Below are positions 1 through 64,000 of a stretch of 64,000 nucleotides of DNA, piece after piece. A model generated the notes under the pieces. The model made no database searches. It worked only from the letters and a program-made list of their open reading frames with translations, and was not told where the DNA came from. The translations under genes and the position numbers were made by a program. Positions within the stretch are counted from its first letter, which is position 1. Every line of letters starts with the position of its first letter. The stretch comes from Sphingobacteriales bacterium (GTDB lineage Bacteria > Bacteroidota > Bacteroidia > Chitinophagales > CAIOSU01): assembly GCA_027486795.1 (NCBI GenBank), contig JAIXOI010000053.1, forward strand, positions 1 through 64,000, in the 5' to 3' direction.

Positions 1-45
1 CAAGGCTGGGACCCGCTTATTAAGGCCGGCATATTAGATGCGTGA
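1..45 (+). CDS. C-terminal tail of an unidentified protein (cut by window edge)
   Basis: Frame 1 is open from the first base and ends at TGA 43-45, giving the residues QGWDPLIKAGILDA. The composition is protein-like, but fourteen residues are too few to assign a family. The next coding sequence on this strand is more than 800 bases away, so it is probably the last gene before the accessory region. It could also be a chance open frame. Confidence 0.4.
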   Translation, partial: QGWDPLIKAGILDA

Positions 46-79
46 GGATAGTTTTGTCGTCCAGGAATGTAGATTTGGT

Positions 80-181
80 GGGGGTTTAGCTTCGATTAAT
101 TGCATGTCATCCTGAGCCTGTCGAAGGGTGCGCGCGAGAGCTGCTGGGGTAAGTAGCAGGGCTGCCCAACCCCTAAACCCC
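80..181. repeat. Composite palindromic intergenic repeat
   Basis: A 9-bp perfect inverted repeat, GGGGTTTAG (81-89) and CTAAACCCC (173-181), encloses a second one, CTTCGA (90-95) and TCGAAG (121-126). Within it, bases 104-127 carry a TGTCATCCTGAGCC-type sequence that recurs in variant form at 34088-34113. I infer a non-coding mobile or REP-like element. The rest of 46-289 contains nothing else I recognise. Confidence 0.55.
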
Positions 182-289
182 ATTGCCTTTTATATTGAGT
201 TGTCGTCTGTCGCCTTTGGACAATATAGTCGAGTTATGTCGTCCACGAAGTGAGTATTGAAGATGGATTGAATACCGATTGGGAAAAAT

Positions 290-451
290 TTAAAAGCGCC
301 TTTTAGCTTTTATCTTCTTTATCAATCGAGTTAGTATAAGTTTATTTAAATCCTTTCTGCACCCCTGCTCATATGCTTTCCTTTCCGGGGTACCTGGCTT
401 TCCGAAGTGCTTTTCTTCTAGTGCTCTAAAATCTGTTAGTTGAATAGCCAT
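290..451 (-). CDS. Short ORF resembling the N-terminus of a HigA/XRE-type antitoxin, probably truncated
   Basis: A 53-codon frame runs from ATG (complement of 449-451) to TAA (290-292). It encodes MAIQLTDFRALEEKHFGKPG followed by TPERKAYEQ and a basic C-terminus ending KAKRRF. From memory, the pattern FGKxGTPxRxxYE is typical of the first 30 residues of Bacteroidota helix-turn-helix antitoxins of about 100 residues. The helix-turn-helix that should follow is absent because the frame stops. It is divergent from the retron-like cassette, and no toxin gene is visible on its 5' side. I read it as a decayed antitoxin or a small orphan protein; homology is inferred from the motif alone. Confidence 0.45.
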   Translation of the reverse strand: MAIQLTDFRALEEKHFGKPGTPERKAYEQGCRKDLNKLILTRLIKKIKAKRRF

Positions 452-566
452 AATAGGTGTAAATTAATAAATAATTGCCAATCAATGAGTTAGACGCTAT
501 AAATTAACCCACAGACTATTATTCAGGCATAAATATTCCCATCAGTTAATTTTATTTTTACTTTCA

Positions 567-598
567 CTTGCACATCTGCTTTTTTATTCGTACATTTG
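567..598 (+). promoter_or_regulatory. Promoter of the retron-like cassette
   Basis: A perfect Bacteroidota -7 box TACATTTG lies at 591-598, with CTTG at 567-570 as the -33 element and a 20-bp spacer. Transcription should start near 602-606. That puts about 275 nt of leader ahead of the first ORF at 881 and places the whole structured RNA (632-836) inside the transcript. Confidence 0.6.
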
Positions 599-631
599 TA
601 CCAGTTCTTTGATAGTTGTTTGTTATACCTT

Positions 632-836
632 AATTGGTTTTTCAGGGCAGAATAGGCGTTCTAGCAACGTAACGGCGAAAGCCGTAAACACACCCATAAA
701 GTCTCCTAGACACCATGCGTTAGTTTTATCTAAACATGCTTAGGACTTTAAAATCATGATTCTTGAATCATTATAATTGGAGCTGGTGTTTTGTTGAGTG
801 GTTAAATGCATCCCGTAAATTACTGAAAAACCGATT
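632..836 (+). ncRNA. Structured leader RNA with retron msr/msd-like layout
   Basis: Bases 632-645 (AATTGGTTTTTCAG) pair with 823-836 (CTGAAAAACCGATT) over 14 positions with one G-U wobble, closing a 205-nt domain as a1/a2 stems do in retron RNAs. Inside, in order: a hairpin at 656-670 (GCGTT, loop CTAGC, AACGT); a GNRA hairpin at 672-685 (ACGGC-GAAA-GCCGT); a long interrupted hairpin at 698-749, with AAAGTC-CTA pairing to TAGGACTTT, then CATG/CATG and TTAG/CTAA around loop TTTTAT; and a 6-bp hairpin at 756-771. Two short hairpins followed by one long one match the msr-then-msd order of known retrons. No canonical AGC branch site follows a1 directly; AGGGC is there instead. The RNA lies upstream of the small ORF, XRE gene and reverse transcriptase, as expected for a retron. 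The structure was found by eye and not folded computationally. Confidence 0.6.
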
Positions 837-880
837 TAGGCCGTTGGAGCTGCCGGTATAAAATAAACTGGTTTTTCTAC

Positions 881-1114
881 ATGAACAAAAACAAACAACA
901 GCTTGATGACTTGCTAGGCAAGTTACAGGCATTATTAAAGACGCGGGATGCGCTCCCAGAGGAAGTAGTAATCTTTCTTGAGGAATGTCAATTAACATTG
1001 ATTGAACTTAAAAAGGATGAGGAGCCAAACAAAGTGACAAACCTATTGTACAAATGGGGGCCATCACTTGTAAGGTTGATGATTTATTTACTTAGTGAGG
1101 ATACACCAAGCTAA
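881..1114 (+). CDS. 77-aa unknown protein, first gene of the retron-like cassette
   Basis: I do not recognise a family. The protein starts MNKNKQQLDDLLGKLQALLK, looks almost entirely helical, and carries an acidic and basic middle (LIELKKDEEP) and a hydrophobic C-terminal segment (SLVRLMIYLLSE). ATG 881 lies 44 nt after the closing stem of the leader RNA. A GGTTTTTC segment at 870-877, just before the start, can pair with 825-832, so translation may respond to leader folding. It is followed by the XRE gene after 48 nt and then by the reverse transcriptase, all on one strand, so it is probably part of one operon. In retrons the extra protein is usually the effector. This ORF and the XRE protein are the two candidates; that role is inference. 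Confidence 0.6.
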   Translation: MNKNKQQLDDLLGKLQALLKTRDALPEEVVIFLEECQLTLIELKKDEEPNKVTNLLYKWGPSLVRLMIYLLSEDTPS

Positions 1115-1162
1115 GGCGGTAGGAAGGTAAGGGGCCACAAACAAAACAGACATTTGATTCCT

Positions 1163-1450
1163 ATGGATTTAGGAAATGCTATAGTAAAATTAAGAAAGCA
1201 AAAGGGTTTGCGTCAAAACGAACTTGCAAGGCTTAGCAATGTATCACAGACATATCTTTCTCAAGTTGAAAACAACCAGAAAGATGTCACTCTTAAAACG
1301 CTTAATCGAATTAGTGAAGCCATGGATATACCAACACCAATTTTGGTCTTTTATTCGCTTGAGGCTGAAGATTTAAGTGAAGCAAAAAGAGAGTCCTATA
1401 AATTAGTTGAGCCAATTATAAGTGCAATGATTGAACAACTTGTTAGATAG
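1163..1450 (+). CDS. XRE-family helix-turn-helix protein
   Basis: A 95-aa DNA-binding protein of the Cro/C1 (XRE) type. The domain spans about residues 3-58, with the helix-turn-helix around QNELARLSNVSQTYLSQVEN (18-37). After it comes a 35-residue helical tail (EDLSEAKRESYKLVEPIISA) that may dimerise or contact a partner. ATG 1163 is preferred. An in-frame TTG at 1154 would add only three residues. The gene ends 5 nt before the reverse transcriptase start, so the two are almost certainly co-transcribed. Likely roles are autorepression of the cassette or, as for the helix-turn-helix partners of some retrons, participation in the effector complex. The second role is inferred from context. Confidence 0.85.
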   Translation: MDLGNAIVKLRKQKGLRQNELARLSNVSQTYLSQVENNQKDVTLKTLNRISEAMDIPTPILVFYSLEAEDLSEAKRESYKLVEPIISAMIEQLVR

Positions 1451-1455
1451 AATCT

Positions 1456-2490
1456 ATGGTCATTCAATCCTTAAACCACTTGTCTGGAATCACAAAAATT
1501 CCCAAAGACAATATTAAGGAGATTAAGAATAATCTAGACAAGTTTTACGATTTCTTCTATAAAGACAAAATTGACTACGTCACAGGAGCCAAGGTTTTAG
1601 AAAAGGGGGAAATAAAAAAGCGTCCCATTCATCCTTCAAAAGGAACCTTAAAGTTGCTTCAACAAAGGCTCTCTAAATTTCTAGAATTAAACCATAATGT
1701 ATCTAATTCAGCACATGGTGGTGTAAAAGGTCGTAGTTGCATTTCATTTATTCTACCTCATTCAGGAAATAGTCATTTTTTTTGTACTGACTTGGAGAAG
1801 TTTTTCCCAACTGTAACTATCAATCATGTAAAAGACACGTTTTTAAGATTGGGCTATAGTCGTCGTATGGCATCAGATTTAGCTAAACTAACTACCTATT
1901 CCTGTCCTGTAAAAGGCCTTTCTGATGGTATTGTTATACCCCAAGGCAGCCCAACGTCAACAATTATTACCAATCTAGTTTTTTATGATATTGATTTAAA
2001 AATTGAGGCACATTGCAAAGAACATAATGTTAGATATACAAGGTACGTAGATGATCTCATGTTCTCAGCAAAGTTTGAGTTTACTGCAGACTTTATAAAT
2101 CCATTAGTTGGTATTATCACCACGAGTGGATTTAGAATTAGCAAAAAGAAAACCAATTCACGTATCGGGGTTGTGGAAGCTGTAGGCATTTGCCTTACGC
2201 CCAAAGGTTTAAAACTAACCAGAAAACAGAAGGAGAAAATCAAGTTTCTACAGGATCATCCCGAAGACAAACGAAGTAAAAACTTAAAATTTCTTGAAGA
2301 AGATTATCTAAATCTTATTAAAAAATCTTACACGGCATATATCAAAACGCTTAATAGCCCTATGTTATCTGATGATGATTCCTTGGGAAAACTCAAGGAT
2401 ACAGTCCATTTTCCTAAAAAATTGGCAAAAGCCAATAAGATCTTAAATGAAGTTGGTCTACCAAAGGCTAAAATCAAAAAAGGAGCTTAG
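1456..2490 (+). CDS. Retron-like reverse transcriptase
   Basis: A 344-aa RNA-directed DNA polymerase without extra domains. Visible motifs: RT1 RPIHPSKGTLKLLQQRL (56-72); RT2 HGGVKGRS (87-94); RT3 TDLEKFFP with catalytic D112; RT4 IPQGSPTS (161-168); RT5 YVDD (197-200) with D199/D200; RT6 GFRISKKKTN; and a thumb-like basic C-terminus. The length and the KGRS-to-D spacing fit retron enzymes. The retron hallmarks are degenerate. Where NAxxH is expected there is FILPH (98-102), keeping only the histidine, and where VTG is expected there is AVG (242-244). There is no group II intron maturase or HNH domain. The gene follows a structured RNA and an XRE gene. The codons look more A/T-rich than in flanking genes, which suggests horizontal acquisition. 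It probably makes cDNA from the 632-836 RNA (inference). Confidence 0.9.
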   Translation: MVIQSLNHLSGITKIPKDNIKEIKNNLDKFYDFFYKDKIDYVTGAKVLEKGEIKKRPIHPSKGTLKLLQQRLSKFLELNHNVSNSAHGGVKGRSCISFILPHSGNSHFFCTDLEKFFPTVTINHVKDTFLRLGYSRRMASDLAKLTTYSCPVKGLSDGIVIPQGSPTSTIITNLVFYDIDLKIEAHCKEHNVRYTRYVDDLMFSAKFEFTADFINPLVGIITTSGFRISKKKTNSRIGVVEAVGICLTPKGLKLTRKQKEKIKFLQDHPEDKRSKNLKFLEEDYLNLIKKSYTAYIKTLNSPMLSDDDSLGKLKDTVHFPKKLAKANKILNEVGLPKAKIKKGA

Positions 2491-2596
2491 GTCCTTGTCC
2501 TATCCGTTGTATCAAAGCTTTCCAAATCTTTCAGAAACTTCTGCCCTTCTGCTTGCTATTCCCTAACTTCACAACTCACCATCGCCAATACCACAA

Positions 2597-3520
2597 GTGA
2601 GCAAAACTATAGCCTTAGTACTTACCAGTGGCAGCGCCCGTGGCATGGCGCATATTGGGGCTATTGAGGAGCTGGAGGCCCGCGGATACCAAATAAAAGT
2701 GGTATCGGGTTCATCTATGGGCGCCGTGGTTGGCGGCCTGTATGCAGCTGGCAAATTGGATATGTACCGCGATTGGGTCATTTCGCTCAGCCGAATGGAT
2801 GTATTCAATCTGTTCGATTTTGCTTTTAGCTCATCGGGGCTATTAAAGGGCGAGCGGGTGTTTGAAGAAATGGCCCGCCTGCTGGGTGATGCCCAAATTG
2901 AAGACTTGCCCATACCCTACACGGCGGTGGTAACCGATATATTGGCCAAAAAAGAAGTGTGGATGCAGCAGGGCAGCCTATTCAAGGCCATTCGTGCCTC
3001 GGTGGCGGTGCCCACTATTGTTACCCCCGTATATACCGATACACAAATACTGGTTGATGGTGGCGTGCTGAACCCTATGCCCATTGAGCCGGTGCTGGGC
3101 CACCAGTACGACTTGCTGATAGTTGTAAATACCAACGCCGAAATACCTTACCATAAGCACTACCTGCCTACCAAGCAAGAGGTGCAAGATGCCGAAGTGT
3201 ACCAAGGCCGGTTGGCACAGTTCCGCAAAAAGTGGTCGAAGTACCTAACCACCAATAGCACCGCAAGCCCAGAACAAATACAGAAAATTGAGAAGCTAGG
3301 ATACATGAGCCTGCTAAACAAAGCGGTAGACTTAATGGAAAACCGCATTATAGAACTCAGCCTTGAAAAACACCAGCCCGATATAGTGGTAAACGTAAGC
3401 CGAGAGGTGTGCAGCATGTTCGAGTTTCACAAAGCCAAAGAAGTTATTGAGGCCGGCCGCATAGCCACAAGAGAAACTTTGGATAACTTTGAAGCGGAAT
3501 TAAGGAAACAGGAGTTGTAG
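2597..3520 (+). CDS. Patatin-like phospholipase (RssA/NTE type)
   Basis: A 307-aa patatin-family serine hydrolase that would release fatty acids from phospholipids or lysophospholipids. It has an N-terminal glycine-rich oxyanion loop (TSGSARGMAHIGA, 10-22), the nucleophile elbow GSSMG with Ser40, and the DGG motif with Asp154, together forming the Ser-Asp dyad. It lacks a signal peptide, so it is probably cytoplasmic or peripheral. The C-terminal third is helical and charged. The start is GTG 2597, with no better ATG upstream of the conserved beta strand. A weak -7 box TAACTTCA at 2564-2571 could serve it. The fold assignment is firm; the substrate is unknown. Confidence 0.9.
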   Translation: MSKTIALVLTSGSARGMAHIGAIEELEARGYQIKVVSGSSMGAVVGGLYAAGKLDMYRDWVISLSRMDVFNLFDFAFSSSGLLKGERVFEEMARLLGDAQIEDLPIPYTAVVTDILAKKEVWMQQGSLFKAIRASVAVPTIVTPVYTDTQILVDGGVLNPMPIEPVLGHQYDLLIVVNTNAEIPYHKHYLPTKQEVQDAEVYQGRLAQFRKKWSKYLTTNSTASPEQIQKIEKLGYMSLLNKAVDLMENRIIELSLEKHQPDIVVNVSREVCSMFEFHKAKEVIEAGRIATRETLDNFEAELRKQEL

Positions 3521-3615
3521 TAGTAACTTACTCTCCTCTTTGCCCAACTTTGACCTAGCTAAGGAGAGGGTGCAGGAGGTAATACGCATTTTCGGCTCCC
3601 AACAAAACATCCGAC

Positions 3616-4719
3616 ATGAAAAAGACCATTTTAGAGAAATACGCCCATTTATTAGTGCACTACAGCTTATACTTAAAGCCTGGCGAAAAGCTATTTGTGC
3701 GCACCACCACGTTGGCCGAGCCTTTGGTAAAGGAGCTATACCGCGCCGCCACACGCGCTGGGGCTATAATGGAGGTGTTTTTTGATTTTGAAGACCAAGG
3801 CAAAATATTGGCCGAAGAAGGCAGCGATGAACTATTGCAATACACCTCGCCATTTATGCAATATGCGTTTGAGCACTTTGATGCATACTTAAACATTATG
3901 GCGCCTTACAACCTCATGGGCATGCAGCAAGCCAACCCCGAAAAGGTAAAGCTGATGAAAAGCGCCAGCAAGTCCTACATGAAGGTATACAACGAGCGTA
4001 CCGGAAACGGCACTATGCGCCGCAGCCTATGCCTATACCCAACACCAGCCAGCGCGCAAGCCGCCAGTATGAGTATGGATGACTACGAGAACTTTGTTTT
4101 TGGTGCTTGCCACCTGTTTGCCGAAAACCCAGAAGCAGAGTGGCTCAAGATTCGCGTGTTTCAGCAGCGTATTGTTGACCACCTAAATGCGGTGCATACC
4201 GTTCGGTATGTAAACCCTAAAACCGACATCAGCTTTGTAACTGCTGGCCGCACTTGGATAAACTCCGACGGGAAAGCCAATATGCCAAGTGGCGAGGTTT
4301 TTACCAGCCCCGTTGAGGATTCGGTAAACGGATTCGTACATTTCGATTACCCGTCAATTTATGGCGGTCACGAAGTGCAAGTCATTACCTTGCACGTTGA
4401 AAACGGGGAGGTGAAAAAATGGGAAGCTAAACACGGACAAGAGTTCTTAGATCGTATTTTTGATGAACCTGGCGCCCGTTTCTTCGGCGAGGCGGCTATT
4501 GGTTGCAACTATGGCATACAAACCCCTACCAAAAATATCTTGTTTGACGAGAAGATAGGCGGCACCATTCACATGGCCATTGGTCAAAGCTACCTGCAAG
4601 CTGGCGGCAAAAACGAAAGCACCGTGCACTGGGATATGATAGCCGACATGACTACTAACGGCGGCCAAATATTTACGGACGGCACTTTAATTTATGAAAA
4701 TGGGAAGTTTTTGATATAA
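3616..4719 (+). CDS. M29-family metallo-aminopeptidase
   Basis: A 367-aa cytoplasmic aminopeptidase of the thermophilic metalloprotease family M29 (AmpS/PepS type), which removes N-terminal residues using a two-metal centre. Family blocks seen: NMPSGEVFTSPVEDSVNG, GEAAIGCNYGI, HMAIGQSY and STVHWDMI, which carry the metal-ligand glutamates, histidines and aspartates. Its length is slightly shorter than the usual ~400-410 residues of the family. It lies 95 nt after the patatin gene and has no obvious promoter of its own, so the two may be co-transcribed. No signal peptide is visible. Confidence 0.9.
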   Translation: MKKTILEKYAHLLVHYSLYLKPGEKLFVRTTTLAEPLVKELYRAATRAGAIMEVFFDFEDQGKILAEEGSDELLQYTSPFMQYAFEHFDAYLNIMAPYNLMGMQQANPEKVKLMKSASKSYMKVYNERTGNGTMRRSLCLYPTPASAQAASMSMDDYENFVFGACHLFAENPEAEWLKIRVFQQRIVDHLNAVHTVRYVNPKTDISFVTAGRTWINSDGKANMPSGEVFTSPVEDSVNGFVHFDYPSIYGGHEVQVITLHVENGEVKKWEAKHGQEFLDRIFDEPGARFFGEAAIGCNYGIQTPTKNILFDEKIGGTIHMAIGQSYLQAGGKNESTVHWDMIADMTTNGGQIFTDGTLIYENGKFLI

Positions 4720-4792
4720 TGTTTGCACGAATAACTTGTTGTTCAGATTAAATTTATAGTATCTAAAGTCAGCTAGATAAAATATTATTTCA

Positions 4793-4800
4793 TACATTTG
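4793..4800 (+). promoter_or_regulatory. -7 box for the C1 peptidase gene
   Basis: A perfect TACATTTG lies 49 nt before the start codon of the secreted peptidase, in an A/T-rich spacer (4720-4849). No convincing -33 element is visible at 19-21 nt. Confidence 0.45.
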
Positions 4801-4849
4801 ATTTGTTGTTTTTAGATGAATCATTTTTTGAGATAAAACATCTTCAGTC

Positions 4850-6217
4850 ATGATTAAGCAATCGAAGGTTATCACACTTTTGTGGCTATTGGTTTTGGTT
4901 ACAAGTTTATTGAAAGCCCAAAACTATAATACGGGCCTCATTTTCTCTTCAGCTGAAGAATATGCCCAAATACCTGAAGCCAGCATGCCCCTCGGCTCAG
5001 CTACTGTGCCTAAGGTTGTCGATTTCTCTGTAAATATGCCTCCTGTTGGCGACCAAAACCCCCAAAACTCCTGTGTAGCTTGGGCTATAGCCTATGGTTG
5101 CAAGTCATATCAAGAGAAGATTAAAGGTGGTTACACTTATACAACAAGCGGAAGCCTTGATTATTCTAAAGTATTCTCGCCTGCATTTCTATACAATTTA
5201 ATCAACAATGGCCAAAATGTGGGTACCAGTTTTGTTGATGCATGTGAAATAGCGAAAGAATATGGGTTATGCACCTGGCAAGCAATGCCTTACCAACCGA
5301 ACAATTGGGTAACAAAGCCCAATGCTAGCCAGTTTGAAGCAGCCAAAAAATTTAAAATAGAAACATACCGCAGGCTAGATCTTAGCGATCCAACTACCAG
5401 TATAAAAGCGCAGCTTCTCGGAGGTTTACCAGTTATTATTTCCACAGTAATTGATAAAAACTACTACGATGGTGGTTTTAATACCACTCAGAACCCATAC
5501 ATATGGAAATCGACGGGTTTTATAAGTCCAGGTATGGGTCATGCTATTTTGATAGTAGGGTATGATGACGATAAAAATGCTTTCAAGTTTATGAACTCTT
5601 GGGGTAAAAACTGGGGCAACAACGGCTACGGATGGATTAGCTATGGCGTAGTAAAGTCTGTTGTTCGGGAGGCATATATCATAAAATCATCGCAAATGCC
5701 CACTAGCGATGTTACCAACAACCCATTAACGCAGAACAACAATACCCTTGATAATAATGATATAAACAATTATGGATTGTCGTTTAATATTTACAATGTA
5801 TTCCATGAGAACGATTTTACGGCCCCTGCGGTACCTTTTGTTAACAGAAAAATGATTGTTCAAGGCAATGTTTCGATACCAAAAAATTTGGGTTCCAAGG
5901 TTCAAATAGTTATAAACTTTTACTTCAACAACGCAGGTTATAAAGGGGTGCCTGTAGGAAGTTTGAACTCAAACTTTGCGTTACTTAATGGAAGTGCAGC
6001 TACCGGCACCAGCATATTAACGCTGCCCCAAGGCTCTAGTTATAACAATACTTGGGAGGCCTATATGCCCTATATGGTATTAAACATAGCGCGCGGCCAA
6101 GTTAATCCTTGGGGTTACGTACCTGCAACCACCTATCTATTTGCCGAGCCTGTGTTGTTCATGGATGGATTTCCGGTGAGGATTGGCGGTTTAATACCCT
6201 TTACTGTTACGCTATAA
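4850..6217 (+). CDS. Secreted papain-family (C1A) cysteine protease
   Basis: A 455-aa protein with a signal peptide (hydrophobic residues 7-23, cleavage near LLKAQ). The catalytic domain spans about 55-280: oxyanion Gln69 in VGDQNPQNSC, nucleophile Cys75, His231 in GMGHAILIVGYDD and Asn249 in NSWGKNWG, so the active site is complete. A further ~170 residues (about 285-455) are beta-rich and unassigned. They end in ordinary sequence rather than a recognisable T9SS sorting domain, so export may stop in the periplasm or use another route. It probably degrades proteins or peptides outside the cytoplasm. It is a single gene with its own promoter, facing a convergent gene. Confidence 0.88.
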   Translation: MIKQSKVITLLWLLVLVTSLLKAQNYNTGLIFSSAEEYAQIPEASMPLGSATVPKVVDFSVNMPPVGDQNPQNSCVAWAIAYGCKSYQEKIKGGYTYTTSGSLDYSKVFSPAFLYNLINNGQNVGTSFVDACEIAKEYGLCTWQAMPYQPNNWVTKPNASQFEAAKKFKIETYRRLDLSDPTTSIKAQLLGGLPVIISTVIDKNYYDGGFNTTQNPYIWKSTGFISPGMGHAILIVGYDDDKNAFKFMNSWGKNWGNNGYGWISYGVVKSVVREAYIIKSSQMPTSDVTNNPLTQNNNTLDNNDINNYGLSFNIYNVFHENDFTAPAVPFVNRKMIVQGNVSIPKNLGSKVQIVINFYFNNAGYKGVPVGSLNSNFALLNGSAATGTSILTLPQGSSYNNTWEAYMPYMVLNIARGQVNPWGYVPATTYLFAEPVLFMDGFPVRIGGLIPFTVTL

Positions 6218-6262
6218 GAAGTTTATAGCTCACACTGTACCAAGTTTTTATAGTGTCACATC

Positions 6263-6814
6263 CTAGCCAAGCCCAAACTTGCGCCAAGGTACCCAAACCT
6301 TGTCCACGTACTTCATTATCCAAATGCTGTTTGCTGGGAATATAGCTGAGAAAGGCTCGTGCTCATAAGCCTGCCAAATAGCCCTAAAGGTTTCGGGTGA
6401 TAAGTCGCGAAAGGCAACGGTTAGGTGCGGCCGCAATGGCCCCAGGTGGAAGTGCTTTTCCTTTGCCAAGCCATGTTTTATAAATCCCGATTTTAGTTCT
6501 TCGTACAGCTGTTGCAATGGCTCGATGGGCTGTACATTAATGAATACGGTTCTATTTCTTTCAAAACAACCAAAACCATCCAATACCAACTCAAATGGCA
6601 CCGATTGCCAAGCTGCAGCTTCATGAATCGGTATCAGATTATCCAACTGTTCGTCGGTAACATGGTAGGGCGGAATTATGGTAATGTGCGCAGGTTTGGT
6701 AATGGCCACATGCGTATCATACTTATTGCTAATAGCCAGCTTTATGGCATATTCTCTCGCGGCCAATTCGGGTGGGGGCAACAGCACGGTAAGATACAAT
6801 GGCAGTTTATTCAT
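6263..6814 (-). CDS. 2'-5' RNA ligase / cyclic phosphodiesterase superfamily protein
   Basis: 183 aa from ATG at 6814; an upstream in-frame ATG at 6850 would add 12 unconserved residues. It carries the two HxT signatures of the 2H phosphoesterase fold, HITI and HLTV, about 100 residues apart, which normally hydrolyse 2',3'-cyclic phosphates or ligate 2'-5' RNA ends. Length fits the bacterial ThpR-like group, although the sequence looks distant from it. A TACCTTCG box (complement of CGAAGGTA about 25 nt upstream of the start) could be its promoter. The substrate in Bacteroidota is not known to me. Confidence 0.8.
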   Translation of the reverse strand: MNKLPLYLTVLLPPPELAAREYAIKLAISNKYDTHVAITKPAHITIIPPYHVTDEQLDNLIPIHEAAAWQSVPFELVLDGFGCFERNRTVFINVQPIEPLQQLYEELKSGFIKHGLAKEKHFHLGPLRPHLTVAFRDLSPETFRAIWQAYEHEPFSAIFPANSIWIMKYVDKVWVPWRKFGLG

Positions 6815-6967
6815 AACCGATAGGCAACGCGGGCTATACCGAAGGTACAAAAAGTATGGACGCTAAAAATCAGTAAAACAATGCAATCCAAGTAATATAC
6901 AGCACATTATACCATAGTTTTATCAAGCCATTTTTCTTCCATTCAACTATATTGTATCTTTCGGGGC

Positions 6968-7834
6968 ATGAAACAGTGGTTGCAAAGCCTCCAACTCACC
7001 CCTGCCGAGCGCAATGGTAGCATTGTATTGATGCTGCTTATTGTTGCCATGTTGGGTGCTCGTTTGGCACTGTTGCTTTGGCAACCATCATTGCCTACCG
7101 GCAATTTAGCGGCTTACCAGCAAGATATAGCCGCTTTTGAGGCTGATACTTTGCTAGAACTAAACACGGCCAGTATCGAATCGTTGGAAGAATTGCCGGG
7201 CATTGGTCCCTCAATGGCAGAGAAAATAATTGCATACCGAACCGAAGTAGGCGGGTTTTCATACATCGAGCAGTTAATGGAAATTCCAGGCATTGGCGAA
7301 GCCAAATTAAACGGACTTAGGCCTTATGTAAGCATTGATAAAACTTTGGCAAAAATATTGATTAAAAAGCCCGACCATTTTTTAGTGCAAGACACTATCC
7401 AGAAACAAACCACAACGTTAGATACGTTGCCGCTTTGGCCCGTTAAATTGAAACTTGGAGAAAAATTGGAGCTGAACACTGCCAAAATTGAAGACCTGCA
7501 GCGGTTGCCTGGTATTGGTTTGGCTTTTGCCCAACGGATACACGATTACAGAACCCGACTGGGCGGTTACTATAGCACGGAGCAGGTAAAGGAAGTGAGC
7601 GGTATGGGGGCGAGCAAGTTTCAGGCTTTGTTGCCCTACTTAAACCTTAACAAGGGCCTTATTCGCAAACTCGATGTGAACACTGCCAAAGAGCAAGTGC
7701 TACTGGCGCATCCATATTGCCAAGCGGTCTGGGCTGCTGCACTCATCAGTGGCCGACCATATACCCATCTGCAAGATATACCCCAAAACAACCTTGATAA
7801 GCGCATTCTGCCTTATTTAACTGTTGGAAAGTAA
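6968..7834 (+). CDS. Membrane-anchored ComEA-like helix-hairpin-helix protein
   Basis: 288 aa. One N-terminal transmembrane segment (about 18-38, IVLMLLIVAMLGARLALLLW) is followed by two clear ComEA-type helix-hairpin-helix pairs, each beginning LNTAxIExLxxLPGIG and ending with a second GIG or GMG turn. A third, degenerate unit starts LDVNTAKEQVLL. Such domains bind double-stranded DNA without sequence preference, and ComEA delivers DNA for uptake, so a DNA-uptake or envelope DNA-binding role is plausible. A TATCTTTC box ends 5 nt before the ATG, suggesting a nearly leaderless mRNA. No other competence genes are adjacent. Confidence 0.8.
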   Translation: MKQWLQSLQLTPAERNGSIVLMLLIVAMLGARLALLLWQPSLPTGNLAAYQQDIAAFEADTLLELNTASIESLEELPGIGPSMAEKIIAYRTEVGGFSYIEQLMEIPGIGEAKLNGLRPYVSIDKTLAKILIKKPDHFLVQDTIQKQTTTLDTLPLWPVKLKLGEKLELNTAKIEDLQRLPGIGLAFAQRIHDYRTRLGGYYSTEQVKEVSGMGASKFQALLPYLNLNKGLIRKLDVNTAKEQVLLAHPYCQAVWAAALISGRPYTHLQDIPQNNLDKRILPYLTVGK

Positions 7835-7946
7835 ATGCTTTTTATCACTGTTAATCAACTAATAACCCATATACCTACAACTAACCTCCCTTTGGTTATC
7901 AAGCATAAAATGCGGATATTTGCCCTGCTTTGAAGCCTTATTAGTT

Positions 7947-8477
7947 ATGTATTTGTTAGAAGAACGCGTTAAGCAAGCCATCCGCAATGTGCCCAACTTT
8001 CCGAAGCAGGGTATACAGTTTAAGGACATTACACCTATACTGATGGATGTGAACCTTTGCAAAGACATTGTACAGGAATACAAAGACCTAATCAAATTTG
8101 AGGTTGATGCCATTGTGGCCATTGAGAGCCGTGGTTTCTTTTTTGGTACATTGTTGGCCGATAGATTAAATGTACCGTTTATCCCTATACGGAAAGAAGG
8201 AAAGCTACCAGGCGATTGCGTAAAGTATACATACGATTTAGAATATGGTTCGGCCACCGTTGAGTTGCACAAAGGCTTCATTAAGCCAGGCATGAAAATT
8301 TTAATTCATGATGACCTTTTGGCAACAGGCGGCACCGTAACCGCTGCCGCCGAGTTAGTAAAAATGGAAGGTGGCGAAGTGGCTGGATTTTCGTTTCTCG
8401 TAAACCTTAGCTTCCTTTCAGGCGTTAATGTTATTGAAAAATATAGCAGCAATGTATTGAGTATAGTTACGTATTGA
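7947..8477 (+). CDS. apt: Adenine phosphoribosyltransferase
   Basis: 176 aa. It converts adenine and PRPP to AMP in purine salvage. The PRPP-binding loop ILIHDDLLATGGT, the upstream VAIESRGFFFG block and PIRKEGKLPG are all present, and the length is the usual one. ATG 7947 (MYLLEERVKQAI) is chosen because the conserved N-terminal helix begins there. An upstream ATG at 7920 adds an unconserved MPCFEALLV. It is a single gene. A heptamer palindrome (8486-8559) occupies the spacer to the next gene. Confidence 0.95.
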   Translation: MYLLEERVKQAIRNVPNFPKQGIQFKDITPILMDVNLCKDIVQEYKDLIKFEVDAIVAIESRGFFFGTLLADRLNVPFIPIRKEGKLPGDCVKYTYDLEYGSATVELHKGFIKPGMKILIHDDLLATGGTVTAAAELVKMEGGEVAGFSFLVNLSFLSGVNVIEKYSSNVLSIVTY

Positions 8478-8485
8478 AGGGTTTT

Positions 8486-8559
8486 ATGTACAAAGTACAA
8501 TGTAAAAGCCTCAGTGATTGATATAACAACGATTAAATTGTACCTCGTACTTCGTACAT
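8486..8559. repeat. Heptamer palindrome, copy A
   Basis: The left arm ATGTACAAAGTACAATGTA (8486-8504) and right arm ATTGTACCTCGTACTTCGTA (8537-8556, extending to 8559) are inverted relatives built from 7-nt units TACRANN. The element ends 26 nt before the acyl-CoA dehydrogenase start. It shares a 15-nt identical stretch (ACAAAGTACAATGTA) with copy B at 23568-23600. Confidence 0.6.
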
Positions 8560-8585
8560 CATTATAACCCGAAAACACCAATAAT

Positions 8586-9755
8586 ATGTCTTTAGTAGCT
8601 GAAAACAATGCCACCATGAACTTTGAAGTGAGCGAAAACCAAAAGATGGTTGCCCAAATGGCTCGTGACTTTGCCGAGCGCGAAATACGCCCGAATATCA
8701 TGAAATGGGACGAAAGCCAAGAGTTTCCTCGCGAGGTATTTACCAAAATGGGTAAGCTTGGCCTATTGGGCGTACTGGTACCCGAAACATACGGTGGTGC
8801 TGGCTTTGGCTACATGGAATATATTACAGCCATTGTAGAGATTTCAAAGGTTTGTGGTTCGGTTGGCTTAAGCATGGCGGCGCACAACTCATTGTGCACT
8901 AATCATATACTAGAGTTTGCCAACGAAGAGCAAAAGCAACAGTACTTACCCAAACTAGCCACTGGCGAGCACATTGGTGCTTGGGCGTTGACAGAGCCTA
9001 ATACCGGCAGCGATGCCATGCGCATGAAGGTAACCGCCAAACAAGATGGCGACTACTGGGTGCTTAACGGTGCGAAGCGTTTTATTACGCACGGTATAGC
9101 TGGCGATATTGTTTTGGTTATTGCCCGCACCGGCGAGTTGCTGGATAGCCATGGTATGACTGCATTTATTGTAGAGCGTGGCACCGAAGGCCTTTTGGCT
9201 GGTAAAAAAGAAGATAAACTTGGCATGCGCGCCAGCGAAACTGCCGAAGTGATATTCGATAATTGCCGTGTACACAACAGCCAAGTTTGCGGCAAAGTAG
9301 GCGACGGCTTTATACAAGCCATGAAGATTTTGGATGGTGGCCGTATCTCTATCGCTGCCCTTTCTATCGGTATTGCTAAAGGTGCTTTTGAGGCATCGGT
9401 AAAGTATAGCAAAGAACGCGAGCAATTTGGGCAGCCTATCTCCAATTTCCAAGGCATTGCCTTCAAGTTGGCCGATATGGCAACCAAAATCGAAGCTTCG
9501 GAGCTATTGACCTACCAAGCGGGCGACATGAAAAACCGCAAGCAAAAAATGACCATACAAGGTGCTATGGCTAAATACTACGCCAGCGAAACTTGTGTAG
9601 AAGTTAGCACCGATGCGGTACAGATTTTTGGTGGCTACGGCTACATTAAAGAGTACCCAGTAGAAAAATTCTACCGCGATAGCAAGCTTTGCACCATTGG
9701 CGAAGGCACCAGCGAAATACAGAAAGTGGTTATCAGCCGAGAATTGTTGAAGTAA
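8586..9755 (+). CDS. Acyl-CoA dehydrogenase
   Basis: 389 aa, the full family length. This FAD enzyme performs the first oxidation of fatty-acyl or branched-chain acyl-CoA beta-oxidation and passes electrons to ETF. It has the helical N-terminal domain, the beta domain with WALTEPNTGSDA and the C-terminal four-helix bundle with RxQFGQPISxFQ. The predicted catalytic base is Glu373 in GEGTSEIQ, the position used by short-chain and butyryl-CoA-type enzymes. The best guess is a short-chain or 2-methylacyl-CoA enzyme. A strong terminator follows. Confidence 0.93.
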   Translation: MSLVAENNATMNFEVSENQKMVAQMARDFAEREIRPNIMKWDESQEFPREVFTKMGKLGLLGVLVPETYGGAGFGYMEYITAIVEISKVCGSVGLSMAAHNSLCTNHILEFANEEQKQQYLPKLATGEHIGAWALTEPNTGSDAMRMKVTAKQDGDYWVLNGAKRFITHGIAGDIVLVIARTGELLDSHGMTAFIVERGTEGLLAGKKEDKLGMRASETAEVIFDNCRVHNSQVCGKVGDGFIQAMKILDGGRISIAALSIGIAKGAFEASVKYSKEREQFGQPISNFQGIAFKLADMATKIEASELLTYQAGDMKNRKQKMTIQGAMAKYYASETCVEVSTDAVQIFGGYGYIKEYPVEKFYRDSKLCTIGEGTSEIQKVVISRELLK

Positions 9756-9782
9756 GCATTTCTTACTTTCTGATATAAAAAG

Positions 9783-9814
9783 AACAGGCCGCAACTAGAG
9801 TTGTGGCCTGTTTT
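9783..9814. terminator. Bidirectional intrinsic terminator
   Basis: A 13-bp stem, AACAGGCCGCAAC (9783-9795) and GTTGTGGCCTGTT (9800-9812) with loop TAGA and one G-U pair, is flanked by T-rich and A-rich runs. It lies between the convergent acyl-CoA dehydrogenase and methyltransferase genes and can serve both. Confidence 0.85.
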
Positions 9815-9854
9815 AGTTTATCAATATTGATAGCGTTAGCTATTCTGCTTGTCC

Positions 9855-11024
9855 TTATTCTTTTAATTCCCTCGGTTCCCCACCACCTTTCTTACTACCG
9901 GCATACAAATCAAACCTATTGAAGCGGCACTCTAGCGGACCATTGAATAGCGGTATTTTACGCGATGGGCGCAGGCCTACAAACTTCAGGGCATCAAGGT
10001 TTGCACTCAATACCCATGCTTGCCAACCGCTGTATTGCCTTTTCAATGTATCGCCAATAGATTTGTAGAAGGCAATGATATCGTCTTTTTCTATACGGTC
10101 GCCATACGGTGGGTTAATAATCATCATACCACCTTCGGCCGGTGCATTGGGATTTTGCTCAAAGGCCACCTGTTTAAGCACCACGGCATCTTCCAGTTCG
10201 GCACTTTCGAGGTTTTGGCGGGTTTCGTCCAACGCCTGCATTGATACATCAGAGCCAAAAATCTGCACATCGCTAGGTCGTTCGGCATTTCGGGCTTCCT
10301 TTTGAATGCTTAGGAACAAAGGCTTATCAAAATCGGGCCAATGGGTAAAGCCAAAATCATCCCTATACAGCCCTGGAGCAATGTTGCGGGCAATAAGTGC
10401 CGCTTCGGTAAGGATGGTGCCCGAGCCACACATCGGGTCGTATAGTGGCTGCTTTTGGTCCCAGCCGCTCAAGAGTATCATACCGGCTGCCAAGCATTCG
10501 CTCAAAGGGGCTTTAAATATGGCCACTTTGTAACCACGCTTGTGCAAACTCTCTCCAGAGCTATCCAAAAAGAAAGTCATTTGGTCGTTGAAGATATGCA
10601 CCTGTATAGATACATCAGGAAAGTCGACATTCACGTTCGGGCGTTCACCGTGGCGGCGCCTAAACTGGTCGGCAATAGCATCCTTCACCTTTTGCGACAC
10701 AAACAAGGTGTGGTTGAAAAGCGCAGAATTAATGCTTGTGTGTATGGCAAAAGTTTGGTCGAGTGCCAAATAGTGCCCCCAATCTACCTCTAAGGCGGCT
10801 TTGTACAAGCCCTCATCGTTTTGGGCTTTGGTAGTATGTATGGGCACCAAAATGCGGGTTGCGGTGCGCAGCCAAAGATTGGCTTTGTATAGCATGGCTT
10901 TATCGCCGCTAAAGCCCACGGCACGGTTGTGCATTTCAATATCACTGGCTCCCAAGTTTCGTAGCTCTTGCGCCAGCACTTCCTCTAGGCCTAATAGGGT
11001 TTTGGCTATGTATTTGGTATTCAT
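9855..11024 (-). CDS. THUMP-domain RNA guanine-N2 methyltransferase (RlmL type)
   Basis: 389 aa. A THUMP RNA-binding domain (about 50-150) precedes a Rossmann methyltransferase domain with the SAM motif DPMCGSGT and the catalytic NPPYG tetrad region. This matches the N-terminal half of RlmKL and stand-alone RlmL, which make m2G2445 in 23S rRNA. The extra RlmK half is absent, as is usual outside gammaproteobacteria. The target base is inferred from family. A TAATTTCA box ends exactly 4 nt before the ATG, suggesting a leaderless mRNA. Confidence 0.88.
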   Translation of the reverse strand: MNTKYIAKTLLGLEEVLAQELRNLGASDIEMHNRAVGFSGDKAMLYKANLWLRTATRILVPIHTTKAQNDEGLYKAALEVDWGHYLALDQTFAIHTSINSALFNHTLFVSQKVKDAIADQFRRRHGERPNVNVDFPDVSIQVHIFNDQMTFFLDSSGESLHKRGYKVAIFKAPLSECLAAGMILLSGWDQKQPLYDPMCGSGTILTEAALIARNIAPGLYRDDFGFTHWPDFDKPLFLSIQKEARNAERPSDVQIFGSDVSMQALDETRQNLESAELEDAVVLKQVAFEQNPNAPAEGGMMIINPPYGDRIEKDDIIAFYKSIGDTLKRQYSGWQAWVLSANLDALKFVGLRPSRKIPLFNGPLECRFNRFDLYAGSKKGGGEPRELKE

Positions 11025-11074
11025 GCTGTGAAATTACGGCTTTATTTTTCCTGCACTATCAATCCGCATCAAAA

Positions 11075-11111
11075 CAAAAAGCCATTGCACTTGGGGTACA
11101 ATGGCTTTTTG
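11075..11111 (-). terminator. Intrinsic terminator after the coiled-coil protein gene
   Basis: A perfect 13-bp stem, CAAAAAGCCATTG (11075-11087) and CAATGGCTTTTTG (11099-11111), is followed on the minus strand by TTTTG. It separates the coiled-coil gene from the methyltransferase gene downstream. Confidence 0.85.
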
Positions 11112-11149
11112 TAGTTCAATATTGGCATCGGCCTAAAGCATCAACACTA

Positions 11150-12034
11150 TCAATTATAGCTCAACAGCTCGTCTTCAAGCACTTTTATTTTTCCTTTCTG
11201 CTCGGCTATTTGCTTTTGTTTATTTTCCAGTTCTACCTCTTTGTTCTTAATCTCTTGTTCCGCATTTCGCACATCTGTATCGCACTTTACGTTGGCTTTG
11301 TACAGCTTTTCTTTGTCTTTTATTATACTTGAAAGCTCTTTCTCGAGCGTTTTAAGGTTTTTCTCTTCGGCTTTTTTAGCCTCAGGCGATAATTTGGCCG
11401 CTTCGTTAACTTTTTTCTTTTGCTCCTGTATTTGCTCCCTCACCCGTTCTTGGTCTGATTCGTTGGTGGCAATTTTGTTGGTATTCTCGTCAATTTCCAA
11501 CTTGCTTTTGGTGATACCTTGGCTGAGTTTTTCTAGATCTTTCGAAAGCGATGAATAGTCCTTTTCAAAGCTTTTCAGCACGTCTTCTGCCGCATCAATT
11601 TGGTTTTTGATGGTTACCTTACGCTGGGATTTGGCAAAATCGTAAACAAATTTTTCCGATTGCGCAAATATTGAGGGCCTATCGCTGCTTACAAATCCTA
11701 CGGAATCTTTAAAGAAAAAATCAACCACTACACCTTCGGTAGTAGCAATAGTGCGGGCGTAAATATCAACCGTGTCTTGTGTAATTTTTGGTAATATGGT
11801 ATGCAACATCACCCATTCGTTATTCGCCTTTACGGGCTTGGTGCGGCTCTTTCCTTGCAGTAGTTCGGCTAGCCCTATTTCAACGGTCTTTACGTCGGCT
11901 TTGGGCAGTAGTATGGTAAATCCAGGCTGTTCGCCTTGGCTCATATTGCGTTTTACAGCTTCAACTTTAACGTCTTGGGCAGCCAAAAAGGCCACATTGA
12001 ATAGCAATAGTGTTGCTAGAGATAGAGTTTTCAT
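11150..12034 (-). CDS. Secreted coiled-coil protein of unknown function
   Basis: 294 aa, not recognised. It has a signal peptide (MKTLSLATLLLFNVAFLAAQ), a globular N-terminal part of about 110 residues (TILLPKADVKTVEIGLAELL onward), and then a long charged coiled coil from about 135 to 285, rich in E, K, Q and N. It is therefore an exported, probably periplasmic, rod-shaped protein. The gene stands alone and is followed by a strong terminator. Confidence 0.8.
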   Translation of the reverse strand: MKTLSLATLLLFNVAFLAAQDVKVEAVKRNMSQGEQPGFTILLPKADVKTVEIGLAELLQGKSRTKPVKANNEWVMLHTILPKITQDTVDIYARTIATTEGVVVDFFFKDSVGFVSSDRPSIFAQSEKFVYDFAKSQRKVTIKNQIDAAEDVLKSFEKDYSSLSKDLEKLSQGITKSKLEIDENTNKIATNESDQERVREQIQEQKKKVNEAAKLSPEAKKAEEKNLKTLEKELSSIIKDKEKLYKANVKCDTDVRNAEQEIKNKEVELENKQKQIAEQKGKIKVLEDELLSYN

Positions 12035-12140
12035 ACAGTTATGGTTTAAAACCTAGTAAAGATAACCAAGACTAGTTGATATTAAGTTTTAATATTGCCT
12101 GTTTAGCGGAAAATGGAGTTGAACTGTTGGATTATACTAC

Positions 12141-12584
12141 TCAACCATATTTTGCGCCAGGGCCTTTGCCCAGCATACGGCGCAAAATACCTAACTGCCC
12201 GCTGTGCATAGTTTCGTGGTATGCCATAAACACTATCTTATCCTCGGTATCAAGCCCCTCATCTAGCTTATCTATCAAATCCGCCAATTGTTTTTGGGTA
12301 TCCTCATAAAGCAACTTTAGCTGCTCAATAGGTAAAGCTGTTTCGCTGTTGGGCACCGTATTATAGTCATACAGTGCTTTATACACTTCTTCATCAGGGC
12401 GCGGGTGGCCAAGTAGCTTCAAAGTGCGCAAGCGGTAGCGCACTATATGCCCCAGCACCCAATTGATGCTGCTGCCGCCATTAGGTGAGGTTTGCAGGCT
12501 TTCCTCATGGCTAACATCGGCAAGGTTGCCTGTTACCACAAAATGGTTTCGCTCGAAAAAAGATTTTACATGTTTGCTAAGCAT
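12141..12584 (-). CDS. DinB-family protein
   Basis: 147 aa from ATG 12584. An upstream in-frame ATG at 12632 precedes 16 unconserved residues. The four-helix DinB/YfiT fold is indicated by a histidine triad typical of the metal site: GHIVRYR in helix 2 and HETMHSGQ near the C-terminus. The superfamily includes thiol transferases and damage-induced proteins of unknown activity. A second DinB-family gene is at 34304-34870, but the two are not close relatives by eye. Confidence 0.78.
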   Translation of the reverse strand: MLSKHVKSFFERNHFVVTGNLADVSHEESLQTSPNGGSSINWVLGHIVRYRLRTLKLLGHPRPDEEVYKALYDYNTVPNSETALPIEQLKLLYEDTQKQLADLIDKLDEGLDTEDKIVFMAYHETMHSGQLGILRRMLGKGPGAKYG

Positions 12585-12664
12585 TGGTTCTGTTTTGGTT
12601 GTTAATTTAAACTTAATACTGCCAAAAGCCACAACTTATAACCCTAAAAAAGTAACTTAGATGT

Positions 12665-13534
12665 ATGTTGAAACGCAAATGGTTACTATTACTGCTGGCT
12701 CCCTTGGCTTTGCTGCTCATTGGCTGGGGCGCTTTTGCTTATGACCCTATACCCACCGATGCCATGAACCCCAAACCAGCCATTATTGCGCACCGAGGTG
12801 CATCGGGCTCTGCGCCCGAAAACACCTTGTCTGCATTTAAGAAGGCGCTGGAAATTGGCGTGGATTATGTGGAACTGGATATACACTTGAGTAAGGACGG
12901 TGAGATAATAGTAATACATGATGCTACCCTTGACCGCACCACCAATGGCTCTGGCGCCGTGCAAGACAAAACCTTGGCCGAGCTACAACAACTGGATGCT
13001 GGTAGCTGGTATGGCGAGGCCTTTAAAAACGAACCTTTGCCTACTTTGCGCCAGGTACTAGAGTTGGTAAACGGTCGCACCAAAGTGCTTATAGAGATTA
13101 AGGGCCCATCTAAAGAAGGCTTATATGCAGGTATTGAGCAAAAGACTTTGAACCTGATTAAAGAATTTAATGCCTATAGCTGGTGCGAGATGCAGAGCTT
13201 TCACCCAGAAGTTGTGGAGCATTGGCTGGCTATTGATACCCAAGTAACGGTATACCAACTTATAGTAGGTGCCATGGCTGGCGTATCATACGACGACCAA
13301 GTGCGCTGGGGCAATAGCATTGGCAAAGATGGCCGTGTAGCGGGCATAAACCCAAACTTGAAGTTTGCTCATGCTAAATACATTAAAAAGCTGCACCAAG
13401 CTGGTTATGTATGTTTTGTTTGGACGGTAAACGAAACCGAGGATATGCAAACCTTGATGCGTAAAGGTGTTGATGGCATCATTACTAACTACCCTGAAAA
13501 GCTGAAGAAGCTAATTGAAGAAAGGGCGAAATAA
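12665..13534 (+). CDS. Glycerophosphodiester phosphodiesterase
   Basis: 289 aa. A hydrophobic N-terminus (6-26) anchors or exports it. The GDPD barrel carries His43-Arg44 (AHRGASG), Glu52 (PENT), Glu70 and Asp72 (VELDIHLSKDG) and His85 (IHDATLD), so the metal and catalytic residues are complete. It hydrolyses glycerophosphodiesters to sn-glycerol 3-phosphate and an alcohol, salvaging phospholipid headgroups. A TAACTTAG box ends 4 nt before the ATG, another putative leaderless start. Confidence 0.92.
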   Translation: MLKRKWLLLLLAPLALLLIGWGAFAYDPIPTDAMNPKPAIIAHRGASGSAPENTLSAFKKALEIGVDYVELDIHLSKDGEIIVIHDATLDRTTNGSGAVQDKTLAELQQLDAGSWYGEAFKNEPLPTLRQVLELVNGRTKVLIEIKGPSKEGLYAGIEQKTLNLIKEFNAYSWCEMQSFHPEVVEHWLAIDTQVTVYQLIVGAMAGVSYDDQVRWGNSIGKDGRVAGINPNLKFAHAKYIKKLHQAGYVCFVWTVNETEDMQTLMRKGVDGIITNYPEKLKKLIEERAK

Positions 13535-13593
13535 TTGACCAATTTGGAAATGTGCAAATTTGAAAATGACCTACTGGTGTTTTTCTCTTTTGC

Positions 13594-14730
13594 TCAATAC
13601 CCCTTTAACACCTCATCTACAATAATATTAAAGTCATTGGTATGTTGGTTAGCGGCATCTCCCATATCGTGGTGGCCAAGGCGAACCACCACTATGTTTT
13701 TTTTTTTTTTTTTTATGATGTACTGCCCCAAAATACCGTGCTGTGCAAATACGGGCGTACCACGATTGGGGTCAATCCAAAACGAATAGCCGTAATAGTC
13801 TACAAACGTCCCTTTAGTTGCCAAGCTTACAAACGAAGAGTCGAGTATTTGCGTGCCGTTCCAATTGCCTTGGTGCACCATTAGCTTGCCAAAGCGGGCA
13901 AAATCTCGGGCATTGGAGTTAAAGCAGCAGTAAGCCAGCTCCGTGCCGCCCTCATGGTCGAGGTGCCAAAGGGCATCGTTTTTGGCCTGAAGGGGCACCC
14001 ATAGCCACTCTGATGCCAGTGTGGCTAAAGGTTTGCCGGTAGCCTTCATTATGGCCATGGCCAATAGTTGTGTTGAGCCACTTTGGTAGTTAAAGGCTTG
14101 CCCTGGTTTGTCAACTATCGGCAGTTGTAGCACTAGATTTTCTAAATCATTGCCATAGTAGGCTTTGGCGGTAACGGTAAATGGGCTTGTATAATGCTCG
14201 TCCCAATCGAGGCCCGACGACATGGTGGAGAGGTGCCACAGTTGCAGCTCGTTGGCATACTGGCCAGTTATGCTTGGCAAAATTTCTTTAACGGGTTGTT
14301 GCCAACTGGTAAAGAAGCCTTTCTGGATAGCTATTTGCGCCAGCATGGTTACTATACTCTTGGCCATAGAGAACGAGTTAGAACGCGAGCTATCGCTATA
14401 CCCATCCCAATAATATTCCTGTATAATACTATCGTTTTTTACAATTAAAAACGCCACGCTTTCGGTTTCTTCCAAGGTTTGGGTCAAGCGCTCCGATAGT
14501 TTGTCTTGGTTGTATTGCTGGTGGATGGGCCAATCCCAATTGGTGCTAGCGGCGGGCACTTCGCGCGTATCGAAGTATTTGGCATCGCCAATAGAGGCTG
14601 AGTTGTAGCCCCTCAAATAGCTTGCACCAAAGGCTTTTATGAGGTAGCCATTGCCCGTAAAATGGGCTATTGATAGCAACAGCACAGCTGCTATTGCCGT
14701 GCCTAACAATACTCTTACTAGCGTTTTCAT
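13594..14730 (-). CDS. Serine hydrolase of the class C beta-lactamase family with a poly-lysine insert
   Basis: 378 aa from ATG 14730, with a transmembrane or signal segment at about 3-22. The beta-lactamase/transpeptidase-like fold is marked by SMAKS (SxxK nucleophile) and YQSG (YxN-like). The third box is modified: in HGILGQYIIKKKKKKNIVVV six consecutive lysines are encoded by an uninterrupted A18 tract at the place where a short turn normally sits. The frame is intact here, but slippage would truncate the last ~45 residues. It probably acts in the periplasm on peptides, esters or cell wall fragments; the substrate is unknown. Confidence 0.85.
   Translation of the reverse strand: MKTLVRVLLGTAIAAVLLLSIAHFTGNGYLIKAFGASYLRGYNSASIGDAKYFDTREVPAASTNWDWPIHQQYNQDKLSERLTQTLEETESVAFLIVKNDSIIQEYYWDGYSDSSRSNSFSMAKSIVTMLAQIAIQKGFFTSWQQPVKEILPSITGQYANELQLWHLSTMSSGLDWDEHYTSPFTVTAKAYYGNDLENLVLQLPIVDKPGQAFNYQSGSTQLLAMAIMKATGKPLATLASEWLWVPLQAKNDALWHLDHEGGTELAYCCFNSNARDFARFGKLMVHQGNWNGTQILDSSFVSLATKGTFVDYYGYSFWIDPNRGTPVFAQHGILGQYIIKKKKKNIVVVRLGHHDMGDAANQHTNDFNIIVDEVLKGY
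13697..13714. repeat. T18/A18 homopolymer inside a coding sequence
   Basis: Eighteen consecutive T on the plus strand, read as AAA codons in the serine hydrolase gene on the minus strand. Tracts this long are highly slippage-prone. Confidence 0.95.
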
Positions 14731-14860
14731 ATACCGTATTTGTATACCAAAATACGGATTTTGAAACAATGAGAGGGTGGATTACAGACTCACCTCTTCG
14801 TATTCAAATTGTCTCGCACAAGGCGCCGATGGGTTAGTTGTGATGTGAGCAACGTATTTC

Positions 14861-15562
14861 TTACTCCCCCGTCATTAACTTATAGCCAGTGCCGTGCACG
14901 TTTACTATTTCAACGCTAGGGTCTTCTTTCAGGTATTTACGCAGCTTGGTAATGAATACGTCCATGCTGCGGCCGGTAAAGTAGTTATCATTGCCCCAAA
15001 TCAGTTTCAAGGCAATTTCGCGCTCCAGTACCCGGTTTTTGTTGAGGGCCAATAGCTTCAACAACTCAGCTTCTTTGGTAGTAAGGTTGGTGCTCTCGCC
15101 ATTATGAGCCAGGCGCTGCGAAGGGTAATCAAACTCATAAATACCCAACTGGAAAACTTTCTTTTCTTCAGGCTGGCCGCTGGTGCCTTTACTGCGGCGC
15201 AATACGGCCTCAACGCGCAATTCCAGCTCTTCCATACTGAAGGGCTTGGTAATATAGTCGTCGCCACCCAATTTAAAAGCTTCTATCTTATCTTCCTTCA
15301 TGCTCTTGGCCGTAAGAAAAATAATAGGCGTATTGGTATCGGTTTTGCGAACCTGCTTGGTAAAGGTCAGGCCATCCATTTTCGGCATCATAATATCTAC
15401 TATGCAGATATCGAAAGACGCTTCGTTGTATGTTTTCAATCCCAACTCGCCGTCTTCGCGAAGGGTTACATGGTAGCCCTTGTGCTGCAAAAACTCTTGC
15501 AACACAAATCCCAAGTTTGGGTCGTCTTCAAGCAGTAATATTTTTGAGGGTATTGTTTCCAT
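14861..15562 (-). CDS. rprY: OmpR-family response regulator (RprY-like)
   Basis: 233 aa. A receiver domain with acidic pocket LEDD, phosphoacceptor Asp56 (CIVDIMMPKMDG) and Lys in ITKPFS is followed by a winged-helix DNA-binding domain (about 135-230) with SMDVFITKLRKYL and the C-terminal VHGTGYKL. It is encoded 5 nt downstream of its histidine kinase. The sequence and pairing match RprXY of Bacteroides, a system linked to envelope stress and Na+-translocating NADH dehydrogenase regulation. The symbol is assigned by resemblance. Confidence 0.85.
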   Translation of the reverse strand: METIPSKILLLEDDPNLGFVLQEFLQHKGYHVTLREDGELGLKTYNEASFDICIVDIMMPKMDGLTFTKQVRKTDTNTPIIFLTAKSMKEDKIEAFKLGGDDYITKPFSMEELELRVEAVLRRSKGTSGQPEEKKVFQLGIYEFDYPSQRLAHNGESTNLTTKEAELLKLLALNKNRVLEREIALKLIWGNDNYFTGRSMDVFITKLRKYLKEDPSVEIVNVHGTGYKLMTGE

Positions 15563-15567
15563 GTAGT

Positions 15568-17214
15568 TTACTTGTTTATGGGTCCTTTGTAAGGTAAAAA
15601 CACCCCAAAAGTACTGCCTTGATGAATTTCGCTTTGCAAGCGTATGCTGCCACCATGTGCTTCTACCATGGCTTTTACGTAACTAAGCCCCAACCCAAAG
15701 CCTTTTACATTGTGTATGTTGCCAGTAGGCACGCGGTAAAACTTCTCAAACACCCGTTTCTGCTGTTCCTTGTTCATACCTATACCGGTATCGGTTACGC
15801 TTATTACAATGCCGTTGGCCGAATCCTTTGTGCTAATAGTTACGTATGGTGCGTCTTGCGAGTATTTAATAGCATTATCAACCAAGTTGGTGATAATATT
15901 GGTAAAGTGCACCTCATCGGCCAATACATTGGTGCTAGTTGCTTCTAGTTTCAGGGCAAAAGAGCCACCCCTGTCGTCCATTTGCAGCGCCATTTTATCA
16001 ACTATGGCTTTAATACGCTCGTGAACATCTACTTCGCAAAGGTTTAGCTTGGCTTCGCCTTTATCCAATACCGCCATTTGCAGTACCTTCTCTACTTGGC
16101 CGCCTAGGCGTTTGTTTTCTTCATTTATAACACCAGCAAAGCGTTGCAAACGTGCTTGGTCGGTAATTACATTGCTGCTCATCAACATTTCGCTTGCCAA
16201 CGATATGGTAGCCACTGGGGTTTTTAGCTCGTGGGTCATGTTGTTGATGAAATCCGTTTTCATATCGCTCAGCTTTTTTTGCCTGAAGATGATATAAACG
16301 GTATACACAAAACACAAGGTTATAACCAAGATAATAAGCATGCTAGAGAATGCCATAACGCCCAAGCTGCTTAAAATATAAGTATCCTTGTTCGGGAAAA
16401 AGAGCATCAATTGGCTAGGATTGGCAAAAATATCGTTTGGGAAAAGGATAACCCGGTGCGATTTTGACGGCATGTTGGTTTGGTAACCAATACTGTTGTA
16501 AATGGGCGCCCCGTAGGTACTATACACCGCAAACTCATAATCGGTATTGATGTCGCGACGGGTCAATTCTTCGTTTAAATACATCTGCAGGTCGGCCTTG
16601 CTTACCCGGTCGTTGAGCGAAGGTGGCTCAAGCAAATGGAGAAACAAATTGCTTACCATTTGCCGGCGCTGCTCCAGCTTATTACTTTGGTTTAGTAAGG
16701 TATACTGTATTTGTTCAGGGCTGTTATGCGTAAGCGTGTACCACTGTGCCGAATCGTCGACCTGGATGCAGATAACGCTCTGGTAATAGGTACAGCCTGA
16801 CGAGTCCATGGTCATGGTCGTATCCAAGTCTACCATAGTTTCGGGCACCAAGGAATTGGCCTCCATGCCAGCATACGATATTTTCTCTTTGCGCATATCG
16901 CCTTTTTGCCATTCGGCGGGCTTGCCACCTATGCAGTTGGGCTCGTACACCTCGTGCTGCACAATGTGCACATTGCCTGCGCCATTGCTCTGCAGGGCGT
17001 AATTGCTAAATTCGTCGGCGCCGGCTAAAAAGTTGAAGGTTTCCGCCTGTTCTACCCTATTGGCCACGTTTATCAAGGCATCTTTTACGTGACGATTGAA
17101 TTGCTGCTCGCGCAGGGCTACGGCATTATTAATCCAATATACCTGTATGCTCACCAGCGAAACCACCAGCATGCCCATTAAAACCGTTACCGCCGTTATG
17201 CTAAACTTATTCAC
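15568..17214 (-). CDS. rprX: Membrane sensor histidine kinase (RprX-like)
   Basis: 548 aa. TM1 is at about 7-29, a large periplasmic sensor at about 30-280, and TM2 at about 282-310. A HisKA domain follows with His328 in NNMTHELKTP, then a HATPase domain with N, G1 and G2 boxes (NLVDNAIKYS, DTGIGM, GFGLGLSYV). There is no HAMP domain. The start is GTG 17214. A perfect TACTTTTG box ends 4 nt before it, so the transcript may be leaderless; ATG at residue 13 is an alternative start. It phosphorylates the adjacent OmpR-type regulator. Confidence 0.88.
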   Translation of the reverse strand: MNKFSITAVTVLMGMLVVSLVSIQVYWINNAVALREQQFNRHVKDALINVANRVEQAETFNFLAGADEFSNYALQSNGAGNVHIVQHEVYEPNCIGGKPAEWQKGDMRKEKISYAGMEANSLVPETMVDLDTTMTMDSSGCTYYQSVICIQVDDSAQWYTLTHNSPEQIQYTLLNQSNKLEQRRQMVSNLFLHLLEPPSLNDRVSKADLQMYLNEELTRRDINTDYEFAVYSTYGAPIYNSIGYQTNMPSKSHRVILFPNDIFANPSQLMLFFPNKDTYILSSLGVMAFSSMLIILVITLCFVYTVYIIFRQKKLSDMKTDFINNMTHELKTPVATISLASEMLMSSNVITDQARLQRFAGVINEENKRLGGQVEKVLQMAVLDKGEAKLNLCEVDVHERIKAIVDKMALQMDDRGGSFALKLEATSTNVLADEVHFTNIITNLVDNAIKYSQDAPYVTISTKDSANGIVISVTDTGIGMNKEQQKRVFEKFYRVPTGNIHNVKGFGLGLSYVKAMVEAHGGSIRLQSEIHQGSTFGVFLPYKGPINK

Positions 17215-17218
17215 ACTA

Positions 17219-17226
17219 CAAAAGTA
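17219..17226 (-). promoter_or_regulatory. -7 box of the rprXY operon
   Basis: TACTTTTG on the minus strand, a perfect TAnnTTTG match, ending 4 nt before the GTG start codon at 17214. Confidence 0.5.
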
Positions 17227-17354
17227 TTGTATAACTCGTTGTAAAACTTATCCTTAACAAAGTTTAACCCTGTGGGTTGGTTTATTGGTTATTCAGTTGA
17301 TTAGTTAATGTGTGTATCGGTTTATCAGTGCATCGTTAAAGTAAGCCCTTCAGC

Positions 17355-17390
17355 GGGAACTAAGTTCCCAAAAAACGGAACTAAGTTTCG
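17355..17390 (-). terminator. Probable terminator of the alpha-2-macroglobulin gene
   Basis: Two tandem related hairpins: GGGAAC-TAA-GTTCCC (17355-17369) and CGGAAC-TAA-GTTTCG (17376-17390), separated by AAAAAA. Read on the minus strand, the imperfect one comes first and is followed by TTTTTT, resembling an intrinsic terminator. The doubled unit could instead be a regulatory site for rprXY. Confidence 0.4.
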
Positions 17391-17424
17391 CGCCAATGGG
17401 CTTTGTCTTGATACTTTATACTAA

Positions 17425-20400
17425 TTACTTGATACTTAAACGAACCCCCGCGCTATGCGCCGAAAACTCAGGTGCGTACATGCACTGTATGGTACTAATA
17501 CCATTGCTGAACGAGCCGCTGAGGTTTACGCGCAACGGGTACTCAAACACATGCGTGCCGCGCGGTAGCCTATCAAAGAAGAAGTTGGTAGCGGCATCGC
17601 GGGTGCTTTCATAGTAGCCCAAGCCGCCTTTCCATTTGTAGCTGCTTAGTACGTTTATCGGCTCCAAACCTGATGCGCGCATGTCCTTTAAGTGCACAAA
17701 CTCCATGTCCCTGTCCACGCGCACTTCAATGCGGACTTTCAACAAATCGCCAGGTTTTAGGTCAGTTTTTTCGGTTACCAGTTCTAGCACTGGGCCGCTG
17801 GCACCATCGCGTTGCACGTATAGTTGTTTCAAAATGCTGAGTGGCGTTTGGGCTGGGGTAATTTTATCCAACTGCTCAAAATACTGCCAATAAACCGCGC
17901 CCCAACTGATGCCTTTGCCCTCGCGGGTAGCAGTAATGTTGCCCATGTTGGCGGTTACGTCGCTGCCACTAATGGTGGTTTTGCTGTAGCCCGTGCCTGG
18001 CTCGGCGTTTTTGTTGCCGTCAATGGTTTTGTCGCCTAGTTTTACGGTCAGTTTTGGGGTTTCGCTAAGCCAATCGGTTCCTTCTAAAAGTAAGGCGTAG
18101 CAAGCATCTGCTGTCGCTTTGGTGTTGCCCCAATCTTGCACCTGCTTTTGCTTGAGTAACCAAGTACGCATAGCATCTACGGAGGTAGTGTCGTTTCCTG
18201 CCTCCACAAAAGCCTCAATCAAAAGTGCCTGTGCCTCAATGGGTGCCTCGTGCCAACCAAAGCCCGCACGAATCGATTTCCAGTACATGCCCAACTCTTC
18301 GTGATGAATGGCAGTTTGTTTCAGTGAAGTCATGATTAAGCCAACGGTTTTATCATTTTTGTCGCTTTCCAGCCTATTGAGCACAATAGCCGCCATGCCC
18401 AACTCGTAAGTCCCAAGCTTGTTCCAGTACTTTTTGGTTTGACCCAGGTAGTAGTCATAAGCAGTTTTACTAGCTTCTGGCACCGGATAGCTAAAGAAAC
18501 TGCGGCCATACAAATAGCTCAATTGAGTGCTCGAAAGTTGGTTGTCATCCAGCTTGGCTTTGTACTTCACCAAGTTGTCGTAATCCTCCTTGATGCGAGC
18601 ATCCAAGTAGCGCATGCCGTTCAATAGGGCCTTGTTCAATTGGTCTTCTTTGGCCAAATCAATAGTACCCATTTTCACCAAGCGGCCAATGCCGGTAACA
18701 ATGTATTGGGTAATGTAACGGTTATCTTGTCCGCCTTTAAACCACGGCCAGCCGCCGTTGGGGCTTTGTGCCTCCACCAATTTACGCAGGCTGTTTTCTT
18801 GCTGATGAGCCAAATTGTTCAGCTCAAACAACAAACCTACCCGTTTTTTGCGCTCGGTTTCATTTTGAGCTTGCAGCACCCAAGGTGTTTCTTCTAGGAT
18901 GATGTTTTTCAGCTCTTGATTTTTCTCTAAGTTGCTTACTAGGTTATCGGCGGTTTTCCATTGCTCAAACACCGCACGCAATTGCGGTTTGCTATTGGCT
19001 ATGTGCGCCGCAATGCTGTTGGCATAGTAGCGGTTAAAGGTCTGCTCGCTGCACTCATATGGGTACTCCATCAAGTACGGCAATGCTTGTATGGCATACC
19101 AAGCTGGGTTGGCGGTCAGTTCCAAGGTAAGGCCTTGGTGGCGCAGGGTTTTAGATTTGCCAGAGTTGAGCAGCTTGTCGAACGTCAGTTTTTTGGTTTC
19201 GGTGCCGGATAGGTTGATGGGCAAACTCTCAGTAACCAATATCCGATTGCTTAGGATGGGCAGAGCGCTTTCCTCGCCATCGGTGTAGTTACCAGCTTGC
19301 GCGCTTACGCAGTACACGACTGCCGAAACGCCTTCGGGCACTATCAGTGTCCATTTGGCCACAGCACTTTGGCCCTTGCCCATGTTTATGGGCTGACTGG
19401 CACCCAATAGCTTAAATTGCGCATCAATAGGCTGCATGCTAAAGGCATCAAACAATTGCAGCTTAGCGGTGCCGTTGAGTGCATTCTCACTGAGGTTGCT
19501 CACTTTAGTACTAAACACGATAGTATCGCCTTCGCGCAAAAAGCGTGGGGCATTAGGGAACACCATCAGTTCTTTTTGGGTAATGGCTTCTTTCTCTATC
19601 AACCCATAATCCAACGCTTGGGTGTGCGCAAATCCTTGAAATTTCCAACGGGTCAAAGCCTCGGGCACGGTAAATTTCAATACAAAATTACCCTCGGCAT
19701 CCGTTTCAACGCTTGGGTAGAAAAAGGCCGTTTCCTGTAGGTTTTTACGGGGTACTATGCCAGCCTCGCCGCCCGGCTGGTTGGGGTTGGGGGGTAGAGG
19801 TTGGTTTTGAAGAGCGACGATGTTGGATTCGCCACTACCTCCTCCATATCCTATTTCTACCCCTGGTACTTCCTCAATTGCTAAGTCCAAATTCTTGCTC
19901 CTGCTTCCTCCAGTGCTGGCAACCGTTTGAAGAGTCATCGTTGGTGATTCGCTCAACTCATCACTAAAAGAATAATAGATGTCACCGCGGCCTCTATAAT
20001 CGTAGTTTTGGTCGACCCCATAAAGCTCCAGCTCATCATACCGCTGTAAGCTATTCTCATACCAAAAATCTTCTGGATCAGCGACGCTGTAGTTATTAAA
20101 GTTGGCCGCACCAAATGGCCAACCATCCCAAGTATCCAAGCTGCTGTATCGTTGGCCGCGGCCAGGTAGGTTAAAGTCCCAATCATGCTTTACAAAAGCA
20201 TCCAACGAGGCATCGTACATACTGGCCAATAGCTCTGCGGCTACCTTCTCGCCTTTAGGGCCTTTGATGGTTATCTTCCATTGCTCCTCAGCACCCGGGG
20301 TAAGTTTATCCCTAAAGGTTTCAAATGATAGGCTAAGGTCTTTGGATGGATAAGGAACCGTTACTTGGAAATTGTCGCTATAAAGGCGGCCGTCCTTTAT

Positions 20401-23400
20401 GGATACAAACCGCACGCTTAAGCCACCACGGTTGGCTTCAGTAACCGGGAACTCCATTATCTTTTGCTCCTTGCTCAGTTTCAGCCACTCTTGCTTAATG
20501 ATTTTATCGCCTTGCACCACTTCATACAGCACCCGCACATCTTTAACTGCCGAGCCAATAAGGAAACGCAACTTGCTGCCCGGTTCCACGGTTGGCGTCA
20601 ATAGTTTGCTCCACAAGTATTGTGGCAACGGGATGTTCTTATCCTTTTCGCCAAACACCGTTACATATTGCATGCTCTTTACTTCCTGCTCGAAACGGTC
20701 TTTAGCCGTCAGTTCCACCGAATATACGCCCGGCTGCCAAGTGGCTAGGTTGGGCAAAAACTTGGTTTGAGTGCCTGTGTTCATACTGGTTTTAAACACT
20801 TCTGCACCTTTCACCCAGTTTTTATAATCCATCTCCTCGCCATAAGCATCCAACGGAAACTTTTTACGGAAGGCGCTTTCGGGTATCATGTTGGTATCCG
20901 GCATTTCCCATTGGCGGGTGCGCAACGGTTGCGCTGGCGCCTGCAATTGGTGTATGCTCAATTGCACTTGGGTAGGCTCGGGTTCGCCATTTAGGTTGTT
21001 GGCGTACAGATTGATGCTATCCTGCTTCGCTTTGTTGATGGCATCGGGCAGGCTTACCCCAATTTCCAACGCCTTATAACCCACCCGCACGGTGGTTTCG
21101 CTGCTATGCGTTTCGCCGGAAATATCCGTTACATCGGCATATACGCGGTAGCTAAATATCGGGTCGGTCTGCTTACCAACGGAGCGGTCAGGTATGGCTG
21201 AAAACTTAATGATGTAGCCGCCCGCACTATCGGTGGTTGTTATGCCCGAGGCTATCTCCATGGAAGGAGATGAGGGAAGGTAGCTCCTATACCAGCCCCA
21301 AATAGGGTATTGCACCTCGCGTACCACGCGGTAGCGCACCTTTGCCCCATCGATGTTGCTGCCTGCGTAAGCTTTAGCGGTGCCTTTTACGGTTACACTA
21401 TCATCTACTTTAAAGGTGCCCGTAATAGGCTCAAACGTAACCTCAAACTTAGGCCGCTTGTATTCTTCCACCTTAAAGTTGATATTACCGCAAGAGGTAT
21501 TGAAGGTGACATTGCCGGTAATGTTGCTGGCTGGCAACACAAAAGTGCCATTGAATGTACCGTATTCGTTGGTTTTGAAGGTGGCTTTACCAATCTCGCG
21601 GTAGTTATAGTCGCGCATAACTACCTCAATTTTCTCACCTTTCATCAATCGGCTTTCGATACCTTTGTTCTCAAACGCCAACCCTTTAAAGTGCACGGTC
21701 TGCCCTGGGCGGTAAATGGCTCTATCCAAGAAAAACTTGGTTTGCTGACTCCAATTCGGATCGTTTGGTTTGCCTTGACTAAAAAGGTAGTGGCCGTTAA
21801 TGCTGGTTACGGTATCCCCTTTGTAACCTATCTGCACTTTTATGTTTCGGTATTCGCTACTGCCATTTATCAGTACACGCCCTTCTTGGTTGGTTTTGTA
21901 GGTTTTGTCAACTTCTAATACGTTTTCTTGCAAGGTATAGTCATATCGGAACTTATAGGCTGTCACTTGGGCATTTTTAATTAGAGCACCGCTATTTCGG
22001 TCCGTTACCAATAAATCCAAACCGCCATTGGATAAGTCGCGGGCAATGTAACTTAAGTTAGATACTTGCACCTCGCCATAACTTACTATTTCCGAACCAC
22101 TAAACATATCATCTTTGCTAGCCAATAGATAGTATTTGCCTTGCGGCATAACTTCTATGGCTATTTCGTAAGCGTGGTTTTGGTAGTCGCCAGGGTTTGG
22201 TATGGCTTGCTCCCAAGAGCGATAAACGGGCAAGGCAATTAACCTTCTCGCGAATTCTTCTGAACTGTTGGTATTAATTTCATCATCCAAACTGGCGGTT
22301 ACTCTTACCAACCGCAAATAAAGCTTGTTCGTGTTTTTAGCATTCACCAGCACCAATGCTGGCTTATTGGGCTCAAGCACTTGTTCGGTTTGCAAGTTGT
22401 AAGTTGCATCTTCCATTTGCCTTATTAGGTTTGCGCAAAGAGTAGCTCCTTCATCATAGGGGTATTTGGCAACGGTGGCCTTACAAATAGCCAATGCCTC
22501 TTTCAGTTTCCAGCGGTAAGTTTCATCTTCTGTACTGTAGCCATTGCCTAAGTTTACGTAGTGCTGCGCAAGGGTATAGTTTACCATGGCGCTGCTGCTA
22601 TCGTTGTCATAGCGCTTAGCCAAAGCCGTTAAGGCTAAGCTATACAGGCTATCTTTTTCCGCTTGCGGCAATATCGATTGGTCTTTCACGAATGCCAATC
22701 GCTCCAACTCCACATATACCAACCCTGATGCATAGAGGCGGTCGGTTTGGTGGCTGGTAAGCTCTTGCAATAGTTGCAAGGCTATCAAATGAAAAGCACT
22801 GGTATCGGGGTGGTTGAGTTTGGTGGTGAGAAACTTCTCCGACAACCCAAATAGCTTCGGGTCGTCCATGTAAAACTTGTTGGCAGGTTGGGTGATGCCC
22901 GCTTCACTATTCTTAAAGAAATCAATCGCTCTGTGGGCCAAGAGGTCGTACAGCGTGGGGCGTAAGTCTCGCCTTTCGCCCTTCAATAATACGGGGTCAA
23001 ATACCTCAATAGGCGTCAACTTCAGGCTATCTGCAGGCTGAAGACTTAGCAAATACAAGGCGCTTACTTTCTCCACAAATTTGGCCGCATCCCAAGTTGC
23101 AGGGTCGGTGGCATCCTCGTCCATGGTTTCGGTGCGCTGCTGTATGTTCCATCGGTTGTTTTGGTAATAGCTCCAATACATATCCGCTAACCCCGAAAGC
23201 ATCACCTGCTTGGCAGGGAACGGTGCCTTTGCCACCTCGGCCTCAATGGCTTTAATGAAATTGAGCTGCACATCCTCCTCGTTTTCTAGCTTCAGCCCGT
23301 TTAGGTAAAATACAGTTTTCACCATTTGGGCATAGTCCTTTTCCTTTACTGCATTGGCATACAGCCCTTCCATCACCGGCAATGCCGACTTTGGTTGGCC

Positions 23401-23553
23401 GATGTTCAACAGGCTATCTACCAAGGCCCATTCGGCTTTATATTCTTTCCCTGCGGGGAATTGTAGCATATCGGTGGGTGCTTTATCCAAAACAATAGCA
23501 GCGGTAAGGCCCGTAATGGAAATGATGGCGAGAATAGTAAAGAGTTTGCGCAT
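17425..23553 (-). CDS. Large alpha-2-macroglobulin family protein with intact thioester motif
   Basis: 2042 aa from ATG 23553. The longer frame to 23589 only translates a repeat. It has a signal peptide (MRKLFTILAIISITGL), a helical TPR-like N-terminal region of about 400 residues, MG domains with RPGQTVHFKGL, and a glycine, proline and asparagine-rich stretch (GYGGGSGESN, QPLPPNPNQPGGE) that may be the bait region. The A2M core begins near residue 1276 (ETAFFYPSV). The thioester motif CSEQ has Cys1501 and Gln1504, followed by the alpha/alpha toroid. Bacterial A2Ms trap attacking proteases in the envelope. It is divergent from a secreted subtilase gene 356 bp away, which may be relevant to self-protection (inference). 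Confidence 0.92.
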   Translation of the reverse strand: MRKLFTILAIISITGLTAAIVLDKAPTDMLQFPAGKEYKAEWALVDSLLNIGQPKSALPVMEGLYANAVKEKDYAQMVKTVFYLNGLKLENEEDVQLNFIKAIEAEVAKAPFPAKQVMLSGLADMYWSYYQNNRWNIQQRTETMDEDATDPATWDAAKFVEKVSALYLLSLQPADSLKLTPIEVFDPVLLKGERRDLRPTLYDLLAHRAIDFFKNSEAGITQPANKFYMDDPKLFGLSEKFLTTKLNHPDTSAFHLIALQLLQELTSHQTDRLYASGLVYVELERLAFVKDQSILPQAEKDSLYSLALTALAKRYDNDSSSAMVNYTLAQHYVNLGNGYSTEDETYRWKLKEALAICKATVAKYPYDEGATLCANLIRQMEDATYNLQTEQVLEPNKPALVLVNAKNTNKLYLRLVRVTASLDDEINTNSSEEFARRLIALPVYRSWEQAIPNPGDYQNHAYEIAIEVMPQGKYYLLASKDDMFSGSEIVSYGEVQVSNLSYIARDLSNGGLDLLVTDRNSGALIKNAQVTAYKFRYDYTLQENVLEVDKTYKTNQEGRVLINGSSEYRNIKVQIGYKGDTVTSINGHYLFSQGKPNDPNWSQQTKFFLDRAIYRPGQTVHFKGLAFENKGIESRLMKGEKIEVVMRDYNYREIGKATFKTNEYGTFNGTFVLPASNITGNVTFNTSCGNINFKVEEYKRPKFEVTFEPITGTFKVDDSVTVKGTAKAYAGSNIDGAKVRYRVVREVQYPIWGWYRSYLPSSPSMEIASGITTTDSAGGYIIKFSAIPDRSVGKQTDPIFSYRVYADVTDISGETHSSETTVRVGYKALEIGVSLPDAINKAKQDSINLYANNLNGEPEPTQVQLSIHQLQAPAQPLRTRQWEMPDTNMIPESAFRKKFPLDAYGEEMDYKNWVKGAEVFKTSMNTGTQTKFLPNLATWQPGVYSVELTAKDRFEQEVKSMQYVTVFGEKDKNIPLPQYLWSKLLTPTVEPGSKLRFLIGSAVKDVRVLYEVVQGDKIIKQEWLKLSKEQKIMEFPVTEANRGGLSVRFVSIKDGRLYSDNFQVTVPYPSKDLSLSFETFRDKLTPGAEEQWKITIKGPKGEKVAAELLASMYDASLDAFVKHDWDFNLPGRGQRYSSLDTWDGWPFGAANFNNYSVADPEDFWYENSLQRYDELELYGVDQNYDYRGRGDIYYSFSDELSESPTMTLQTVASTGGSRSKNLDLAIEEVPGVEIGYGGGSGESNIVALQNQPLPPNPNQPGGEAGIVPRKNLQETAFFYPSVETDAEGNFVLKFTVPEALTRWKFQGFAHTQALDYGLIEKEAITQKELMVFPNAPRFLREGDTIVFSTKVSNLSENALNGTAKLQLFDAFSMQPIDAQFKLLGASQPINMGKGQSAVAKWTLIVPEGVSAVVYCVSAQAGNYTDGEESALPILSNRILVTESLPINLSGTETKKLTFDKLLNSGKSKTLRHQGLTLELTANPAWYAIQALPYLMEYPYECSEQTFNRYYANSIAAHIANSKPQLRAVFEQWKTADNLVSNLEKNQELKNIILEETPWVLQAQNETERKKRVGLLFELNNLAHQQENSLRKLVEAQSPNGGWPWFKGGQDNRYITQYIVTGIGRLVKMGTIDLAKEDQLNKALLNGMRYLDARIKEDYDNLVKYKAKLDDNQLSSTQLSYLYGRSFFSYPVPEASKTAYDYYLGQTKKYWNKLGTYELGMAAIVLNRLESDKNDKTVGLIMTSLKQTAIHHEELGMYWKSIRAGFGWHEAPIEAQALLIEAFVEAGNDTTSVDAMRTWLLKQKQVQDWGNTKATADACYALLLEGTDWLSETPKLTVKLGDKTIDGNKNAEPGTGYSKTTISGSDVTANMGNITATREGKGISWGAVYWQYFEQLDKITPAQTPLSILKQLYVQRDGASGPVLELVTEKTDLKPGDLLKVRIEVRVDRDMEFVHLKDMRASGLEPINVLSSYKWKGGLGYYESTRDAATNFFFDRLPRGTHVFEYPLRVNLSGSFSNGISTIQCMYAPEFSAHSAGVRLSIK

Positions 23554-23567
23554 AACGTAATATTTTG

Positions 23568-23600
23568 ATGTACGAGGTACGAGGTACAAAGTACAATGTA
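23568..23600. repeat. Heptamer repeat, copy B
   Basis: Tandem 7-nt units TACGAGG-TACGAGG-TACAAAG-TACAATG span 23571-23598, bracketed by ATG and TA. It lies 14 nt upstream of the alpha-2-macroglobulin start and is a single-armed relative of the palindromes at 8486-8559 and 34137-34231. Confidence 0.6.
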
Positions 23601-23909
23601 ATTTTTTACTTGGATAACCAGTTAACTAATAACCAATCAACCAATAGCTACCATAAAGATGCAAAATGGTAACCGTTTCCATAACGGATAAAATCCGCTA
23701 GGCGTTGTGTGGCCGCTGTAATACAACTTAAATTGACAACTGCCTTAAATGGTAACTCCTTATTTTAGAGGGTATTATCGGGTGCAATGCAATTGCTTTA
23801 AGCCGTTTTTTGCTTTTAGAATTAGAGAACAATTCTAAATACCGTATTTATATGTTATGAATGCACAAATTTTTCCTTAAATTGCAGTTTGGGTAAACCC
23901 TTACAATAA
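23601..23909. other. Divergent intergenic region with a perfect dyad
   Basis: No coding frame is supported. The region contains an 8-bp perfect inverted repeat TTAGAATT (23816-23823) and AATTCTAA (23831-23838) with a 7-nt centre, about 72 nt before the subtilase start, which looks like a dimeric repressor or activator site. A smaller hairpin CCGTT-TCCAT-AACGG lies at 23673-23687. No perfect TAnnTTTG box was found for either flanking gene. Confidence 0.45.
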
Positions 23910-25892
23910 GTGAAACAGATACTATTTTCCTTATTTTTTGTGTTGATGCTTGGCGTTTTGCCAGCTCAGAACATCGTGTTCCACTCAGAGTGGGAAGACT
24001 CTTTGGACAAAGAAGTGCTACGCGATAGGTTGATAGTGGAGTTTAAACAAGGCACCCCAGTTGCTTCGCAGCAGCTAATTTTGCAATTGGTTGGCCTGCA
24101 AGATGCTTGGCGCTTGCCATATCCCGAAGTGGTAATTGCCAAAATACCACGCGAAGTTGCCGATTACCGCGAATTGAAAACGATAATAGCCGCTCTAAAC
24201 CAATACAACGAAGTAAAACTAGCCACACCATTTATTCGCAGCCAAGGCCCAAACCCCGTTGGTATATTGAGCACGGTGGCCGTTGAAGTGGATAATGAAG
24301 TTGCCTTCCAACAGTTATTGGCTTTTGCCGAACGCAACCACTTGTACCCTATTTACCCAGATGCCTACATGAAAAACATTTGGTGGCTTACTACCAACAA
24401 ATACTCCGGCTACAATGCATTGGAAGCCGCCATAATGCTCAACCAAAGCGGTTTGTTCGGTTTTGCTGAGCCAAACTACTTGCTTACCCCTAGAACTGCC
24501 GCTGTTGTAAACGATCAGTTTTATAGCCGCCAATGGAATTTACAGAATGATAGCGCTACTTCATTTGTAAATGGCATTATCGCTTCGCCCGATGCCGATA
24601 TGGATGTGGATAGCGCCTGGACCATTACTACTGGCGAATCTTTTATTAGGGTAGCGGTTATTGACGCAGGAGTAGATACCTTGCACCCTGATTTGGTAGG
24701 CAAACTATTGCCGGGCTATGATGCCACGGGTGGCGGCAGCAACGGCTACCCTAATCTCGACAAGCCAAGCAATGCCCACGGCACTGCTTGTTCGGGCATT
24801 ATTGCGGCTACTGCCAATAACGGTATCGGTATTGCAGGTGTGGCCCATGGTTGCCAAATTATCCCGATTAAAGTTTTTTACTACATCGATACGGTGTATA
24901 GCGGTATCCCTTTGAACGACATACCTTATTCGACCTCGCAGTGGTTTGCCAATGCCATCAATTGGGCTTGGCGCAATGCCGAAGCCGATATTATGAGCAA
25001 CTCGTGGGGATTGGACGATATTTATTTGCAACTACTATCAGGTAGTCCTGCTTTGGTAGAAGAGGCCATTATAGCCGCTGCGGATAGTGGCCGATTGGGT
25101 TTAGGCACGCCTATGCTGTTTTCAAGTGGCAATGCCAATACCGAACCTATATGGCCTAGCCGACTGCCGCAAACTATAGCCGTAAATGCTACCAGTATGT
25201 GCGACGAGCGTAAGAGCCCTAACTCGTGTGATGGTGAAAACTGGACTGGTTGCTGGGGTTATGGACTCGAAGTATCGGCACCGGGCGTAAAAATTACAAC
25301 TTGCGATATAAGCGGAAACAAAGGATACACCAGCGGCGACTATACCTTTAGTTTCAATGGCACCTCTGCAGCTTGCCCCAACGCTGCAGCAGTGGTTGCG
25401 CTGATGCTTTCGGTGCGACCCGATTTGTCGTTAAGCGCGGTGCGCTATGTTTTGGGCAGCACTGCCGATAGAGTAGGGGGCTACAACTATAACCAAAACT
25501 ATACGGCTGGCACGTGGAGCAATGAACTTGGTTATGGCCGCGTAAATGCCTACAAAGCAGTAATTGGCGCTCAAGAATATACGGGCCATAATGAGACTGG
25601 CATTGTGGATGTGGCCAAAAACAACCAAATGCTGCAAATGTATCCCAACCCATTGCAGGGCGGCCAAGTAACCTTATCGTTCGATTTGCCCGCTAGCACC
25701 AAGGCACAAGTAAACATTACTGGTTTTGATGGGCGAACCGTGTACCAACAGGATATGGGCTTATTGTACGATGGCGCAAACGAGCATACCATTACCTTCG
25801 ACAAAATATTGGCTCCTGGTGCCTATTTGGTTGGCCTTACTACTGGCAACCAAACTACTTACTCAAGGCTGGTTATCATCAATCAGCAATAA
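23910..25892 (+). CDS. Secreted subtilisin-like serine protease with T9SS sorting domain
   Basis: 660 aa starting at GTG 23910. It has a signal peptide (1-19, ending LPAQ), a propeptide-like region (about 20-200), and an S8 peptidase domain with a complete triad: Asp252 in VIDAGVD, His290 in NAHGT and Ser486 in NGTSAACP. The last ~85 residues (from about 575, LQMYPNPLQGGQVTLSFDLP) form a type A T9SS C-terminal domain ending in the usual YSRLVIINQQ. The protein should cross the outer membrane by T9SS and be attached or released. It is divergent from the alpha-2-macroglobulin and followed after 13 nt by an ABC transporter gene. Confidence 0.93.
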   Translation: MKQILFSLFFVLMLGVLPAQNIVFHSEWEDSLDKEVLRDRLIVEFKQGTPVASQQLILQLVGLQDAWRLPYPEVVIAKIPREVADYRELKTIIAALNQYNEVKLATPFIRSQGPNPVGILSTVAVEVDNEVAFQQLLAFAERNHLYPIYPDAYMKNIWWLTTNKYSGYNALEAAIMLNQSGLFGFAEPNYLLTPRTAAVVNDQFYSRQWNLQNDSATSFVNGIIASPDADMDVDSAWTITTGESFIRVAVIDAGVDTLHPDLVGKLLPGYDATGGGSNGYPNLDKPSNAHGTACSGIIAATANNGIGIAGVAHGCQIIPIKVFYYIDTVYSGIPLNDIPYSTSQWFANAINWAWRNAEADIMSNSWGLDDIYLQLLSGSPALVEEAIIAAADSGRLGLGTPMLFSSGNANTEPIWPSRLPQTIAVNATSMCDERKSPNSCDGENWTGCWGYGLEVSAPGVKITTCDISGNKGYTSGDYTFSFNGTSAACPNAAAVVALMLSVRPDLSLSAVRYVLGSTADRVGGYNYNQNYTAGTWSNELGYGRVNAYKAVIGAQEYTGHNETGIVDVAKNNQMLQMYPNPLQGGQVTLSFDLPASTKAQVNITGFDGRTVYQQDMGLLYDGANEHTITFDKILAPGAYLVGLTTGNQTTYSRLVIINQQ

Positions 25893-25905
25893 GAAACAAT
25901 GCCAC

Positions 25906-26562
25906 ATGCAAATACAGCTGGAGCATTTAATACCTGAACCACTTATCGAAATTGCCCCCAAAACCTCTGGTGTATGGTTGCGGCAAGTAGTTCTTGAACC
26001 TAGCCAATGGACCCAATTGGTAGCCCCATCGGGCCGAGGCAAATCGACGTTACTGAACATTATATACGGCAACCGCACCGACTACCAAGGTCAAGTATGG
26101 ATAGATGGCAAAAGTACCCGGAGCTTTAGCGCCGACGACTGGGCGCAACTGCGTCGCGAACGCTTATCGGTGGTGTTTCAAGACCTACGCTTGTTTGCCG
26201 ACCTTTCTGGCTGGGATAATCTATTACTAAAACAGCAGCTCACCGAAACGGTTACCAAAGAACAAATAACCGAAATGGCCACACAGTTGGGCGTATTGCG
26301 GCTTTTGGACAAAACCTGCGGTACCATGTCGTATGGCGAGCGGCAGCGTGTAGCCATTATCCGTAGCCTATTACAGCCTTTTGAATATCTATTGCTCGAT
26401 GAGCCCTTTAGCCACCTTGATGAAGCCAACCGCCAAATTGCAGCCAACCTTATACAGCAGGCTTGCCAGCAGCGCAAAGCTGGGTTGCTGATTGCAGGCC
26501 TAGGCGCCGATAAATATTTTACCTACCACCAAAGCCTACAATTGGATGAAACTAACGGGTAA
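25906..26562 (+). CDS. ABC transporter ATP-binding protein with non-canonical signature
   Basis: 218 aa from ATG 25906. A longer frame from 25726 overlaps the subtilase and is rejected. Walker A is APSGRGKST, Walker B is YLLLDEPF followed by SHLDE. The signature that is normally LSGGQ reads MSYGERQRV, and the Q-loop is VVFQDLRLF. It resembles the LolD/MacB group. It overlaps the permease start by 17 nt, so it is translationally coupled. The pair may extract or release a lipoprotein or lipid, or act as a mechanotransmitter; the substrate is not predictable. Confidence 0.85.
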   Translation: MQIQLEHLIPEPLIEIAPKTSGVWLRQVVLEPSQWTQLVAPSGRGKSTLLNIIYGNRTDYQGQVWIDGKSTRSFSADDWAQLRRERLSVVFQDLRLFADLSGWDNLLLKQQLTETVTKEQITEMATQLGVLRLLDKTCGTMSYGERQRVAIIRSLLQPFEYLLLDEPFSHLDEANRQIAANLIQQACQQRKAGLLIAGLGADKYFTYHQSLQLDETNG

Positions 26563-27718
26563 GATATTTTGGGGCAAACAAAGCCGCTGGCAACTGATAG
26601 TGGCCACTGGCGGCTTCTGGATAGGACTGTTTATTACCTTGCTATCTATCCAGTTTTATTTAGACATTAGGAAGATAACCAAGCGCAGCGAAGACGAGAA
26701 AAACTACATAATCGTGAACAAGACGGTGAACATGGCCAACATGTTCGACAAAACCATATCAATGTTTACCGAGGCGCAACTGGATAGCCTCCAAGGCCAA
26801 CCTTTTGTGAAAGACATGGGGCTTTTCCGTACCAATACCTTTAATATCTATGCCGATGTAAGCGAGCAAATGGGTCTTGCTTTCGATTTATACATGGAGA
26901 GTGTGCCCACAAGGTTTTTAGATACCATACCCGCCTCATTTGAATGGGACAGCACCGACAACTTTGTGCCCGTGCTGGTTGCCAGCGATTTTTTAAGGAT
27001 ATATAACTTCAGTTTGGCTATGTCGCAAAAACATATGCCCCAGCTCAGCCCGCTTACTATACAGCTTATACCTATCAAAATAAAGATTTCGGGCAACGGC
27101 AGCTCGCGCATGCTCACCGCTAAGGTGGTGGGTTTTACTGATAGAATTCCTTCGGTGCTTGTGCCAGAAGATTTCCTGCTTTGGGCCAACGAAAAATATG
27201 GCAACGGACCAGCACCGCAGCCTACTCGGGTGATACTGCAAATAGACGACCCTGCTAACGAACGGATAAAAGAGTACCTCACGGCCAAAAATTACGATAC
27301 CAATGCCGATGATTTGCGCCTAGGCGGCATGGCCAATACACTGCAGATAGTAAGTGCCATCTCTGGCAGCATTGGCGGCATGTTTGTGTTCCTATCGTTT
27401 GCTATCTTTTTAATGAACTTCCAGCTCATCATCAGTAGGGCTAAAGTGGAGATAGGTGTATTACTTGACCTTGGCTACCGCCCAACCGAACTAGCCAATA
27501 CCCTGAACAAGCAATTTATGCGCATACTGCTTGGTTGCGCGGCATCGGTAATAGTCATATTGGCCGCACTTGTGGCTGTATTGCATTCGTTGCTAAATAG
27601 TTATGGATTTGAAACAGGGGGCACCGTCTCGTGGATAATACCAATGGCGGCAATAGCACTGGTGATTCTGCTTCAAGCATTTATATACTTGGGCATCAAA
27701 GCGGGCATTAAAAGATAA
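26546..27718 (+). CDS. FtsX/LolC-like ABC permease
   Basis: 390 aa. The topology is typical of the MacB-FtsX family: TM1 (about 20-40), a large periplasmic domain (about 45-265) and three C-terminal TMs (about 275-300, 325-350 and 360-385), with the conserved cytoplasmic LLDLGYRPTELAN stretch between TM2 and TM3. It is coupled to the upstream ATPase and presumably works as a homodimer. There is no LolE-like or MacA-like partner nearby. Confidence 0.82.
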   Translation: MKLTGKIFWGKQSRWQLIVATGGFWIGLFITLLSIQFYLDIRKITKRSEDEKNYIIVNKTVNMANMFDKTISMFTEAQLDSLQGQPFVKDMGLFRTNTFNIYADVSEQMGLAFDLYMESVPTRFLDTIPASFEWDSTDNFVPVLVASDFLRIYNFSLAMSQKHMPQLSPLTIQLIPIKIKISGNGSSRMLTAKVVGFTDRIPSVLVPEDFLLWANEKYGNGPAPQPTRVILQIDDPANERIKEYLTAKNYDTNADDLRLGGMANTLQIVSAISGSIGGMFVFLSFAIFLMNFQLIISRAKVEIGVLLDLGYRPTELANTLNKQFMRILLGCAASVIVILAALVAVLHSLLNSYGFETGGTVSWIIPMAAIALVILLQAFIYLGIKAGIKR

Positions 27719-27728
27719 GAAACACCGT

Positions 27729-27905
27729 TTATTCCAATATTTTTCCAGTGTCTTCAGGTTGGTCTGGGTTTACAGGCTTCACGGGGTTTTCCGTGTTTCT
27801 CTTCAACTCAAACTCATCCATAAACTTGGTATTGATGTAAACGAAGCCTAACAGCAACAAACAGAACGCCAAGAATAGCGCATTAATTGAATTGTTCACT
27901 TTCAT
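27729..27905 (-). CDS. Small single-pass membrane protein
   Basis: 58 aa from ATG 27905. It has one hydrophobic helix (about 7-25, NALFLAFCLLLLGFVYI), then KFMDEFELKR and a proline/aspartate-rich tail (NPVKPVNPDQPED). The family is unknown to me. A longer frame from 27938 is possible but adds no recognisable sequence. It is convergent with the ABC permease. Confidence 0.55.
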   Translation of the reverse strand: MKVNNSINALFLAFCLLLLGFVYINTKFMDEFELKRNTENPVKPVNPDQPEDTGKILE

Positions 27906-28130
27906 AGCTTCCGAATTTAGCGGGTTCAGGAAAAGCACTATATTAACTTAAACGGGCTGTTAGGTTAATTTGTTGTAAAAGATAGGCGTAAATTCTGAAA
28001 CAATATTAGTTGTCCCGCATAGATTTATTCACAATTTACGATCAAATACAGTGCTAATGCGCTTTATATCAGTGGATTAAATTAATTGTTTGTTACAAAT
28101 CTTAATTGCATCTTAATATTGTGTTATTTA

Positions 28131-28220
28131 ATGTACACAGCCGAAACGGCGTATACTATTATGCACACAGCAAGAAAATTTGCTCAGCGTTGCGATAAAT
28201 ACCTGGAAGAAACCCCTTAA
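28131..28220 (+). CDS. Possible 29-aa microprotein or small RNA with its own promoter
   Basis: ATG 28131 to TAA 28220 encodes MYTAETAYTIMHTARKFAQR and nine more residues. Just upstream, TTTG (28089-28092) and TAATATTG (28114-28121) form a -33/-7 pair with a 21-nt spacer, putting the transcript start within about 6 nt of the ATG. A GCCG-AAA-CGGC hairpin sits at 28140-28150. The frame ends inside the stop region of the convergent cytochrome gene. The rest of 27906-28130 is A/T-rich with no other feature. Confidence 0.35.
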   Translation: MYTAETAYTIMHTARKFAQRCDKYLEETP

Positions 28221-28744
28221 TACTGTTGGTTATCCAGCGCAGGGGTGGTAGGGTTGATGATAACAATATAAGGGTGGGCAGCGCTTTGGTGGCAAGTATT
28301 GCAGTTGCTTACTAAGTTGGTGTAAGCACTAGTAAATGCTGCTTTGTTTTTGCCCTCAACAGCCTCTTCCATCGTTTTTAGTGCCGGTAAGCCTATTGAT
28401 TTCATCAATTTGGAGATATTGATGCCATCTTCTTCAATATTGCCATGCTCTACCTCCTCCATCGATTCTTCGAGTTCGTGCACATAAAATGCGGCCAGCG
28501 GCCAGTTCTCGTTATTACCAGCAAAGTATAGTTTATTGGCATGCCGCTGTATATGGCTCATTACCACCGCTAGCTCTATTTCTTCGTCGCCTTCGTGTAT
28601 TTGGTGGCCGCCAGGGTTTGGCGCTTCTTGCCTACTAGCCACCATCATATCAATTCGTTTATTGGCGTGGCTAAGACGCATCATCAATACTATATTCAAT
28701 ACCAAAAGCAACACAAATGCTACCCAAATGTATGTCTGTTTCAT
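28217..28744 (-). CDS. Membrane-anchored monoheme cytochrome c-like protein
   Basis: 175 aa from ATG 28744; a TTG two codons upstream is also possible. An N-terminal helix (about 5-22, IWVAFVLLLVLNIVLMMRL) anchors it, the middle is helical, and a single heme-binding CNTCH motif (SNCNTCHQSAAHP) lies about 30 residues from the C-terminus. That places the heme domain in the periplasm for electron transfer. There is no clear axial methionine after the motif, so the second ligand is uncertain. Confidence 0.78.
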   Translation of the reverse strand: MKQTYIWVAFVLLLVLNIVLMMRLSHANKRIDMMVASRQEAPNPGGHQIHEGDEEIELAVVMSHIQRHANKLYFAGNNENWPLAAFYVHELEESMEEVEHGNIEEDGINISKLMKSIGLPALKTMEEAVEGKNKAAFTSAYTNLVSNCNTCHQSAAHPYIVIINPTTPALDNQQY

Positions 28745-28807
28745 ATCCAATTTTCAGATTGCTAAAGTAGTAACAAATAGCCCAACAAAGCACTAAAATG
28801 TTGTTAA

Positions 28808-29305
28808 TTAACCTATTCGGGTGAGTGCAGTTATAGCAGCTGTATGCTGAGGGTAGCGCTTTATCAACTCACTTCGGTCGGCCATTTCAAAATCGTGGAA
28901 ATCGAAACCTGGCGAAACGGTGCAACCCGTAAGCACAAAACCTTGCTGACGCAGTACCCTGCTTGCGAACCAGTTGCCCGCTTTTACAACATATTGTGGC
29001 ACAGCACCCGCGCTTATATCAATGCCTATCAAGGTCTTTAATAACACACCATCCTCATCAATTTCAAACAACTCAAGGGTATGGCCAGTATAGTAATGCC
29101 ACATTTCGTCGCTGGCAATGCGGTGGAAAGCCGAAAAATTATCGTCGACCAACAGAAAATAGATACCAGTGCTGTAGTTGCGCAAATGCCCGTGTGGGCT
29201 ACTATCCACCTTTATAAAACCCTCTGAACGGTAGGTTTCTTTATAAAAGCCCCCTTCAGGGTGGGGCAATAGTTGCAGGTGCTTTATCCAATCTTCGGCG
29301 CGCAT
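28808..29305 (-). CDS. Cupin-superfamily protein (DUF985 type)
   Basis: 165 aa. The cupin motifs are recognisable: LPHPEGGFYKETYRS at the start, SAFHRIASDEMWHYYTG in the first cupin box, and GFVLTGCTVSPGFDFHDFEM in the second. It is full length for DUF985/cupin_5. The biochemical role of this family is not firmly known, and some members have been described as epimerase-like or sugar-related. It is a single gene. Confidence 0.88.
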   Translation of the reverse strand: MRAEDWIKHLQLLPHPEGGFYKETYRSEGFIKVDSSPHGHLRNYSTGIYFLLVDDNFSAFHRIASDEMWHYYTGHTLELFEIDEDGVLLKTLIGIDISAGAVPQYVVKAGNWFASRVLRQQGFVLTGCTVSPGFDFHDFEMADRSELIKRYPQHTAAITALTRIG

Positions 29306-29429
29306 AGGGCAATGAGTTAAAGTTGTATTTGCAAACCTAGCATAATACTTCCAAAAGGGTATTTTAAAGTTTTTGGGCCGAGCACTGTGCTATATCTACT
29401 TAGAGTTACTAAATTAGGCGCGCTAACCT

Positions 29430-30113
29430 TTGCCCACTATACTTTCCATAGAAACCTCTAACACCAATTGCTCGGTGTGCATTTCCGTAAACGGAGAGAT
29501 AGCAGCCCTGCGGGAAAACAACGAAGGCAACCTGCACGCATCATTGCTTACCCCTTTTATAGAAGCAGTGCTTACCGAAGCGGGTATAAAGGCTCAACAA
29601 CTAGATGCCGTATGCCTAAGTTCGGGCCCCGGCTCTTACACAGGCTTACGCATTGGGGCTAGTGCTGCAAAAGCCATTTGTTATGCTACTGGTAAGCCTT
29701 TGATAGCAGTGAGCACGTTAATGGCTATGGTAGCTGGCTATATAGCCGTACATGCCGAACCCAAAGCAAATGCTATTTTCTGCCCCATGATAGATGCCCG
29801 ACGCATGGAAGTATACGCGGCACTATACAATGGTCAATTAACTGAGCTTAAGCCGGCAGCCCCTTGGATACTTACCGAAGAAAATTTCATTGCCGAATAT
29901 TTAGAAAACCATAACATTGTTTGCTTGGGTAATGGAGCACTAAAAGGAACCGAACTATTATTAACCGATCGTGTAACCATTGATGGCAATGCCCATTTGA
30001 GTGCATTGAACCTTGTAAATATTGCCGAAGAAAAATTCAAGATTCAAGCTTTTGAAGAAACAGCATATTTTGAACCAATATATCTTAAAACTACTCCAAT
30101 TAAACAGCCTTAA
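29430..30113 (+). CDS. tsaB: tRNA threonylcarbamoyladenosine biosynthesis protein TsaB
   Basis: 227 aa starting at TTG 29430; the first beta strand ILSIETS begins three residues later, so no later start is possible. It is an ASKHA-fold paralogue of TsaD that scaffolds the TsaBDE complex making t6A37 in ANN-decoding tRNAs. The conserved SSGPGSYTGLRIGASAAKA and MIDARRMEVYAALY blocks are present. TsaD and TsaE are not in this window. Confidence 0.93.
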   Translation: MPTILSIETSNTNCSVCISVNGEIAALRENNEGNLHASLLTPFIEAVLTEAGIKAQQLDAVCLSSGPGSYTGLRIGASAAKAICYATGKPLIAVSTLMAMVAGYIAVHAEPKANAIFCPMIDARRMEVYAALYNGQLTELKPAAPWILTEENFIAEYLENHNIVCLGNGALKGTELLLTDRVTIDGNAHLSALNLVNIAEEKFKIQAFEETAYFEPIYLKTTPIKQP

Positions 30114-30199
30114 AAAGCAGCATTGTTTACTAGCGAAGTATAGGTTAGGTAAAAAACAGATAATTAATCCAATTCTATGCTTAACTAGGTGTTTTCACT

Positions 30200-30229
30200 G
30201 TTGAAATAAGTAATAATTGTCTATATTCG
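30200..30229 (+). promoter_or_regulatory. Promoter of the ArsR-like regulator
   Basis: GTTG (30200-30203) and TATATTCG (30222-30229, seven of eight matches to TAnnTTTG) lie 18 nt apart, 36 nt before the ATG. Confidence 0.4.
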
Positions 30230-30265
30230 TAAACCCGATTTACTAAACAAACAAAACCTTAACTA

Positions 30266-30622
30266 ATGGCAGCGGTGAATTCACAAGAAAAAGTAGTGCT
30301 AACTAAAGGAGATGGTGTAGAGGCAGACATCACTCTTGATTATGGCGTATTGCGCAAAGCAGTTCTTACCCTTAGGGCTGTAAACCACAAACTCCGTAAG
30401 CAAATTATCAACTTGTTGGAAGACAGCAAAAAGCTTACTGTAACCGAGATTTACGTGAAATTGCGCTTAGAGCAGTCAGTTGCTTCTCAGCATTTGGCAA
30501 TTTTGCGCCGCGCTGGTGTGGTAAAGACCACCCGCGACGGAAAATTCATTTACTACTCGCTTAACAAAAAACGCATTTTGGAGATTTCTGAACTAATTGA
30601 AGACCTTGCACAAGGCAAATAA
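30266..30622 (+). CDS. ArsR/SmtB-family winged-helix regulator
   Basis: 118 aa. The winged helix spans about residues 32-108, with LRKQIINLLEDSKKLTVTEI, the recognition region SVASQHLAILRRAGVVKTTR and the wing DGKFIYYSL. No cysteine or obvious metal-site motif is present, so it is not a classical metal sensor. Its ligand, if any, is unknown. The gene is alone between its own promoter and a strong terminator, which suggests a trans-acting, well-expressed regulator. Confidence 0.88.
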   Translation: MAAVNSQEKVVLTKGDGVEADITLDYGVLRKAVLTLRAVNHKLRKQIINLLEDSKKLTVTEIYVKLRLEQSVASQHLAILRRAGVVKTTRDGKFIYYSLNKKRILEISELIEDLAQGK

Positions 30623-30648
30623 ATAGAAAAGAAAACACCCATGAAACT

Positions 30649-30686
30649 AAAGCCCTTGTACATGCCCGTGTACAAGGGCTTTTTGT
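30649..30686 (+). terminator. Intrinsic terminator
   Basis: A perfect 14-bp stem, AAAGCCCTTGTACA (30649-30662) and TGTACAAGGGCTTT (30669-30682) with loop TGCCCG, followed by TTG. Confidence 0.85.
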
Positions 30687-30733
30687 TTGAAGAACAATAC
30701 CTCGCATAGCTTGTTACCTAAGAAACCGCAAAC

Positions 30734-31507
30734 ATGAAAGAAGTAATGCTTTATAGCGCCATTGCCATTTTTGTATACATGGTTGTGGTATTTGTTTGGG
30801 CCACCTTAATAAAAGATAATAGCATAGTAGATATAGGTTGGGGCATGGGTTTTTTGGTAGTTATAAGCGCTGGGCTGATATTGCTGCCTGCAATTACTCC
30901 GTTTCACGCAGCATTAGCAGCTATGGTTGTCATTTGGGGTCTGCGCCTATCGGGCTATATTTTTAGCAGGCACCGCAACGTAGGCGAAGACTACCGCTAT
31001 GCCCAATGGCGCAAAGAGTGGGGCAAATATGTGGTACCTAGGGCCTTCTTTCAGATATTTATGTTGCAAGGGGGTTTTATGTTCATAATAGCTTTACCAT
31101 TAATGATAGCTGTGGCTAACCCAAGTGCTGTTATAAATTGGGTATCGATAACTGGAATAATACTTTGGCTAATCGGTTTCTTGTTTGAGGCGGTGGGCGA
31201 TTACCAAAAATCAAAATTTAAGGCAAACCAGGCCAACAGCGGCAAAATAATGCAAAGTGGCCTATGGCGCTATACCCGCCACCCAAATTACTTTGGCGAA
31301 GCGCTGCTTTGGTGGGGCATTTTTGTTTTTGTGATTCCTGCAGGTTATTGGTACGTTTCTATCATCAGCCCCGTTATACTCACTTTTCTGCTAACCACAG
31401 TATCGGGCGTGGCGATGCTAGAGAAGAAATACACAGGCAATAAGGAGTTTGAGGAGTATGCCCGCAAGACGAATGGGTTTATTCCTTGGTGGCCAAAACG
31501 GGAATAA
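30734..31507 (+). CDS. DUF1295 membrane protein (steroid reductase / isoprenylcysteine methyltransferase-like)
   Basis: 257 aa with about six or seven hydrophobic helices. The C-terminal block [20 protein letters not shown] followed by [13 protein letters not shown] is the signature of DUF1295, related to 3-oxo-5-alpha-steroid 4-dehydrogenases and ICMT-type enzymes. The upstream [16 protein letters not shown] loop is also conserved. Probable NADPH-dependent lipid reductase in the inner membrane; the substrate is unknown. It is convergent with the phosphate transporter gene. Confidence 0.88.
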
Positions 31508-31509
31508 TG

Positions 31510-32502
31510 CTAAGCAACTAAAAACAAGCTCATTACCCAATAAACCAACATGGCCATTAGCGCTGAAAACGGAATTGTGAGCACCCAAGCAGCCACAATA
31601 TTGATGGCTGTGCCCCATTTAATAGCCGACAAACGACGGGTAACACCAACACCCATAATAGCACCTGTAATGGTGTGGGTAGTACTAACAGGTATACCCA
31701 ACACGGCAGTACCTGCCAACGTGAGCGCACCTGCAGTTTCTGCGCTAAAACCTCCCATGGGTTTCAAGTCGGTAAGGCCAACTCCCAAGGTTTTAATTAC
31801 CTTTTGACCGCCAACAAGGGTACCTAATGCAATAGCAGAATAGGCTGAAATTACTACCCAAAAAGGCACGTGAAATTCAGTAGTAATACCTGCTGCATAT
31901 AACGACATTGCCATTATACCCATCGTTTTTTGCGCATCGTTACCACCATGTCCTAAACTGAAAAAGGCTGATGATACTAGCTGCATTACCCTAAAAAAGC
32001 CGTCCACTTTCTGTGGCGGCAATGTACGGCATATCCATAGGGTAGCTACCATGATAAAATAACCAAGTATAAACCCTATAAGCGGCGAGAGCACTATGAA
32101 CAACAATACTTTGAAAATACCACTAGCTACCAAAGCACCAGTGCCACCAACCAACAAAGCGGGCCCAATAAGCCCCCCAATAAGCGCATGAGACACACTA
32201 ATGGGCATACCTAGCAGTGTGCACGCAAGCACCCAAACGCCAGCACCCAAGAGCGAAGCTAGAATGGTATATTGCGAAACAACCTCGGGAACCACAATAC
32301 CTTTGCCAATAGTATTAGCAACGCTTAGCCCAAAAACGAAAATTGCCGCAAAATTGAAAAATGCCGCCCAAATTACGGCCATGCGCGGCGAAAGCACCCT
32401 AGTTGAAACTACGGTGGCTATAGAGTTGGCAGCATCGTTCATTCCGTTTAGGAAGTCGTATACCAGCGCAACAATAATAATTATAACTGCTAGCGTGAGC
32501 AT
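31510..32502 (-). CDS. PiT-family inorganic phosphate transporter
   Basis: 330 aa, about ten transmembrane helices, with the duplicated PiT signatures NGMNDAANSIATVVSTR near the N-terminus and FSLGHGGNDAQKTMGIM in the middle. It imports phosphate, usually as a metal-phosphate complex, driven by protons or sodium. Its ATG overlaps the stop codon of the upstream DUF47 gene by one base (TAATG), so the two are translationally coupled. The pit-DUF47 pairing is widely conserved. Confidence 0.92.
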   Translation of the reverse strand: MLTLAVIIIIVALVYDFLNGMNDAANSIATVVSTRVLSPRMAVIWAAFFNFAAIFVFGLSVANTIGKGIVVPEVVSQYTILASLLGAGVWVLACTLLGMPISVSHALIGGLIGPALLVGGTGALVASGIFKVLLFIVLSPLIGFILGYFIMVATLWICRTLPPQKVDGFFRVMQLVSSAFFSLGHGGNDAQKTMGIMAMSLYAAGITTEFHVPFWVVISAYSAIALGTLVGGQKVIKTLGVGLTDLKPMGGFSAETAGALTLAGTAVLGIPVSTTHTITGAIMGVGVTRRLSAIKWGTAINIVAAWVLTIPFSALMAMLVYWVMSLFLVA

Positions 32503-33149
32503 TAGGCCGATTTAATCAATACACTTTCCAGTATGCGGGCAGCACCGTCTATTTTATCCAAGGTGTTTTCCATTGCCGATAGTACCTCTTTGTTTTTCAC
32601 CAAGTTCACCCCGTTGGTTTCTTCCCTAAAAAGCACCCGAACGGCAGAACTGTATACCTCATCTGATTGGCGCTCAAGCTTGGCAATTGCGTTTCGCGAT
32701 TTTAGTATTTTTTTGGGGTGTTTGGCACCATTCATTTCCACCAACATTTTTTGCAGCTCGTCGGCGCTTTCTTTGATTAGTGTTCCCAATTTGCGCACCT
32801 CTGGACTTATATGCTGTACATCATATACTTCAATGCGTTTGGCACTGCGAGTAATAAAGTGCATAATGCGGTTAAGCGAATTGATAAGCGCATATACATC
32901 TTCCCTATCAAACGGAGTTATGAAGGAGTTGTGCAACAAGCTAAGAAGTGTTTCGGTCATTTGGTCGACCTTGGCTTCCTGTTTAACCAGTTCTTTGATT
33001 AGCAAATTTCGGGCATCTAGGTCGCTAGTGTTCAAAACATCTTCCAATGTTTTGGCACCTAAAACCAGTTGTTGACCATTTTGCTCAAAAAGGGGGAAAA
33101 ATTTCCGGTCCTTGGGAGTCAGAAACTGAAAAAAACCATTAAGGTCCAT
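32502..33149 (-). CDS. DUF47 (PhoU-like) regulator of the phosphate transporter
   Basis: 215 aa from ATG 33149 (MDLNGFFQFLTPKDRKFFPL), where the family's conserved N-terminus begins. A frame to 33233 adds unconserved residues. It is an all-helical PhoU-like protein with the VDQMTETLLSLLHNSFITPF and DREDVYALINSLNRIM helices typical of DUF47. It is believed to gate or regulate PiT transport and sits directly upstream in the same operon. Confidence 0.88.
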   Translation of the reverse strand: MDLNGFFQFLTPKDRKFFPLFEQNGQQLVLGAKTLEDVLNTSDLDARNLLIKELVKQEAKVDQMTETLLSLLHNSFITPFDREDVYALINSLNRIMHFITRSAKRIEVYDVQHISPEVRKLGTLIKESADELQKMLVEMNGAKHPKKILKSRNAIAKLERQSDEVYSSAVRVLFREETNGVNLVKNKEVLSAMENTLDKIDGAARILESVLIKSA

Positions 33150-33474
33150 ACAGTTGATAGTTGAGAGGTAAAAGCCAAGGCTAGAATTCATATCTAGCTT
33201 AAGCTTCGCAAAGAAATGCAAGAATAAGGACACTCTCAGTAGATTTCACATTAAGACAATGTTAAGGATTGGACTAAAAGAGGCAAACTAGGCTCTAAGT
33301 TGATTGTATTTGGATGTAATTTATCCTGTAAGCGAGTCGTTAGTGCATTTCATCAGCCTTGATGCAGCAGTATTACATGGGCCACAAAACCTTTGCGAAT
33401 TATGCACGAAGAACAAGTTCGTTTATTCAGTGGTGGCCTAATCCTTAAAACAGGCTAATACGTATCTTTACAGC
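33150..33474. other. Intergenic region 5' of the Crp/Fnr gene
   Basis: No gene is supported. It contains an inverted repeat CATCA-GCCT-TGATG (33351-33364) and a TATCTTTA box at 33463-33470 that ends 4 nt before the Crp/Fnr start codon. Confidence 0.4.
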
Positions 33475-34131
33475 ATGCCACACACCCTCGAAACTGGCCT
33501 AGAGGCTTTACGCATAGTAATGAACGCATTGGTGACATTCACCGATGCCGAGTGGACCGATATTGCCAGCCGATGGCAATACCACTACCTGCCCAAAGGT
33601 GGTCACCAGATAGTGCCCGGGCAAACCGAAGAATACATCTACTTCATCATCAGTGGGGCAACGCGCATTTACCACATTACCCCTAAAGGCGAGGATTTTA
33701 CCCTAGCCTTTAGCTACGACAACACCTTTACCGGCGATTATGGCTCATTCCTTACCAGACGAAAGGCTACCTTTTACAACCAAGCGGTAAGCGATTGCCA
33801 CATGCTACGCTGCAACTATAAGGATATAGCCGAACTGCACGACAAATACCAGAAAATGGAGCGCTGGACACGCTTGGGCCTAGAAGGCCTATTGGTGGGT
33901 ATGCTGGTGCGGCAGGTGGAGATGCTTTCGGCACCTGCCGAAGAGCGCTTTACTAGGTTGCTTAAGCAAAGCCCGCACTGTTTTCAGTTGTACAGCCAAA
34001 AACACATTGCCTCTTATCTTGGCATACAGCCCGAAACGCTGAGTAGGTTGAAGCGGAGGGTGGCAAGTGAGACACAAGACGCAAGAAATGTCATCCTGAG
34101 CGGAGCCGAAGGACACAAGACACAAGACTAA
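33475..34131 (+). CDS. Crp/Fnr-family transcription regulator with repeat-derived C-terminus
   Basis: 218 aa. A cyclic-nucleotide-binding-like domain (about 20-130, LPKGGHQIVPGQTEEYIYFI) precedes a helix-turn-helix with IASYLGIQPETLSRLKRR (about 179-196). The ExxSR arrangement of FNR, which contacts TTGAT, is retained in PETLSRL. There is no N-terminal cysteine cluster, so it is not an iron-sulfur FNR. Residues from about 198 on (ETQDARNVILSGAEGHKTQD) are translated from an intergenic repeat, so the original stop was probably lost. A perfect TTGAT-CTAC-ATCAA site lies 106 nt downstream of its stop, in front of the next gene. Confidence 0.88.
   Translation: MPHTLETGLEALRIVMNALVTFTDAEWTDIASRWQYHYLPKGGHQIVPGQTEEYIYFIISGATRIYHITPKGEDFTLAFSYDNTFTGDYGSFLTRRKATFYNQAVSDCHMLRCNYKDIAELHDKYQKMERWTRLGLEGLLVGMLVRQVEMLSAPAEERFTRLLKQSPHCFQLYSQKHIASYLGIQPETLSRLKRRVASETQDARNVILSGAEGHKTQD
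34088..34113. repeat. Intergenic-type repeat inside the 3' end of the Crp/Fnr gene
   Basis: ATGTCATCCTGAGCGGAGCC and six more bases, a variant of the sequence at 104-127. It is flanked by copies of GACACAAGAC (34070-34079 and 34112-34121). It encodes the odd tail NVILSGAEG. Confidence 0.7.
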
Positions 34132-34136
34132 AAAAA

Positions 34137-34231
34137 GTACGAGGTACGATTTACGAGGTACGATTGAGTTAATAATTTCGGATTCGCTTTTTACTCCACA
34201 ATCGTAAATCGTACTTCGTAAATCGTAAATC
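34137..34231. repeat. Heptamer palindrome, copy C
   Basis: The left arm at 34137-34166 (units TACGAGG and TACGATT) and the right arm at 34199-34231 pair at about 23 of 30 positions, with a 32-nt loop. It lies between the Crp/Fnr gene and the FNR-type box. Confidence 0.65.
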
Positions 34232-34236
34232 AAAAC

Positions 34237-34250
34237 TTGATCTACATCAA
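34237..34250 (+). promoter_or_regulatory. Perfect FNR/CRP-type operator
   Basis: TTGAT-CTAC-ATCAA matches the consensus TTGATnnnnATCAA at every fixed base. Its centre is about 40-45 nt upstream of the start inferred from the -7 box at 34273-34280, the spacing of a class II activator site. The Crp/Fnr gene is immediately upstream. Confidence 0.75.
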
Positions 34251-34272
34251 TGCGCAGCGGCAAACAACGTCC

Positions 34273-34280
34273 TACCTTTG
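34273..34280 (+). promoter_or_regulatory. -7 box of the DinB gene
   Basis: TACCTTTG, followed by CAGCA, 23 nt before the ATG. No -33 TTTG is present at the normal distance, which fits an activator-dependent promoter. Confidence 0.6.
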
Positions 34281-34303
34281 CAGCATAAACCAAAACAAAT
34301 ACC

Positions 34304-34870
34304 ATGGCTACATACCAAACCGAGCCGATGTTGCAAGAACTGGAAGCCGATGTAAAGAAAGCGATACGCTCGGTGCAGCAAGAGTTTAAACCCCTTAGCA
34401 AACAGCAACTTAATTGGGTGCCTGCCCCAGGCAAATGGAGCATAAACGATTGCCTGGAGCATTTAAATATATACAGCCGCTACTACCAGCCACGGATACG
34501 CAAACAAGTGGAGCAAGGCGGTACACAGCCCAAAAGCACCTTTGCCGCAGGCTACTTTGGCGAAATGATGATGGTAATGAAACCCATGCCTGACGGCACT
34601 ATACGCAAACCCATGAGCACCTTAGGTAGCTACAACCCCGCCAAGCAAACCACCAAAAACGACCAAGCCCTGCAAGAGTTTTTGAGCCACCTAAACGATT
34701 TGCTCGATTTATTGAAAAAAGCACGCACCGTAAACCTCGAAAAACATAAAATCACCTCTACCCTCGGCCCTATATTGCGCTTTAAATTGGGCGATACGTA
34801 TCGTTTCCACATAGCGCACATACAGCGGCATTTGTTGCAGGCAAGCAATGTTAAGGCAGTGATGAATTAA
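34304..34870 (+). CDS. DinB-family (DinB_2) protein under a Crp/Fnr-type site
   Basis: 188 aa, four-helix DinB_2 fold. WVPAPGKWSINDCLEHL contains the first conserved histidine, and FHIAHIQRHLLQ near the C-terminus supplies the rest of the metal-binding triad. The ELEADVKKAIRSVQQEFKPL start is typical. The family is functionally diverse (thiol-dependent transferases, stress proteins). The FNR-type operator upstream suggests control by the adjacent Crp/Fnr regulator, perhaps in response to redox or nitrosative stress (inference). Confidence 0.85.
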   Translation: MATYQTEPMLQELEADVKKAIRSVQQEFKPLSKQQLNWVPAPGKWSINDCLEHLNIYSRYYQPRIRKQVEQGGTQPKSTFAAGYFGEMMMVMKPMPDGTIRKPMSTLGSYNPAKQTTKNDQALQEFLSHLNDLLDLLKKARTVNLEKHKITSTLGPILRFKLGDTYRFHIAHIQRHLLQASNVKAVMN

Positions 34871-34887
34871 ACCGGTCGTAACGATAA

Positions 34888-35121
34888 TCATCACAATGCG
34901 CGCTGGATGCCCTTCTAGAAAGCTTTAAGCAATTTGTAACCCGCCGAAAAGAACTGGCTTACCACAAGGAAAACTACCTGAACACCCTAAAATTTACACG
35001 TTACCTGCTAAACCTTAATGGCCGCGACAAAACCCGCAAAGAAGCTTTGGGCAAAAAAATACAAGGCACCAAAATATTGACCGAGAAGACCTGGCTGTTG
35101 GAGAAATTGGCAGAGCGGTGA
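34888..35121 (+). pseudogene. C-terminal remnant of an unidentified gene
   Basis: A 77-codon frame opens after a TAA at 34885-34887, has no ATG, and ends at TGA 35119-35121. Its sequence looks like genuine protein: LDALLESFKQFVTRRKELAY, then KFTRYLLNLNGRDKTRKEAL and a C-terminus TEKTWLLEKLAER. I cannot name the family. The missing start and its position right behind the DinB stop suggest a 5'-truncated gene. A CTG start at 34903 is a less likely alternative. Confidence 0.5.
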
Positions 35122-35123
35122 GG

Positions 35124-35918
35124 TTAATGGTTGGCGGGCTCATAATACGGGTACACCTCGCCCGCTGGGGCATAGCAACCATTTTCCAACTCTTCGAAAT
35201 GTGTAAACAACTGTTTAAACCAAAAAAACGCGGGCCTATTGAGACGCTTTAGTAGCTCGGCTATATCGGCATCCCGCTCGGCAGCCTCGTCCATACAAGT
35301 AGTGCCAATGGCTATTTTGCCCGTTGCACTACCTAGCCCGGGCACTTTGGTAGCCAAGCGGTTGGCATCGTTCAAGGCCCAATAGTCGCTCTCATCCCAA
35401 ATACTATCAGCCCCAGGGCCCATGGGCAACAGGCTGGGGAAATCGCTCCAGGCCTCAATAAACGTTATCTCGCCCGCATCGTTAAAGGTAAACTCCTCGT
35501 ATATGGGGCAGGTCATGCCACTATAGTTGAACACCACATGGCAACGGCAAAAAGGCTGCACGGCAAAGAAGCGACAATCGAGCTTATCGTATGACGTTGG
35601 GGTTAGCTTTAGCATGGGGTCGGTAACCAATACCATGTTTTTTTTGTAGCCAGTAAGCAATAGCCAAGGCTCCCACTCCCAGCGAATTGCCAGTTGCGCA
35701 TATCGGGGCTGCACCCAAATGGGTACATCCGATTGCATGGTTTGGAAATACTTTACACCCTGATCAATGTAGTATTCGGGGGTAAACTTGGGTGTTAATG
35801 TGGTAGCCAATGCCCCGTTTTCGGCGCAATCAACTTTGCGCTTATCTAAAGATGCATAGCCCCCAAAGCCCAATAAAACCAGCGCCAATAGGCAAACTAT
35901 TTTTGCAATGCTCCTCAT
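35124..35918 (-). CDS. Exported protein of unknown function
   Basis: 264 aa. An N-terminal hydrophobic segment (about 5-22) with Cys9 inside it acts as a signal or anchor. The mature part is rich in tryptophan and tyrosine (WEWEPWLLL) and cysteine (LDCRFFAVQPFCRCH), and contains TCPIYEEFTFNDAGEITFIE, which resembles a SnoaL/NTF2-like strand but is not convincing. A perfect TATTTTTG box (complement of 35932-35939) precedes the ATG by 13 nt. Function unknown. Confidence 0.7.
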   Translation of the reverse strand: MRSIAKIVCLLALVLLGFGGYASLDKRKVDCAENGALATTLTPKFTPEYYIDQGVKYFQTMQSDVPIWVQPRYAQLAIRWEWEPWLLLTGYKKNMVLVTDPMLKLTPTSYDKLDCRFFAVQPFCRCHVVFNYSGMTCPIYEEFTFNDAGEITFIEAWSDFPSLLPMGPGADSIWDESDYWALNDANRLATKVPGLGSATGKIAIGTTCMDEAAERDADIAELLKRLNRPAFFWFKQLFTHFEELENGCYAPAGEVYPYYEPANH

Positions 35919-36030
35919 ATATCAATGGTTGCAAAAATAACAATAAAATTTTTACCTTGTTGCCTTCCAATAACAACAGATCAAGCATCTGTGCAGTTTT
36001 TAAGCAAACTGCCACATGCTGCAACGACAG

Positions 36031-36059
36031 CAACTTTTCAATTGTAAGTTGTACTTTTG
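36031..36059 (+). promoter_or_regulatory. Promoter with a dyad for the 422-aa exported protein
   Basis: TACTTTTG (36052-36059) is a perfect -7 box. Directly upstream, CAACTT-N9-AAGTTG (36031-36051) is an inverted repeat occupying the spacer, a likely operator position. Confidence 0.5.
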
Positions 36060-36142
36060 CGTCCGAGTCCGTTTATATTTCAAAATTGATGTTTGGCAAA
36101 TCGTAATATACACCATAAATCATAAAAATCAACCAAATAACC

Positions 36143-37411
36143 ATGAAAAAGGCATTACTATTATTGGTTTTACTACCACTTGTAGCCATTCAATTGCTGG
36201 CGCAAAAACCTGACGACAACAAAATCGATTTCCAATTTCGCCAACTGCCACTAAACCCGCTCAACAAGGCTATTACGGGGTTTGTTTCGGAACTGATTAT
36301 TTCGAACGAGCAGGAGCTGTTGCAACTCAAAGAGCAATCGCTTGCAGAATACGATAAAAACATGGCCGAATACCAACAAAACAAAGCCAACGCCCAAGCC
36401 GACTACGATTATAAAATCAGCCACTGGGACGATTACATTAATGCTGCCAAAAAAGAACACGAAGTAGCCTTGGATGCATATAACAAAACGTTGGAATCAA
36501 TGAACCTGATTGAACGCTTGGCTTATCGCGAAACACACAGCCCCCCAGCGTTTGTAATGCCCCGTAAACCAACCGGACCTACTACTTATAGCGAGCCGAG
36601 ATACTATGCCCCTATAGAACTAGAGATACTGGACAAAAAGGAGCTTTTGCGCACCACTTACTTGCGCATTGATGGCTACGACCCTCAGCCAAGTGGTGGG
36701 GTGTATATTAAGGCTACTTTGTTCCCTTTCGAGGCAAAAGAGCCCGTAAGCACTACCACTCAGGTAAAGTATTACGACAACGCCAGCAAAACGTATCAAA
36801 CCAAAAACGTTACCACGGTTACTATTTCAGCCAAATACCCTATTTCGCTGGAGGTAGTAGATAAGGTAAGCGGTAAGGTATTGCTGAACACTATAATTGG
36901 GGGCGAGTTTGTAGGCTTTAACAATAGTACCCAAAGCGTAATTGAGGCCGACCTTTTGAACGGTAACTTTAAAAAACTGAGCAGCCTGTTAAACAGCAAG
37001 TACGGCTATGCTACCGAAACTCGCAAAACGATTATTTACACAATTAAGCCTAAAAAATTTGAATATCCTGAATACCAATCGGCATTTGAGAAGGCCATGA
37101 GCTTTTATAATACCCTGAAATATACCGACCAAGACCTTAGCGCGAACTTGAAAGAGGCCATAGCCCTTTGGGAAAAAGCCCTAACCGAATACGTGCCCAA
37201 CGATAGCAAGGTTCGTATTGATGAGGATGTAGTAAGGGCAACCTACTACAACCTAGTGGAGGGCTACCTTTGGCTAAACGACTATGACAAGGCCAACTCT
37301 TATCTTACCAAGCTGTTTGCCTTTAAGCTACGCGATAACGAAAAAAGCGCCATTGACGCTTACAAAGATTTCATTAACGACCAGAAGGAGCGCTACTTAG
37401 CTAATAAGTAA
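36143..37411 (+). CDS. Exported coiled-coil/beta protein of unknown function
   Basis: 422 aa with a clear signal peptide (MKKALLLLVLLPLVAIQLLA). After it comes a helical, charged stretch (about 50-120, EQELLQLKEQSLAEYDKNMA), then a beta-rich middle, and a helical TPR-like C-terminus (DEDVVRATYYNLVEGYLWLN). It is not recognised. Probably periplasmic or outer-membrane associated. It has its own promoter with a dyad and a strong terminator, so it is a monocistronic, possibly regulated gene. Confidence 0.75.
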   Translation: MKKALLLLVLLPLVAIQLLAQKPDDNKIDFQFRQLPLNPLNKAITGFVSELIISNEQELLQLKEQSLAEYDKNMAEYQQNKANAQADYDYKISHWDDYINAAKKEHEVALDAYNKTLESMNLIERLAYRETHSPPAFVMPRKPTGPTTYSEPRYYAPIELEILDKKELLRTTYLRIDGYDPQPSGGVYIKATLFPFEAKEPVSTTTQVKYYDNASKTYQTKNVTTVTISAKYPISLEVVDKVSGKVLLNTIIGGEFVGFNNSTQSVIEADLLNGNFKKLSSLLNSKYGYATETRKTIIYTIKPKKFEYPEYQSAFEKAMSFYNTLKYTDQDLSANLKEAIALWEKALTEYVPNDSKVRIDEDVVRATYYNLVEGYLWLNDYDKANSYLTKLFAFKLRDNEKSAIDAYKDFINDQKERYLANK

Positions 37412-37430
37412 AGCCAAAGCAAGCAATACC

Positions 37431-37473
37431 CAAAACCCTAAGGCACAGCTTGTGTTTTGGGGTTTTGTTTTTT
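37431..37473 (+). terminator. Intrinsic terminator
   Basis: CAAAACCC (37431-37438) pairs with GGGTTTTG (37460-37467), with an inner CACA/TGTG pair, followed by TTTTTT. The remaining spacer to 37628 holds nothing recognisable. Confidence 0.75.
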
Positions 37474-37628
37474 AGATGGCTAGGTGTGTTAAGGATATAG
37501 CATTATTGCCAACTCATGCCAAAACGTTCGGCCGTAACAAACACCTCGTTTTAAGCAACAAAAAATACTGCTGCATTGTATTTAGCCCTGAAGAGTCATA
37601 ATTTTGCAATAAATAAATCGCACTTAAC

Positions 37629-38828
37629 CTAACATCTTTCATATACCACCGCGGCACCCTGGCCCACACCAATGCACATGGTGGCCAGTCCGTAGCGAAC
37701 TTGGCGCTTCTGCATTTCGTGTATTAAAGTAGCTGTTATGCGCGCGCCTGAGCAGCCCAGCGGGTGACCCAGGGCAATGGCACCGCCGTTTACGTTTACT
37801 ATTTCGGGGTTAAGGCCCAAACCTTGTATGCACGCCAACGATTGAGAGGCAAATGCCTCATTAAGCTCTACCAACCCTAGGTCGTTAGCAGTAAGTCCGG
37901 CACGCTTTAGTGCTTTTTGGCTGGCTGGTATGGGGCCAACGCCCATTACCGATGGGTGCACACCTGCAACGCCCATAGATACTACCTGTGCCAACGGGGT
38001 TAGGTTAAGGCGTTTCAATGTGTCTTCACTTACCAGCAACATAGCGGCAGCTCCGTCGTTTATACCCGAAGAGTTGCCAGCCGTTACGCTACCATCTTTC
38101 TTAAAGGCAGGTTTTAAGCTTGCCAGTTGCTCCAAAGTACTCAATCGTGGGTGCTCGTCGGTATCTACTATTATTGGTTCACCTTTGCGCTGAGGCAAGC
38201 TTACTGGAGCCAATTCTGCCTTAAACCTACCCGCTTCGTGGGCAGCATGGTATTTCAATTGGCTATTGCGGGCAAACTCGTCTTGCGCCTCGCGACTAAT
38301 TTTCCATTGTTCGGCCACGTTTTCGGCAGTTTCGCCCATACTGTAAGGGTAGTAAATTGCCGAAAGTGCACTGTTTACAAACCGCCAACCGAGGGTAGTA
38401 TCATAGGTTTCAGGTAAGCGACCAAAGGCCGTATCGCTCTTAGCCATTACAAACGGGGCACGGCTCATGCTCTCAACACCGCCAGCTATATATGCATCGC
38501 CATCTCCGTTCAAAATAGCTCGGCTCGAGTCCATCACCGCTTGCAAGCCCGATGCACAAAGCCTGTTTACCGTTACGCCGCCTACCTCAATGGGCAAGCC
38601 AGCCAATAGCAAGGCCATGCGGGCCACGTTGCGGTTGTCTTCGCCAGCTTGGTTGGCAGCACCCAGCACCACATCTTCCAACAGTTTCGGGTCGAAGCTG
38701 GGGTTGCGCTGCATTAAGCTCCTAATGGCCTGTGCAGCCAAATCATCGGGGCGCACACTGCTCAGCGCACCGGCATATTTACCAATGGGGGTGCGCACGG
38801 CATCAACTATATAAGCGGCTTTCGACAT
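37629..38828 (-). CDS. Acetyl-CoA acyltransferase (thiolase)
   Basis: 399 aa, the full thiolase length. The acyl-acceptor cysteine is in NRLCASGLQAV, the histidine in ALGHPLGCSGAR, and the proton-shuttling cysteine in MCIGVGQGAA. It catalyses thiolytic cleavage of 3-ketoacyl-CoA in beta-oxidation or the beta-ketoadipate pathway; the sequence style is PcaF/FadA-like. A perfect TACTTTTG box (38854-38861, minus strand) lies 25 nt before the start. No hydratase or dehydrogenase partner is adjacent. Confidence 0.93.
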   Translation of the reverse strand: MSKAAYIVDAVRTPIGKYAGALSSVRPDDLAAQAIRSLMQRNPSFDPKLLEDVVLGAANQAGEDNRNVARMALLLAGLPIEVGGVTVNRLCASGLQAVMDSSRAILNGDGDAYIAGGVESMSRAPFVMAKSDTAFGRLPETYDTTLGWRFVNSALSAIYYPYSMGETAENVAEQWKISREAQDEFARNSQLKYHAAHEAGRFKAELAPVSLPQRKGEPIIVDTDEHPRLSTLEQLASLKPAFKKDGSVTAGNSSGINDGAAAMLLVSEDTLKRLNLTPLAQVVSMGVAGVHPSVMGVGPIPASQKALKRAGLTANDLGLVELNEAFASQSLACIQGLGLNPEIVNVNGGAIALGHPLGCSGARITATLIHEMQKRQVRYGLATMCIGVGQGAAVVYERC

Positions 38829-38853
38829 AACGCGGGTTGTTTTTTAATTACTA

Positions 38854-38861
38854 CAAAAGTA
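38854..38861 (-). promoter_or_regulatory. -7 box of the thiolase gene
   Basis: TACTTTTG on the minus strand, perfect match, in the 105-bp divergent spacer. On the plus strand, TTACTTTGCAGC at 38894-38905 can serve the DUF4293 gene. Confidence 0.5.
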
Positions 38862-38933
38862 ACTCCAATAATACAATTTGCCCTAAGGTTTATTTACTTT
38901 GCAGCATTGTTTACCCCAAAACCCATTGCTGCT

Positions 38934-39350
38934 ATGATACAACGCATCCAATCTGTTTATTTATTTCTGGCACTTTTAGCATTGGGCGGGTTATTTTCTA
39001 GGTTGCCATTAATTACGTTGAATGGCAGCGCGGCAAACGACACCTTGTACGTTATCGAACAGCTATTTATCGGTCTGTCTGCCTTTATTACCTTATTTAG
39101 TGTCTTTTTGTATGCCAACCGCAAACGCCAAATGATGACCGTGAAAGGTGCCATATTGCTCATGGTTATTGCTTTGTTTGCCATTGCTGCCGATTATTTT
39201 TCTGTTATGGGCAAAGATGTAATTGTTCAAGAGTTGAATGTCGATCCTTTTGTAGTAATTGGCACCGTAGCTTTAATACTTCAGATACTGGGCCACCGCG
39301 GCATAGCTGCCGATGAAAAGCTGGTGCGCCAAGCAGATAGGTTGCGATAA
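38934..39350 (+). CDS. DUF4293 membrane protein
   Basis: 138 aa from ATG 38934 (MIQRIQSVYLFLA); an in-frame upstream start at 38907 adds an unconserved stretch. Four transmembrane helices, with the conserved Bacteroidota-specific ending DEKLVRQADRLR after the last one. The function of DUF4293 is unknown. Its presence supports the taxonomic placement. Confidence 0.88.
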   Translation: MIQRIQSVYLFLALLALGGLFSRLPLITLNGSAANDTLYVIEQLFIGLSAFITLFSVFLYANRKRQMMTVKGAILLMVIALFAIAADYFSVMGKDVIVQELNVDPFVVIGTVALILQILGHRGIAADEKLVRQADRLR

Positions 39351-39452
39351 GCAATAGTAAGTTTCCTAATGTTTGTATGCCTATCTTTTATTCAACTGCC
39401 ATACAACCACTTGACCCATCTTTGCATCTTATGAAGTAGTGCGGCAATTGTT

Positions 39453-39460
39453 TAATTTTG
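39453..39460 (+). promoter_or_regulatory. -7 box of the serpin gene
   Basis: TAATTTTG followed by CAGCA. It lies downstream of the most upstream possible ATG (39439) and so argues that translation begins at 39478 or 39487. Confidence 0.55.
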
Positions 39461-39477
39461 CAGCACATGCCATTACC

Positions 39478-40671
39478 ATGTACCTTATGAGAGCCTTTTT
39501 GATAGGTTTGGTTGCCCTTGTGCTATTTGCCACCTCGTGTACCAAAACCCCCGCTATAAACGACGAGAGCGATGTTTTTCGCCAAAAGCTGCTAGATGCA
39601 AATAATGCATTTAGTATCGAGTTGTTGCAACAAACCCACCTTGAAAACGACTCAGCGAATCTAGTACTTTCGCCATTGAGCCTTACCGTAGGCCTTAGTG
39701 TGCTTGCCAATGGTGCCGAAGGTGCTACCCGAGAAGCCATTTTAGCGGCCTTAGAAATGCAGGGCTTGAGCCTTACCGACGTAAACCAAACGTATAAATC
39801 AATAATGGCCGAGCTGCCCAGTAGCGACCCAAGTGTGGAGCTTTCTTTGGCAAACTCTATATGGTTAAGGAACGGTATACCAGTAAAAACCATTTTTGAG
39901 CAGATAAACCAGTTGTATTATCAGGTTTCGCTGCAGCAAATCGATTTTTCGAGCCCTACGGCCATCGAAACCATTAACAACTGGGTAAACAACGCTACAG
40001 GAGGCAACATACAGGATATTATTGACCAACTAATGGAAGGGCAAGGTATTTATGTGATAAATAGCCTTTGGTTTAATGCGCGCTTTAAACAGGCATTTGA
40101 TAGCACCCTTACTACCCAACAACCTTTTTATGTGGGCTATAGCCAGACGGTGCCAGTAAATATGATGAGCGGCCGTGGTATGAAATATGGCTACTTTGCC
40201 GACAATGAGGTAAAAATTGCCGATTTGCCTTATGAAAACGGCACCTTTTCTTTCACCATTATTATGCCCGCCGATGTAAGCAACATCGACCAATTGATAA
40301 ACAATTTGACGGTATCTCGTTGGAACACTTGGATGAATGGTTTGAGCTACGACGCCTCACCAACCTTATTTTTACCTAAGTTTCAAATTGATTATAACAG
40401 CTTTTTGAAACCATTGCTAGTAAATTTGGGCATGGGTATTGCTTTTGAAGATGGCTCTGATTTTAGCAATATTACCGAATCAGTGCTTTCTATTTCAGAT
40501 TTAAAGCACAAAACTTCCATTTCGGTATCAGAGGCAGGGGTAATACCTACCGAGCCCAATTCGGTTTCGTCGAGTACGTTCTCTGTAAATAAGCCATTTA
40601 TAATTGCAGTGCGCGAAAAAGATTCGGGCCGCATGCTGATGATAGGCAAGGTAGTGAACCCAAGCTTATAA
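39478..40671 (+). CDS. Serpin-family lipoprotein with short reactive loop
   Basis: 397 aa from ATG 39478 (39487 is equally possible). A lipoprotein signal ends in the lipobox LFATSC. The serpin fold is clear: LVLSPLSLTVGLSVLANGAE, then TINNWVNNATGGNIQDII, NSLWFNARFKQAF, a serpin breach region HKTSISVSEAG, and C-terminal KPFIIAVREKDSGRMLMIGK. The hinge is SEAGVIPTEP rather than the EEGTEAAAAT of inhibitory serpins, and only about twenty residues lie between it and NKPF, shorter than usual. It may be a non-inhibitory serpin or target an unusual protease. It should be anchored in the envelope. Confidence 0.9.
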   Translation: MYLMRAFLIGLVALVLFATSCTKTPAINDESDVFRQKLLDANNAFSIELLQQTHLENDSANLVLSPLSLTVGLSVLANGAEGATREAILAALEMQGLSLTDVNQTYKSIMAELPSSDPSVELSLANSIWLRNGIPVKTIFEQINQLYYQVSLQQIDFSSPTAIETINNWVNNATGGNIQDIIDQLMEGQGIYVINSLWFNARFKQAFDSTLTTQQPFYVGYSQTVPVNMMSGRGMKYGYFADNEVKIADLPYENGTFSFTIIMPADVSNIDQLINNLTVSRWNTWMNGLSYDASPTLFLPKFQIDYNSFLKPLLVNLGMGIAFEDGSDFSNITESVLSISDLKHKTSISVSEAGVIPTEPNSVSSSTFSVNKPFIIAVREKDSGRMLMIGKVVNPSL

Positions 40672-40675
40672 TTAA

Positions 40676-41710
40676 TTATCTACCGCCAAGGGTATTGCTT
40701 AGGTGCAATGCCCATTTCCAAGCAGTTTGCATCATCTCTTTTAGCGAGTATTGCGGTTGCCAACCGAGTATTTGAGTAGCCTTGGTTCTATCAGCATACA
40801 CGGCTACTACATCGCCAGGCCGGCGCGGGGCATATTGCCAAGGCAATTTCACACCTGTTGATTCTTCAAAGGCTGTAATTACTTCTACCACTGTTGAACC
40901 TTCGCCGCTGCCAAGGTTAAATACCTCAACAGGCTCAATTGCATTGTCAGCCAGCAAATGTTTGATAGCCAGCGTGTGGGCATGGGCAATATCGCAAACG
41001 TGTATATAGTCGCGCACACAGGTACCGTCGCGGGTAGGGTAATCGTTGCCGTACACCATCAAAGTACTTCGCTTACCCAGCGCAGTGTCCGTAATCAAAG
41101 GAGCAAGATTGTTGGGCTTAAAAGTGGCATACTCGCCCAACTGTGCCGATGGATGCGCCCCAATGGGGTTAAAATAGCGTAATAGGGTAGCTCGTTGCGT
41201 TGGGTATGCGGTTGCAAAGTCACGAATAATGTCTTCTCCCATTTGTTTGGTGCGCGCGTATGGCGATTCGGCTTCTTTGCGCGGTGTTAATTCGGTTACG
41301 GGCAGCACTTCGGGCTGGCCGTATACTGAGCAAGAAGAAGAGAATACGAAATTGGGCACCCCATATACTTGAGCATAGTGCAGCACATTGACAAGCGAGT
41401 TGAGGTTATTCTCAAAGTACATCAACGGCAACTGCACCGACTCTGGCACGCTCATAAAAGCGGCAAAGTGAATGATGCCCGCTAAATCAGGATGGTCTTT
41501 AAAAATGATTTCTGTAGACTGTTTATGGGCAAGGTTGATGGCGTAATTTTGCACCTTGATGCCCGTAATGGCTTCAATGCCATCCAAGCGTTGAGTGCTG
41601 GCGCGAGATAGGTCGTCGGCACAAACAACCTCATAACCGTTCTCTATTAAATCAACAATAGTATGCGAACCAATATAGCCGCATCCGCCGGTTACCAGTA
41701 TTTTGGCCAT
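40676..41710 (-). CDS. galE: UDP-glucose 4-epimerase
   Basis: 344 aa extended SDR enzyme interconverting UDP-glucose and UDP-galactose. The NAD-binding loop GGCGYIGSH is at the N-terminus; the SSSCSVYG serine region and the catalytic YxxxK, here YARTK, are present, along with the GalE-typical RYFNPIGAHPS and GTCVRDYIHV blocks. It forms an operon with the epimerase/dehydratase and RmlA genes (2-nt and 12-nt spacers), which supplies nucleotide sugars for surface polysaccharide. Confidence 0.93.
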   Translation of the reverse strand: MAKILVTGGCGYIGSHTIVDLIENGYEVVCADDLSRASTQRLDGIEAITGIKVQNYAINLAHKQSTEIIFKDHPDLAGIIHFAAFMSVPESVQLPLMYFENNLNSLVNVLHYAQVYGVPNFVFSSSCSVYGQPEVLPVTELTPRKEAESPYARTKQMGEDIIRDFATAYPTQRATLLRYFNPIGAHPSAQLGEYATFKPNNLAPLITDTALGKRSTLMVYGNDYPTRDGTCVRDYIHVCDIAHAHTLAIKHLLADNAIEPVEVFNLGSGEGSTVVEVITAFEESTGVKLPWQYAPRRPGDVVAVYADRTKATQILGWQPQYSLKEMMQTAWKWALHLSNTLGGR

Positions 41711-41712
41711 GC

Positions 41713-42645
41713 CTATTTAAATTTACCCGAATCGATGATTTTTTGGATTCCCACTTCAAGCGGTGTAATCTCACGGTCCATCAATTCTTTCATCTTAGTA
41801 ATATCCGGCACACGGCGCAACATATCGCCTTCGGCCAATGGTGGTAAGTGAATTACTTTCGATTTGGAGTTGGTTAATTTGATAATCATGTTGGCCAATT
41901 CCAGTACCGAAATTTCCACATCGCTACCTATGTTCACAATATCGTTCAAGCACATGTTTTTGAACAAGGTATTGGTGGTAGCCATAATGTTATCGTCCAC
42001 ATAGCAGAAGGTGCGGCTTTGCTGGCCATCGCCATAAACGGTAATATCCTTCCCTTTCACCGCCATGTTAATGAAGCGCGACATCACAAAATCGGTACTT
42101 TGCTTAGGTCCAAAAGTGTTGAAGAACCTGAAAATAGTATAGTCAAGATCAAACTCCAGCTTATACGATTTGCAATAAGCCTCACCAATATTTTTTACCA
42201 CAGCATAAGGCAAGCGGCTATTAAGTGGGGTGGTATATTCATTTTGCGGCAAAGTAGTTGGCTCGCCGTATACTTCTGATGATGAAGCATAGAAAATGCG
42301 ACGTACACCTGTGTTTTTGCAAAGGTTCAGCACGTTTTTAATGCCATCGGTATCGTTCAGCACCATTACGGGGTTTTCAAGGGTGCGCTGCACCCCTACA
42401 ACTGCCGCATAATGGAAAACGTAATCGAACGAATAAGACACCATTACAGGCGTAATATCGTTAATATCATTTACGTCGCACTTAATAAACCTCCAATTAG
42501 GCTTGTCTTTGCTCGGCAACCGGTTCAGTTTTCCGGTAAGCAGATTGTCTACAATTACCACAAAGTTTTCTGGGTCTTCAATCAGCTTGTCGGCCATGCT
42601 GCTAGCAATAAATCCAGCGCCGCCAGTTACCAGAATTTTTCTCAT
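41713..42645 (-). CDS. NAD-dependent sugar epimerase/dehydratase
   Basis: 310 aa extended SDR protein. It has GGAGFIASS for NAD binding, ASSSEVYGEP, and the catalytic Tyr-Lys pair in YAVVK, with RFFNTFGPKQ after it. The overall pattern is close to UDP-glucuronate decarboxylases and dTDP-glucose 4,6-dehydratases. The substrate-defining residues cannot be decided by eye. It is the middle gene of the galE-rmlA operon, so its product probably enters the same polysaccharide pathway. Confidence 0.85.
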   Translation of the reverse strand: MRKILVTGGAGFIASSMADKLIEDPENFVVIVDNLLTGKLNRLPSKDKPNWRFIKCDVNDINDITPVMVSYSFDYVFHYAAVVGVQRTLENPVMVLNDTDGIKNVLNLCKNTGVRRIFYASSSEVYGEPTTLPQNEYTTPLNSRLPYAVVKNIGEAYCKSYKLEFDLDYTIFRFFNTFGPKQSTDFVMSRFINMAVKGKDITVYGDGQQSRTFCYVDDNIMATTNTLFKNMCLNDIVNIGSDVEISVLELANMIIKLTNSKSKVIHLPPLAEGDMLRRVPDITKMKELMDREITPLEVGIQKIIDSGKFK

Positions 42646-42657
42646 CGGAAGGGACTA

Positions 42658-43521
42658 TTATTGGTTGAGTATGTTCAATAAATATTGGCCATAGCCACTT
42701 TTAATAAGCGGTTGGGCTAGTTTTTCAAATTGGTCACGGTCAATAAATCCCTTTTTCAAAGCTATTTCTTCAATACAGCCTATTTTTTGACCTTGGCGCG
42801 CCTCGATTACCTGCACAAATTGCGATGCTTGCATCAACGAATCAAAGGTGCCAGTATCAAGCCAGGCTGTTCCGCGGTCTAATATACCTACTTTTAGTTT
42901 ATTGCGGCGCAGATATTCTTTGTTTACATCGGTTATTTCGTATTCTCCACGTGGGCTAGGCTGTAAGTTCTTAGCTATTTCTACTACGCTATTATCGTAA
43001 AAGTAAAGGCCCGGTACTGCATAGTTCGACTTTGGTTTCAATGGCTTTTCTTCAATTGATAAGGCTTTAAAATCTATATCAAACTCAACCACACCGTACC
43101 TTTCAGGGTCGCTTACATGATACGCAAAAATTACACCGCCATCAGGCTCGGTAAACTGGCTAAGCAGGCTGCCCAAACCCGAACGATAGAAGATGTTATC
43201 GCCCAAAATTAAGGCTACGTTATCATTGCCAATAAACTCTTCTCCAAGCACAAAAGCTTGGGCTAAGCCATTTGGTACTTCTTGTATCTTATACTCAATA
43301 TTAAGGCCGTATTGGTTGCCATTACCAAATAGCTTCTCGAAATTCGGCAAGTCTTGCGGGGTAGAAATAATAAGTATGTCCTTAATACCCGCTAACATCA
43401 ACACCGACAACGGATAGTAGATCATGGGCTTATCATAGATAGGCATAATCTGCTTGCTAATTGCGTAAGTTATCGGGTAAAGCCTGGTTCCTGAACCTCC
43501 TGCTAGTATAATTCCTTTCAA
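42658..43521 (-). CDS. rmlA: Glucose-1-phosphate thymidylyltransferase
   Basis: 287 aa. It makes dTDP-glucose from glucose-1-phosphate and dTTP, the first step to dTDP-rhamnose and related sugars. The nucleotide-binding loop [26 protein letters not shown] and [10 protein letters not shown] are all present, with the RmlA-typical GTAWLDTGT. It starts at TTG 43521; no ATG precedes the conserved [10 protein letters not shown] perfect TACCTTTG box lies 21 nt upstream. It is the first gene of the operon. RmlB, C and D are not adjacent. Confidence 0.93.
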
Positions 43522-43542
43522 AACTTTATTGTTTTATACCAA

Positions 43543-43550
43543 CAAAGGTA
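43543..43550 (-). promoter_or_regulatory. -7 box of the rmlA-epimerase-galE operon
   Basis: TACCTTTG on the minus strand, 21 nt before the TTG start codon of rmlA. Confidence 0.5.
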
Positions 43551-43624
43551 AACTTCCTAAAATGAAATGAGAAATAAGGGATGTGAAACATTAAGTTGCT
43601 CGAGGGTTATGCAAGCTTCAAAGT

Positions 43625-45403
43625 CTATTTTAACCCCACCATACTTTCGTTTACGTTTACAATGTGGGCCACAATGCGCTCGGCGCGCATCACATAATCG
43701 AGATAGATAACCCCTGCCGTTGAAGTATATACATTACGCTCCAACCTGTCATAATGATTTTTTACTAGCTTTTTGCGCATGGCCTTGGTTTCGCTTTCCA
43801 TTTGGTATACTTCTTTCAGCACGATTTCTTCGCGGTCAAGCTCCATGTTTTTGCGCATTACTTTTATGCTATTGTAAACCAAGTCAAGCATTTCTTTAAG
43901 CTCTTGCATGCTTTCCTCGGGCAATTTTATCTCCTGCTTTACCATTCGCTGGTAGTTCTTGGTCATAATGTAGTATATGTCGGCTACACGTTCCAGGTCG
44001 TTGGCCATTGATAAAAACTCGCGTATTTTTTCCGATGCTTGATGGCTCAAATCCGATTTAGATACCTTGGTTAAGTAATTACCCAGCTCTACCTCCAAAT
44101 CGTCAGTTATCTCCTCTCTTTTTCGTATTTTATCAATTATTGCTTGCGGATCTTTATGGCGCTCAAATAGCAAAGCCGAAAAGCTGAATGCCATTTTATC
44201 GGTAATTTTGCCAAAAATCTGCAGTTCCTTTTTGGCTTCAGTAAGCGACAGTTCTGGGGTTGACATGAGGCCGGCACTTATGTAGCGCAACCTAAACTGC
44301 TCATCTTCTTGACCCTTGCTTGGGCGTATTTTAACAACTAACCGCTCCAATAGCGGTAAGAACCAAGCCAATATAAGCACATTGAGTATTTGGAACGAAG
44401 AGTGGAACAATGCCAAAGCGAGCTCTTTAGTGAACCCTATAGAGTAGGCCAGCGACTCAATAAACGGCACAAACTGCTTGTAAAATGGCAATAGCAGCAA
44501 TACCCCAATTACATTGAAGAGGGTATGGAACCAAGCCGCTCGCCTGGCGTGTACATTACCTTTTAGTGCAGCAATATTGGCCGTGATAGTGGTACCGATG
44601 TTGCCGCCCAATACCAAAGCCGCCGCTAGCGTAAAATCAATAAACCCTAGGCTTAGCAGGACCAAGGTAACCGCCATGGTAGCGCTAGATGACTGTATAA
44701 TGATAGTGAACAAGCTACCTACCAAAATGAACAACAAAACCGACCAGAAGCCTTTGTTTAAGTATGGGTTGATGAAAACAGTGATGTTAGGGTCAGAAAG
44801 GATGTGGGGTATGGTTGCCATCAAATAATCCATCCCGATGAGCAATAGGCCAAAACCCAAAATAAACTCTGCCAACTGCTTAAACCTATCGCTAGCCAAA
44901 AACAGCAATGGCACAGCCAAGCCTATTAAAACCAACGATAAATCAACAGAAAGAGAGATAAAGCCCAAATAAGCAATAATCCATGTGGTGACTGTTGTGC
45001 CTATATTGGCACCCATAATTACCGCCATTGATTCCGACAGGGTAAGCAAGCCACTATTCACAAAGCTCACCACCATAACGGTAGTAGCAGACGACGATTG
45101 TATAAAACCGGTAACTAGCGCTCCCCTATAAATGCCTGATAAACGATTTGGCGCCATGTTTTTGAGCAAACCACGTAACTGCTCGCCAGCAAGCTTTTGC
45201 AACCCCTCGCTCATAGTCTTCATACCGAAGATGAACAAGCCTATAGCCCCCAGAAACGTAAAAATACTCCATATACTAAAGTGCTCATCATTGGTAAGGT
45301 ATAACGCAGAGCTCGTTTGGGCGACTAATGGCAATGTTGCCAATAGCAGTATAATAAGCGAAAAGATACGTCGCTGCGGAAATCTCATATCCGAAAATGG
45401 CAA
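43625..45403 (-). CDS. Na+/phosphate cotransporter (NptA type) with PhoU-like domain
   Basis: 592 aa; ATG 45388 five codons in is an alternative start. A cleavable-looking N-terminus (ending PLVAQ) precedes eight or more TMs with the duplicated signature QSSSATT (IQSSSATTVMVVSF and IQSSSATMAVTLVL). A cytoplasmic helical C-terminal domain of about 200 residues resembles PhoU (DLERVADIYYIMTKNYQRMV). It imports phosphate with sodium, or may balance it. It has a separate promoter, TAGCTTTG at 45427-45434. It is distinct from the PiT/DUF47 system at 31510-33149. Confidence 0.9.
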   Translation of the reverse strand: MPFSDMRFPQRRIFSLIILLLATLPLVAQTSSALYLTNDEHFSIWSIFTFLGAIGLFIFGMKTMSEGLQKLAGEQLRGLLKNMAPNRLSGIYRGALVTGFIQSSSATTVMVVSFVNSGLLTLSESMAVIMGANIGTTVTTWIIAYLGFISLSVDLSLVLIGLAVPLLFLASDRFKQLAEFILGFGLLLIGMDYLMATIPHILSDPNITVFINPYLNKGFWSVLLFILVGSLFTIIIQSSSATMAVTLVLLSLGFIDFTLAAALVLGGNIGTTITANIAALKGNVHARRAAWFHTLFNVIGVLLLLPFYKQFVPFIESLAYSIGFTKELALALFHSSFQILNVLILAWFLPLLERLVVKIRPSKGQEDEQFRLRYISAGLMSTPELSLTEAKKELQIFGKITDKMAFSFSALLFERHKDPQAIIDKIRKREEITDDLEVELGNYLTKVSKSDLSHQASEKIREFLSMANDLERVADIYYIMTKNYQRMVKQEIKLPEESMQELKEMLDLVYNSIKVMRKNMELDREEIVLKEVYQMESETKAMRKKLVKNHYDRLERNVYTSTAGVIYLDYVMRAERIVAHIVNVNESMVGLK

Positions 45404-45426
45404 GCCGGTGTTAAGAAAATGTTAAG

Positions 45427-45434
45427 CAAAGCTA
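45427..45434 (-). promoter_or_regulatory. -7 box of the Na/Pi cotransporter gene
   Basis: TAGCTTTG on the minus strand, a perfect TAnnTTTG match, 23 nt before ATG 45403. Confidence 0.5.
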
Positions 45435-45467
45435 CTTAAGTACAAAATAGCGAACACCGTTTAGGCA

Positions 45468-47879
45468 TTAATTATTTGTTAACAATGAATTTCCGGGAGT
45501 AGGTGATGCAATACCAACTTTGGGTACCAACTCTAGCAGGTGTTGCTTTTTAGCAATAACGTCTGCTTCGTTCCATAGCATTGGGTGGTATTTACCCTCG
45601 CGCCACAGGGGCAGTTGATCATTATAGTGAGGGCTCAATATATTACCCGATTGACCTGGGGGCATAATGCAAATACTAGCCTCCCACTTTATTGGATCTA
45701 ATACCTGCCTAAACGAAGGCGCAACTATGTTATGGCCTCTCGCGTCGTGCGCCATCGGGGCAGTTTGGTACAAGGTATCGGTATCGCCGGGTAAGCTAAA
45801 CTCCACTTGATTGAATACTTTATTGAGTGGTGTTTTTTGAGCTAGGGTATGGTGAAACTCTGCCTTGTGCAGTTTGCCCCACTGCCACTTACTCATTTCG
45901 GGTCCAAGCTTTTCGCTTAAATACTCGTAAGCATCTTTAAGAGCTAGAGTAAGCAATTGCTCTTTGCCGCCCATTTCTTTTAGCCAGAGACTTTCAGCAT
46001 TATCGAGCATACGCAGCAACATGCTGGTATCGTGGCCATAAAACTCGCCTTGCGGTAGTAAGTTTGGATTGAAGGTGCCCCCGCGTAACCCCAGCATTAA
46101 ATCGTGACCCAGCTTGGTTTCAAACAATCTGTTGAACAGATAAAACTTGGTGGTTTCGTATAAAGCACCTGCTACGCTTTCTGTATTGAGCTTTCCGTCC
46201 CAATTTAACAGCAACTGTTTCATGCTCTCTAAACGAAGATCGTCAAGGCGCAAACCCTTAAGGTGCGCAGCAAACAAAGGGCCAGGCGTGCAATAAACAT
46301 CCATTTGCCAAGCGATCATTTCTTCAAACGAGAATTTCTCTTTTGCGCCAATAAGCTTCTCCAAACGGTTGGCGCGGTATCCATTCATCCAAGCATTGCC
46401 AAGGTTATACGGATAGTTATCGCCAATAATTTTGTGGTTGCAAGTTACAATGTAGCCCTTTGCAGGGTTAAAGGCGTAAGGCATTTTTTCGAAAGGGACA
46501 TTTCCTTTCCATTCATAATCACCAGTCCAACCAGGCGAAGGACGGCTGCCATCTCCACTACTGCGTATCGGCACCTCGCCCGATACGTAATAGCCTATAT
46601 TGCCTTTATTATCGATATAGGGTATGTTTAGTGAAGGAGCCGTTATTTTCTTCACAGCACCTACAAAATCGTTCCAGCCAGCGGCGCGGTTCAATTGATA
46701 CCAGCCTTCCATCATGGTTGATGGGCCAAGGGCCTTGGAAGCAAGGCTCAACTTAAAATCGCCACTAGCTACCATACCCGAAATAACAGGTCCGTGATGT
46801 GTGATTACCACCTTTTCGGTATGGTCTTCTTGGCCTTTGATTTTAATAGTTTCAGCCACTATCGTCGATTCGCGCACTTCGTTCTTGAACTCGTAGTGTA
46901 GCAAGCTAGCATCGGTAAACTTCTCGATGAAAATGTCTTGATTGTCGGTAAATGCTAGGGTCATGCCCCAACCAATACTATTGTTATGACCAATCATTAC
47001 CAGCGGCACCCCTGGCAACGATACACCAGTAACATGCATTTCGGGGCAGTTTAGGTGGTTTTCGTACCAAATGGCAGGTTGAAGTAGCGGCAAATGTGGG
47101 TCGTTGCACAAAATTGGTCTACCATTTCGGCTGCGCGAACCAGCAATAGCCCAGCCATTGCTACCACCTTTGGCTTGTATAAATGGACCTTTAAAGGCTT
47201 CTAGCAAACCATCCTCCATTAGCAGGTTGGCTTCTTGCCCTTGTAATAGGCCTACAGGGTTCAGCTCTGAGTAATGTATATCCAATTCGCGAGCCATTTC
47301 CTCGCCAACCTTTTCTATTATCTTGCCCCTTACCAACTCGCCATACCATGCATAGTTCATTTGCCAAGCAAGCAAGCGGGCAAAGGCCAAGCTATCAACT
47401 GCCTCCCAAGGGCGAGGGACTATCTTTAGTAATCCAAACTCAGGTGGAAGCTTTTGCAAGTTGGCTTGCAAAAAGGCATTCACTCCTTTAGTGTAGCTAT
47501 CCAATGCATTTCGCAAGTCTTCGGGCATGGCTTCTAGGTCTGCAGCAGCAAGTCGTTCGAAACCTAAAATGCGGCTTGCACGGTCGGTGGGTAAGGTGTC
47601 TTTGCCAATTACTTCACTCAATTGACCCCGAGATACACGGCGGTTTATCTCCATTTGCCAAAGTCTATCTTGAGCATGCACGTACCCTTGGGCGAATGCC
47701 GTATCGTTTAGGTTGCCGCCATAAATATGCGGAATGCCCCATTGGTCTCTGTATATTTTCACACCCTCAGCCAACTCGTCCATATTTAGCGTGCCATCCA
47801 ATTGCGGAAGGCTTCTGCGCGATTTTTTGCGCACGATAGGTTTCAAGAACAGTAGGGTGAGTTTCTCAATTAAACTCAT
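45468..47879 (-). CDS. Penicillin acylase family Ntn-hydrolase
   Basis: 803 aa precursor. The alpha-chain part begins DGTLNMDELAEGVKIYRDQW with GIPHIYGGN, the linker follows, and the autocatalytic nucleophile is Ser240 in KGGSNGWAIAGSRS, which becomes the N-terminus of the beta chain. FNRAAGWNDF is conserved downstream. These enzymes hydrolyse amide bonds of acyl-homoserine lactones, beta-lactams or other N-acyl compounds. The substrate is unknown. The N-terminus is hydrophobic but basic and lacks a clear cleavage site, so localisation is uncertain. A TATATTTG promoter lies at 47898-47905. Confidence 0.92.
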   Translation of the reverse strand: MSLIEKLTLLFLKPIVRKKSRRSLPQLDGTLNMDELAEGVKIYRDQWGIPHIYGGNLNDTAFAQGYVHAQDRLWQMEINRRVSRGQLSEVIGKDTLPTDRASRILGFERLAAADLEAMPEDLRNALDSYTKGVNAFLQANLQKLPPEFGLLKIVPRPWEAVDSLAFARLLAWQMNYAWYGELVRGKIIEKVGEEMARELDIHYSELNPVGLLQGQEANLLMEDGLLEAFKGPFIQAKGGSNGWAIAGSRSRNGRPILCNDPHLPLLQPAIWYENHLNCPEMHVTGVSLPGVPLVMIGHNNSIGWGMTLAFTDNQDIFIEKFTDASLLHYEFKNEVRESTIVAETIKIKGQEDHTEKVVITHHGPVISGMVASGDFKLSLASKALGPSTMMEGWYQLNRAAGWNDFVGAVKKITAPSLNIPYIDNKGNIGYYVSGEVPIRSSGDGSRPSPGWTGDYEWKGNVPFEKMPYAFNPAKGYIVTCNHKIIGDNYPYNLGNAWMNGYRANRLEKLIGAKEKFSFEEMIAWQMDVYCTPGPLFAAHLKGLRLDDLRLESMKQLLLNWDGKLNTESVAGALYETTKFYLFNRLFETKLGHDLMLGLRGGTFNPNLLPQGEFYGHDTSMLLRMLDNAESLWLKEMGGKEQLLTLALKDAYEYLSEKLGPEMSKWQWGKLHKAEFHHTLAQKTPLNKVFNQVEFSLPGDTDTLYQTAPMAHDARGHNIVAPSFRQVLDPIKWEASICIMPPGQSGNILSPHYNDQLPLWREGKYHPMLWNEADVIAKKQHLLELVPKVGIASPTPGNSLLTNN

Positions 47880-47897
47880 AAGCGGGAAACTAGTTGT

Positions 47898-47905
47898 TCA
47901 AATAT
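47898..47905 (-). promoter_or_regulatory. -7 box of the penicillin acylase gene
   Basis: TATATTTG on the minus strand, perfect match, 18 nt before the start codon. Confidence 0.5.
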
Positions 47906-47958
47906 ATGCCTTTGCAGCAAAAAAGCCCAATAACTAACAATAAACCCTGCTATCAAAC

Positions 47959-47966
47959 TACATTTG
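47959..47966 (+). promoter_or_regulatory. -7 box of the TSUP permease gene
   Basis: TACATTTG, perfect match, 18 nt before ATG 47985. A possible TTG start at 47964 lies inside this box and is therefore rejected. Confidence 0.55.
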
Positions 47967-47984
47967 CATAACAACACGCAACCA

Positions 47985-48746
47985 ATGGACATTGAATTAT
48001 GGTTCAAAATAATTGTTCTCTGCATAGTGGGCGTTTTCATGGGCGGTATTAATACCCTTGCTGGTGGAGGGTCGCTAATTACATTGCCGCTGCTTATTTT
48101 CATGGGGCTTGATGGGCCAACAGCCAATGGCACCAATCGCTTATCTATTGTTACCCAAAGTTTCTTTGCCATACAAGGCTACCGCAGCAAGGGAGTAAAC
48201 ACCTACCCTTACAATGTTTGGTTGGCACTGGCGGCACTTGCTGGTGCGATACCCGGAGCTATACTAGCGGTAAAAATTGATGCTGAGATTTTTAATAGGG
48301 TTTTGGCCATTATTATGCTGGTGGTTATCACTACGCTCATTTACAATCCTTTTAAAAAAAATGAGCATCTCCACGAATTGGTTTCACCAAAAAGACTCTG
48401 GCTCTCCCTTTTTATCGTTTTCTGCATAGGTCTTTACATCGGTTTTATACAAGCAGGGGCAGGTATTATGGTAATAATGGTTATGGTGTTGGTGCACCGT
48501 TTCGGTATCGTAAAAGCGAACCATATCAAAATTTGGGTTACGCTTTTGGCTAATGCAATGGCCATGGCAATATTTGTTTTCAAGGGAATGATTCATTGGG
48601 AGTTTGCACTCGCATTGTCGGCTGGTTCGGCTTTAGGCGGTTGGCTTTCAAGCCGTTTTGCGATTGAAAAGGGCGATAAAATTATACGTCCTATTCTCAT
48701 TGTTATGACTATCATGATGGCCCTTAAACTATTGAAAGTATTCTAA
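47985..48746 (+). CDS. TSUP-family permease (TauE/SafE type)
   Basis: 253 aa from ATG 47985. About eight transmembrane helices in two related halves: GVFMGGINTLAGGGSLITLP at the N-terminal half and GLYIGFIQAGAGIMVIM in the second. This is the sulfite exporter / sulfur-compound permease family, which moves organosulfonates, sulfite or related anions. No sulfur metabolism gene is adjacent, so the substrate is unknown. Confidence 0.88.
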   Translation: MDIELWFKIIVLCIVGVFMGGINTLAGGGSLITLPLLIFMGLDGPTANGTNRLSIVTQSFFAIQGYRSKGVNTYPYNVWLALAALAGAIPGAILAVKIDAEIFNRVLAIIMLVVITTLIYNPFKKNEHLHELVSPKRLWLSLFIVFCIGLYIGFIQAGAGIMVIMVMVLVHRFGIVKANHIKIWVTLLANAMAMAIFVFKGMIHWEFALALSAGSALGGWLSSRFAIEKGDKIIRPILIVMTIMMALKLLKVF

Positions 48747-48904
48747 GCTAAACTTTTTTGAAGATTCGAAGGCCAAGTGTTATTATTAGGTTAATAAAAA
48801 TTCCTTACTTTAGTTATTCGCTTAGCCCAAGCGTTGTTCGATCGCCTGACTTTCCGATAGTTGACAGGAGATAATTATTGATAACGCACTATTTAAATAA
48901 GCTC

Positions 48905-51900
48905 ATGCAGGTGAAAAATTTAAAAGTACTTACTGCTGCAATTGCATTGCTTTTCTCCTTAAACGGATACAGCCAGCTTAACGTAACTGCCAATGCCAAT
49001 GCAAATGCACTATTAAGTGCCATTATTGGCCAAGGGGTTACAGTATCCAACGTCACCATCAACTGCCCAAATGGCGCTGCCGGTACCTTTACCGGCGGTG
49101 GTGGCACCAATTTGGGGTTATCATCAGGTATGATGCTTACCACTGGCAGCGCTGCCAATACCGCTGGGCCTAACGATGTAGATTGGATAACCGCTAACAA
49201 CGGGGTAACTTTTTCTGACCCTAACTTAACGGCACTAGAGCCCCTTGCTGTTTACGACCCCTGTATATTAGAGTTCGACATCATACCTACTTGTGGTACC
49301 TTAAGCATCAACTACGTTTTTGGCTCAGACGAGTACATGGATTGGGTAGGTACTGGCTATAACGATGCTTTTGGTTTCTTTATCACTGGCCCAAACCCCG
49401 GTGGTGGCAATTATAATGCCTTAAACATTGCACGTATAGCCGGACCCAACATACCCGTTACCATAGATAACATTAACCTATTTACCAATAGTACTTATTA
49501 CGTTGATAACGATGATGGTACTTGCATAGGTTTCCCGCCCTTTATTCCTTACCCAGTTACTTGTACCAATCCATACTACATACAGTACAATGGCTTTACT
49601 ATTCCTCTTACTGCCTCAGTAGCGGTAGTGCCATGCTCAACCTACCGTATGAAATTGGCAATTGCCGATGCCGGTGATGGCGATATTGATTCGGGCGTGT
49701 TTTTTGCCGGAAGTGGCGTAAATGGTGGCGGCTTGTTTTGCCAAGGTGCTACCAACTTAGCCCTAACCTATGCCACCAACCTTACCTGCTCAGCACCTAA
49801 CAGTGGCACGGCTACCGTAAACCCAACTGGTGGTAACCCACCCTACACTTACTTGTGGAGCAATGGGCAAACCACCCAAACCGCTACTGGGCTAAGTGCC
49901 GGAACGTACGATGTAACGGTTACCGACAACGCCTGTTCTTCGGCCAACACCAACTATACCATAGTTTTAACCACTACTGGCCCTACTATTACCATTAGCA
50001 AGGTTGATATACCTTGCAATGGCGGAACCACTGGTTCGGCTACGGTAAATATTACCGGCGGCACAGCACCTAACACTATTGCTTGGTCGAATGGGGTAAC
50101 CACGGCCAACAACCCTAACTTGGTGGCTGGCACCTACGGCGTAACCGTAACCGATAATATTGGTTGTTTGGCTATCGGTTCGGTAACTATTGCCCAAGCA
50201 TCAACGCTAGCTGCTACAGCTTCGGCAACGGCCTCTGCATGCGGTGCAGCGGGCACTGGTACTGTATCGGTTGCACCGAGTGGCGGTACACCGCCATACA
50301 CTTATGCTTGGAGCAATGGCCCAACTAACATAAGCCAAAGCAACTTGGGTGCAGGTACCTACACGGTAACGGTAACCGATAACGCAGGATGTATTATAGT
50401 AGCTAGTGCTACGGTTACTACCCCAACCTCATTTACGCTGGGCACCGCTATAACCAACGGGAACTGCACTGCACCCAACACCGCATCCATTAATTTAACC
50501 GTAACGGGCGGCCTAGCTCCAATTTCATATAGCTGGAGCAACGCAGCGGTTACTGAAGATATAAGCAACCTAACCGCTGGCACCTACACCGTTACCGTTA
50601 CCGATGCCAACGGCTGTATAGGCAACATAGCAGCTACGGTTGCGGTGCCTGTCGCCGTTACGGCAACTATTGCCAATAACCCAGTGGGCTGTTTTGGTGG
50701 AAACAACGGTACGGCTACTGTAACCACCACCGGTGGCACGGCTCCGTTTACCTATGCATGGAGCAATGCTGGCAATACGGCAACCATTAATGGCCTTTCC
50801 GCTGGAACGTACACCGTAACAGTAACAGGTACTGGTGGTTGTTCAGCTACCTTAAGCACTACTATAATTGCACCTACTGCATTATCGGTTACTTTGGCAG
50901 CCAATAACCCAATTTGCCCAGCATTGAACAATGGTAGCATAAGCGCTACACCTACTGGAGGAACAGGGCCATTTACTTACTTATGGTCGAATAGTGCTAC
51001 TACGAGCAGCATCAATAGCTTGTTGGCGGGTGCCTATAGCGTAACCGTAACGGATGCTAACAGTTGCACCGCAACGGCTTCGGTAACGTTGGTAAATCCA
51101 CCATCAGTAAATGTTACGGTTGCTACTACCGATGAGCTATGCAATACGCCCAATTCGGGTACGGCAACGGCAGCCATAAGCAATGGCACAGCCCCTTATT
51201 CGCAGGTTTGGAGCAATAGTGGCAACACCGTCAGCATAAACAACTTGGCAGCGGGTTCATACGCTATTACGGTTACCGATGGGGTAGGTTGTACGGCCAC
51301 AGCAAGTGGCACTGTTAATCCCTCTACCTTACCTACCGTAACAATTGCCCCAACAAACCTTGCTTGCAATGGCGACAACAGTGGTGCTGTTGAAGCAGTA
51401 GGCAGTTTTACTAGCTTTACCTGGGGTCATGGCGCTATTACCAACCCTTCAACGGGTTTAGCAGCAGGCAACTATGATGTAACCGTGGCCGATGCCAATG
51501 GCTGCACTGCAAGCGCAACTTCGGTACTCACTGAACCAGGGGCGCTAGGTTTAACGCTTACCCCAACTGCTTTAGATTGTAATATACCCAACTCGGGTTC
51601 GGTAAGTAGTTTGGCATCTGGAGGAACCGCGCCATTAACTTTCTCATGGTCGAATAGTGCTGTAACTCCTTCAATAAACAGCTTAGCACCGGGTACTTAT
51701 GCATTAACTGTGACTGATGCCAATGGTTGCACCATAACCGATGTGGTTACTTTGGCGGCACCTAACCCACCTGTTTTGAGCTTAAATATTACCCAAGTTA
51801 CTTGCGCAGGCCCCAACACCGCTGCAATAGATGCAGTGGTAACCAGTGGCACAGCACCGATAACCTATGCTTGGAGCACCAGCGCCACTAGTGCAAGCAT

Positions 51901-53140
51901 TAGTAGCTTAGGTGCGGGCAACTATATTGTAACCATTACTGATGGCGCAGGTTGCACTGCCACAGCGGCGGGCATTATCACGGGCATACCGGTATTGCCT
52001 ATTAACGCTACCTTGGTAAATCCATCTTGCTTTGGCGATGCCACGGGTTCAATTGACGTTACTGGCCCGTATACCAGCTTTACTTGGAGCGATGGGGACT
52101 TGAATATGCCGAAACAAAACGTAATAGCTGGTAGCTATAGCGTTACTGTAAGCGATAATGGTGGTTGCTCGGCTACCCAAACGTATGTAATAACCGAACC
52201 AGCTTTGCTGCAATTGAGCATCACCGCTACCCAAATTGATTGCATCGACCCATTCTCTGGGGCTTTGCAAGCAAACGTAAGCGGCGGCGTACCATCCTAT
52301 GTTTACCAATGGAGCAATGCTGCTACTGTGGCAACCTTGAATACCTTGGATGCGGGCACTTATAGCGTTACTGTAACCGACGATAATGGCTGCTCGCTAA
52401 CAGATACAGAAATATTGCCCCCGAACCCTGCATCAACAGTAAGCTTAGGTGGTAACAAAACTATTTGCGCAGGCGAATCGGTGTTGTTTAACCTGGATAG
52501 CATTACAGCACCAATGGTATGGCAAAACGGTGCAACGGCCAACCAGTATACCGCAACTACTGCCGAAACGGTTAAAGTGGTGGTAGATTTCCCTAATGGT
52601 TGCCAAGGTGCTGACTCGGTAACGGTGATTGTTGGCACAGAAGTGGCGCTTTACGAAGTAAATGATACCACACTTTGTGAAGGCGAATGGGTGCGTTACA
52701 CAATAGGCCCCGAAGGCTTTGTGTATGAATGGTCGAATGGTGAATTTGGACCAGAAATTTTGATAGCCGACTCAGGTATATACACCGTAACCGCTACCAG
52801 CGATTGTAACATTGCTGAAGATACTGTTACCGTAAAAGTAGAACGCTGCAATTGCGAAGTGTTCATGCCTAATGCCTTCTCGCCAAATGGTGATGGAGTA
52901 AACGACCTATTCAAGGGCTTTGCCGACTGCGAAAGGGTAACAGGATATAAACTGGATGTATTTGACCGTTGGGGAGCCTTAGCCTACACCACCAGCGATT
53001 TTAGTGAGGGCTGGAACGGAACCATGAGCAGCGGCCTCTGTATTTCTGGGGTATATATATGGAAGGTGGTTTTTGTAGAAACTATCAATGGCATCAAGTA
53101 CCAGCAAAGCAAAACCGGTAGTGTGGTGCTTTTGAATTAA
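48905..53140 (+). CDS. SprB-like giant adhesin with choice-of-anchor L domain and T9SS type B sorting domain
   Basis: 1411 aa from ATG 48905; an in-frame TTG at 48878 precedes the signal peptide without adding to it. Order: signal peptide (ending LNGYSQ); choice-of-anchor L domain (about 35-290) with NYVFGSDEYMDW; then 12 SprB-type repeats of 70-80 residues ending in patterns like LSAGTYDVTVTDNAC; a linker; and a C-terminal type B sorting domain beginning CEVFMPNAFSPNGDGVND. Export by T9SS and exposure on the surface are expected. SprB in Flavobacterium is the gliding adhesin; a role in gliding or attachment here is inferred. The repeats are divergent, not recent copies. Confidence 0.93.
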   Translation: MQVKNLKVLTAAIALLFSLNGYSQLNVTANANANALLSAIIGQGVTVSNVTINCPNGAAGTFTGGGGTNLGLSSGMMLTTGSAANTAGPNDVDWITANNGVTFSDPNLTALEPLAVYDPCILEFDIIPTCGTLSINYVFGSDEYMDWVGTGYNDAFGFFITGPNPGGGNYNALNIARIAGPNIPVTIDNINLFTNSTYYVDNDDGTCIGFPPFIPYPVTCTNPYYIQYNGFTIPLTASVAVVPCSTYRMKLAIADAGDGDIDSGVFFAGSGVNGGGLFCQGATNLALTYATNLTCSAPNSGTATVNPTGGNPPYTYLWSNGQTTQTATGLSAGTYDVTVTDNACSSANTNYTIVLTTTGPTITISKVDIPCNGGTTGSATVNITGGTAPNTIAWSNGVTTANNPNLVAGTYGVTVTDNIGCLAIGSVTIAQASTLAATASATASACGAAGTGTVSVAPSGGTPPYTYAWSNGPTNISQSNLGAGTYTVTVTDNAGCIIVASATVTTPTSFTLGTAITNGNCTAPNTASINLTVTGGLAPISYSWSNAAVTEDISNLTAGTYTVTVTDANGCIGNIAATVAVPVAVTATIANNPVGCFGGNNGTATVTTTGGTAPFTYAWSNAGNTATINGLSAGTYTVTVTGTGGCSATLSTTIIAPTALSVTLAANNPICPALNNGSISATPTGGTGPFTYLWSNSATTSSINSLLAGAYSVTVTDANSCTATASVTLVNPPSVNVTVATTDELCNTPNSGTATAAISNGTAPYSQVWSNSGNTVSINNLAAGSYAITVTDGVGCTATASGTVNPSTLPTVTIAPTNLACNGDNSGAVEAVGSFTSFTWGHGAITNPSTGLAAGNYDVTVADANGCTASATSVLTEPGALGLTLTPTALDCNIPNSGSVSSLASGGTAPLTFSWSNSAVTPSINSLAPGTYALTVTDANGCTITDVVTLAAPNPPVLSLNITQVTCAGPNTAAIDAVVTSGTAPITYAWSTSATSASISSLGAGNYIVTITDGAGCTATAAGIITGIPVLPINATLVNPSCFGDATGSIDVTGPYTSFTWSDGDLNMPKQNVIAGSYSVTVSDNGGCSATQTYVITEPALLQLSITATQIDCIDPFSGALQANVSGGVPSYVYQWSNAATVATLNTLDAGTYSVTVTDDNGCSLTDTEILPPNPASTVSLGGNKTICAGESVLFNLDSITAPMVWQNGATANQYTATTAETVKVVVDFPNGCQGADSVTVIVGTEVALYEVNDTTLCEGEWVRYTIGPEGFVYEWSNGEFGPEILIADSGIYTVTATSDCNIAEDTVTVKVERCNCEVFMPNAFSPNGDGVNDLFKGFADCERVTGYKLDVFDRWGALAYTTSDFSEGWNGTMSSGLCISGVYIWKVVFVETINGIKYQQSKTGSVVLLN

Positions 53141-53163
53141 CCAAGGTACCGTTGACCGTTTAT

Positions 53164-53193
53164 AGGGGCGTTTTTAAAAACGCCCCTTCTTTA
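53164..53193 (+). terminator. Intrinsic terminator of the adhesin gene
   Basis: AGGGGCGTTTTT (53164-53175) and AAAAACGCCCCT (53176-53187) form a GC-based stem with an A/T tip, followed by TCTTTA. Confidence 0.8.
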
Positions 53194-53219
53194 TTTAGCG
53201 CTTTTTGTAACTTCACTCG

Positions 53220-53828
53220 GTGCGTACTTTTTATCAAACCAAGGTATTGGAAGCCGGCTGCGATGAGGCCGGAAGGGGTTGTTTGGCAGGCCCAGTGGTT
53301 GCTGCTGCCGTAATACTGCCCAAGCGCTTTAAGCACCCGCTACTGAACGATAGTAAACAAATGACGGAGGCCAACCGCAACGCACTGCGAAACATAATTG
53401 AGGAAAAATCTGTGGCTTGGGCCGTGGGTTTTGTTTGGCAAAACGAAATTGACGAAATCAATATTCTCAATGCCTCCTTTTTGGCCATGCACCGGGCATT
53501 AGACCAATTGAAAACCATTCCCGAATTGTTGTTAATTGACGGCAATCGCTTCAAAAAATACCAATCTATCCCCCATGAATGTATTGTAAAAGGCGATAGC
53601 AAGTTTGCCAGCATTGCTGCTGCGTCGGTTTTGGCTAAGACATATAGGGATGAGTATATGGAAGCGGAGCACTTGAAATACCCGCACTACCAATGGAGCC
53701 ATAATAAAGGTTACCCCACCAAAGCCCACCGCGATGCCATTATGCTGCACGGCGATTGCGAGCTGCATCGCAAAACGTTTAGGCTATTGCCATTGCCCAA
53801 ACAGGGCAGTCTTTTTGAAAACGAATAG
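53220..53828 (+). CDS. rnhB: Ribonuclease HII
   Basis: 202 aa, start GTG 53220. It removes RNA from RNA-DNA hybrids, including single ribonucleotides. Catalytic DE of AGCDEAGRG (Asp15, Glu16), LLIDGNRF, and the [14 protein letters not shown] block are present. The C-terminus QGSLFENE resembles a beta-clamp binding peptide (QxxLF). A TAACTTCA box ends exactly 4 nt before the GTG, one of the putative leaderless starts. Confidence 0.93.
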
Positions 53829-53830
53829 GA

Positions 53831-55288
53831 TTATTTGTTCGATTTCTCCATTATATAAGCAAACAGGGCATAACCCGTCAAATATCCGGCCTTAACCAAA
53901 TAGGGGTTTAAAGGTATAAAATGGGTGAAGTTGTAATCGAGTAGATAAATTGCAGCAGCCACTAGAATGTATATTGCAATGCGGCCCACTTGGTAGGGCA
54001 CAGGATAGTACTTGTTGCCGAGAATAAGCGATACTGTAGCCAAATAAACGTATACAATTAGCGTGGCCCAAGCCGAGCCCGTATAGCCATAAATAGGTAT
54101 CCACCAAACGTTGAGGGCAATGGTAAGCGCTGCAGCACTGAGCGCCACCCAGCCTCCAAGGCCCGTTTTGTCCGAAAGCTTGTACCAAATAGATAAGCTA
54201 ACATAAAGCCCAAAAAACAAGTTGGCCATCAAGAGGATAGGCACCACGTTCAACCCTTCATGAAATGCTGGGTTCCGAATGAACCACTTAAACACATCTA
54301 TAAACAGCGTTACCGTCAAAAAGATAAACGCCCCAACGAGGGCAAAGTAGTTGAGTATTTTGGCAAACAAATGTTTACTGTCCTTCTCTTTGGCTTGCGA
54401 GAAAAAGAACGGTTCGGCTGCGTAGCGGTATGCTTGTATAAAAATGGTCATGAGCATGGCCAACTTATAGTTAGCGCCATATATTCCCAGTTGGTACATG
54501 TTGGTATCTTGGTCGTGCGGCAACAGGTATTTCATCAATGCCCTATCAAGCGTTTCGTTTATAATACCAGCAAAGCCCACCACCACCAATGGCAGCCCGT
54601 AACTTACCATCCGTTTCCAAGTTTCGGCACTAAAGCCCGCGCTCAAGCCTCTAAAGGCTGGCAATAACAGCACCAGCGTAATAATGCTTGATATTAGGTT
54701 GATGATAAAAATGTAGCCCACACCTATGTTTGGGTCGTAGCACGAGGCCATCCAGCTGGTTTCTCCAGAATCAAAGGCGTTTTTGGCGAAGTATAGAAAA
54801 AACAGATTGAGTGTTACATTTACCCCAATACTAGCTAATCGCACCATAGCAAACCGCAATGGCTTGTTTTGTAACCTCAGGCGGGCAAATGGTAAGGCCG
54901 ATAGCGCATCCAAAGCCAATATCCAAGCAAACCAAGTAATATACTCGGGGTGATTAGGATAATCCATGGCGGCAGCAATGGGGCCAGATGCCAACGTAAA
55001 AATGATGGCAAAAGATATGGAACTTACCAAAAACGAAATGAGCGCCGAGCTGTATACCTGGTTATTGTCAGGTTCTTGGTTGGCAAACCGAAACAAGGCC
55101 GTCTCCATTCCGTAAGTAAGCAGCACTACTAAAAACCCCACATAAGCATATAGCTCCGTATAAATGCCAAATTGCTCCGGAGCAAGCTGCAGCGTATATA
55201 GCGGCACTAGTAAGTAGTTGAGCGAGCGGCCCAAAATGCTACTTATGCCATACAAAGCCGTTTGGCCTGCCAGTTTTTTAAGTGGATT
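53831..55288 (-). CDS. Polysaccharide flippase (Wzx-like, MATE/MVF superfamily)
   Basis: About 485 aa. The preferred start is TTG 55288 (MNPLKKLAGQT, then ALYGISSILGRSLNYLLVPL), because the upstream TTG at 55318 overlaps a TTAATTTG promoter-like sequence. About 12-14 TMs; the pattern of a first helix with GRSLNYLLVPLYT is typical of oligosaccharide flippases. It probably moves an undecaprenyl-linked surface polysaccharide unit. It is divergent from the deacetylase/GNAT operon, which may belong to the same pathway. Confidence 0.88.
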   Translation of the reverse strand, partial: NPLKKLAGQTALYGISSILGRSLNYLLVPLYTLQLAPEQFGIYTELYAYVGFLVVLLTYGMETALFRFANQEPDNNQVYSSALISFLVSSISFAIIFTLASGPIAAAMDYPNHPEYITWFAWILALDALSALPFARLRLQNKPLRFAMVRLASIGVNVTLNLFFLYFAKNAFDSGETSWMASCYDPNIGVGYIFIINLISSIITLVLLLPAFRGLSAGFSAETWKRMVSYGLPLVVVGFAGIINETLDRALMKYLLPHDQDTNMYQLGIYGANYKLAMLMTIFIQAYRYAAEPFFFSQAKEKDSKHLFAKILNYFALVGAFIFLTVTLFIDVFKWFIRNPAFHEGLNVVPILLMANLFFGLYVSLSIWYKLSDKTGLGGWVALSAAALTIALNVWWIPIYGYTGSAWATLIVYVYLATVSLILGNKYYPVPYQVGRIAIYILVAAAIYLLDYNFTHFIPLNPYLVKAGYLTGYALFAYIMEKSNK

Positions 55289-55453
55289 CAATAGTTTTTT
55301 ATGCTTTCGAGCAACCAAATTAACAACAAAAAGCGTTTAAGTAGAAATGATAGCCTTTTCGCAGGTTATAACCCATAATATTTTGATATTTTTGTTCTGT
55401 AAGATGGACATCAGGCGTTTATTGGATATAAACGGTTTGCAAACACGGTAATA

Positions 55454-56491
55454 ATGCAGCCAGTTAAAAATTTATTAGGCCAACTTGGTCGTCAGTTCTC
55501 AATACCCATGTTCATTGCTAAAACCGGCAAGCAATTAATCCTGCCCTTTTACCACACTATAAGCAACAACTACTTACCCCACATAGCCCATCTTTACAGA
55601 TACAATAATGAAGCAGAATTTGAGCGCGATTTAGATTTAATGCTCAAACATTTTGAGCCGATTACCTTGCAAGAGTTAATTGATTCGGAGGGAAATGGAG
55701 CATATTTTAGCAAGCCCTCTATGCATCTTAGTTTCGATGATGGGCTCAGGGAGTGTGCAGAAATAATTGCACCTATATTGCTGCGCAAGGGCATACCAGC
55801 TACCTTTTTTGTTAATAGTGGTTTTGTTGACAACCGTGGTCTGTTGTACCGTTTTAAGGTATCGTTGATAATGGACAAAATACAAAAGAGCGAAATAAGC
55901 CATGTTGAACTGGCTGCTATACAGGCTCTGATGCCAGAAGGAGCAAGAAAACCGAAGGATACGGACGAAATAAAAAAGCTGTTGGGCAAATTGGGTTATG
56001 AGCATCAGTTTGTGATTAATCAAATTGCGGATGTTTTTGAGATAGATTTTGGTGTGTTTTTGCGAAGCCACAAACCCTACATGACCAAAACTCAAATTCG
56101 CCAATTAGCTCAGTCTGGTTTTACTATCGGCGCCCATAGCATCGACCACCCAATATATAACAAGCTAGATATAGTGGAACAGCTGGAACAAACCACGGAG
56201 AGCTTGCATTATGTGCAGGAAGTTTTTCAAGTTCCTTATCGGGTGTTTGCTTTCCCATTTACCGACGATAGGGTAAGCGCAAGGTTTTTTGATGAATTGT
56301 ATAACCAAGGGGAGCCATTGGTGGACCTCAGTTTTGGCACCGCTGGCCTAAAAACCGACTTAAACGCAAAGCATTTGCAACGCATACCCATGGATGGGGG
56401 CAAGCTCAATGCGGAGCAAATTATAAAAACAGCCTACACAGCAAGTTTAGTGCAGCAAACCTTAGGCATAAACGAGGTAAAACGCCGCTAA
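55454..56491 (+). CDS. Polysaccharide deacetylase family protein
   Basis: 345 aa. The NodB domain carries LSFDDGLRE (metal and catalytic aspartates) and the second motif GAHSIDHP with its histidine pair, so the active site looks intact. An upstream section (DRYNN-like, with LPFYHTISNNYLPHI) is typical of cytoplasmic or peripheral deacetylases in Bacteroidota surface-glycan loci. It would remove N- or O-acetyl groups from a sugar. Its stop overlaps the start of the following GNAT gene by one base (TAATG). Confidence 0.88.
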   Translation: MQPVKNLLGQLGRQFSIPMFIAKTGKQLILPFYHTISNNYLPHIAHLYRYNNEAEFERDLDLMLKHFEPITLQELIDSEGNGAYFSKPSMHLSFDDGLRECAEIIAPILLRKGIPATFFVNSGFVDNRGLLYRFKVSLIMDKIQKSEISHVELAAIQALMPEGARKPKDTDEIKKLLGKLGYEHQFVINQIADVFEIDFGVFLRSHKPYMTKTQIRQLAQSGFTIGAHSIDHPIYNKLDIVEQLEQTTESLHYVQEVFQVPYRVFAFPFTDDRVSARFFDELYNQGEPLVDLSFGTAGLKTDLNAKHLQRIPMDGGKLNAEQIIKTAYTASLVQQTLGINEVKRR

Positions 56492-57576
56492 TGGAAATTA
56501 AAACCTACACGGCAGCCCAGTTGGTAGCGTTTACCCAAAGCCAGCAATTTAGTGAGTTGAAACACTTGCCCGTAAGCAAGCTTCGGGCCCTGTCGCATTT
56601 GCACAACCCTAGGTTGGATGCCGAAACGCCCATAATGTATACGGCATGGGTAAATGGTGAAGTGGCTGGCTACCGCATGGTGCTTTGCGACATCCTTTAT
56701 GCCAACGGACAAGCCCAACCAGTATGCTGGTATAGCTGCGTATGGGTAAACCCTGAATTGCGCGGCATAGGCATTGCAAAAGGCTTGGTAAACCGATGCT
56801 TGGAAGATTGGGGTGGGCGTATATTTGGCGCCGACGCCGTGCCCGAATCTAGGAACCTATACCTGAGCACCGGGCTCTATAAAGGCGAACTATACCTGGA
56901 AGGTACGCGGGCATACTTGCAGGCTAACTTTGCCGACATTATCATCAAAAAGAATCCAGCCCTATCCCTATTGAAACCTTTGCTAGCTATTGGCGATGGG
57001 ATATTAAATTTGTTAGTGCCCTCAAAAGCTACTAACCTGCCTAAAGGCGTTGAGGTTATTACATTCGTGGACGACAAAACGGAAGCTTTTATCCAACCGT
57101 ATTTGGATAAACTGCTTTTCCGTCGGGACAAAGACGACCTGAACTGGATAATTCAATACCCTTGGATACGGAGCGGTGAGCCCGACCACGAAAGCAAACG
57201 ATATTACTTCTCTTCGGTAGCGAAACGGTTTGAGTTTATACAGTGGCTATTGAAGGATGCTAATGGCGGAATGGTAGGCTACGCAATGCTTTCGGTACGC
57301 GACGGACACTTGAAAACGCCCTATGTTTTTGTGGAAGATGCGTATGTAGCAGTGCTGGCCAAGACCATAACAAACTACATGGTTGCCGAGAAGTTGGAGA
57401 TGCTCACTACCTTCCACTCGGGGCTTGCACAATATTTTAAGCAACACAAGCGGCCCTTTATCTTTGTTAAATCCATCCGAAGAGAGTATTTTGCTTCCAA
57501 TGCCGTAAGCCAGTATGTAAAAATGGGTGCAACGCCCAATATTTGCGACGGCGACGGCGACCAAGCATTTACCTAA
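56491..57576 (+). CDS. GNAT-type N-acetyltransferase with C-terminal extension
   Basis: 361 aa. The GNAT fold is in residues about 1-150: VNGEVAGYRMVLCDI followed by the acetyl-CoA site NPELRGIGIAKGLVNRC. A second, degenerate acyltransferase-like half (about 200-355) follows, similar to tandem GNATs. Its stop codon overlaps the next start by one base. It lies between a deacetylase and a FemAB/GNAT-like enzyme, so an acyl transfer to a cell-surface sugar or lipid is a reasonable guess. Confidence 0.78.
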   Translation: MEIKTYTAAQLVAFTQSQQFSELKHLPVSKLRALSHLHNPRLDAETPIMYTAWVNGEVAGYRMVLCDILYANGQAQPVCWYSCVWVNPELRGIGIAKGLVNRCLEDWGGRIFGADAVPESRNLYLSTGLYKGELYLEGTRAYLQANFADIIIKKNPALSLLKPLLAIGDGILNLLVPSKATNLPKGVEVITFVDDKTEAFIQPYLDKLLFRRDKDDLNWIIQYPWIRSGEPDHESKRYYFSSVAKRFEFIQWLLKDANGGMVGYAMLSVRDGHLKTPYVFVEDAYVAVLAKTITNYMVAEKLEMLTTFHSGLAQYFKQHKRPFIFVKSIRREYFASNAVSQYVKMGATPNICDGDGDQAFT

Positions 57577-58505
57577 TGGCCAACAAAAAGATATACCGCC
57601 AGTGGGCAGCAAACCACGAGCTGCCCTTGTTTCACCGCCCAGAGTGGTTAGATGTGGTATGCGAATGGAAAGCCGTGGTATATCAAAAAGGCACCGACGT
57701 TTGGGGCCTGTGGCCGTTGCCTGTTATCGAGCAAAAAGGATTTAATCGCATCATTCATCCCTATTTATCGCCTTATTTGGGTCCAATTGTGTTTTATCCT
57801 GAAGGGCAAAAGAATGCCAATCGCATTGCCCACGAAAAGGAAGTATTGGGCGAGCTAATAAAACAACTGCCCAGTTATGCCTCGTTAGATATAAAGTGCT
57901 TGCCCAGCCTTACCAATAGTTTGCCGTTCCATTGGGCGGGTTTAAACCAAACCACCCGCTATACTTACGTGCTCAATAACCTAACAGATACCGCCGCAAC
58001 CTTTGCCGATTTTAAAGATAATGTGCGCCGCGAAATACGCAAAGCGGAGAAGAGTTTAACCGTATCTGAGGCAACAACCATCAACGCCCTTTTCGATTTA
58101 AAGAAAGCTTCTTACCAAGCCAAAAAGCAAACCCTGCCTTTTGATTTGGCATTTGTTGAAGGAATATATAAAACCTTAACGACCAATAACTGGGGCCAAC
58201 TGCTAGAAGCCCGCGACCAGCAAGGGCATATACACGCTGCCGTGCTATTGGTGCACGACCACCAAACCATGCACTACCTGCTTGGCGCTGCCGACCCGGA
58301 GCACAACAATAGCGGTGCCATGAGCCTATTGCTTTGGCAAGGCATACAACTAGCGACTGAAAAAGGTTTGGCCTTCAACTTTGAAGGCAGCATGATACCC
58401 GCCATCGAGCGCTTTTTCAGTGCCTTTGGCGGCACGCTTACCCCCTACCACCACATCACCCACGAGCGCAGCACGCTGTTGAAGTTGAAGAAGTTGTTGG
58501 GGTGA
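57576..58505 (+). CDS. FemAB/CelD-like acyl- or aminoacyl-transferase
   Basis: 309 aa from ATG 57576, one base overlapping the upstream stop. A long frame to 57543 only adds MRRRRRPSIYL in the shadow of the previous gene. Two-lobed GNAT fold of the FemX/BioF2-like type, with DFKDNVRREIRKAEKSLTVS in the linker and NNSGAMSLLLWQGIQLATEK in the acyl-CoA or aminoacyl-tRNA lobe; the GSMIPAIERFFSAFGGTLTP ending is typical. It would add an acyl or aminoacyl group to a glycan precursor. Third gene of a tightly coupled operon. Confidence 0.75.
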   Translation: MANKKIYRQWAANHELPLFHRPEWLDVVCEWKAVVYQKGTDVWGLWPLPVIEQKGFNRIIHPYLSPYLGPIVFYPEGQKNANRIAHEKEVLGELIKQLPSYASLDIKCLPSLTNSLPFHWAGLNQTTRYTYVLNNLTDTAATFADFKDNVRREIRKAEKSLTVSEATTINALFDLKKASYQAKKQTLPFDLAFVEGIYKTLTTNNWGQLLEARDQQGHIHAAVLLVHDHQTMHYLLGAADPEHNNSGAMSLLLWQGIQLATEKGLAFNFEGSMIPAIERFFSAFGGTLTPYHHITHERSTLLKLKKLLG

Positions 58506-58514
58506 GGGCAATAA

Positions 58515-59144
58515 ATGATTATTTTCCTCATTTTTGTTAGCACACTACCTCCTCTACCCTTTTTGACTGAAGCAGAAATATTGGCCCTATTGCGCAGTGG
58601 CGACGAGCGCGCCTACCAGCAGGTGTATGACCAATACAGCAGTCGGGTATACAATACTGCCTTGGGCTATCTGCAAAACGCCACCGATGCAGAAGACATA
58701 ACGCAAGAGGTGTTTGTGGAGGTGTTCCGCTCGGTAGATAAGTTTAGGGGTGGGGCTAGTATTGGCACTTGGATATACCGCATTGCCATCAACAAATGTC
58801 TCGACCATATAAAGCACAGTAAGCGCAAAAAGCGCTTCGGCATTATGCGAAGCCTGTTCGGTGGAGATGACCAAGGGCAGGACCTCTCCTTGCCCGATTT
58901 TCTTCACCCAGGCATTGAGCTAGAGAACAAGGAGCGGGCGGCTATACTTTTTAAGGCCATAGGCCAATTAAATGAAAACCAACAAACCGCCTTTATACTT
59001 ACCCATATTGAAGACCTCAGCCAAAAGGAAGCGGCTGAGATTATGGATATTAGCGTAAAGGCCCTCGAATCGCTGATACAGCGGGCCAAGGCCAATTTAC
59101 GCGATAAGCTTAAAGATTTTTATAAAGGAGAGAAGGATTTGTGA
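58515..59144 (+). CDS. ECF RNA polymerase sigma factor
   Basis: 209 aa from ATG 58515; a TTG at the LTEAEILALL position would remove an atypical hydrophobic leader (MIIFLIFVSTLPPLPF) and is likely to be the real start. Region 2 is YNTALGYLQNATDAEDITQE, with RIAINKCLDHIK, and region 4 is EDLSQKEAAEIMDISVKALE with RAKANLRDKL. It is followed by a short membrane protein and a Spy-like protein, the usual arrangement for an envelope-stress sigma operon. Confidence 0.9.
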   Translation: MIIFLIFVSTLPPLPFLTEAEILALLRSGDERAYQQVYDQYSSRVYNTALGYLQNATDAEDITQEVFVEVFRSVDKFRGGASIGTWIYRIAINKCLDHIKHSKRKKRFGIMRSLFGGDDQGQDLSLPDFLHPGIELENKERAAILFKAIGQLNENQQTAFILTHIEDLSQKEAAEIMDISVKALESLIQRAKANLRDKLKDFYKGEKDL

Positions 59145-59172
59145 TAGAACAACGTCAAACTGATTGAACGCT

Positions 59173-59469
59173 ATGAACAATTTTGAACAACAACCAACAG
59201 ACGAACTGCAACCTTATTTGCATAGCATCAAAGGTATGCAACGTGCCAAAGCACCCGAGGGTATCTTTGATCGTGTTATGGAAGAAATAAATCGTCCAGT
59301 GGCGCGGATAGTGCCCATGAGCAGGCTTAGCTTAGTGGCTGCCTGCCTAGTGGCCTTGGTTGGGCTAAATATTGCAGTATTGGCCAGCAAGTCTACTAAC
59401 TCAAGGAATAACATTAGCCCTGCAGTTGATTATTACGGAACCAGTGCCGAGTATGGCTACAGTTACTAA
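59173..59469 (+). CDS. Small membrane protein, likely anti-sigma factor
   Basis: 98 aa from ATG 59173; a TTG at 59164 adds three residues. The cytoplasmic N-terminus (about 1-52, with LHSIKGMQRAKAPEGIFDRV) precedes one TM (about 53-75, LSLVAACLVALVGLNIAVLA) and a short periplasmic tail. Its position between an ECF sigma and a Spy-like protein and its topology suggest an anti-sigma factor, but no zinc-binding HxxxCxxC motif is present, so the identity is inferred from context. Confidence 0.6.
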   Translation: MNNFEQQPTDELQPYLHSIKGMQRAKAPEGIFDRVMEEINRPVARIVPMSRLSLVAACLVALVGLNIAVLASKSTNSRNNISPAVDYYGTSAEYGYSY

Positions 59470-59478
59470 CCCAAGGCC

Positions 59479-59952
59479 ATGAAAAAAGAAAACTTTTTGA
59501 TGATAGTAGTTGTGGCACTTTTAGTGCTCAACTTCGGCACATTGGGCTATTTGTTTCTGGGTAAAGGGCACCGCAATGGTGGCATGCCGCACCACCCACC
59601 AAAGCCCGACAAGGTTATAATAGAACGTTTGAAACTTACCCCAGCGCAAATTGAGGTATTCGAAGGCTTAAAACAGGAACACCGCGGCGGTATCAACCAA
59701 TTAAACGAAGCGTCAAAACAATTATACCAAGCGTACTTTGGCTTATTAAAAACCGACACTGCCGACATAGCTGCTGCGCAAGTTTTGGAACAACGATTGG
59801 CAGCGGTGCAGACGCAGAAAGATTCGGTTACGTTCAATCATTTTATCAAACTTCGTGCGCTATGCACCGAAGAGCAAAAGCCGTTGTTCGATGATTTTGT
59901 AGACGAACTGGGTGAAATATTGACAAGGCAACCGCCCAAGCCGAGGCCGTGA
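59479..59952 (+). CDS. Spy/CpxP-like periplasmic protein
   Basis: 157 aa. A single N-terminal TM or signal anchor (about 8-27) is followed by a histidine/proline-rich linker (GMPHHPPKPDK) and a helical LTPAQIEVFEGLKQEH region, the LTxxQ motif of Spy/CpxP chaperones, then helices to the end. It probably binds unfolded protein or metals in the periplasm and may be the sensor or effector of the ECF operon. Last gene of the operon, 9 nt after the preceding one. Confidence 0.75.
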   Translation: MKKENFLMIVVVALLVLNFGTLGYLFLGKGHRNGGMPHHPPKPDKVIIERLKLTPAQIEVFEGLKQEHRGGINQLNEASKQLYQAYFGLLKTDTADIAAAQVLEQRLAAVQTQKDSVTFNHFIKLRALCTEEQKPLFDDFVDELGEILTRQPPKPRP

Positions 59953-60045
59953 TGATAAAAAAGTAGACCTGATTTACTACAAACTATCCCCAACAGCTCG
60001 CAAAAGGTAGCCGCGGATTGGGGAAGATATGGCCAAGGGCAACGC

Positions 60046-62058
60046 TTAGTTATCCTGGTCGGCTTGATGCTGATTGATATCGCTAGGCTTCACAATCTCA
60101 AACTCTACTCGGCGGTTAATCTTCCGGTCTTCGTCGGTAAGTTCTTCTTTGATTATGGGCATAGTGCTACCATAACCTTGTGCGGTAATGCGGGTTGGGT
60201 CGATGCCGCCATTTTGGGTAAGGAAATCTTTAATGGCCACGGCACGCAAATGCGAAAGGGAAATGTTCTTTTCGGCATCGCCGCGGCTATCAGTATGGCC
60301 CGAAATGTTGAGCTGTAGCTTCGGGTTGTCAATTAGGTAATCCATTAACTTGTTCAAATCATCTTCCATGCCAGCGCTTATCTCGGCGCTGTTGGATGCA
60401 AACTCGATACTGGCAAACTGGATTTTAACGGTTTCGATGGCAGGCACTGCAATGGTCATGGTGGTATCGCCGTTAAGGTCGATGTGCTGCTCCACACGGA
60501 AAAAGTCTTCCCCTTGTATTACCAGCAGGTATTTATTGTTGTTAATCAAATCGAACTCAAAAGAGCCATCGGGGCGTACAAACTTAGGTGCTACTTCAAT
60601 GCCATTATCCAAATCGATAACCGATACAATACCTGCAAAAGGATTGCCTGTAACTGAATCGACGATAGAACCTTTGAAAACCGTGTAAGCTTCTGGCTGC
60701 GCTTCCATTGGTAGTGGGAAAGAAAACAAATCAACCTGCTTCATATCGCCCTTTTCGGAGCGGGCGTAGTATAGGTTTTCCGATTCCGAGTCGATGGTAA
60801 AGAAGTGCTCATCGCCCCAGCCGTTTACCAGCGGACCAATGTTTTTAGGCTCTTCCCATTGGGTACCGCTCCAGCGTGTTTTGTAAATGTCGAAGTTGCC
60901 GAAATTGAGCACTTGGTTATCGCTACTGAAATAAAACACATGGTGCACCGGGTGATAGAACGGGCTCAAATCGTTTCCACGGGTATTGATAATGGGGCCC
61001 ATATTTTGGGCAGGCATCCATTGACCGTGTTTGTTTTTGTAGGTGTAGTAAATGTCGTTGGCACCAAAACCACCTGGGCGGTCGCTTACAAAGTACAAAG
61101 TGTCTTCGGTATGCGAAAGTGCCGGGTGCGAGTCCCAGTGCTCGGTATTAACGTTAGGTCCAAGGCTTTTAATGTCGGCCCAAGTGCCATCGGGCTGTTT
61201 GGTAGCCATATATAAATCGCAGCGGCCCATGCCATCTGGCGATTCGCAACGCACAAAATATAGCGTATTGCCGTCTCGGGTAAGGTTAGGCGCGCCATCG
61301 TTATACTGGCTGTTGATGCCATCTAACGGCTGCGCTTCGGCCCATTCGCCATTATCGTCTTTGGTTGAGTAATAAATGTCTTCGTTAATATGCTCCACGC
61401 CTTTAATGGTCCGGCGGTTGCGCTTGGTACCAAAAAACAGCGTTTCGTTGTCGGCGCTTAATGATGGACCATAATCTTCGAATTGAGAATTGAGACTTTC
61501 GCCCATGTTCAAGAACACCCCTTTAGGCGGTATCAAAGAATCTACTTGTCGGCGAAAATCGACCAGCTCATAATAAAAAGAAATAGGAACGTAATAGTCT
61601 TTGTCGTTTACAGTAAGTTCTTCGTAAAACTGCCCGATTTTTTCGATGTGGCTCTCGCTGTGCCGCAACAATATGCGGTATAGCCACTTAGCATTTTCGG
61701 TTTCGCCTTGTTTTTGGTATAACTGAGCCAGCTTCCACATCAGCTCATAATCTTGGCCGAAGTTTTCACCACTAAAGTTGCTTACGTAATCTTCAAGTGC
61801 CAGTTTCAGTTCATCCAGTTTACCGGCAGCTTCCAGTTTTTCAATATTTTTCAGCTTTTTGGCATCCACATAATATACAGTCGAGGCAAGGTTGGTAAAC
61901 GCAACGGGGGGTTTTGAAAAATATTTCGGATTCGTATCGTTCGTTACCATATTGTTGTCGGCAATATGGTACTTAGTGCTATCCTGTGCTGCAATGGGCG
62001 CATGCACCGCTATGCCAGCAGTAAGTAACAGTCCTATTAAAAAATCGGTTGCCTTCAT
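60046..62058 (-). CDS. OmpA-family protein with TPR, beta-propeller and regulatory-like domain (PorE type)
   Basis: 670 aa. Order: signal peptide (ends PIAAQD); TPR-like helices (about 60-170); a PD40/TolB-type beta-propeller (about 195-430) with repeated FVSDRPGGFGANDIY-like blades; a carboxypeptidase-regulatory-like beta-sandwich (about 455-530); and an OmpA C-terminal domain with NISGHTDSRGDAEKNISLSH that binds peptidoglycan. This architecture is that of PorE of the type IX secretion system, which anchors the machinery at the envelope. Related OmpA/PD40 proteins exist, so PorE is the best guess only. Confidence 0.82.
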   Translation of the reverse strand: MKATDFLIGLLLTAGIAVHAPIAAQDSTKYHIADNNMVTNDTNPKYFSKPPVAFTNLASTVYYVDAKKLKNIEKLEAAGKLDELKLALEDYVSNFSGENFGQDYELMWKLAQLYQKQGETENAKWLYRILLRHSESHIEKIGQFYEELTVNDKDYYVPISFYYELVDFRRQVDSLIPPKGVFLNMGESLNSQFEDYGPSLSADNETLFFGTKRNRRTIKGVEHINEDIYYSTKDDNGEWAEAQPLDGINSQYNDGAPNLTRDGNTLYFVRCESPDGMGRCDLYMATKQPDGTWADIKSLGPNVNTEHWDSHPALSHTEDTLYFVSDRPGGFGANDIYYTYKNKHGQWMPAQNMGPIINTRGNDLSPFYHPVHHVFYFSSDNQVLNFGNFDIYKTRWSGTQWEEPKNIGPLVNGWGDEHFFTIDSESENLYYARSEKGDMKQVDLFSFPLPMEAQPEAYTVFKGSIVDSVTGNPFAGIVSVIDLDNGIEVAPKFVRPDGSFEFDLINNNKYLLVIQGEDFFRVEQHIDLNGDTTMTIAVPAIETVKIQFASIEFASNSAEISAGMEDDLNKLMDYLIDNPKLQLNISGHTDSRGDAEKNISLSHLRAVAIKDFLTQNGGIDPTRITAQGYGSTMPIIKEELTDEDRKINRRVEFEIVKPSDINQHQADQDN

Positions 62059-62387
62059 AGCTCAACCCTTTGGTTAATGCCCATTTCAATAGGGCAGATG
62101 TGGTAGTTCGGTATTTATACGTACTTATCCACAAAAAGTTTCCAAGGACCACCCTACTGTATTATGTAAGATATTGTTTTTCAGTGGATAAAGCTGTTAT
62201 TATGGGTACGTTAATAACCTACTTAAGGTTGCATGAGGGCAGAAGGGAGCTAAAACACTGCGATTTAGACCCTCGAACGAAAAAAAAGCACCTAGCGAAA
62301 GCAACGGTTTACCTTCAACCTGCAATATTTAAAACCGCCTTCGGTTTCCCATTTCCTCACATCGCCTCATTACCCTAACTTTACGGT
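62059..62387. other. Divergent intergenic region, mostly featureless
   Basis: No gene is supported; a plus-strand frame at 62070-62378 has no coding character. A TAACTTTA box at 62376-62383 ends 4 nt before the ATG of the last gene, suggesting a leaderless start. No clear promoter for the OmpA-family gene was identified. Confidence 0.4.
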
Positions 62388-64000
62388 ATGCGCCATATCG
62401 TACTTATTTGTTTGATGATTCTAGGCTGGCACGCATCGCAAGCCATCAACACCATTGCTATTGATGCTACCCCGGCGGTACTGGAGAACTCCATTACCCG
62501 CTTAACGTTGGATGATGTACAAAACCTGTTGCACCAAGCCTGCAATTGCCAAGTGGTATATGGTACCACTGGCGATGTAATACTAAAGTTGCCTGCTATC
62601 GACACTGCCCGCGCCAACCAGCCCAGCCGCTTTGCCCAAAAATTTGACCAATACCCTTACTTACAATACCCCGACCACGACTATACTTGGCGAGCCAAGT
62701 TTGTAGATGGTGTAATAACCATGACTCTCGAAACGCCATCGTATCAAGGCATTGCTTTTGGGCTGTATGGGTTGTTGCAAGAGCGGTTGGGCTTTAAGTT
62801 TTATCATGCCAAAGAGACCTTTATACCCGAATTGAAAAACTGGCCCATTGGCGATGGTTTTGAGTGGGAGGCCAAAGCACGGTTCGATAAAAAAGGGTTT
62901 CACCTGCATACGCAGCACCCGCTGGAGCTTACGCAGCAGCTACTAAACCATGAGTTTGAGGGCGGCATGGCCGATGTAAAACAATACCTTGATTGGCTAG
63001 TGCGCAACGGGCAGAACTACTTCGAGTTTAATCTATTGGAAGGCATCAGCCGCAAACATTGGCCAGCCTATGCCAAAGAGTTTGTAGACTATGGCAAGAG
63101 CCGTGGCCTGATAATGGGCGTAGATGTGAGCTTGCACATGCTGCAGCAGAATGCTTATAAGCTTTACGAGGGTTTCCCGAAATCGTGGAAAAGCAAGGGC
63201 AAACAAATTGACCAAAACCTGGATTGGCTGATGGCAATGGGTTGGGATGTGATAAATATGGAGTTTAGCACCACCGAGTTTAGCGAGGGCAACATTACCA
63301 AAAAAGAGCAACAGCGACTGCATATAACCGATGTGATAGTAAACAAGTATGGTGCTAAGTTGATGGGCCGCAAGCACGTGGTAAAGACTGATAACATGGC
63401 CACTGAAACCAAGGGCGATGGCTATGAATTGGATGCGGAAGGCAAGAAACTGGATGCCAACCGTGGCGTGCTGATACATACCGTAATGTTTTATACCCTA
63501 ACCGAAGAGCATGCGCCCGTGTATGGTAACGAAAACATGCGGCACATGAACGCCGAACTAGATAGGGAAATAGCGCAACGCGAAACGTGGTATTACCCTG
63601 AAAGTGCCTATTGGATAACTTTTGATGCAAGCATTCCGATGTATTTGATGCCCTACCTGGGTGCTCGGTTGGATGATATTGAAAACACTTCGAAAAGGGG
63701 CGTGCCGGGGCATGTAACCTTTAGCAGTGGCTGGGAGTGGGGTTACTGGAGCATTGATTGGAGCATAGCCCGCTGGAGCTGGCAACATACCGTAAACAAT
63801 ACGATTGAAAAGAACACGCCTACCGAATATCTGGAAGACCTTTTTGGCCCAAAGGTAGGCGAGTACTTTGCTGAGCAACATAAAATACAACAGGGGTATC
63901 TGAAAGATAAGAACCTGATACAGTACATGGTGGCCCAAAACATTACCGATGAGGTTGCTGGACAGTTGAGCTTGCCTTTTCAGCCAAGGCCAAGGTGGAT
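62388..64000 (+). CDS. Large secreted protein, glycoside-hydrolase-like, truncated by window end
   Basis: At least 537 aa from ATG 62388, with no stop before the end of the window. It has a signal peptide (MRHIVLICLMILGWHASQA). The N-terminal region contains SYQGIAFGLYGLLQERLGFK, which resembles the GH20b/GH67 N-terminal domain (YGVYxLLExxLGVR) found before TIM-barrel glycosidases. Later, GMADVKQYLDWLVRNGQNYF and a tryptophan-rich FSSGWEWGYWSIDWSIARWS are typical of large uncharacterised carbohydrate-active proteins. The catalytic residues cannot be assigned. Probable polysaccharide-processing enzyme; certainty is limited. Confidence 0.65.
   Translation, partial: MRHIVLICLMILGWHASQAINTIAIDATPAVLENSITRLTLDDVQNLLHQACNCQVVYGTTGDVILKLPAIDTARANQPSRFAQKFDQYPYLQYPDHDYTWRAKFVDGVITMTLETPSYQGIAFGLYGLLQERLGFKFYHAKETFIPELKNWPIGDGFEWEAKARFDKKGFHLHTQHPLELTQQLLNHEFEGGMADVKQYLDWLVRNGQNYFEFNLLEGISRKHWPAYAKEFVDYGKSRGLIMGVDVSLHMLQQNAYKLYEGFPKSWKSKGKQIDQNLDWLMAMGWDVINMEFSTTEFSEGNITKKEQQRLHITDVIVNKYGAKLMGRKHVVKTDNMATETKGDGYELDAEGKKLDANRGVLIHTVMFYTLTEEHAPVYGNENMRHMNAELDREIAQRETWYYPESAYWITFDASIPMYLMPYLGARLDDIENTSKRGVPGHVTFSSGWEWGYWSIDWSIARWSWQHTVNNTIEKNTPTEYLEDLFGPKVGEYFAEQHKIQQGYLKDKNLIQYMVAQNITDEVAGQLSLPFQPRPRW

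Follow-up and report, generated by a model that had tools for sequence, protein, structure and literature searches.

A probable type VI retron in a Bacteroidota genome and the paired elements of its leader RNA

Retron Ec86 (Eco1), a described system to which the present locus can be compared, carries different effector genes and is without a small protein (SP) or helix-turn-helix (HTH) gene of the kind presented here. Type VI retrons are the closer counterpart; the class reportedly goes back to the classification of Mestre et al. in 2020. In the literature searched, which did not take in Mestre 2020 and Khan 2024, we found neither an account of how type VI retrons work nor a description of further RNA signals shared by their leaders. 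The window analysed here is a stretch of 64,000 nucleotides from a Sphingobacteriales bacterium (contig JAIXOI010000053.1, positions 1 to 64,000). Positions 591-2490 of this window very probably constitute a type VI retron in the genome of a Bacteroidota bacterium, in the order boxA-like element, ncRNA (a1-msr-msd-a2), SP, XRE-type HTH and reverse transcriptase (RT).

Gene content and proposed working of the operon

A sequence-only reading of this DNA had described the region as a structured leader ahead of an RT operon. In agreement with this, the three downstream genes match SP_VI, HTH_VI and RT_VI (Table 1): the top PADLOC match of each protein is its own type VI retron family, the genes stand in type VI order and all three reading frames are intact. 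The match of SP is weak; SP_VI is, however, matched by 48 of the 51 aligned SP proteins. The predicted structure of SP comprises three helices (pLDDT 74), for which a comparison with the PDB returned no fold match. The RT_VI match is the best among all retron RT models of PADLOC, and a profile built from the RT alignment matches the Ec86 RT at 1.1e-46. When the RT model (mean pLDDT 85) was compared with the PDB, ranks 1-18 were all retron RTs, and type VI was named in the title of none of the top structural matches. Together with a leader plan that recurs in about 70 operons, the type VI genes and the RT fold support the earlier suggestion that the leader is a retron RNA. Against this assignment stand two altered RT motifs, the weak SP match (1.7e-4), the failure of a model of the relatives' 3′ block to find the leader, and a promoter in which the operator palindrome is not obvious.

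Table 1. Features of the operon and its leader (positions in the window)
Feature	Position	Strand	Details
Promoter -7 element, Bacteroidota type (presumed)	591..598	+	TACATTTG; position fits TANNTTTG-like boxes of relatives' promoters
boxA-like element	604..612	+	GTTCTTTGA, transcript start
a1, 5′ strand of long stem	632..645	+	AATTGGTTTTTCAG; 3 further pairs from 628-630
Candidate priming G	643-645	+	CAG at 3′ end of a1
msr hairpin 1	647..665	+	predicted fold; same position in relatives
msr hairpin 2, GAAA loop	672..685	+	predicted fold; same position in relatives
msd (template region)	690..822	+	between msr hairpins and a2; boundaries inferred, internal fold uncertain
Repeat X′, copy 1	777..785	+	TTGGAGCTG; inside msd
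a2, 3′ strand of long stem	823..836	+	CTGAAAAACCGATT; 3 further pairs at 838-840
Repeat X′, copy 2	844..852	+	TTGGAGCTG; between a2 and SP start
a1′, second possible a2 partner	868..877	+	GGTTTTTC (870-877) pairs with GAAAAACC (825-832); adjoins SP start
SP_VI, small helical protein, proposed effector	881..1114	+	77 aa; PADLOC SP_VI 1.7e-4 (weak)
HTH_VI, XRE/Cro-type DNA-binding protein	1163..1450	+	95 aa; PADLOC HTH_VI 1.2e-25; Pfam HTH_3 1.8e-14
RT_VI, retron reverse transcriptase	1456..2490	+	344 aa; YVDD intact; PADLOC RT_VI 1.1e-48
RT gene 3′ tail	2312..2490	+	homologous to small partner gene of DUF6934

Whole-genome searches provided about 75 operons with SP, HTH and RT. A scan of genome contigs with single proteins produced no relative, and searches of viral contigs, plasmids and phages returned distant RTs only. 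The window gave no match in an Rfam scan. A DNA match of the leader in another genome (G018, locus L052) turned out to be an unrelated stretch and was discarded. In one locus from Neomarinimicrobiota (L164:2174-3337), the HTH frame continues into the RT region to encode 388 aa, an apparent HTH-RT fusion.

We propose that a single promoter gives rise to one transcript consisting of the boxA-like element, the ncRNA (a1, two short msr hairpins, msd and a2), SP, HTH and RT. In this transcript a1 pairs with a2, and the RT would bind the msr. By analogy with other retrons, the RT may use a guanosine close to the end of a1 to prime the cDNA and copy the msd adjacent to a2, and the RT-RNA-DNA complex would then restrain the effector until phage infection disturbs the complex. 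SP is the most likely choice of effector because the HTH protein looks like a promoter regulator and is unseen in some operons that keep an SP-like gene. The HTH protein probably represses the promoter, and the boxA-like element, as in rRNA operons, probably allows RNA polymerase to continue across the leader, which is structured and untranslated. Type VI retron systems are probably used against phages.

The long stem and the hairpins of the leader

The leader of the window has the same element order as other type VI leaders. Its outermost RNA structure is a pairing between a1 and a2 that had been recognized before as complementarity over 14 bases with one G-U. We confirmed these 14 bp and found that CCT (628-630) and AGG (838-840) add 3 bp to the stem beyond one mismatch. 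An inverted repeat of 14 + 3 bp lies within the range of about 8-30 nt used as a criterion for repeats flanking msr-msd in retrons. Among 1,000 dinucleotide shuffles of positions 600-880, none contained an equal stem with ends at least 100 nt apart (longest 13), and a stem this long was present in 1 of 227 tiles of the window, namely the tile holding a1:a2. As far as the stem is concerned, its length upholds the initial impression that the arrangement is unlikely to occur by chance. Total fold energy, which had been suggested as a check, is weak evidence in this respect: positions 620-850 yielded a z-score of −1.45, with 17 of 200 shuffles folding as well, and positions 605-900 a z-score of −3.15 (0 of 200).

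Compensatory changes in related genomes had also been named as a check, and pairing of a1 with a2 is indeed kept by such changes across about 70 homologous operons; the refuting condition set at the time, loss of the pairings without compensation, was thus not borne out. In 48 diverse type VI leaders, the duplex of a1 with its own a2 had a mean energy of −16.7 kcal/mol as compared to −9.4 kcal/mol with the a2 of other loci. This specificity was not reached in any of 20,000 permutations (z −17.6) and was retained inside two sequence classes (z −13.8 and −5.3). In 38 leaders for which flanking sequence served to anchor a1 and a2, 83% of the positions were paired versus 64% expected, the largest value in 5,000 permutations being 72%, and nearly every helix position displayed several pair types with both sides changed. 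The duplex of the window itself (−22.7 kcal/mol) beats all 94 between-locus pairs and is among the strongest of all leaders compared. These co-pairing statistics were calculated with our own scripts on mutually related loci, and within-class permutations and controls served to limit the effect of kinship. The long stem is a genuine structure. Neither RNAalifold nor a covariance model built on the relatives' 3′ block was informative, which we attribute to loss of the helix register in a plain alignment; the covariance model, which is essentially a sequence model, did not find the leader of the window.

Two short tandem msr hairpins are located 3′ of a1 in most relatives examined. In the window, the GNRA hairpin previously assigned to 672-685 was recovered as a 5-bp hairpin with a GAAA loop. 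A hairpin at 656-670 is possible, but the predicted one spans 647-665 and occupies the place of msr hairpin 1 in the relatives. The long hairpin proposed at 698-749 can fold but is absent from the minimum-energy structure and is unsupported. Of the suggested msr-then-msd order, the two tandem msr hairpins recur, and only the inner msd hairpin is unsupported. The msd fold is ambiguous in the window, and the msd varies among relatives. The 3′ end of a1 reads CAG followed by GG, which is near but not identical to the CAGA/CAGC variants (PMC6868368); a retron is expected to have its priming guanosine at the inner end of a1, within AGC or a variant of it.

Further leader signals and alternative readings

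The stretch at 591-598 we take to be a -7 element of the Bacteroidota type, judging by the consensus, and presumably it functions as such. Just 3′ of the -7 element, GTTCTTTGA or a close variant was found in 70 of 71 type VI leaders. The same word precedes the 16S rRNA gene in this genome (G000, locus L194; about 105 nt upstream) and in three relatives. In loci with other RTs a boxA-like word is rare (11 of 80 within 900 nt upstream), and several of these 11 loci have a type-VI-like RT together with a small protein and a leader of similar kind, with no HTH seen. Throughout the genomes of relatives, TTTG plus the boxA word was not enriched over the reversed pattern, so it is the constant position of the word in type VI and 16S leaders that supports the boxA assignment. 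The window contains GTTCTTTGA once more, at position 32990, in antisense orientation inside a gene; this copy is probably due to chance. In rRNA operons boxA acts in antitermination (PMC4807359), and by analogy the element at the head of the retron transcript is probably an antitermination signal.

Seven type-VI-like operons (L022, L027, L167, L170, L179, L094 and L102), several of them from gut Bacteroidota, combine a boxA-like start with a small, often basic protein and an RT. No HTH was seen in them, and the paired repeat described below is kept in several. They possibly constitute an HTH-less subtype.

Two further elements of the leader, the paired repeat X′ and the second a2 partner a1′, vary in a locus-specific manner. 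The X′ word usually measures 8-12 nt, and its two copies agree within a locus and differ between loci. They change together with a z-score of −15.5 over 48 loci (−12.1 and −4.5 within classes). In relatives, copy 1 forms the 3′ arm of a covarying hairpin (z −7.7), which is not recognisable in the window. Pairing of a2 with the a1′ of its own locus reached a z-score of −7.9 over 48 loci with controls near 0, and the window ranked at 0.02. Within class I, the z-score was −5.3 in loci with a short spacer between a2 and SP as opposed to −1.0 in long-spacer loci; the spacer of the window is short.

A tentative extension of the retron explanation, which adds to rather than replaces it, is that the leader also acts as a two-state switch. 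The a2 strand would pair with a1 in the retron state and otherwise with a1′, immediately 5′ of the SP start codon, the X′ copies would compete likewise, and translation of SP would be set by whether the retron RNA is folded and bound. The locus specificity of a2:a1′, most evident in short-spacer class I loci, and the concerted change of the X′ copies are consistent with such a switch. However, a2:a1′ pairing is absent from long-spacer class I loci, and the predicted openness of the SP start barely differs on average between the two states (0.46 versus 0.41 unpaired). Moreover, a1:a2 is by a clear margin the more stable pairing in the window as in most loci, and given these energies we regard the switch as hypothetical. 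More speculative still is a general model that views type VI leaders as RNAs with two states, driven by an antitermination signal of the rRNA type. Here, a1:a2 would compete with a2:a1′ at the SP start, cDNA of X′ copy 1 could pair with copy 2 in the mRNA, and reverse transcription, or its disturbance by a phage, would directly set synthesis of the small effector.

The RT of the window contains FILPH in place of NAxxH (region X) and AVG in place of [V/I]TG (region Y). Of 16 validated retron RTs, 14 have NAxxH and 14 have VTG (PMC6868368). These motifs are thus typical but not obligatory, and we do not take their alteration to rule out retron membership. From about residue 286 onwards, the RT is homologous to a free-standing protein of ~50 aa, the gene of which is located directly 3′ of a DUF6934 gene in L055, L056 and L057. 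The congener G004 (L055) matches the operon flanks at 302-417 and 2518-3522 with 79-81% identity, and there the matching flanks enclose DUF6934, the small gene and one further gene. Thus, the retron sits in the slot of the DUF6934 module, and the RT frame runs into the small gene of this module. The two altered motifs, the tail derived from a neighbouring gene and the fact that a close relative of the leader was not found would fit a decayed or repurposed retron with an RT that no longer makes msDNA. Given that YVDD and all three reading frames are preserved and that the a1:a2 duplex ranks with the strongest found in any leader, we consider such decay unlikely.

DUF6934 (PF22028) and the small gene, which codes for an uncharacterised protein, were located in Bacteroidota genomes at L055:2391-2995, L056:1796-2410 and L057:2528-3193, and look like a conserved two-gene module. 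On the minus strand of the window, positions 300-460 contain a short, apparently truncated open frame that aligns with the L055 sequence upstream of DUF6934; the left edge of the inserted retron may lie here.

An alternative in which the X′ copies and the inverted repeat of a2 and a1′ serve the HTH protein as DNA operators, and not as RNA signals, is also improbable. The HTH protein belongs to the XRE-type regulators, and short repeats close to a start codon are a typical form of operator. Yet the repeat pair is retained in several related operons that showed no HTH gene (read by eye), and the repeat word varies between loci, whereas the HTH proteins are well conserved. Furthermore, the promoters of relatives possess a separate operator-like palindrome. 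This imperfect palindrome of the type TATTAACTGTCAGTAATA is positioned between the -33 and -7 regions (for instance in L028, L116, L124 and L150) and is likely the HTH operator in many type VI promoters; in the promoter of the window it was not obvious. A fortuitous fold of an ordinary 5′ UTR as the source of the leader structure would agree with the unremarkable fold energy of 620-850, but is contradicted by the length of the stem in the shuffles and tiles and already by covariation in the relatives, and can practically be dismissed.

Comparison with known systems

For the retron explanation we prefer, comparison of the leaders provides a covariation-supported RNA architecture for type VI retrons. 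It also yields three signals that can be tested, namely the boxA-like element at the head of the leader, the X′ repeat pair and, where the effector gene starts, a second partner of a2. A functional boxA-like element would tie expression of the retron to the antitermination machinery of the ribosome genes. A functional switch would explain how synthesis of the effector is coupled to retron assembly.

The boxA-like element is the same word as in the 16S leader of this genome. In contrast to the boxA of rRNA leaders, it heads a retron transcript, and binding of NusB/S10 is putative here. With Ec86 the operon shares the RT fold (PDB ranks 1-2) and the a1/msr/msd/a2 plan (PMC6868368). With type VI retrons it has in common the gene set and order ncRNA-SP-HTH-RT, and its leader follows the plan of a1, msr hairpins, msd and a2 of the relatives found. 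It differs from them in a leader that is missed by the model of the relatives' 3′ block and in an RT that shows only 27-36% identity to the other type VI RTs in the comparison and has two altered motifs and an extra C-terminal tail.
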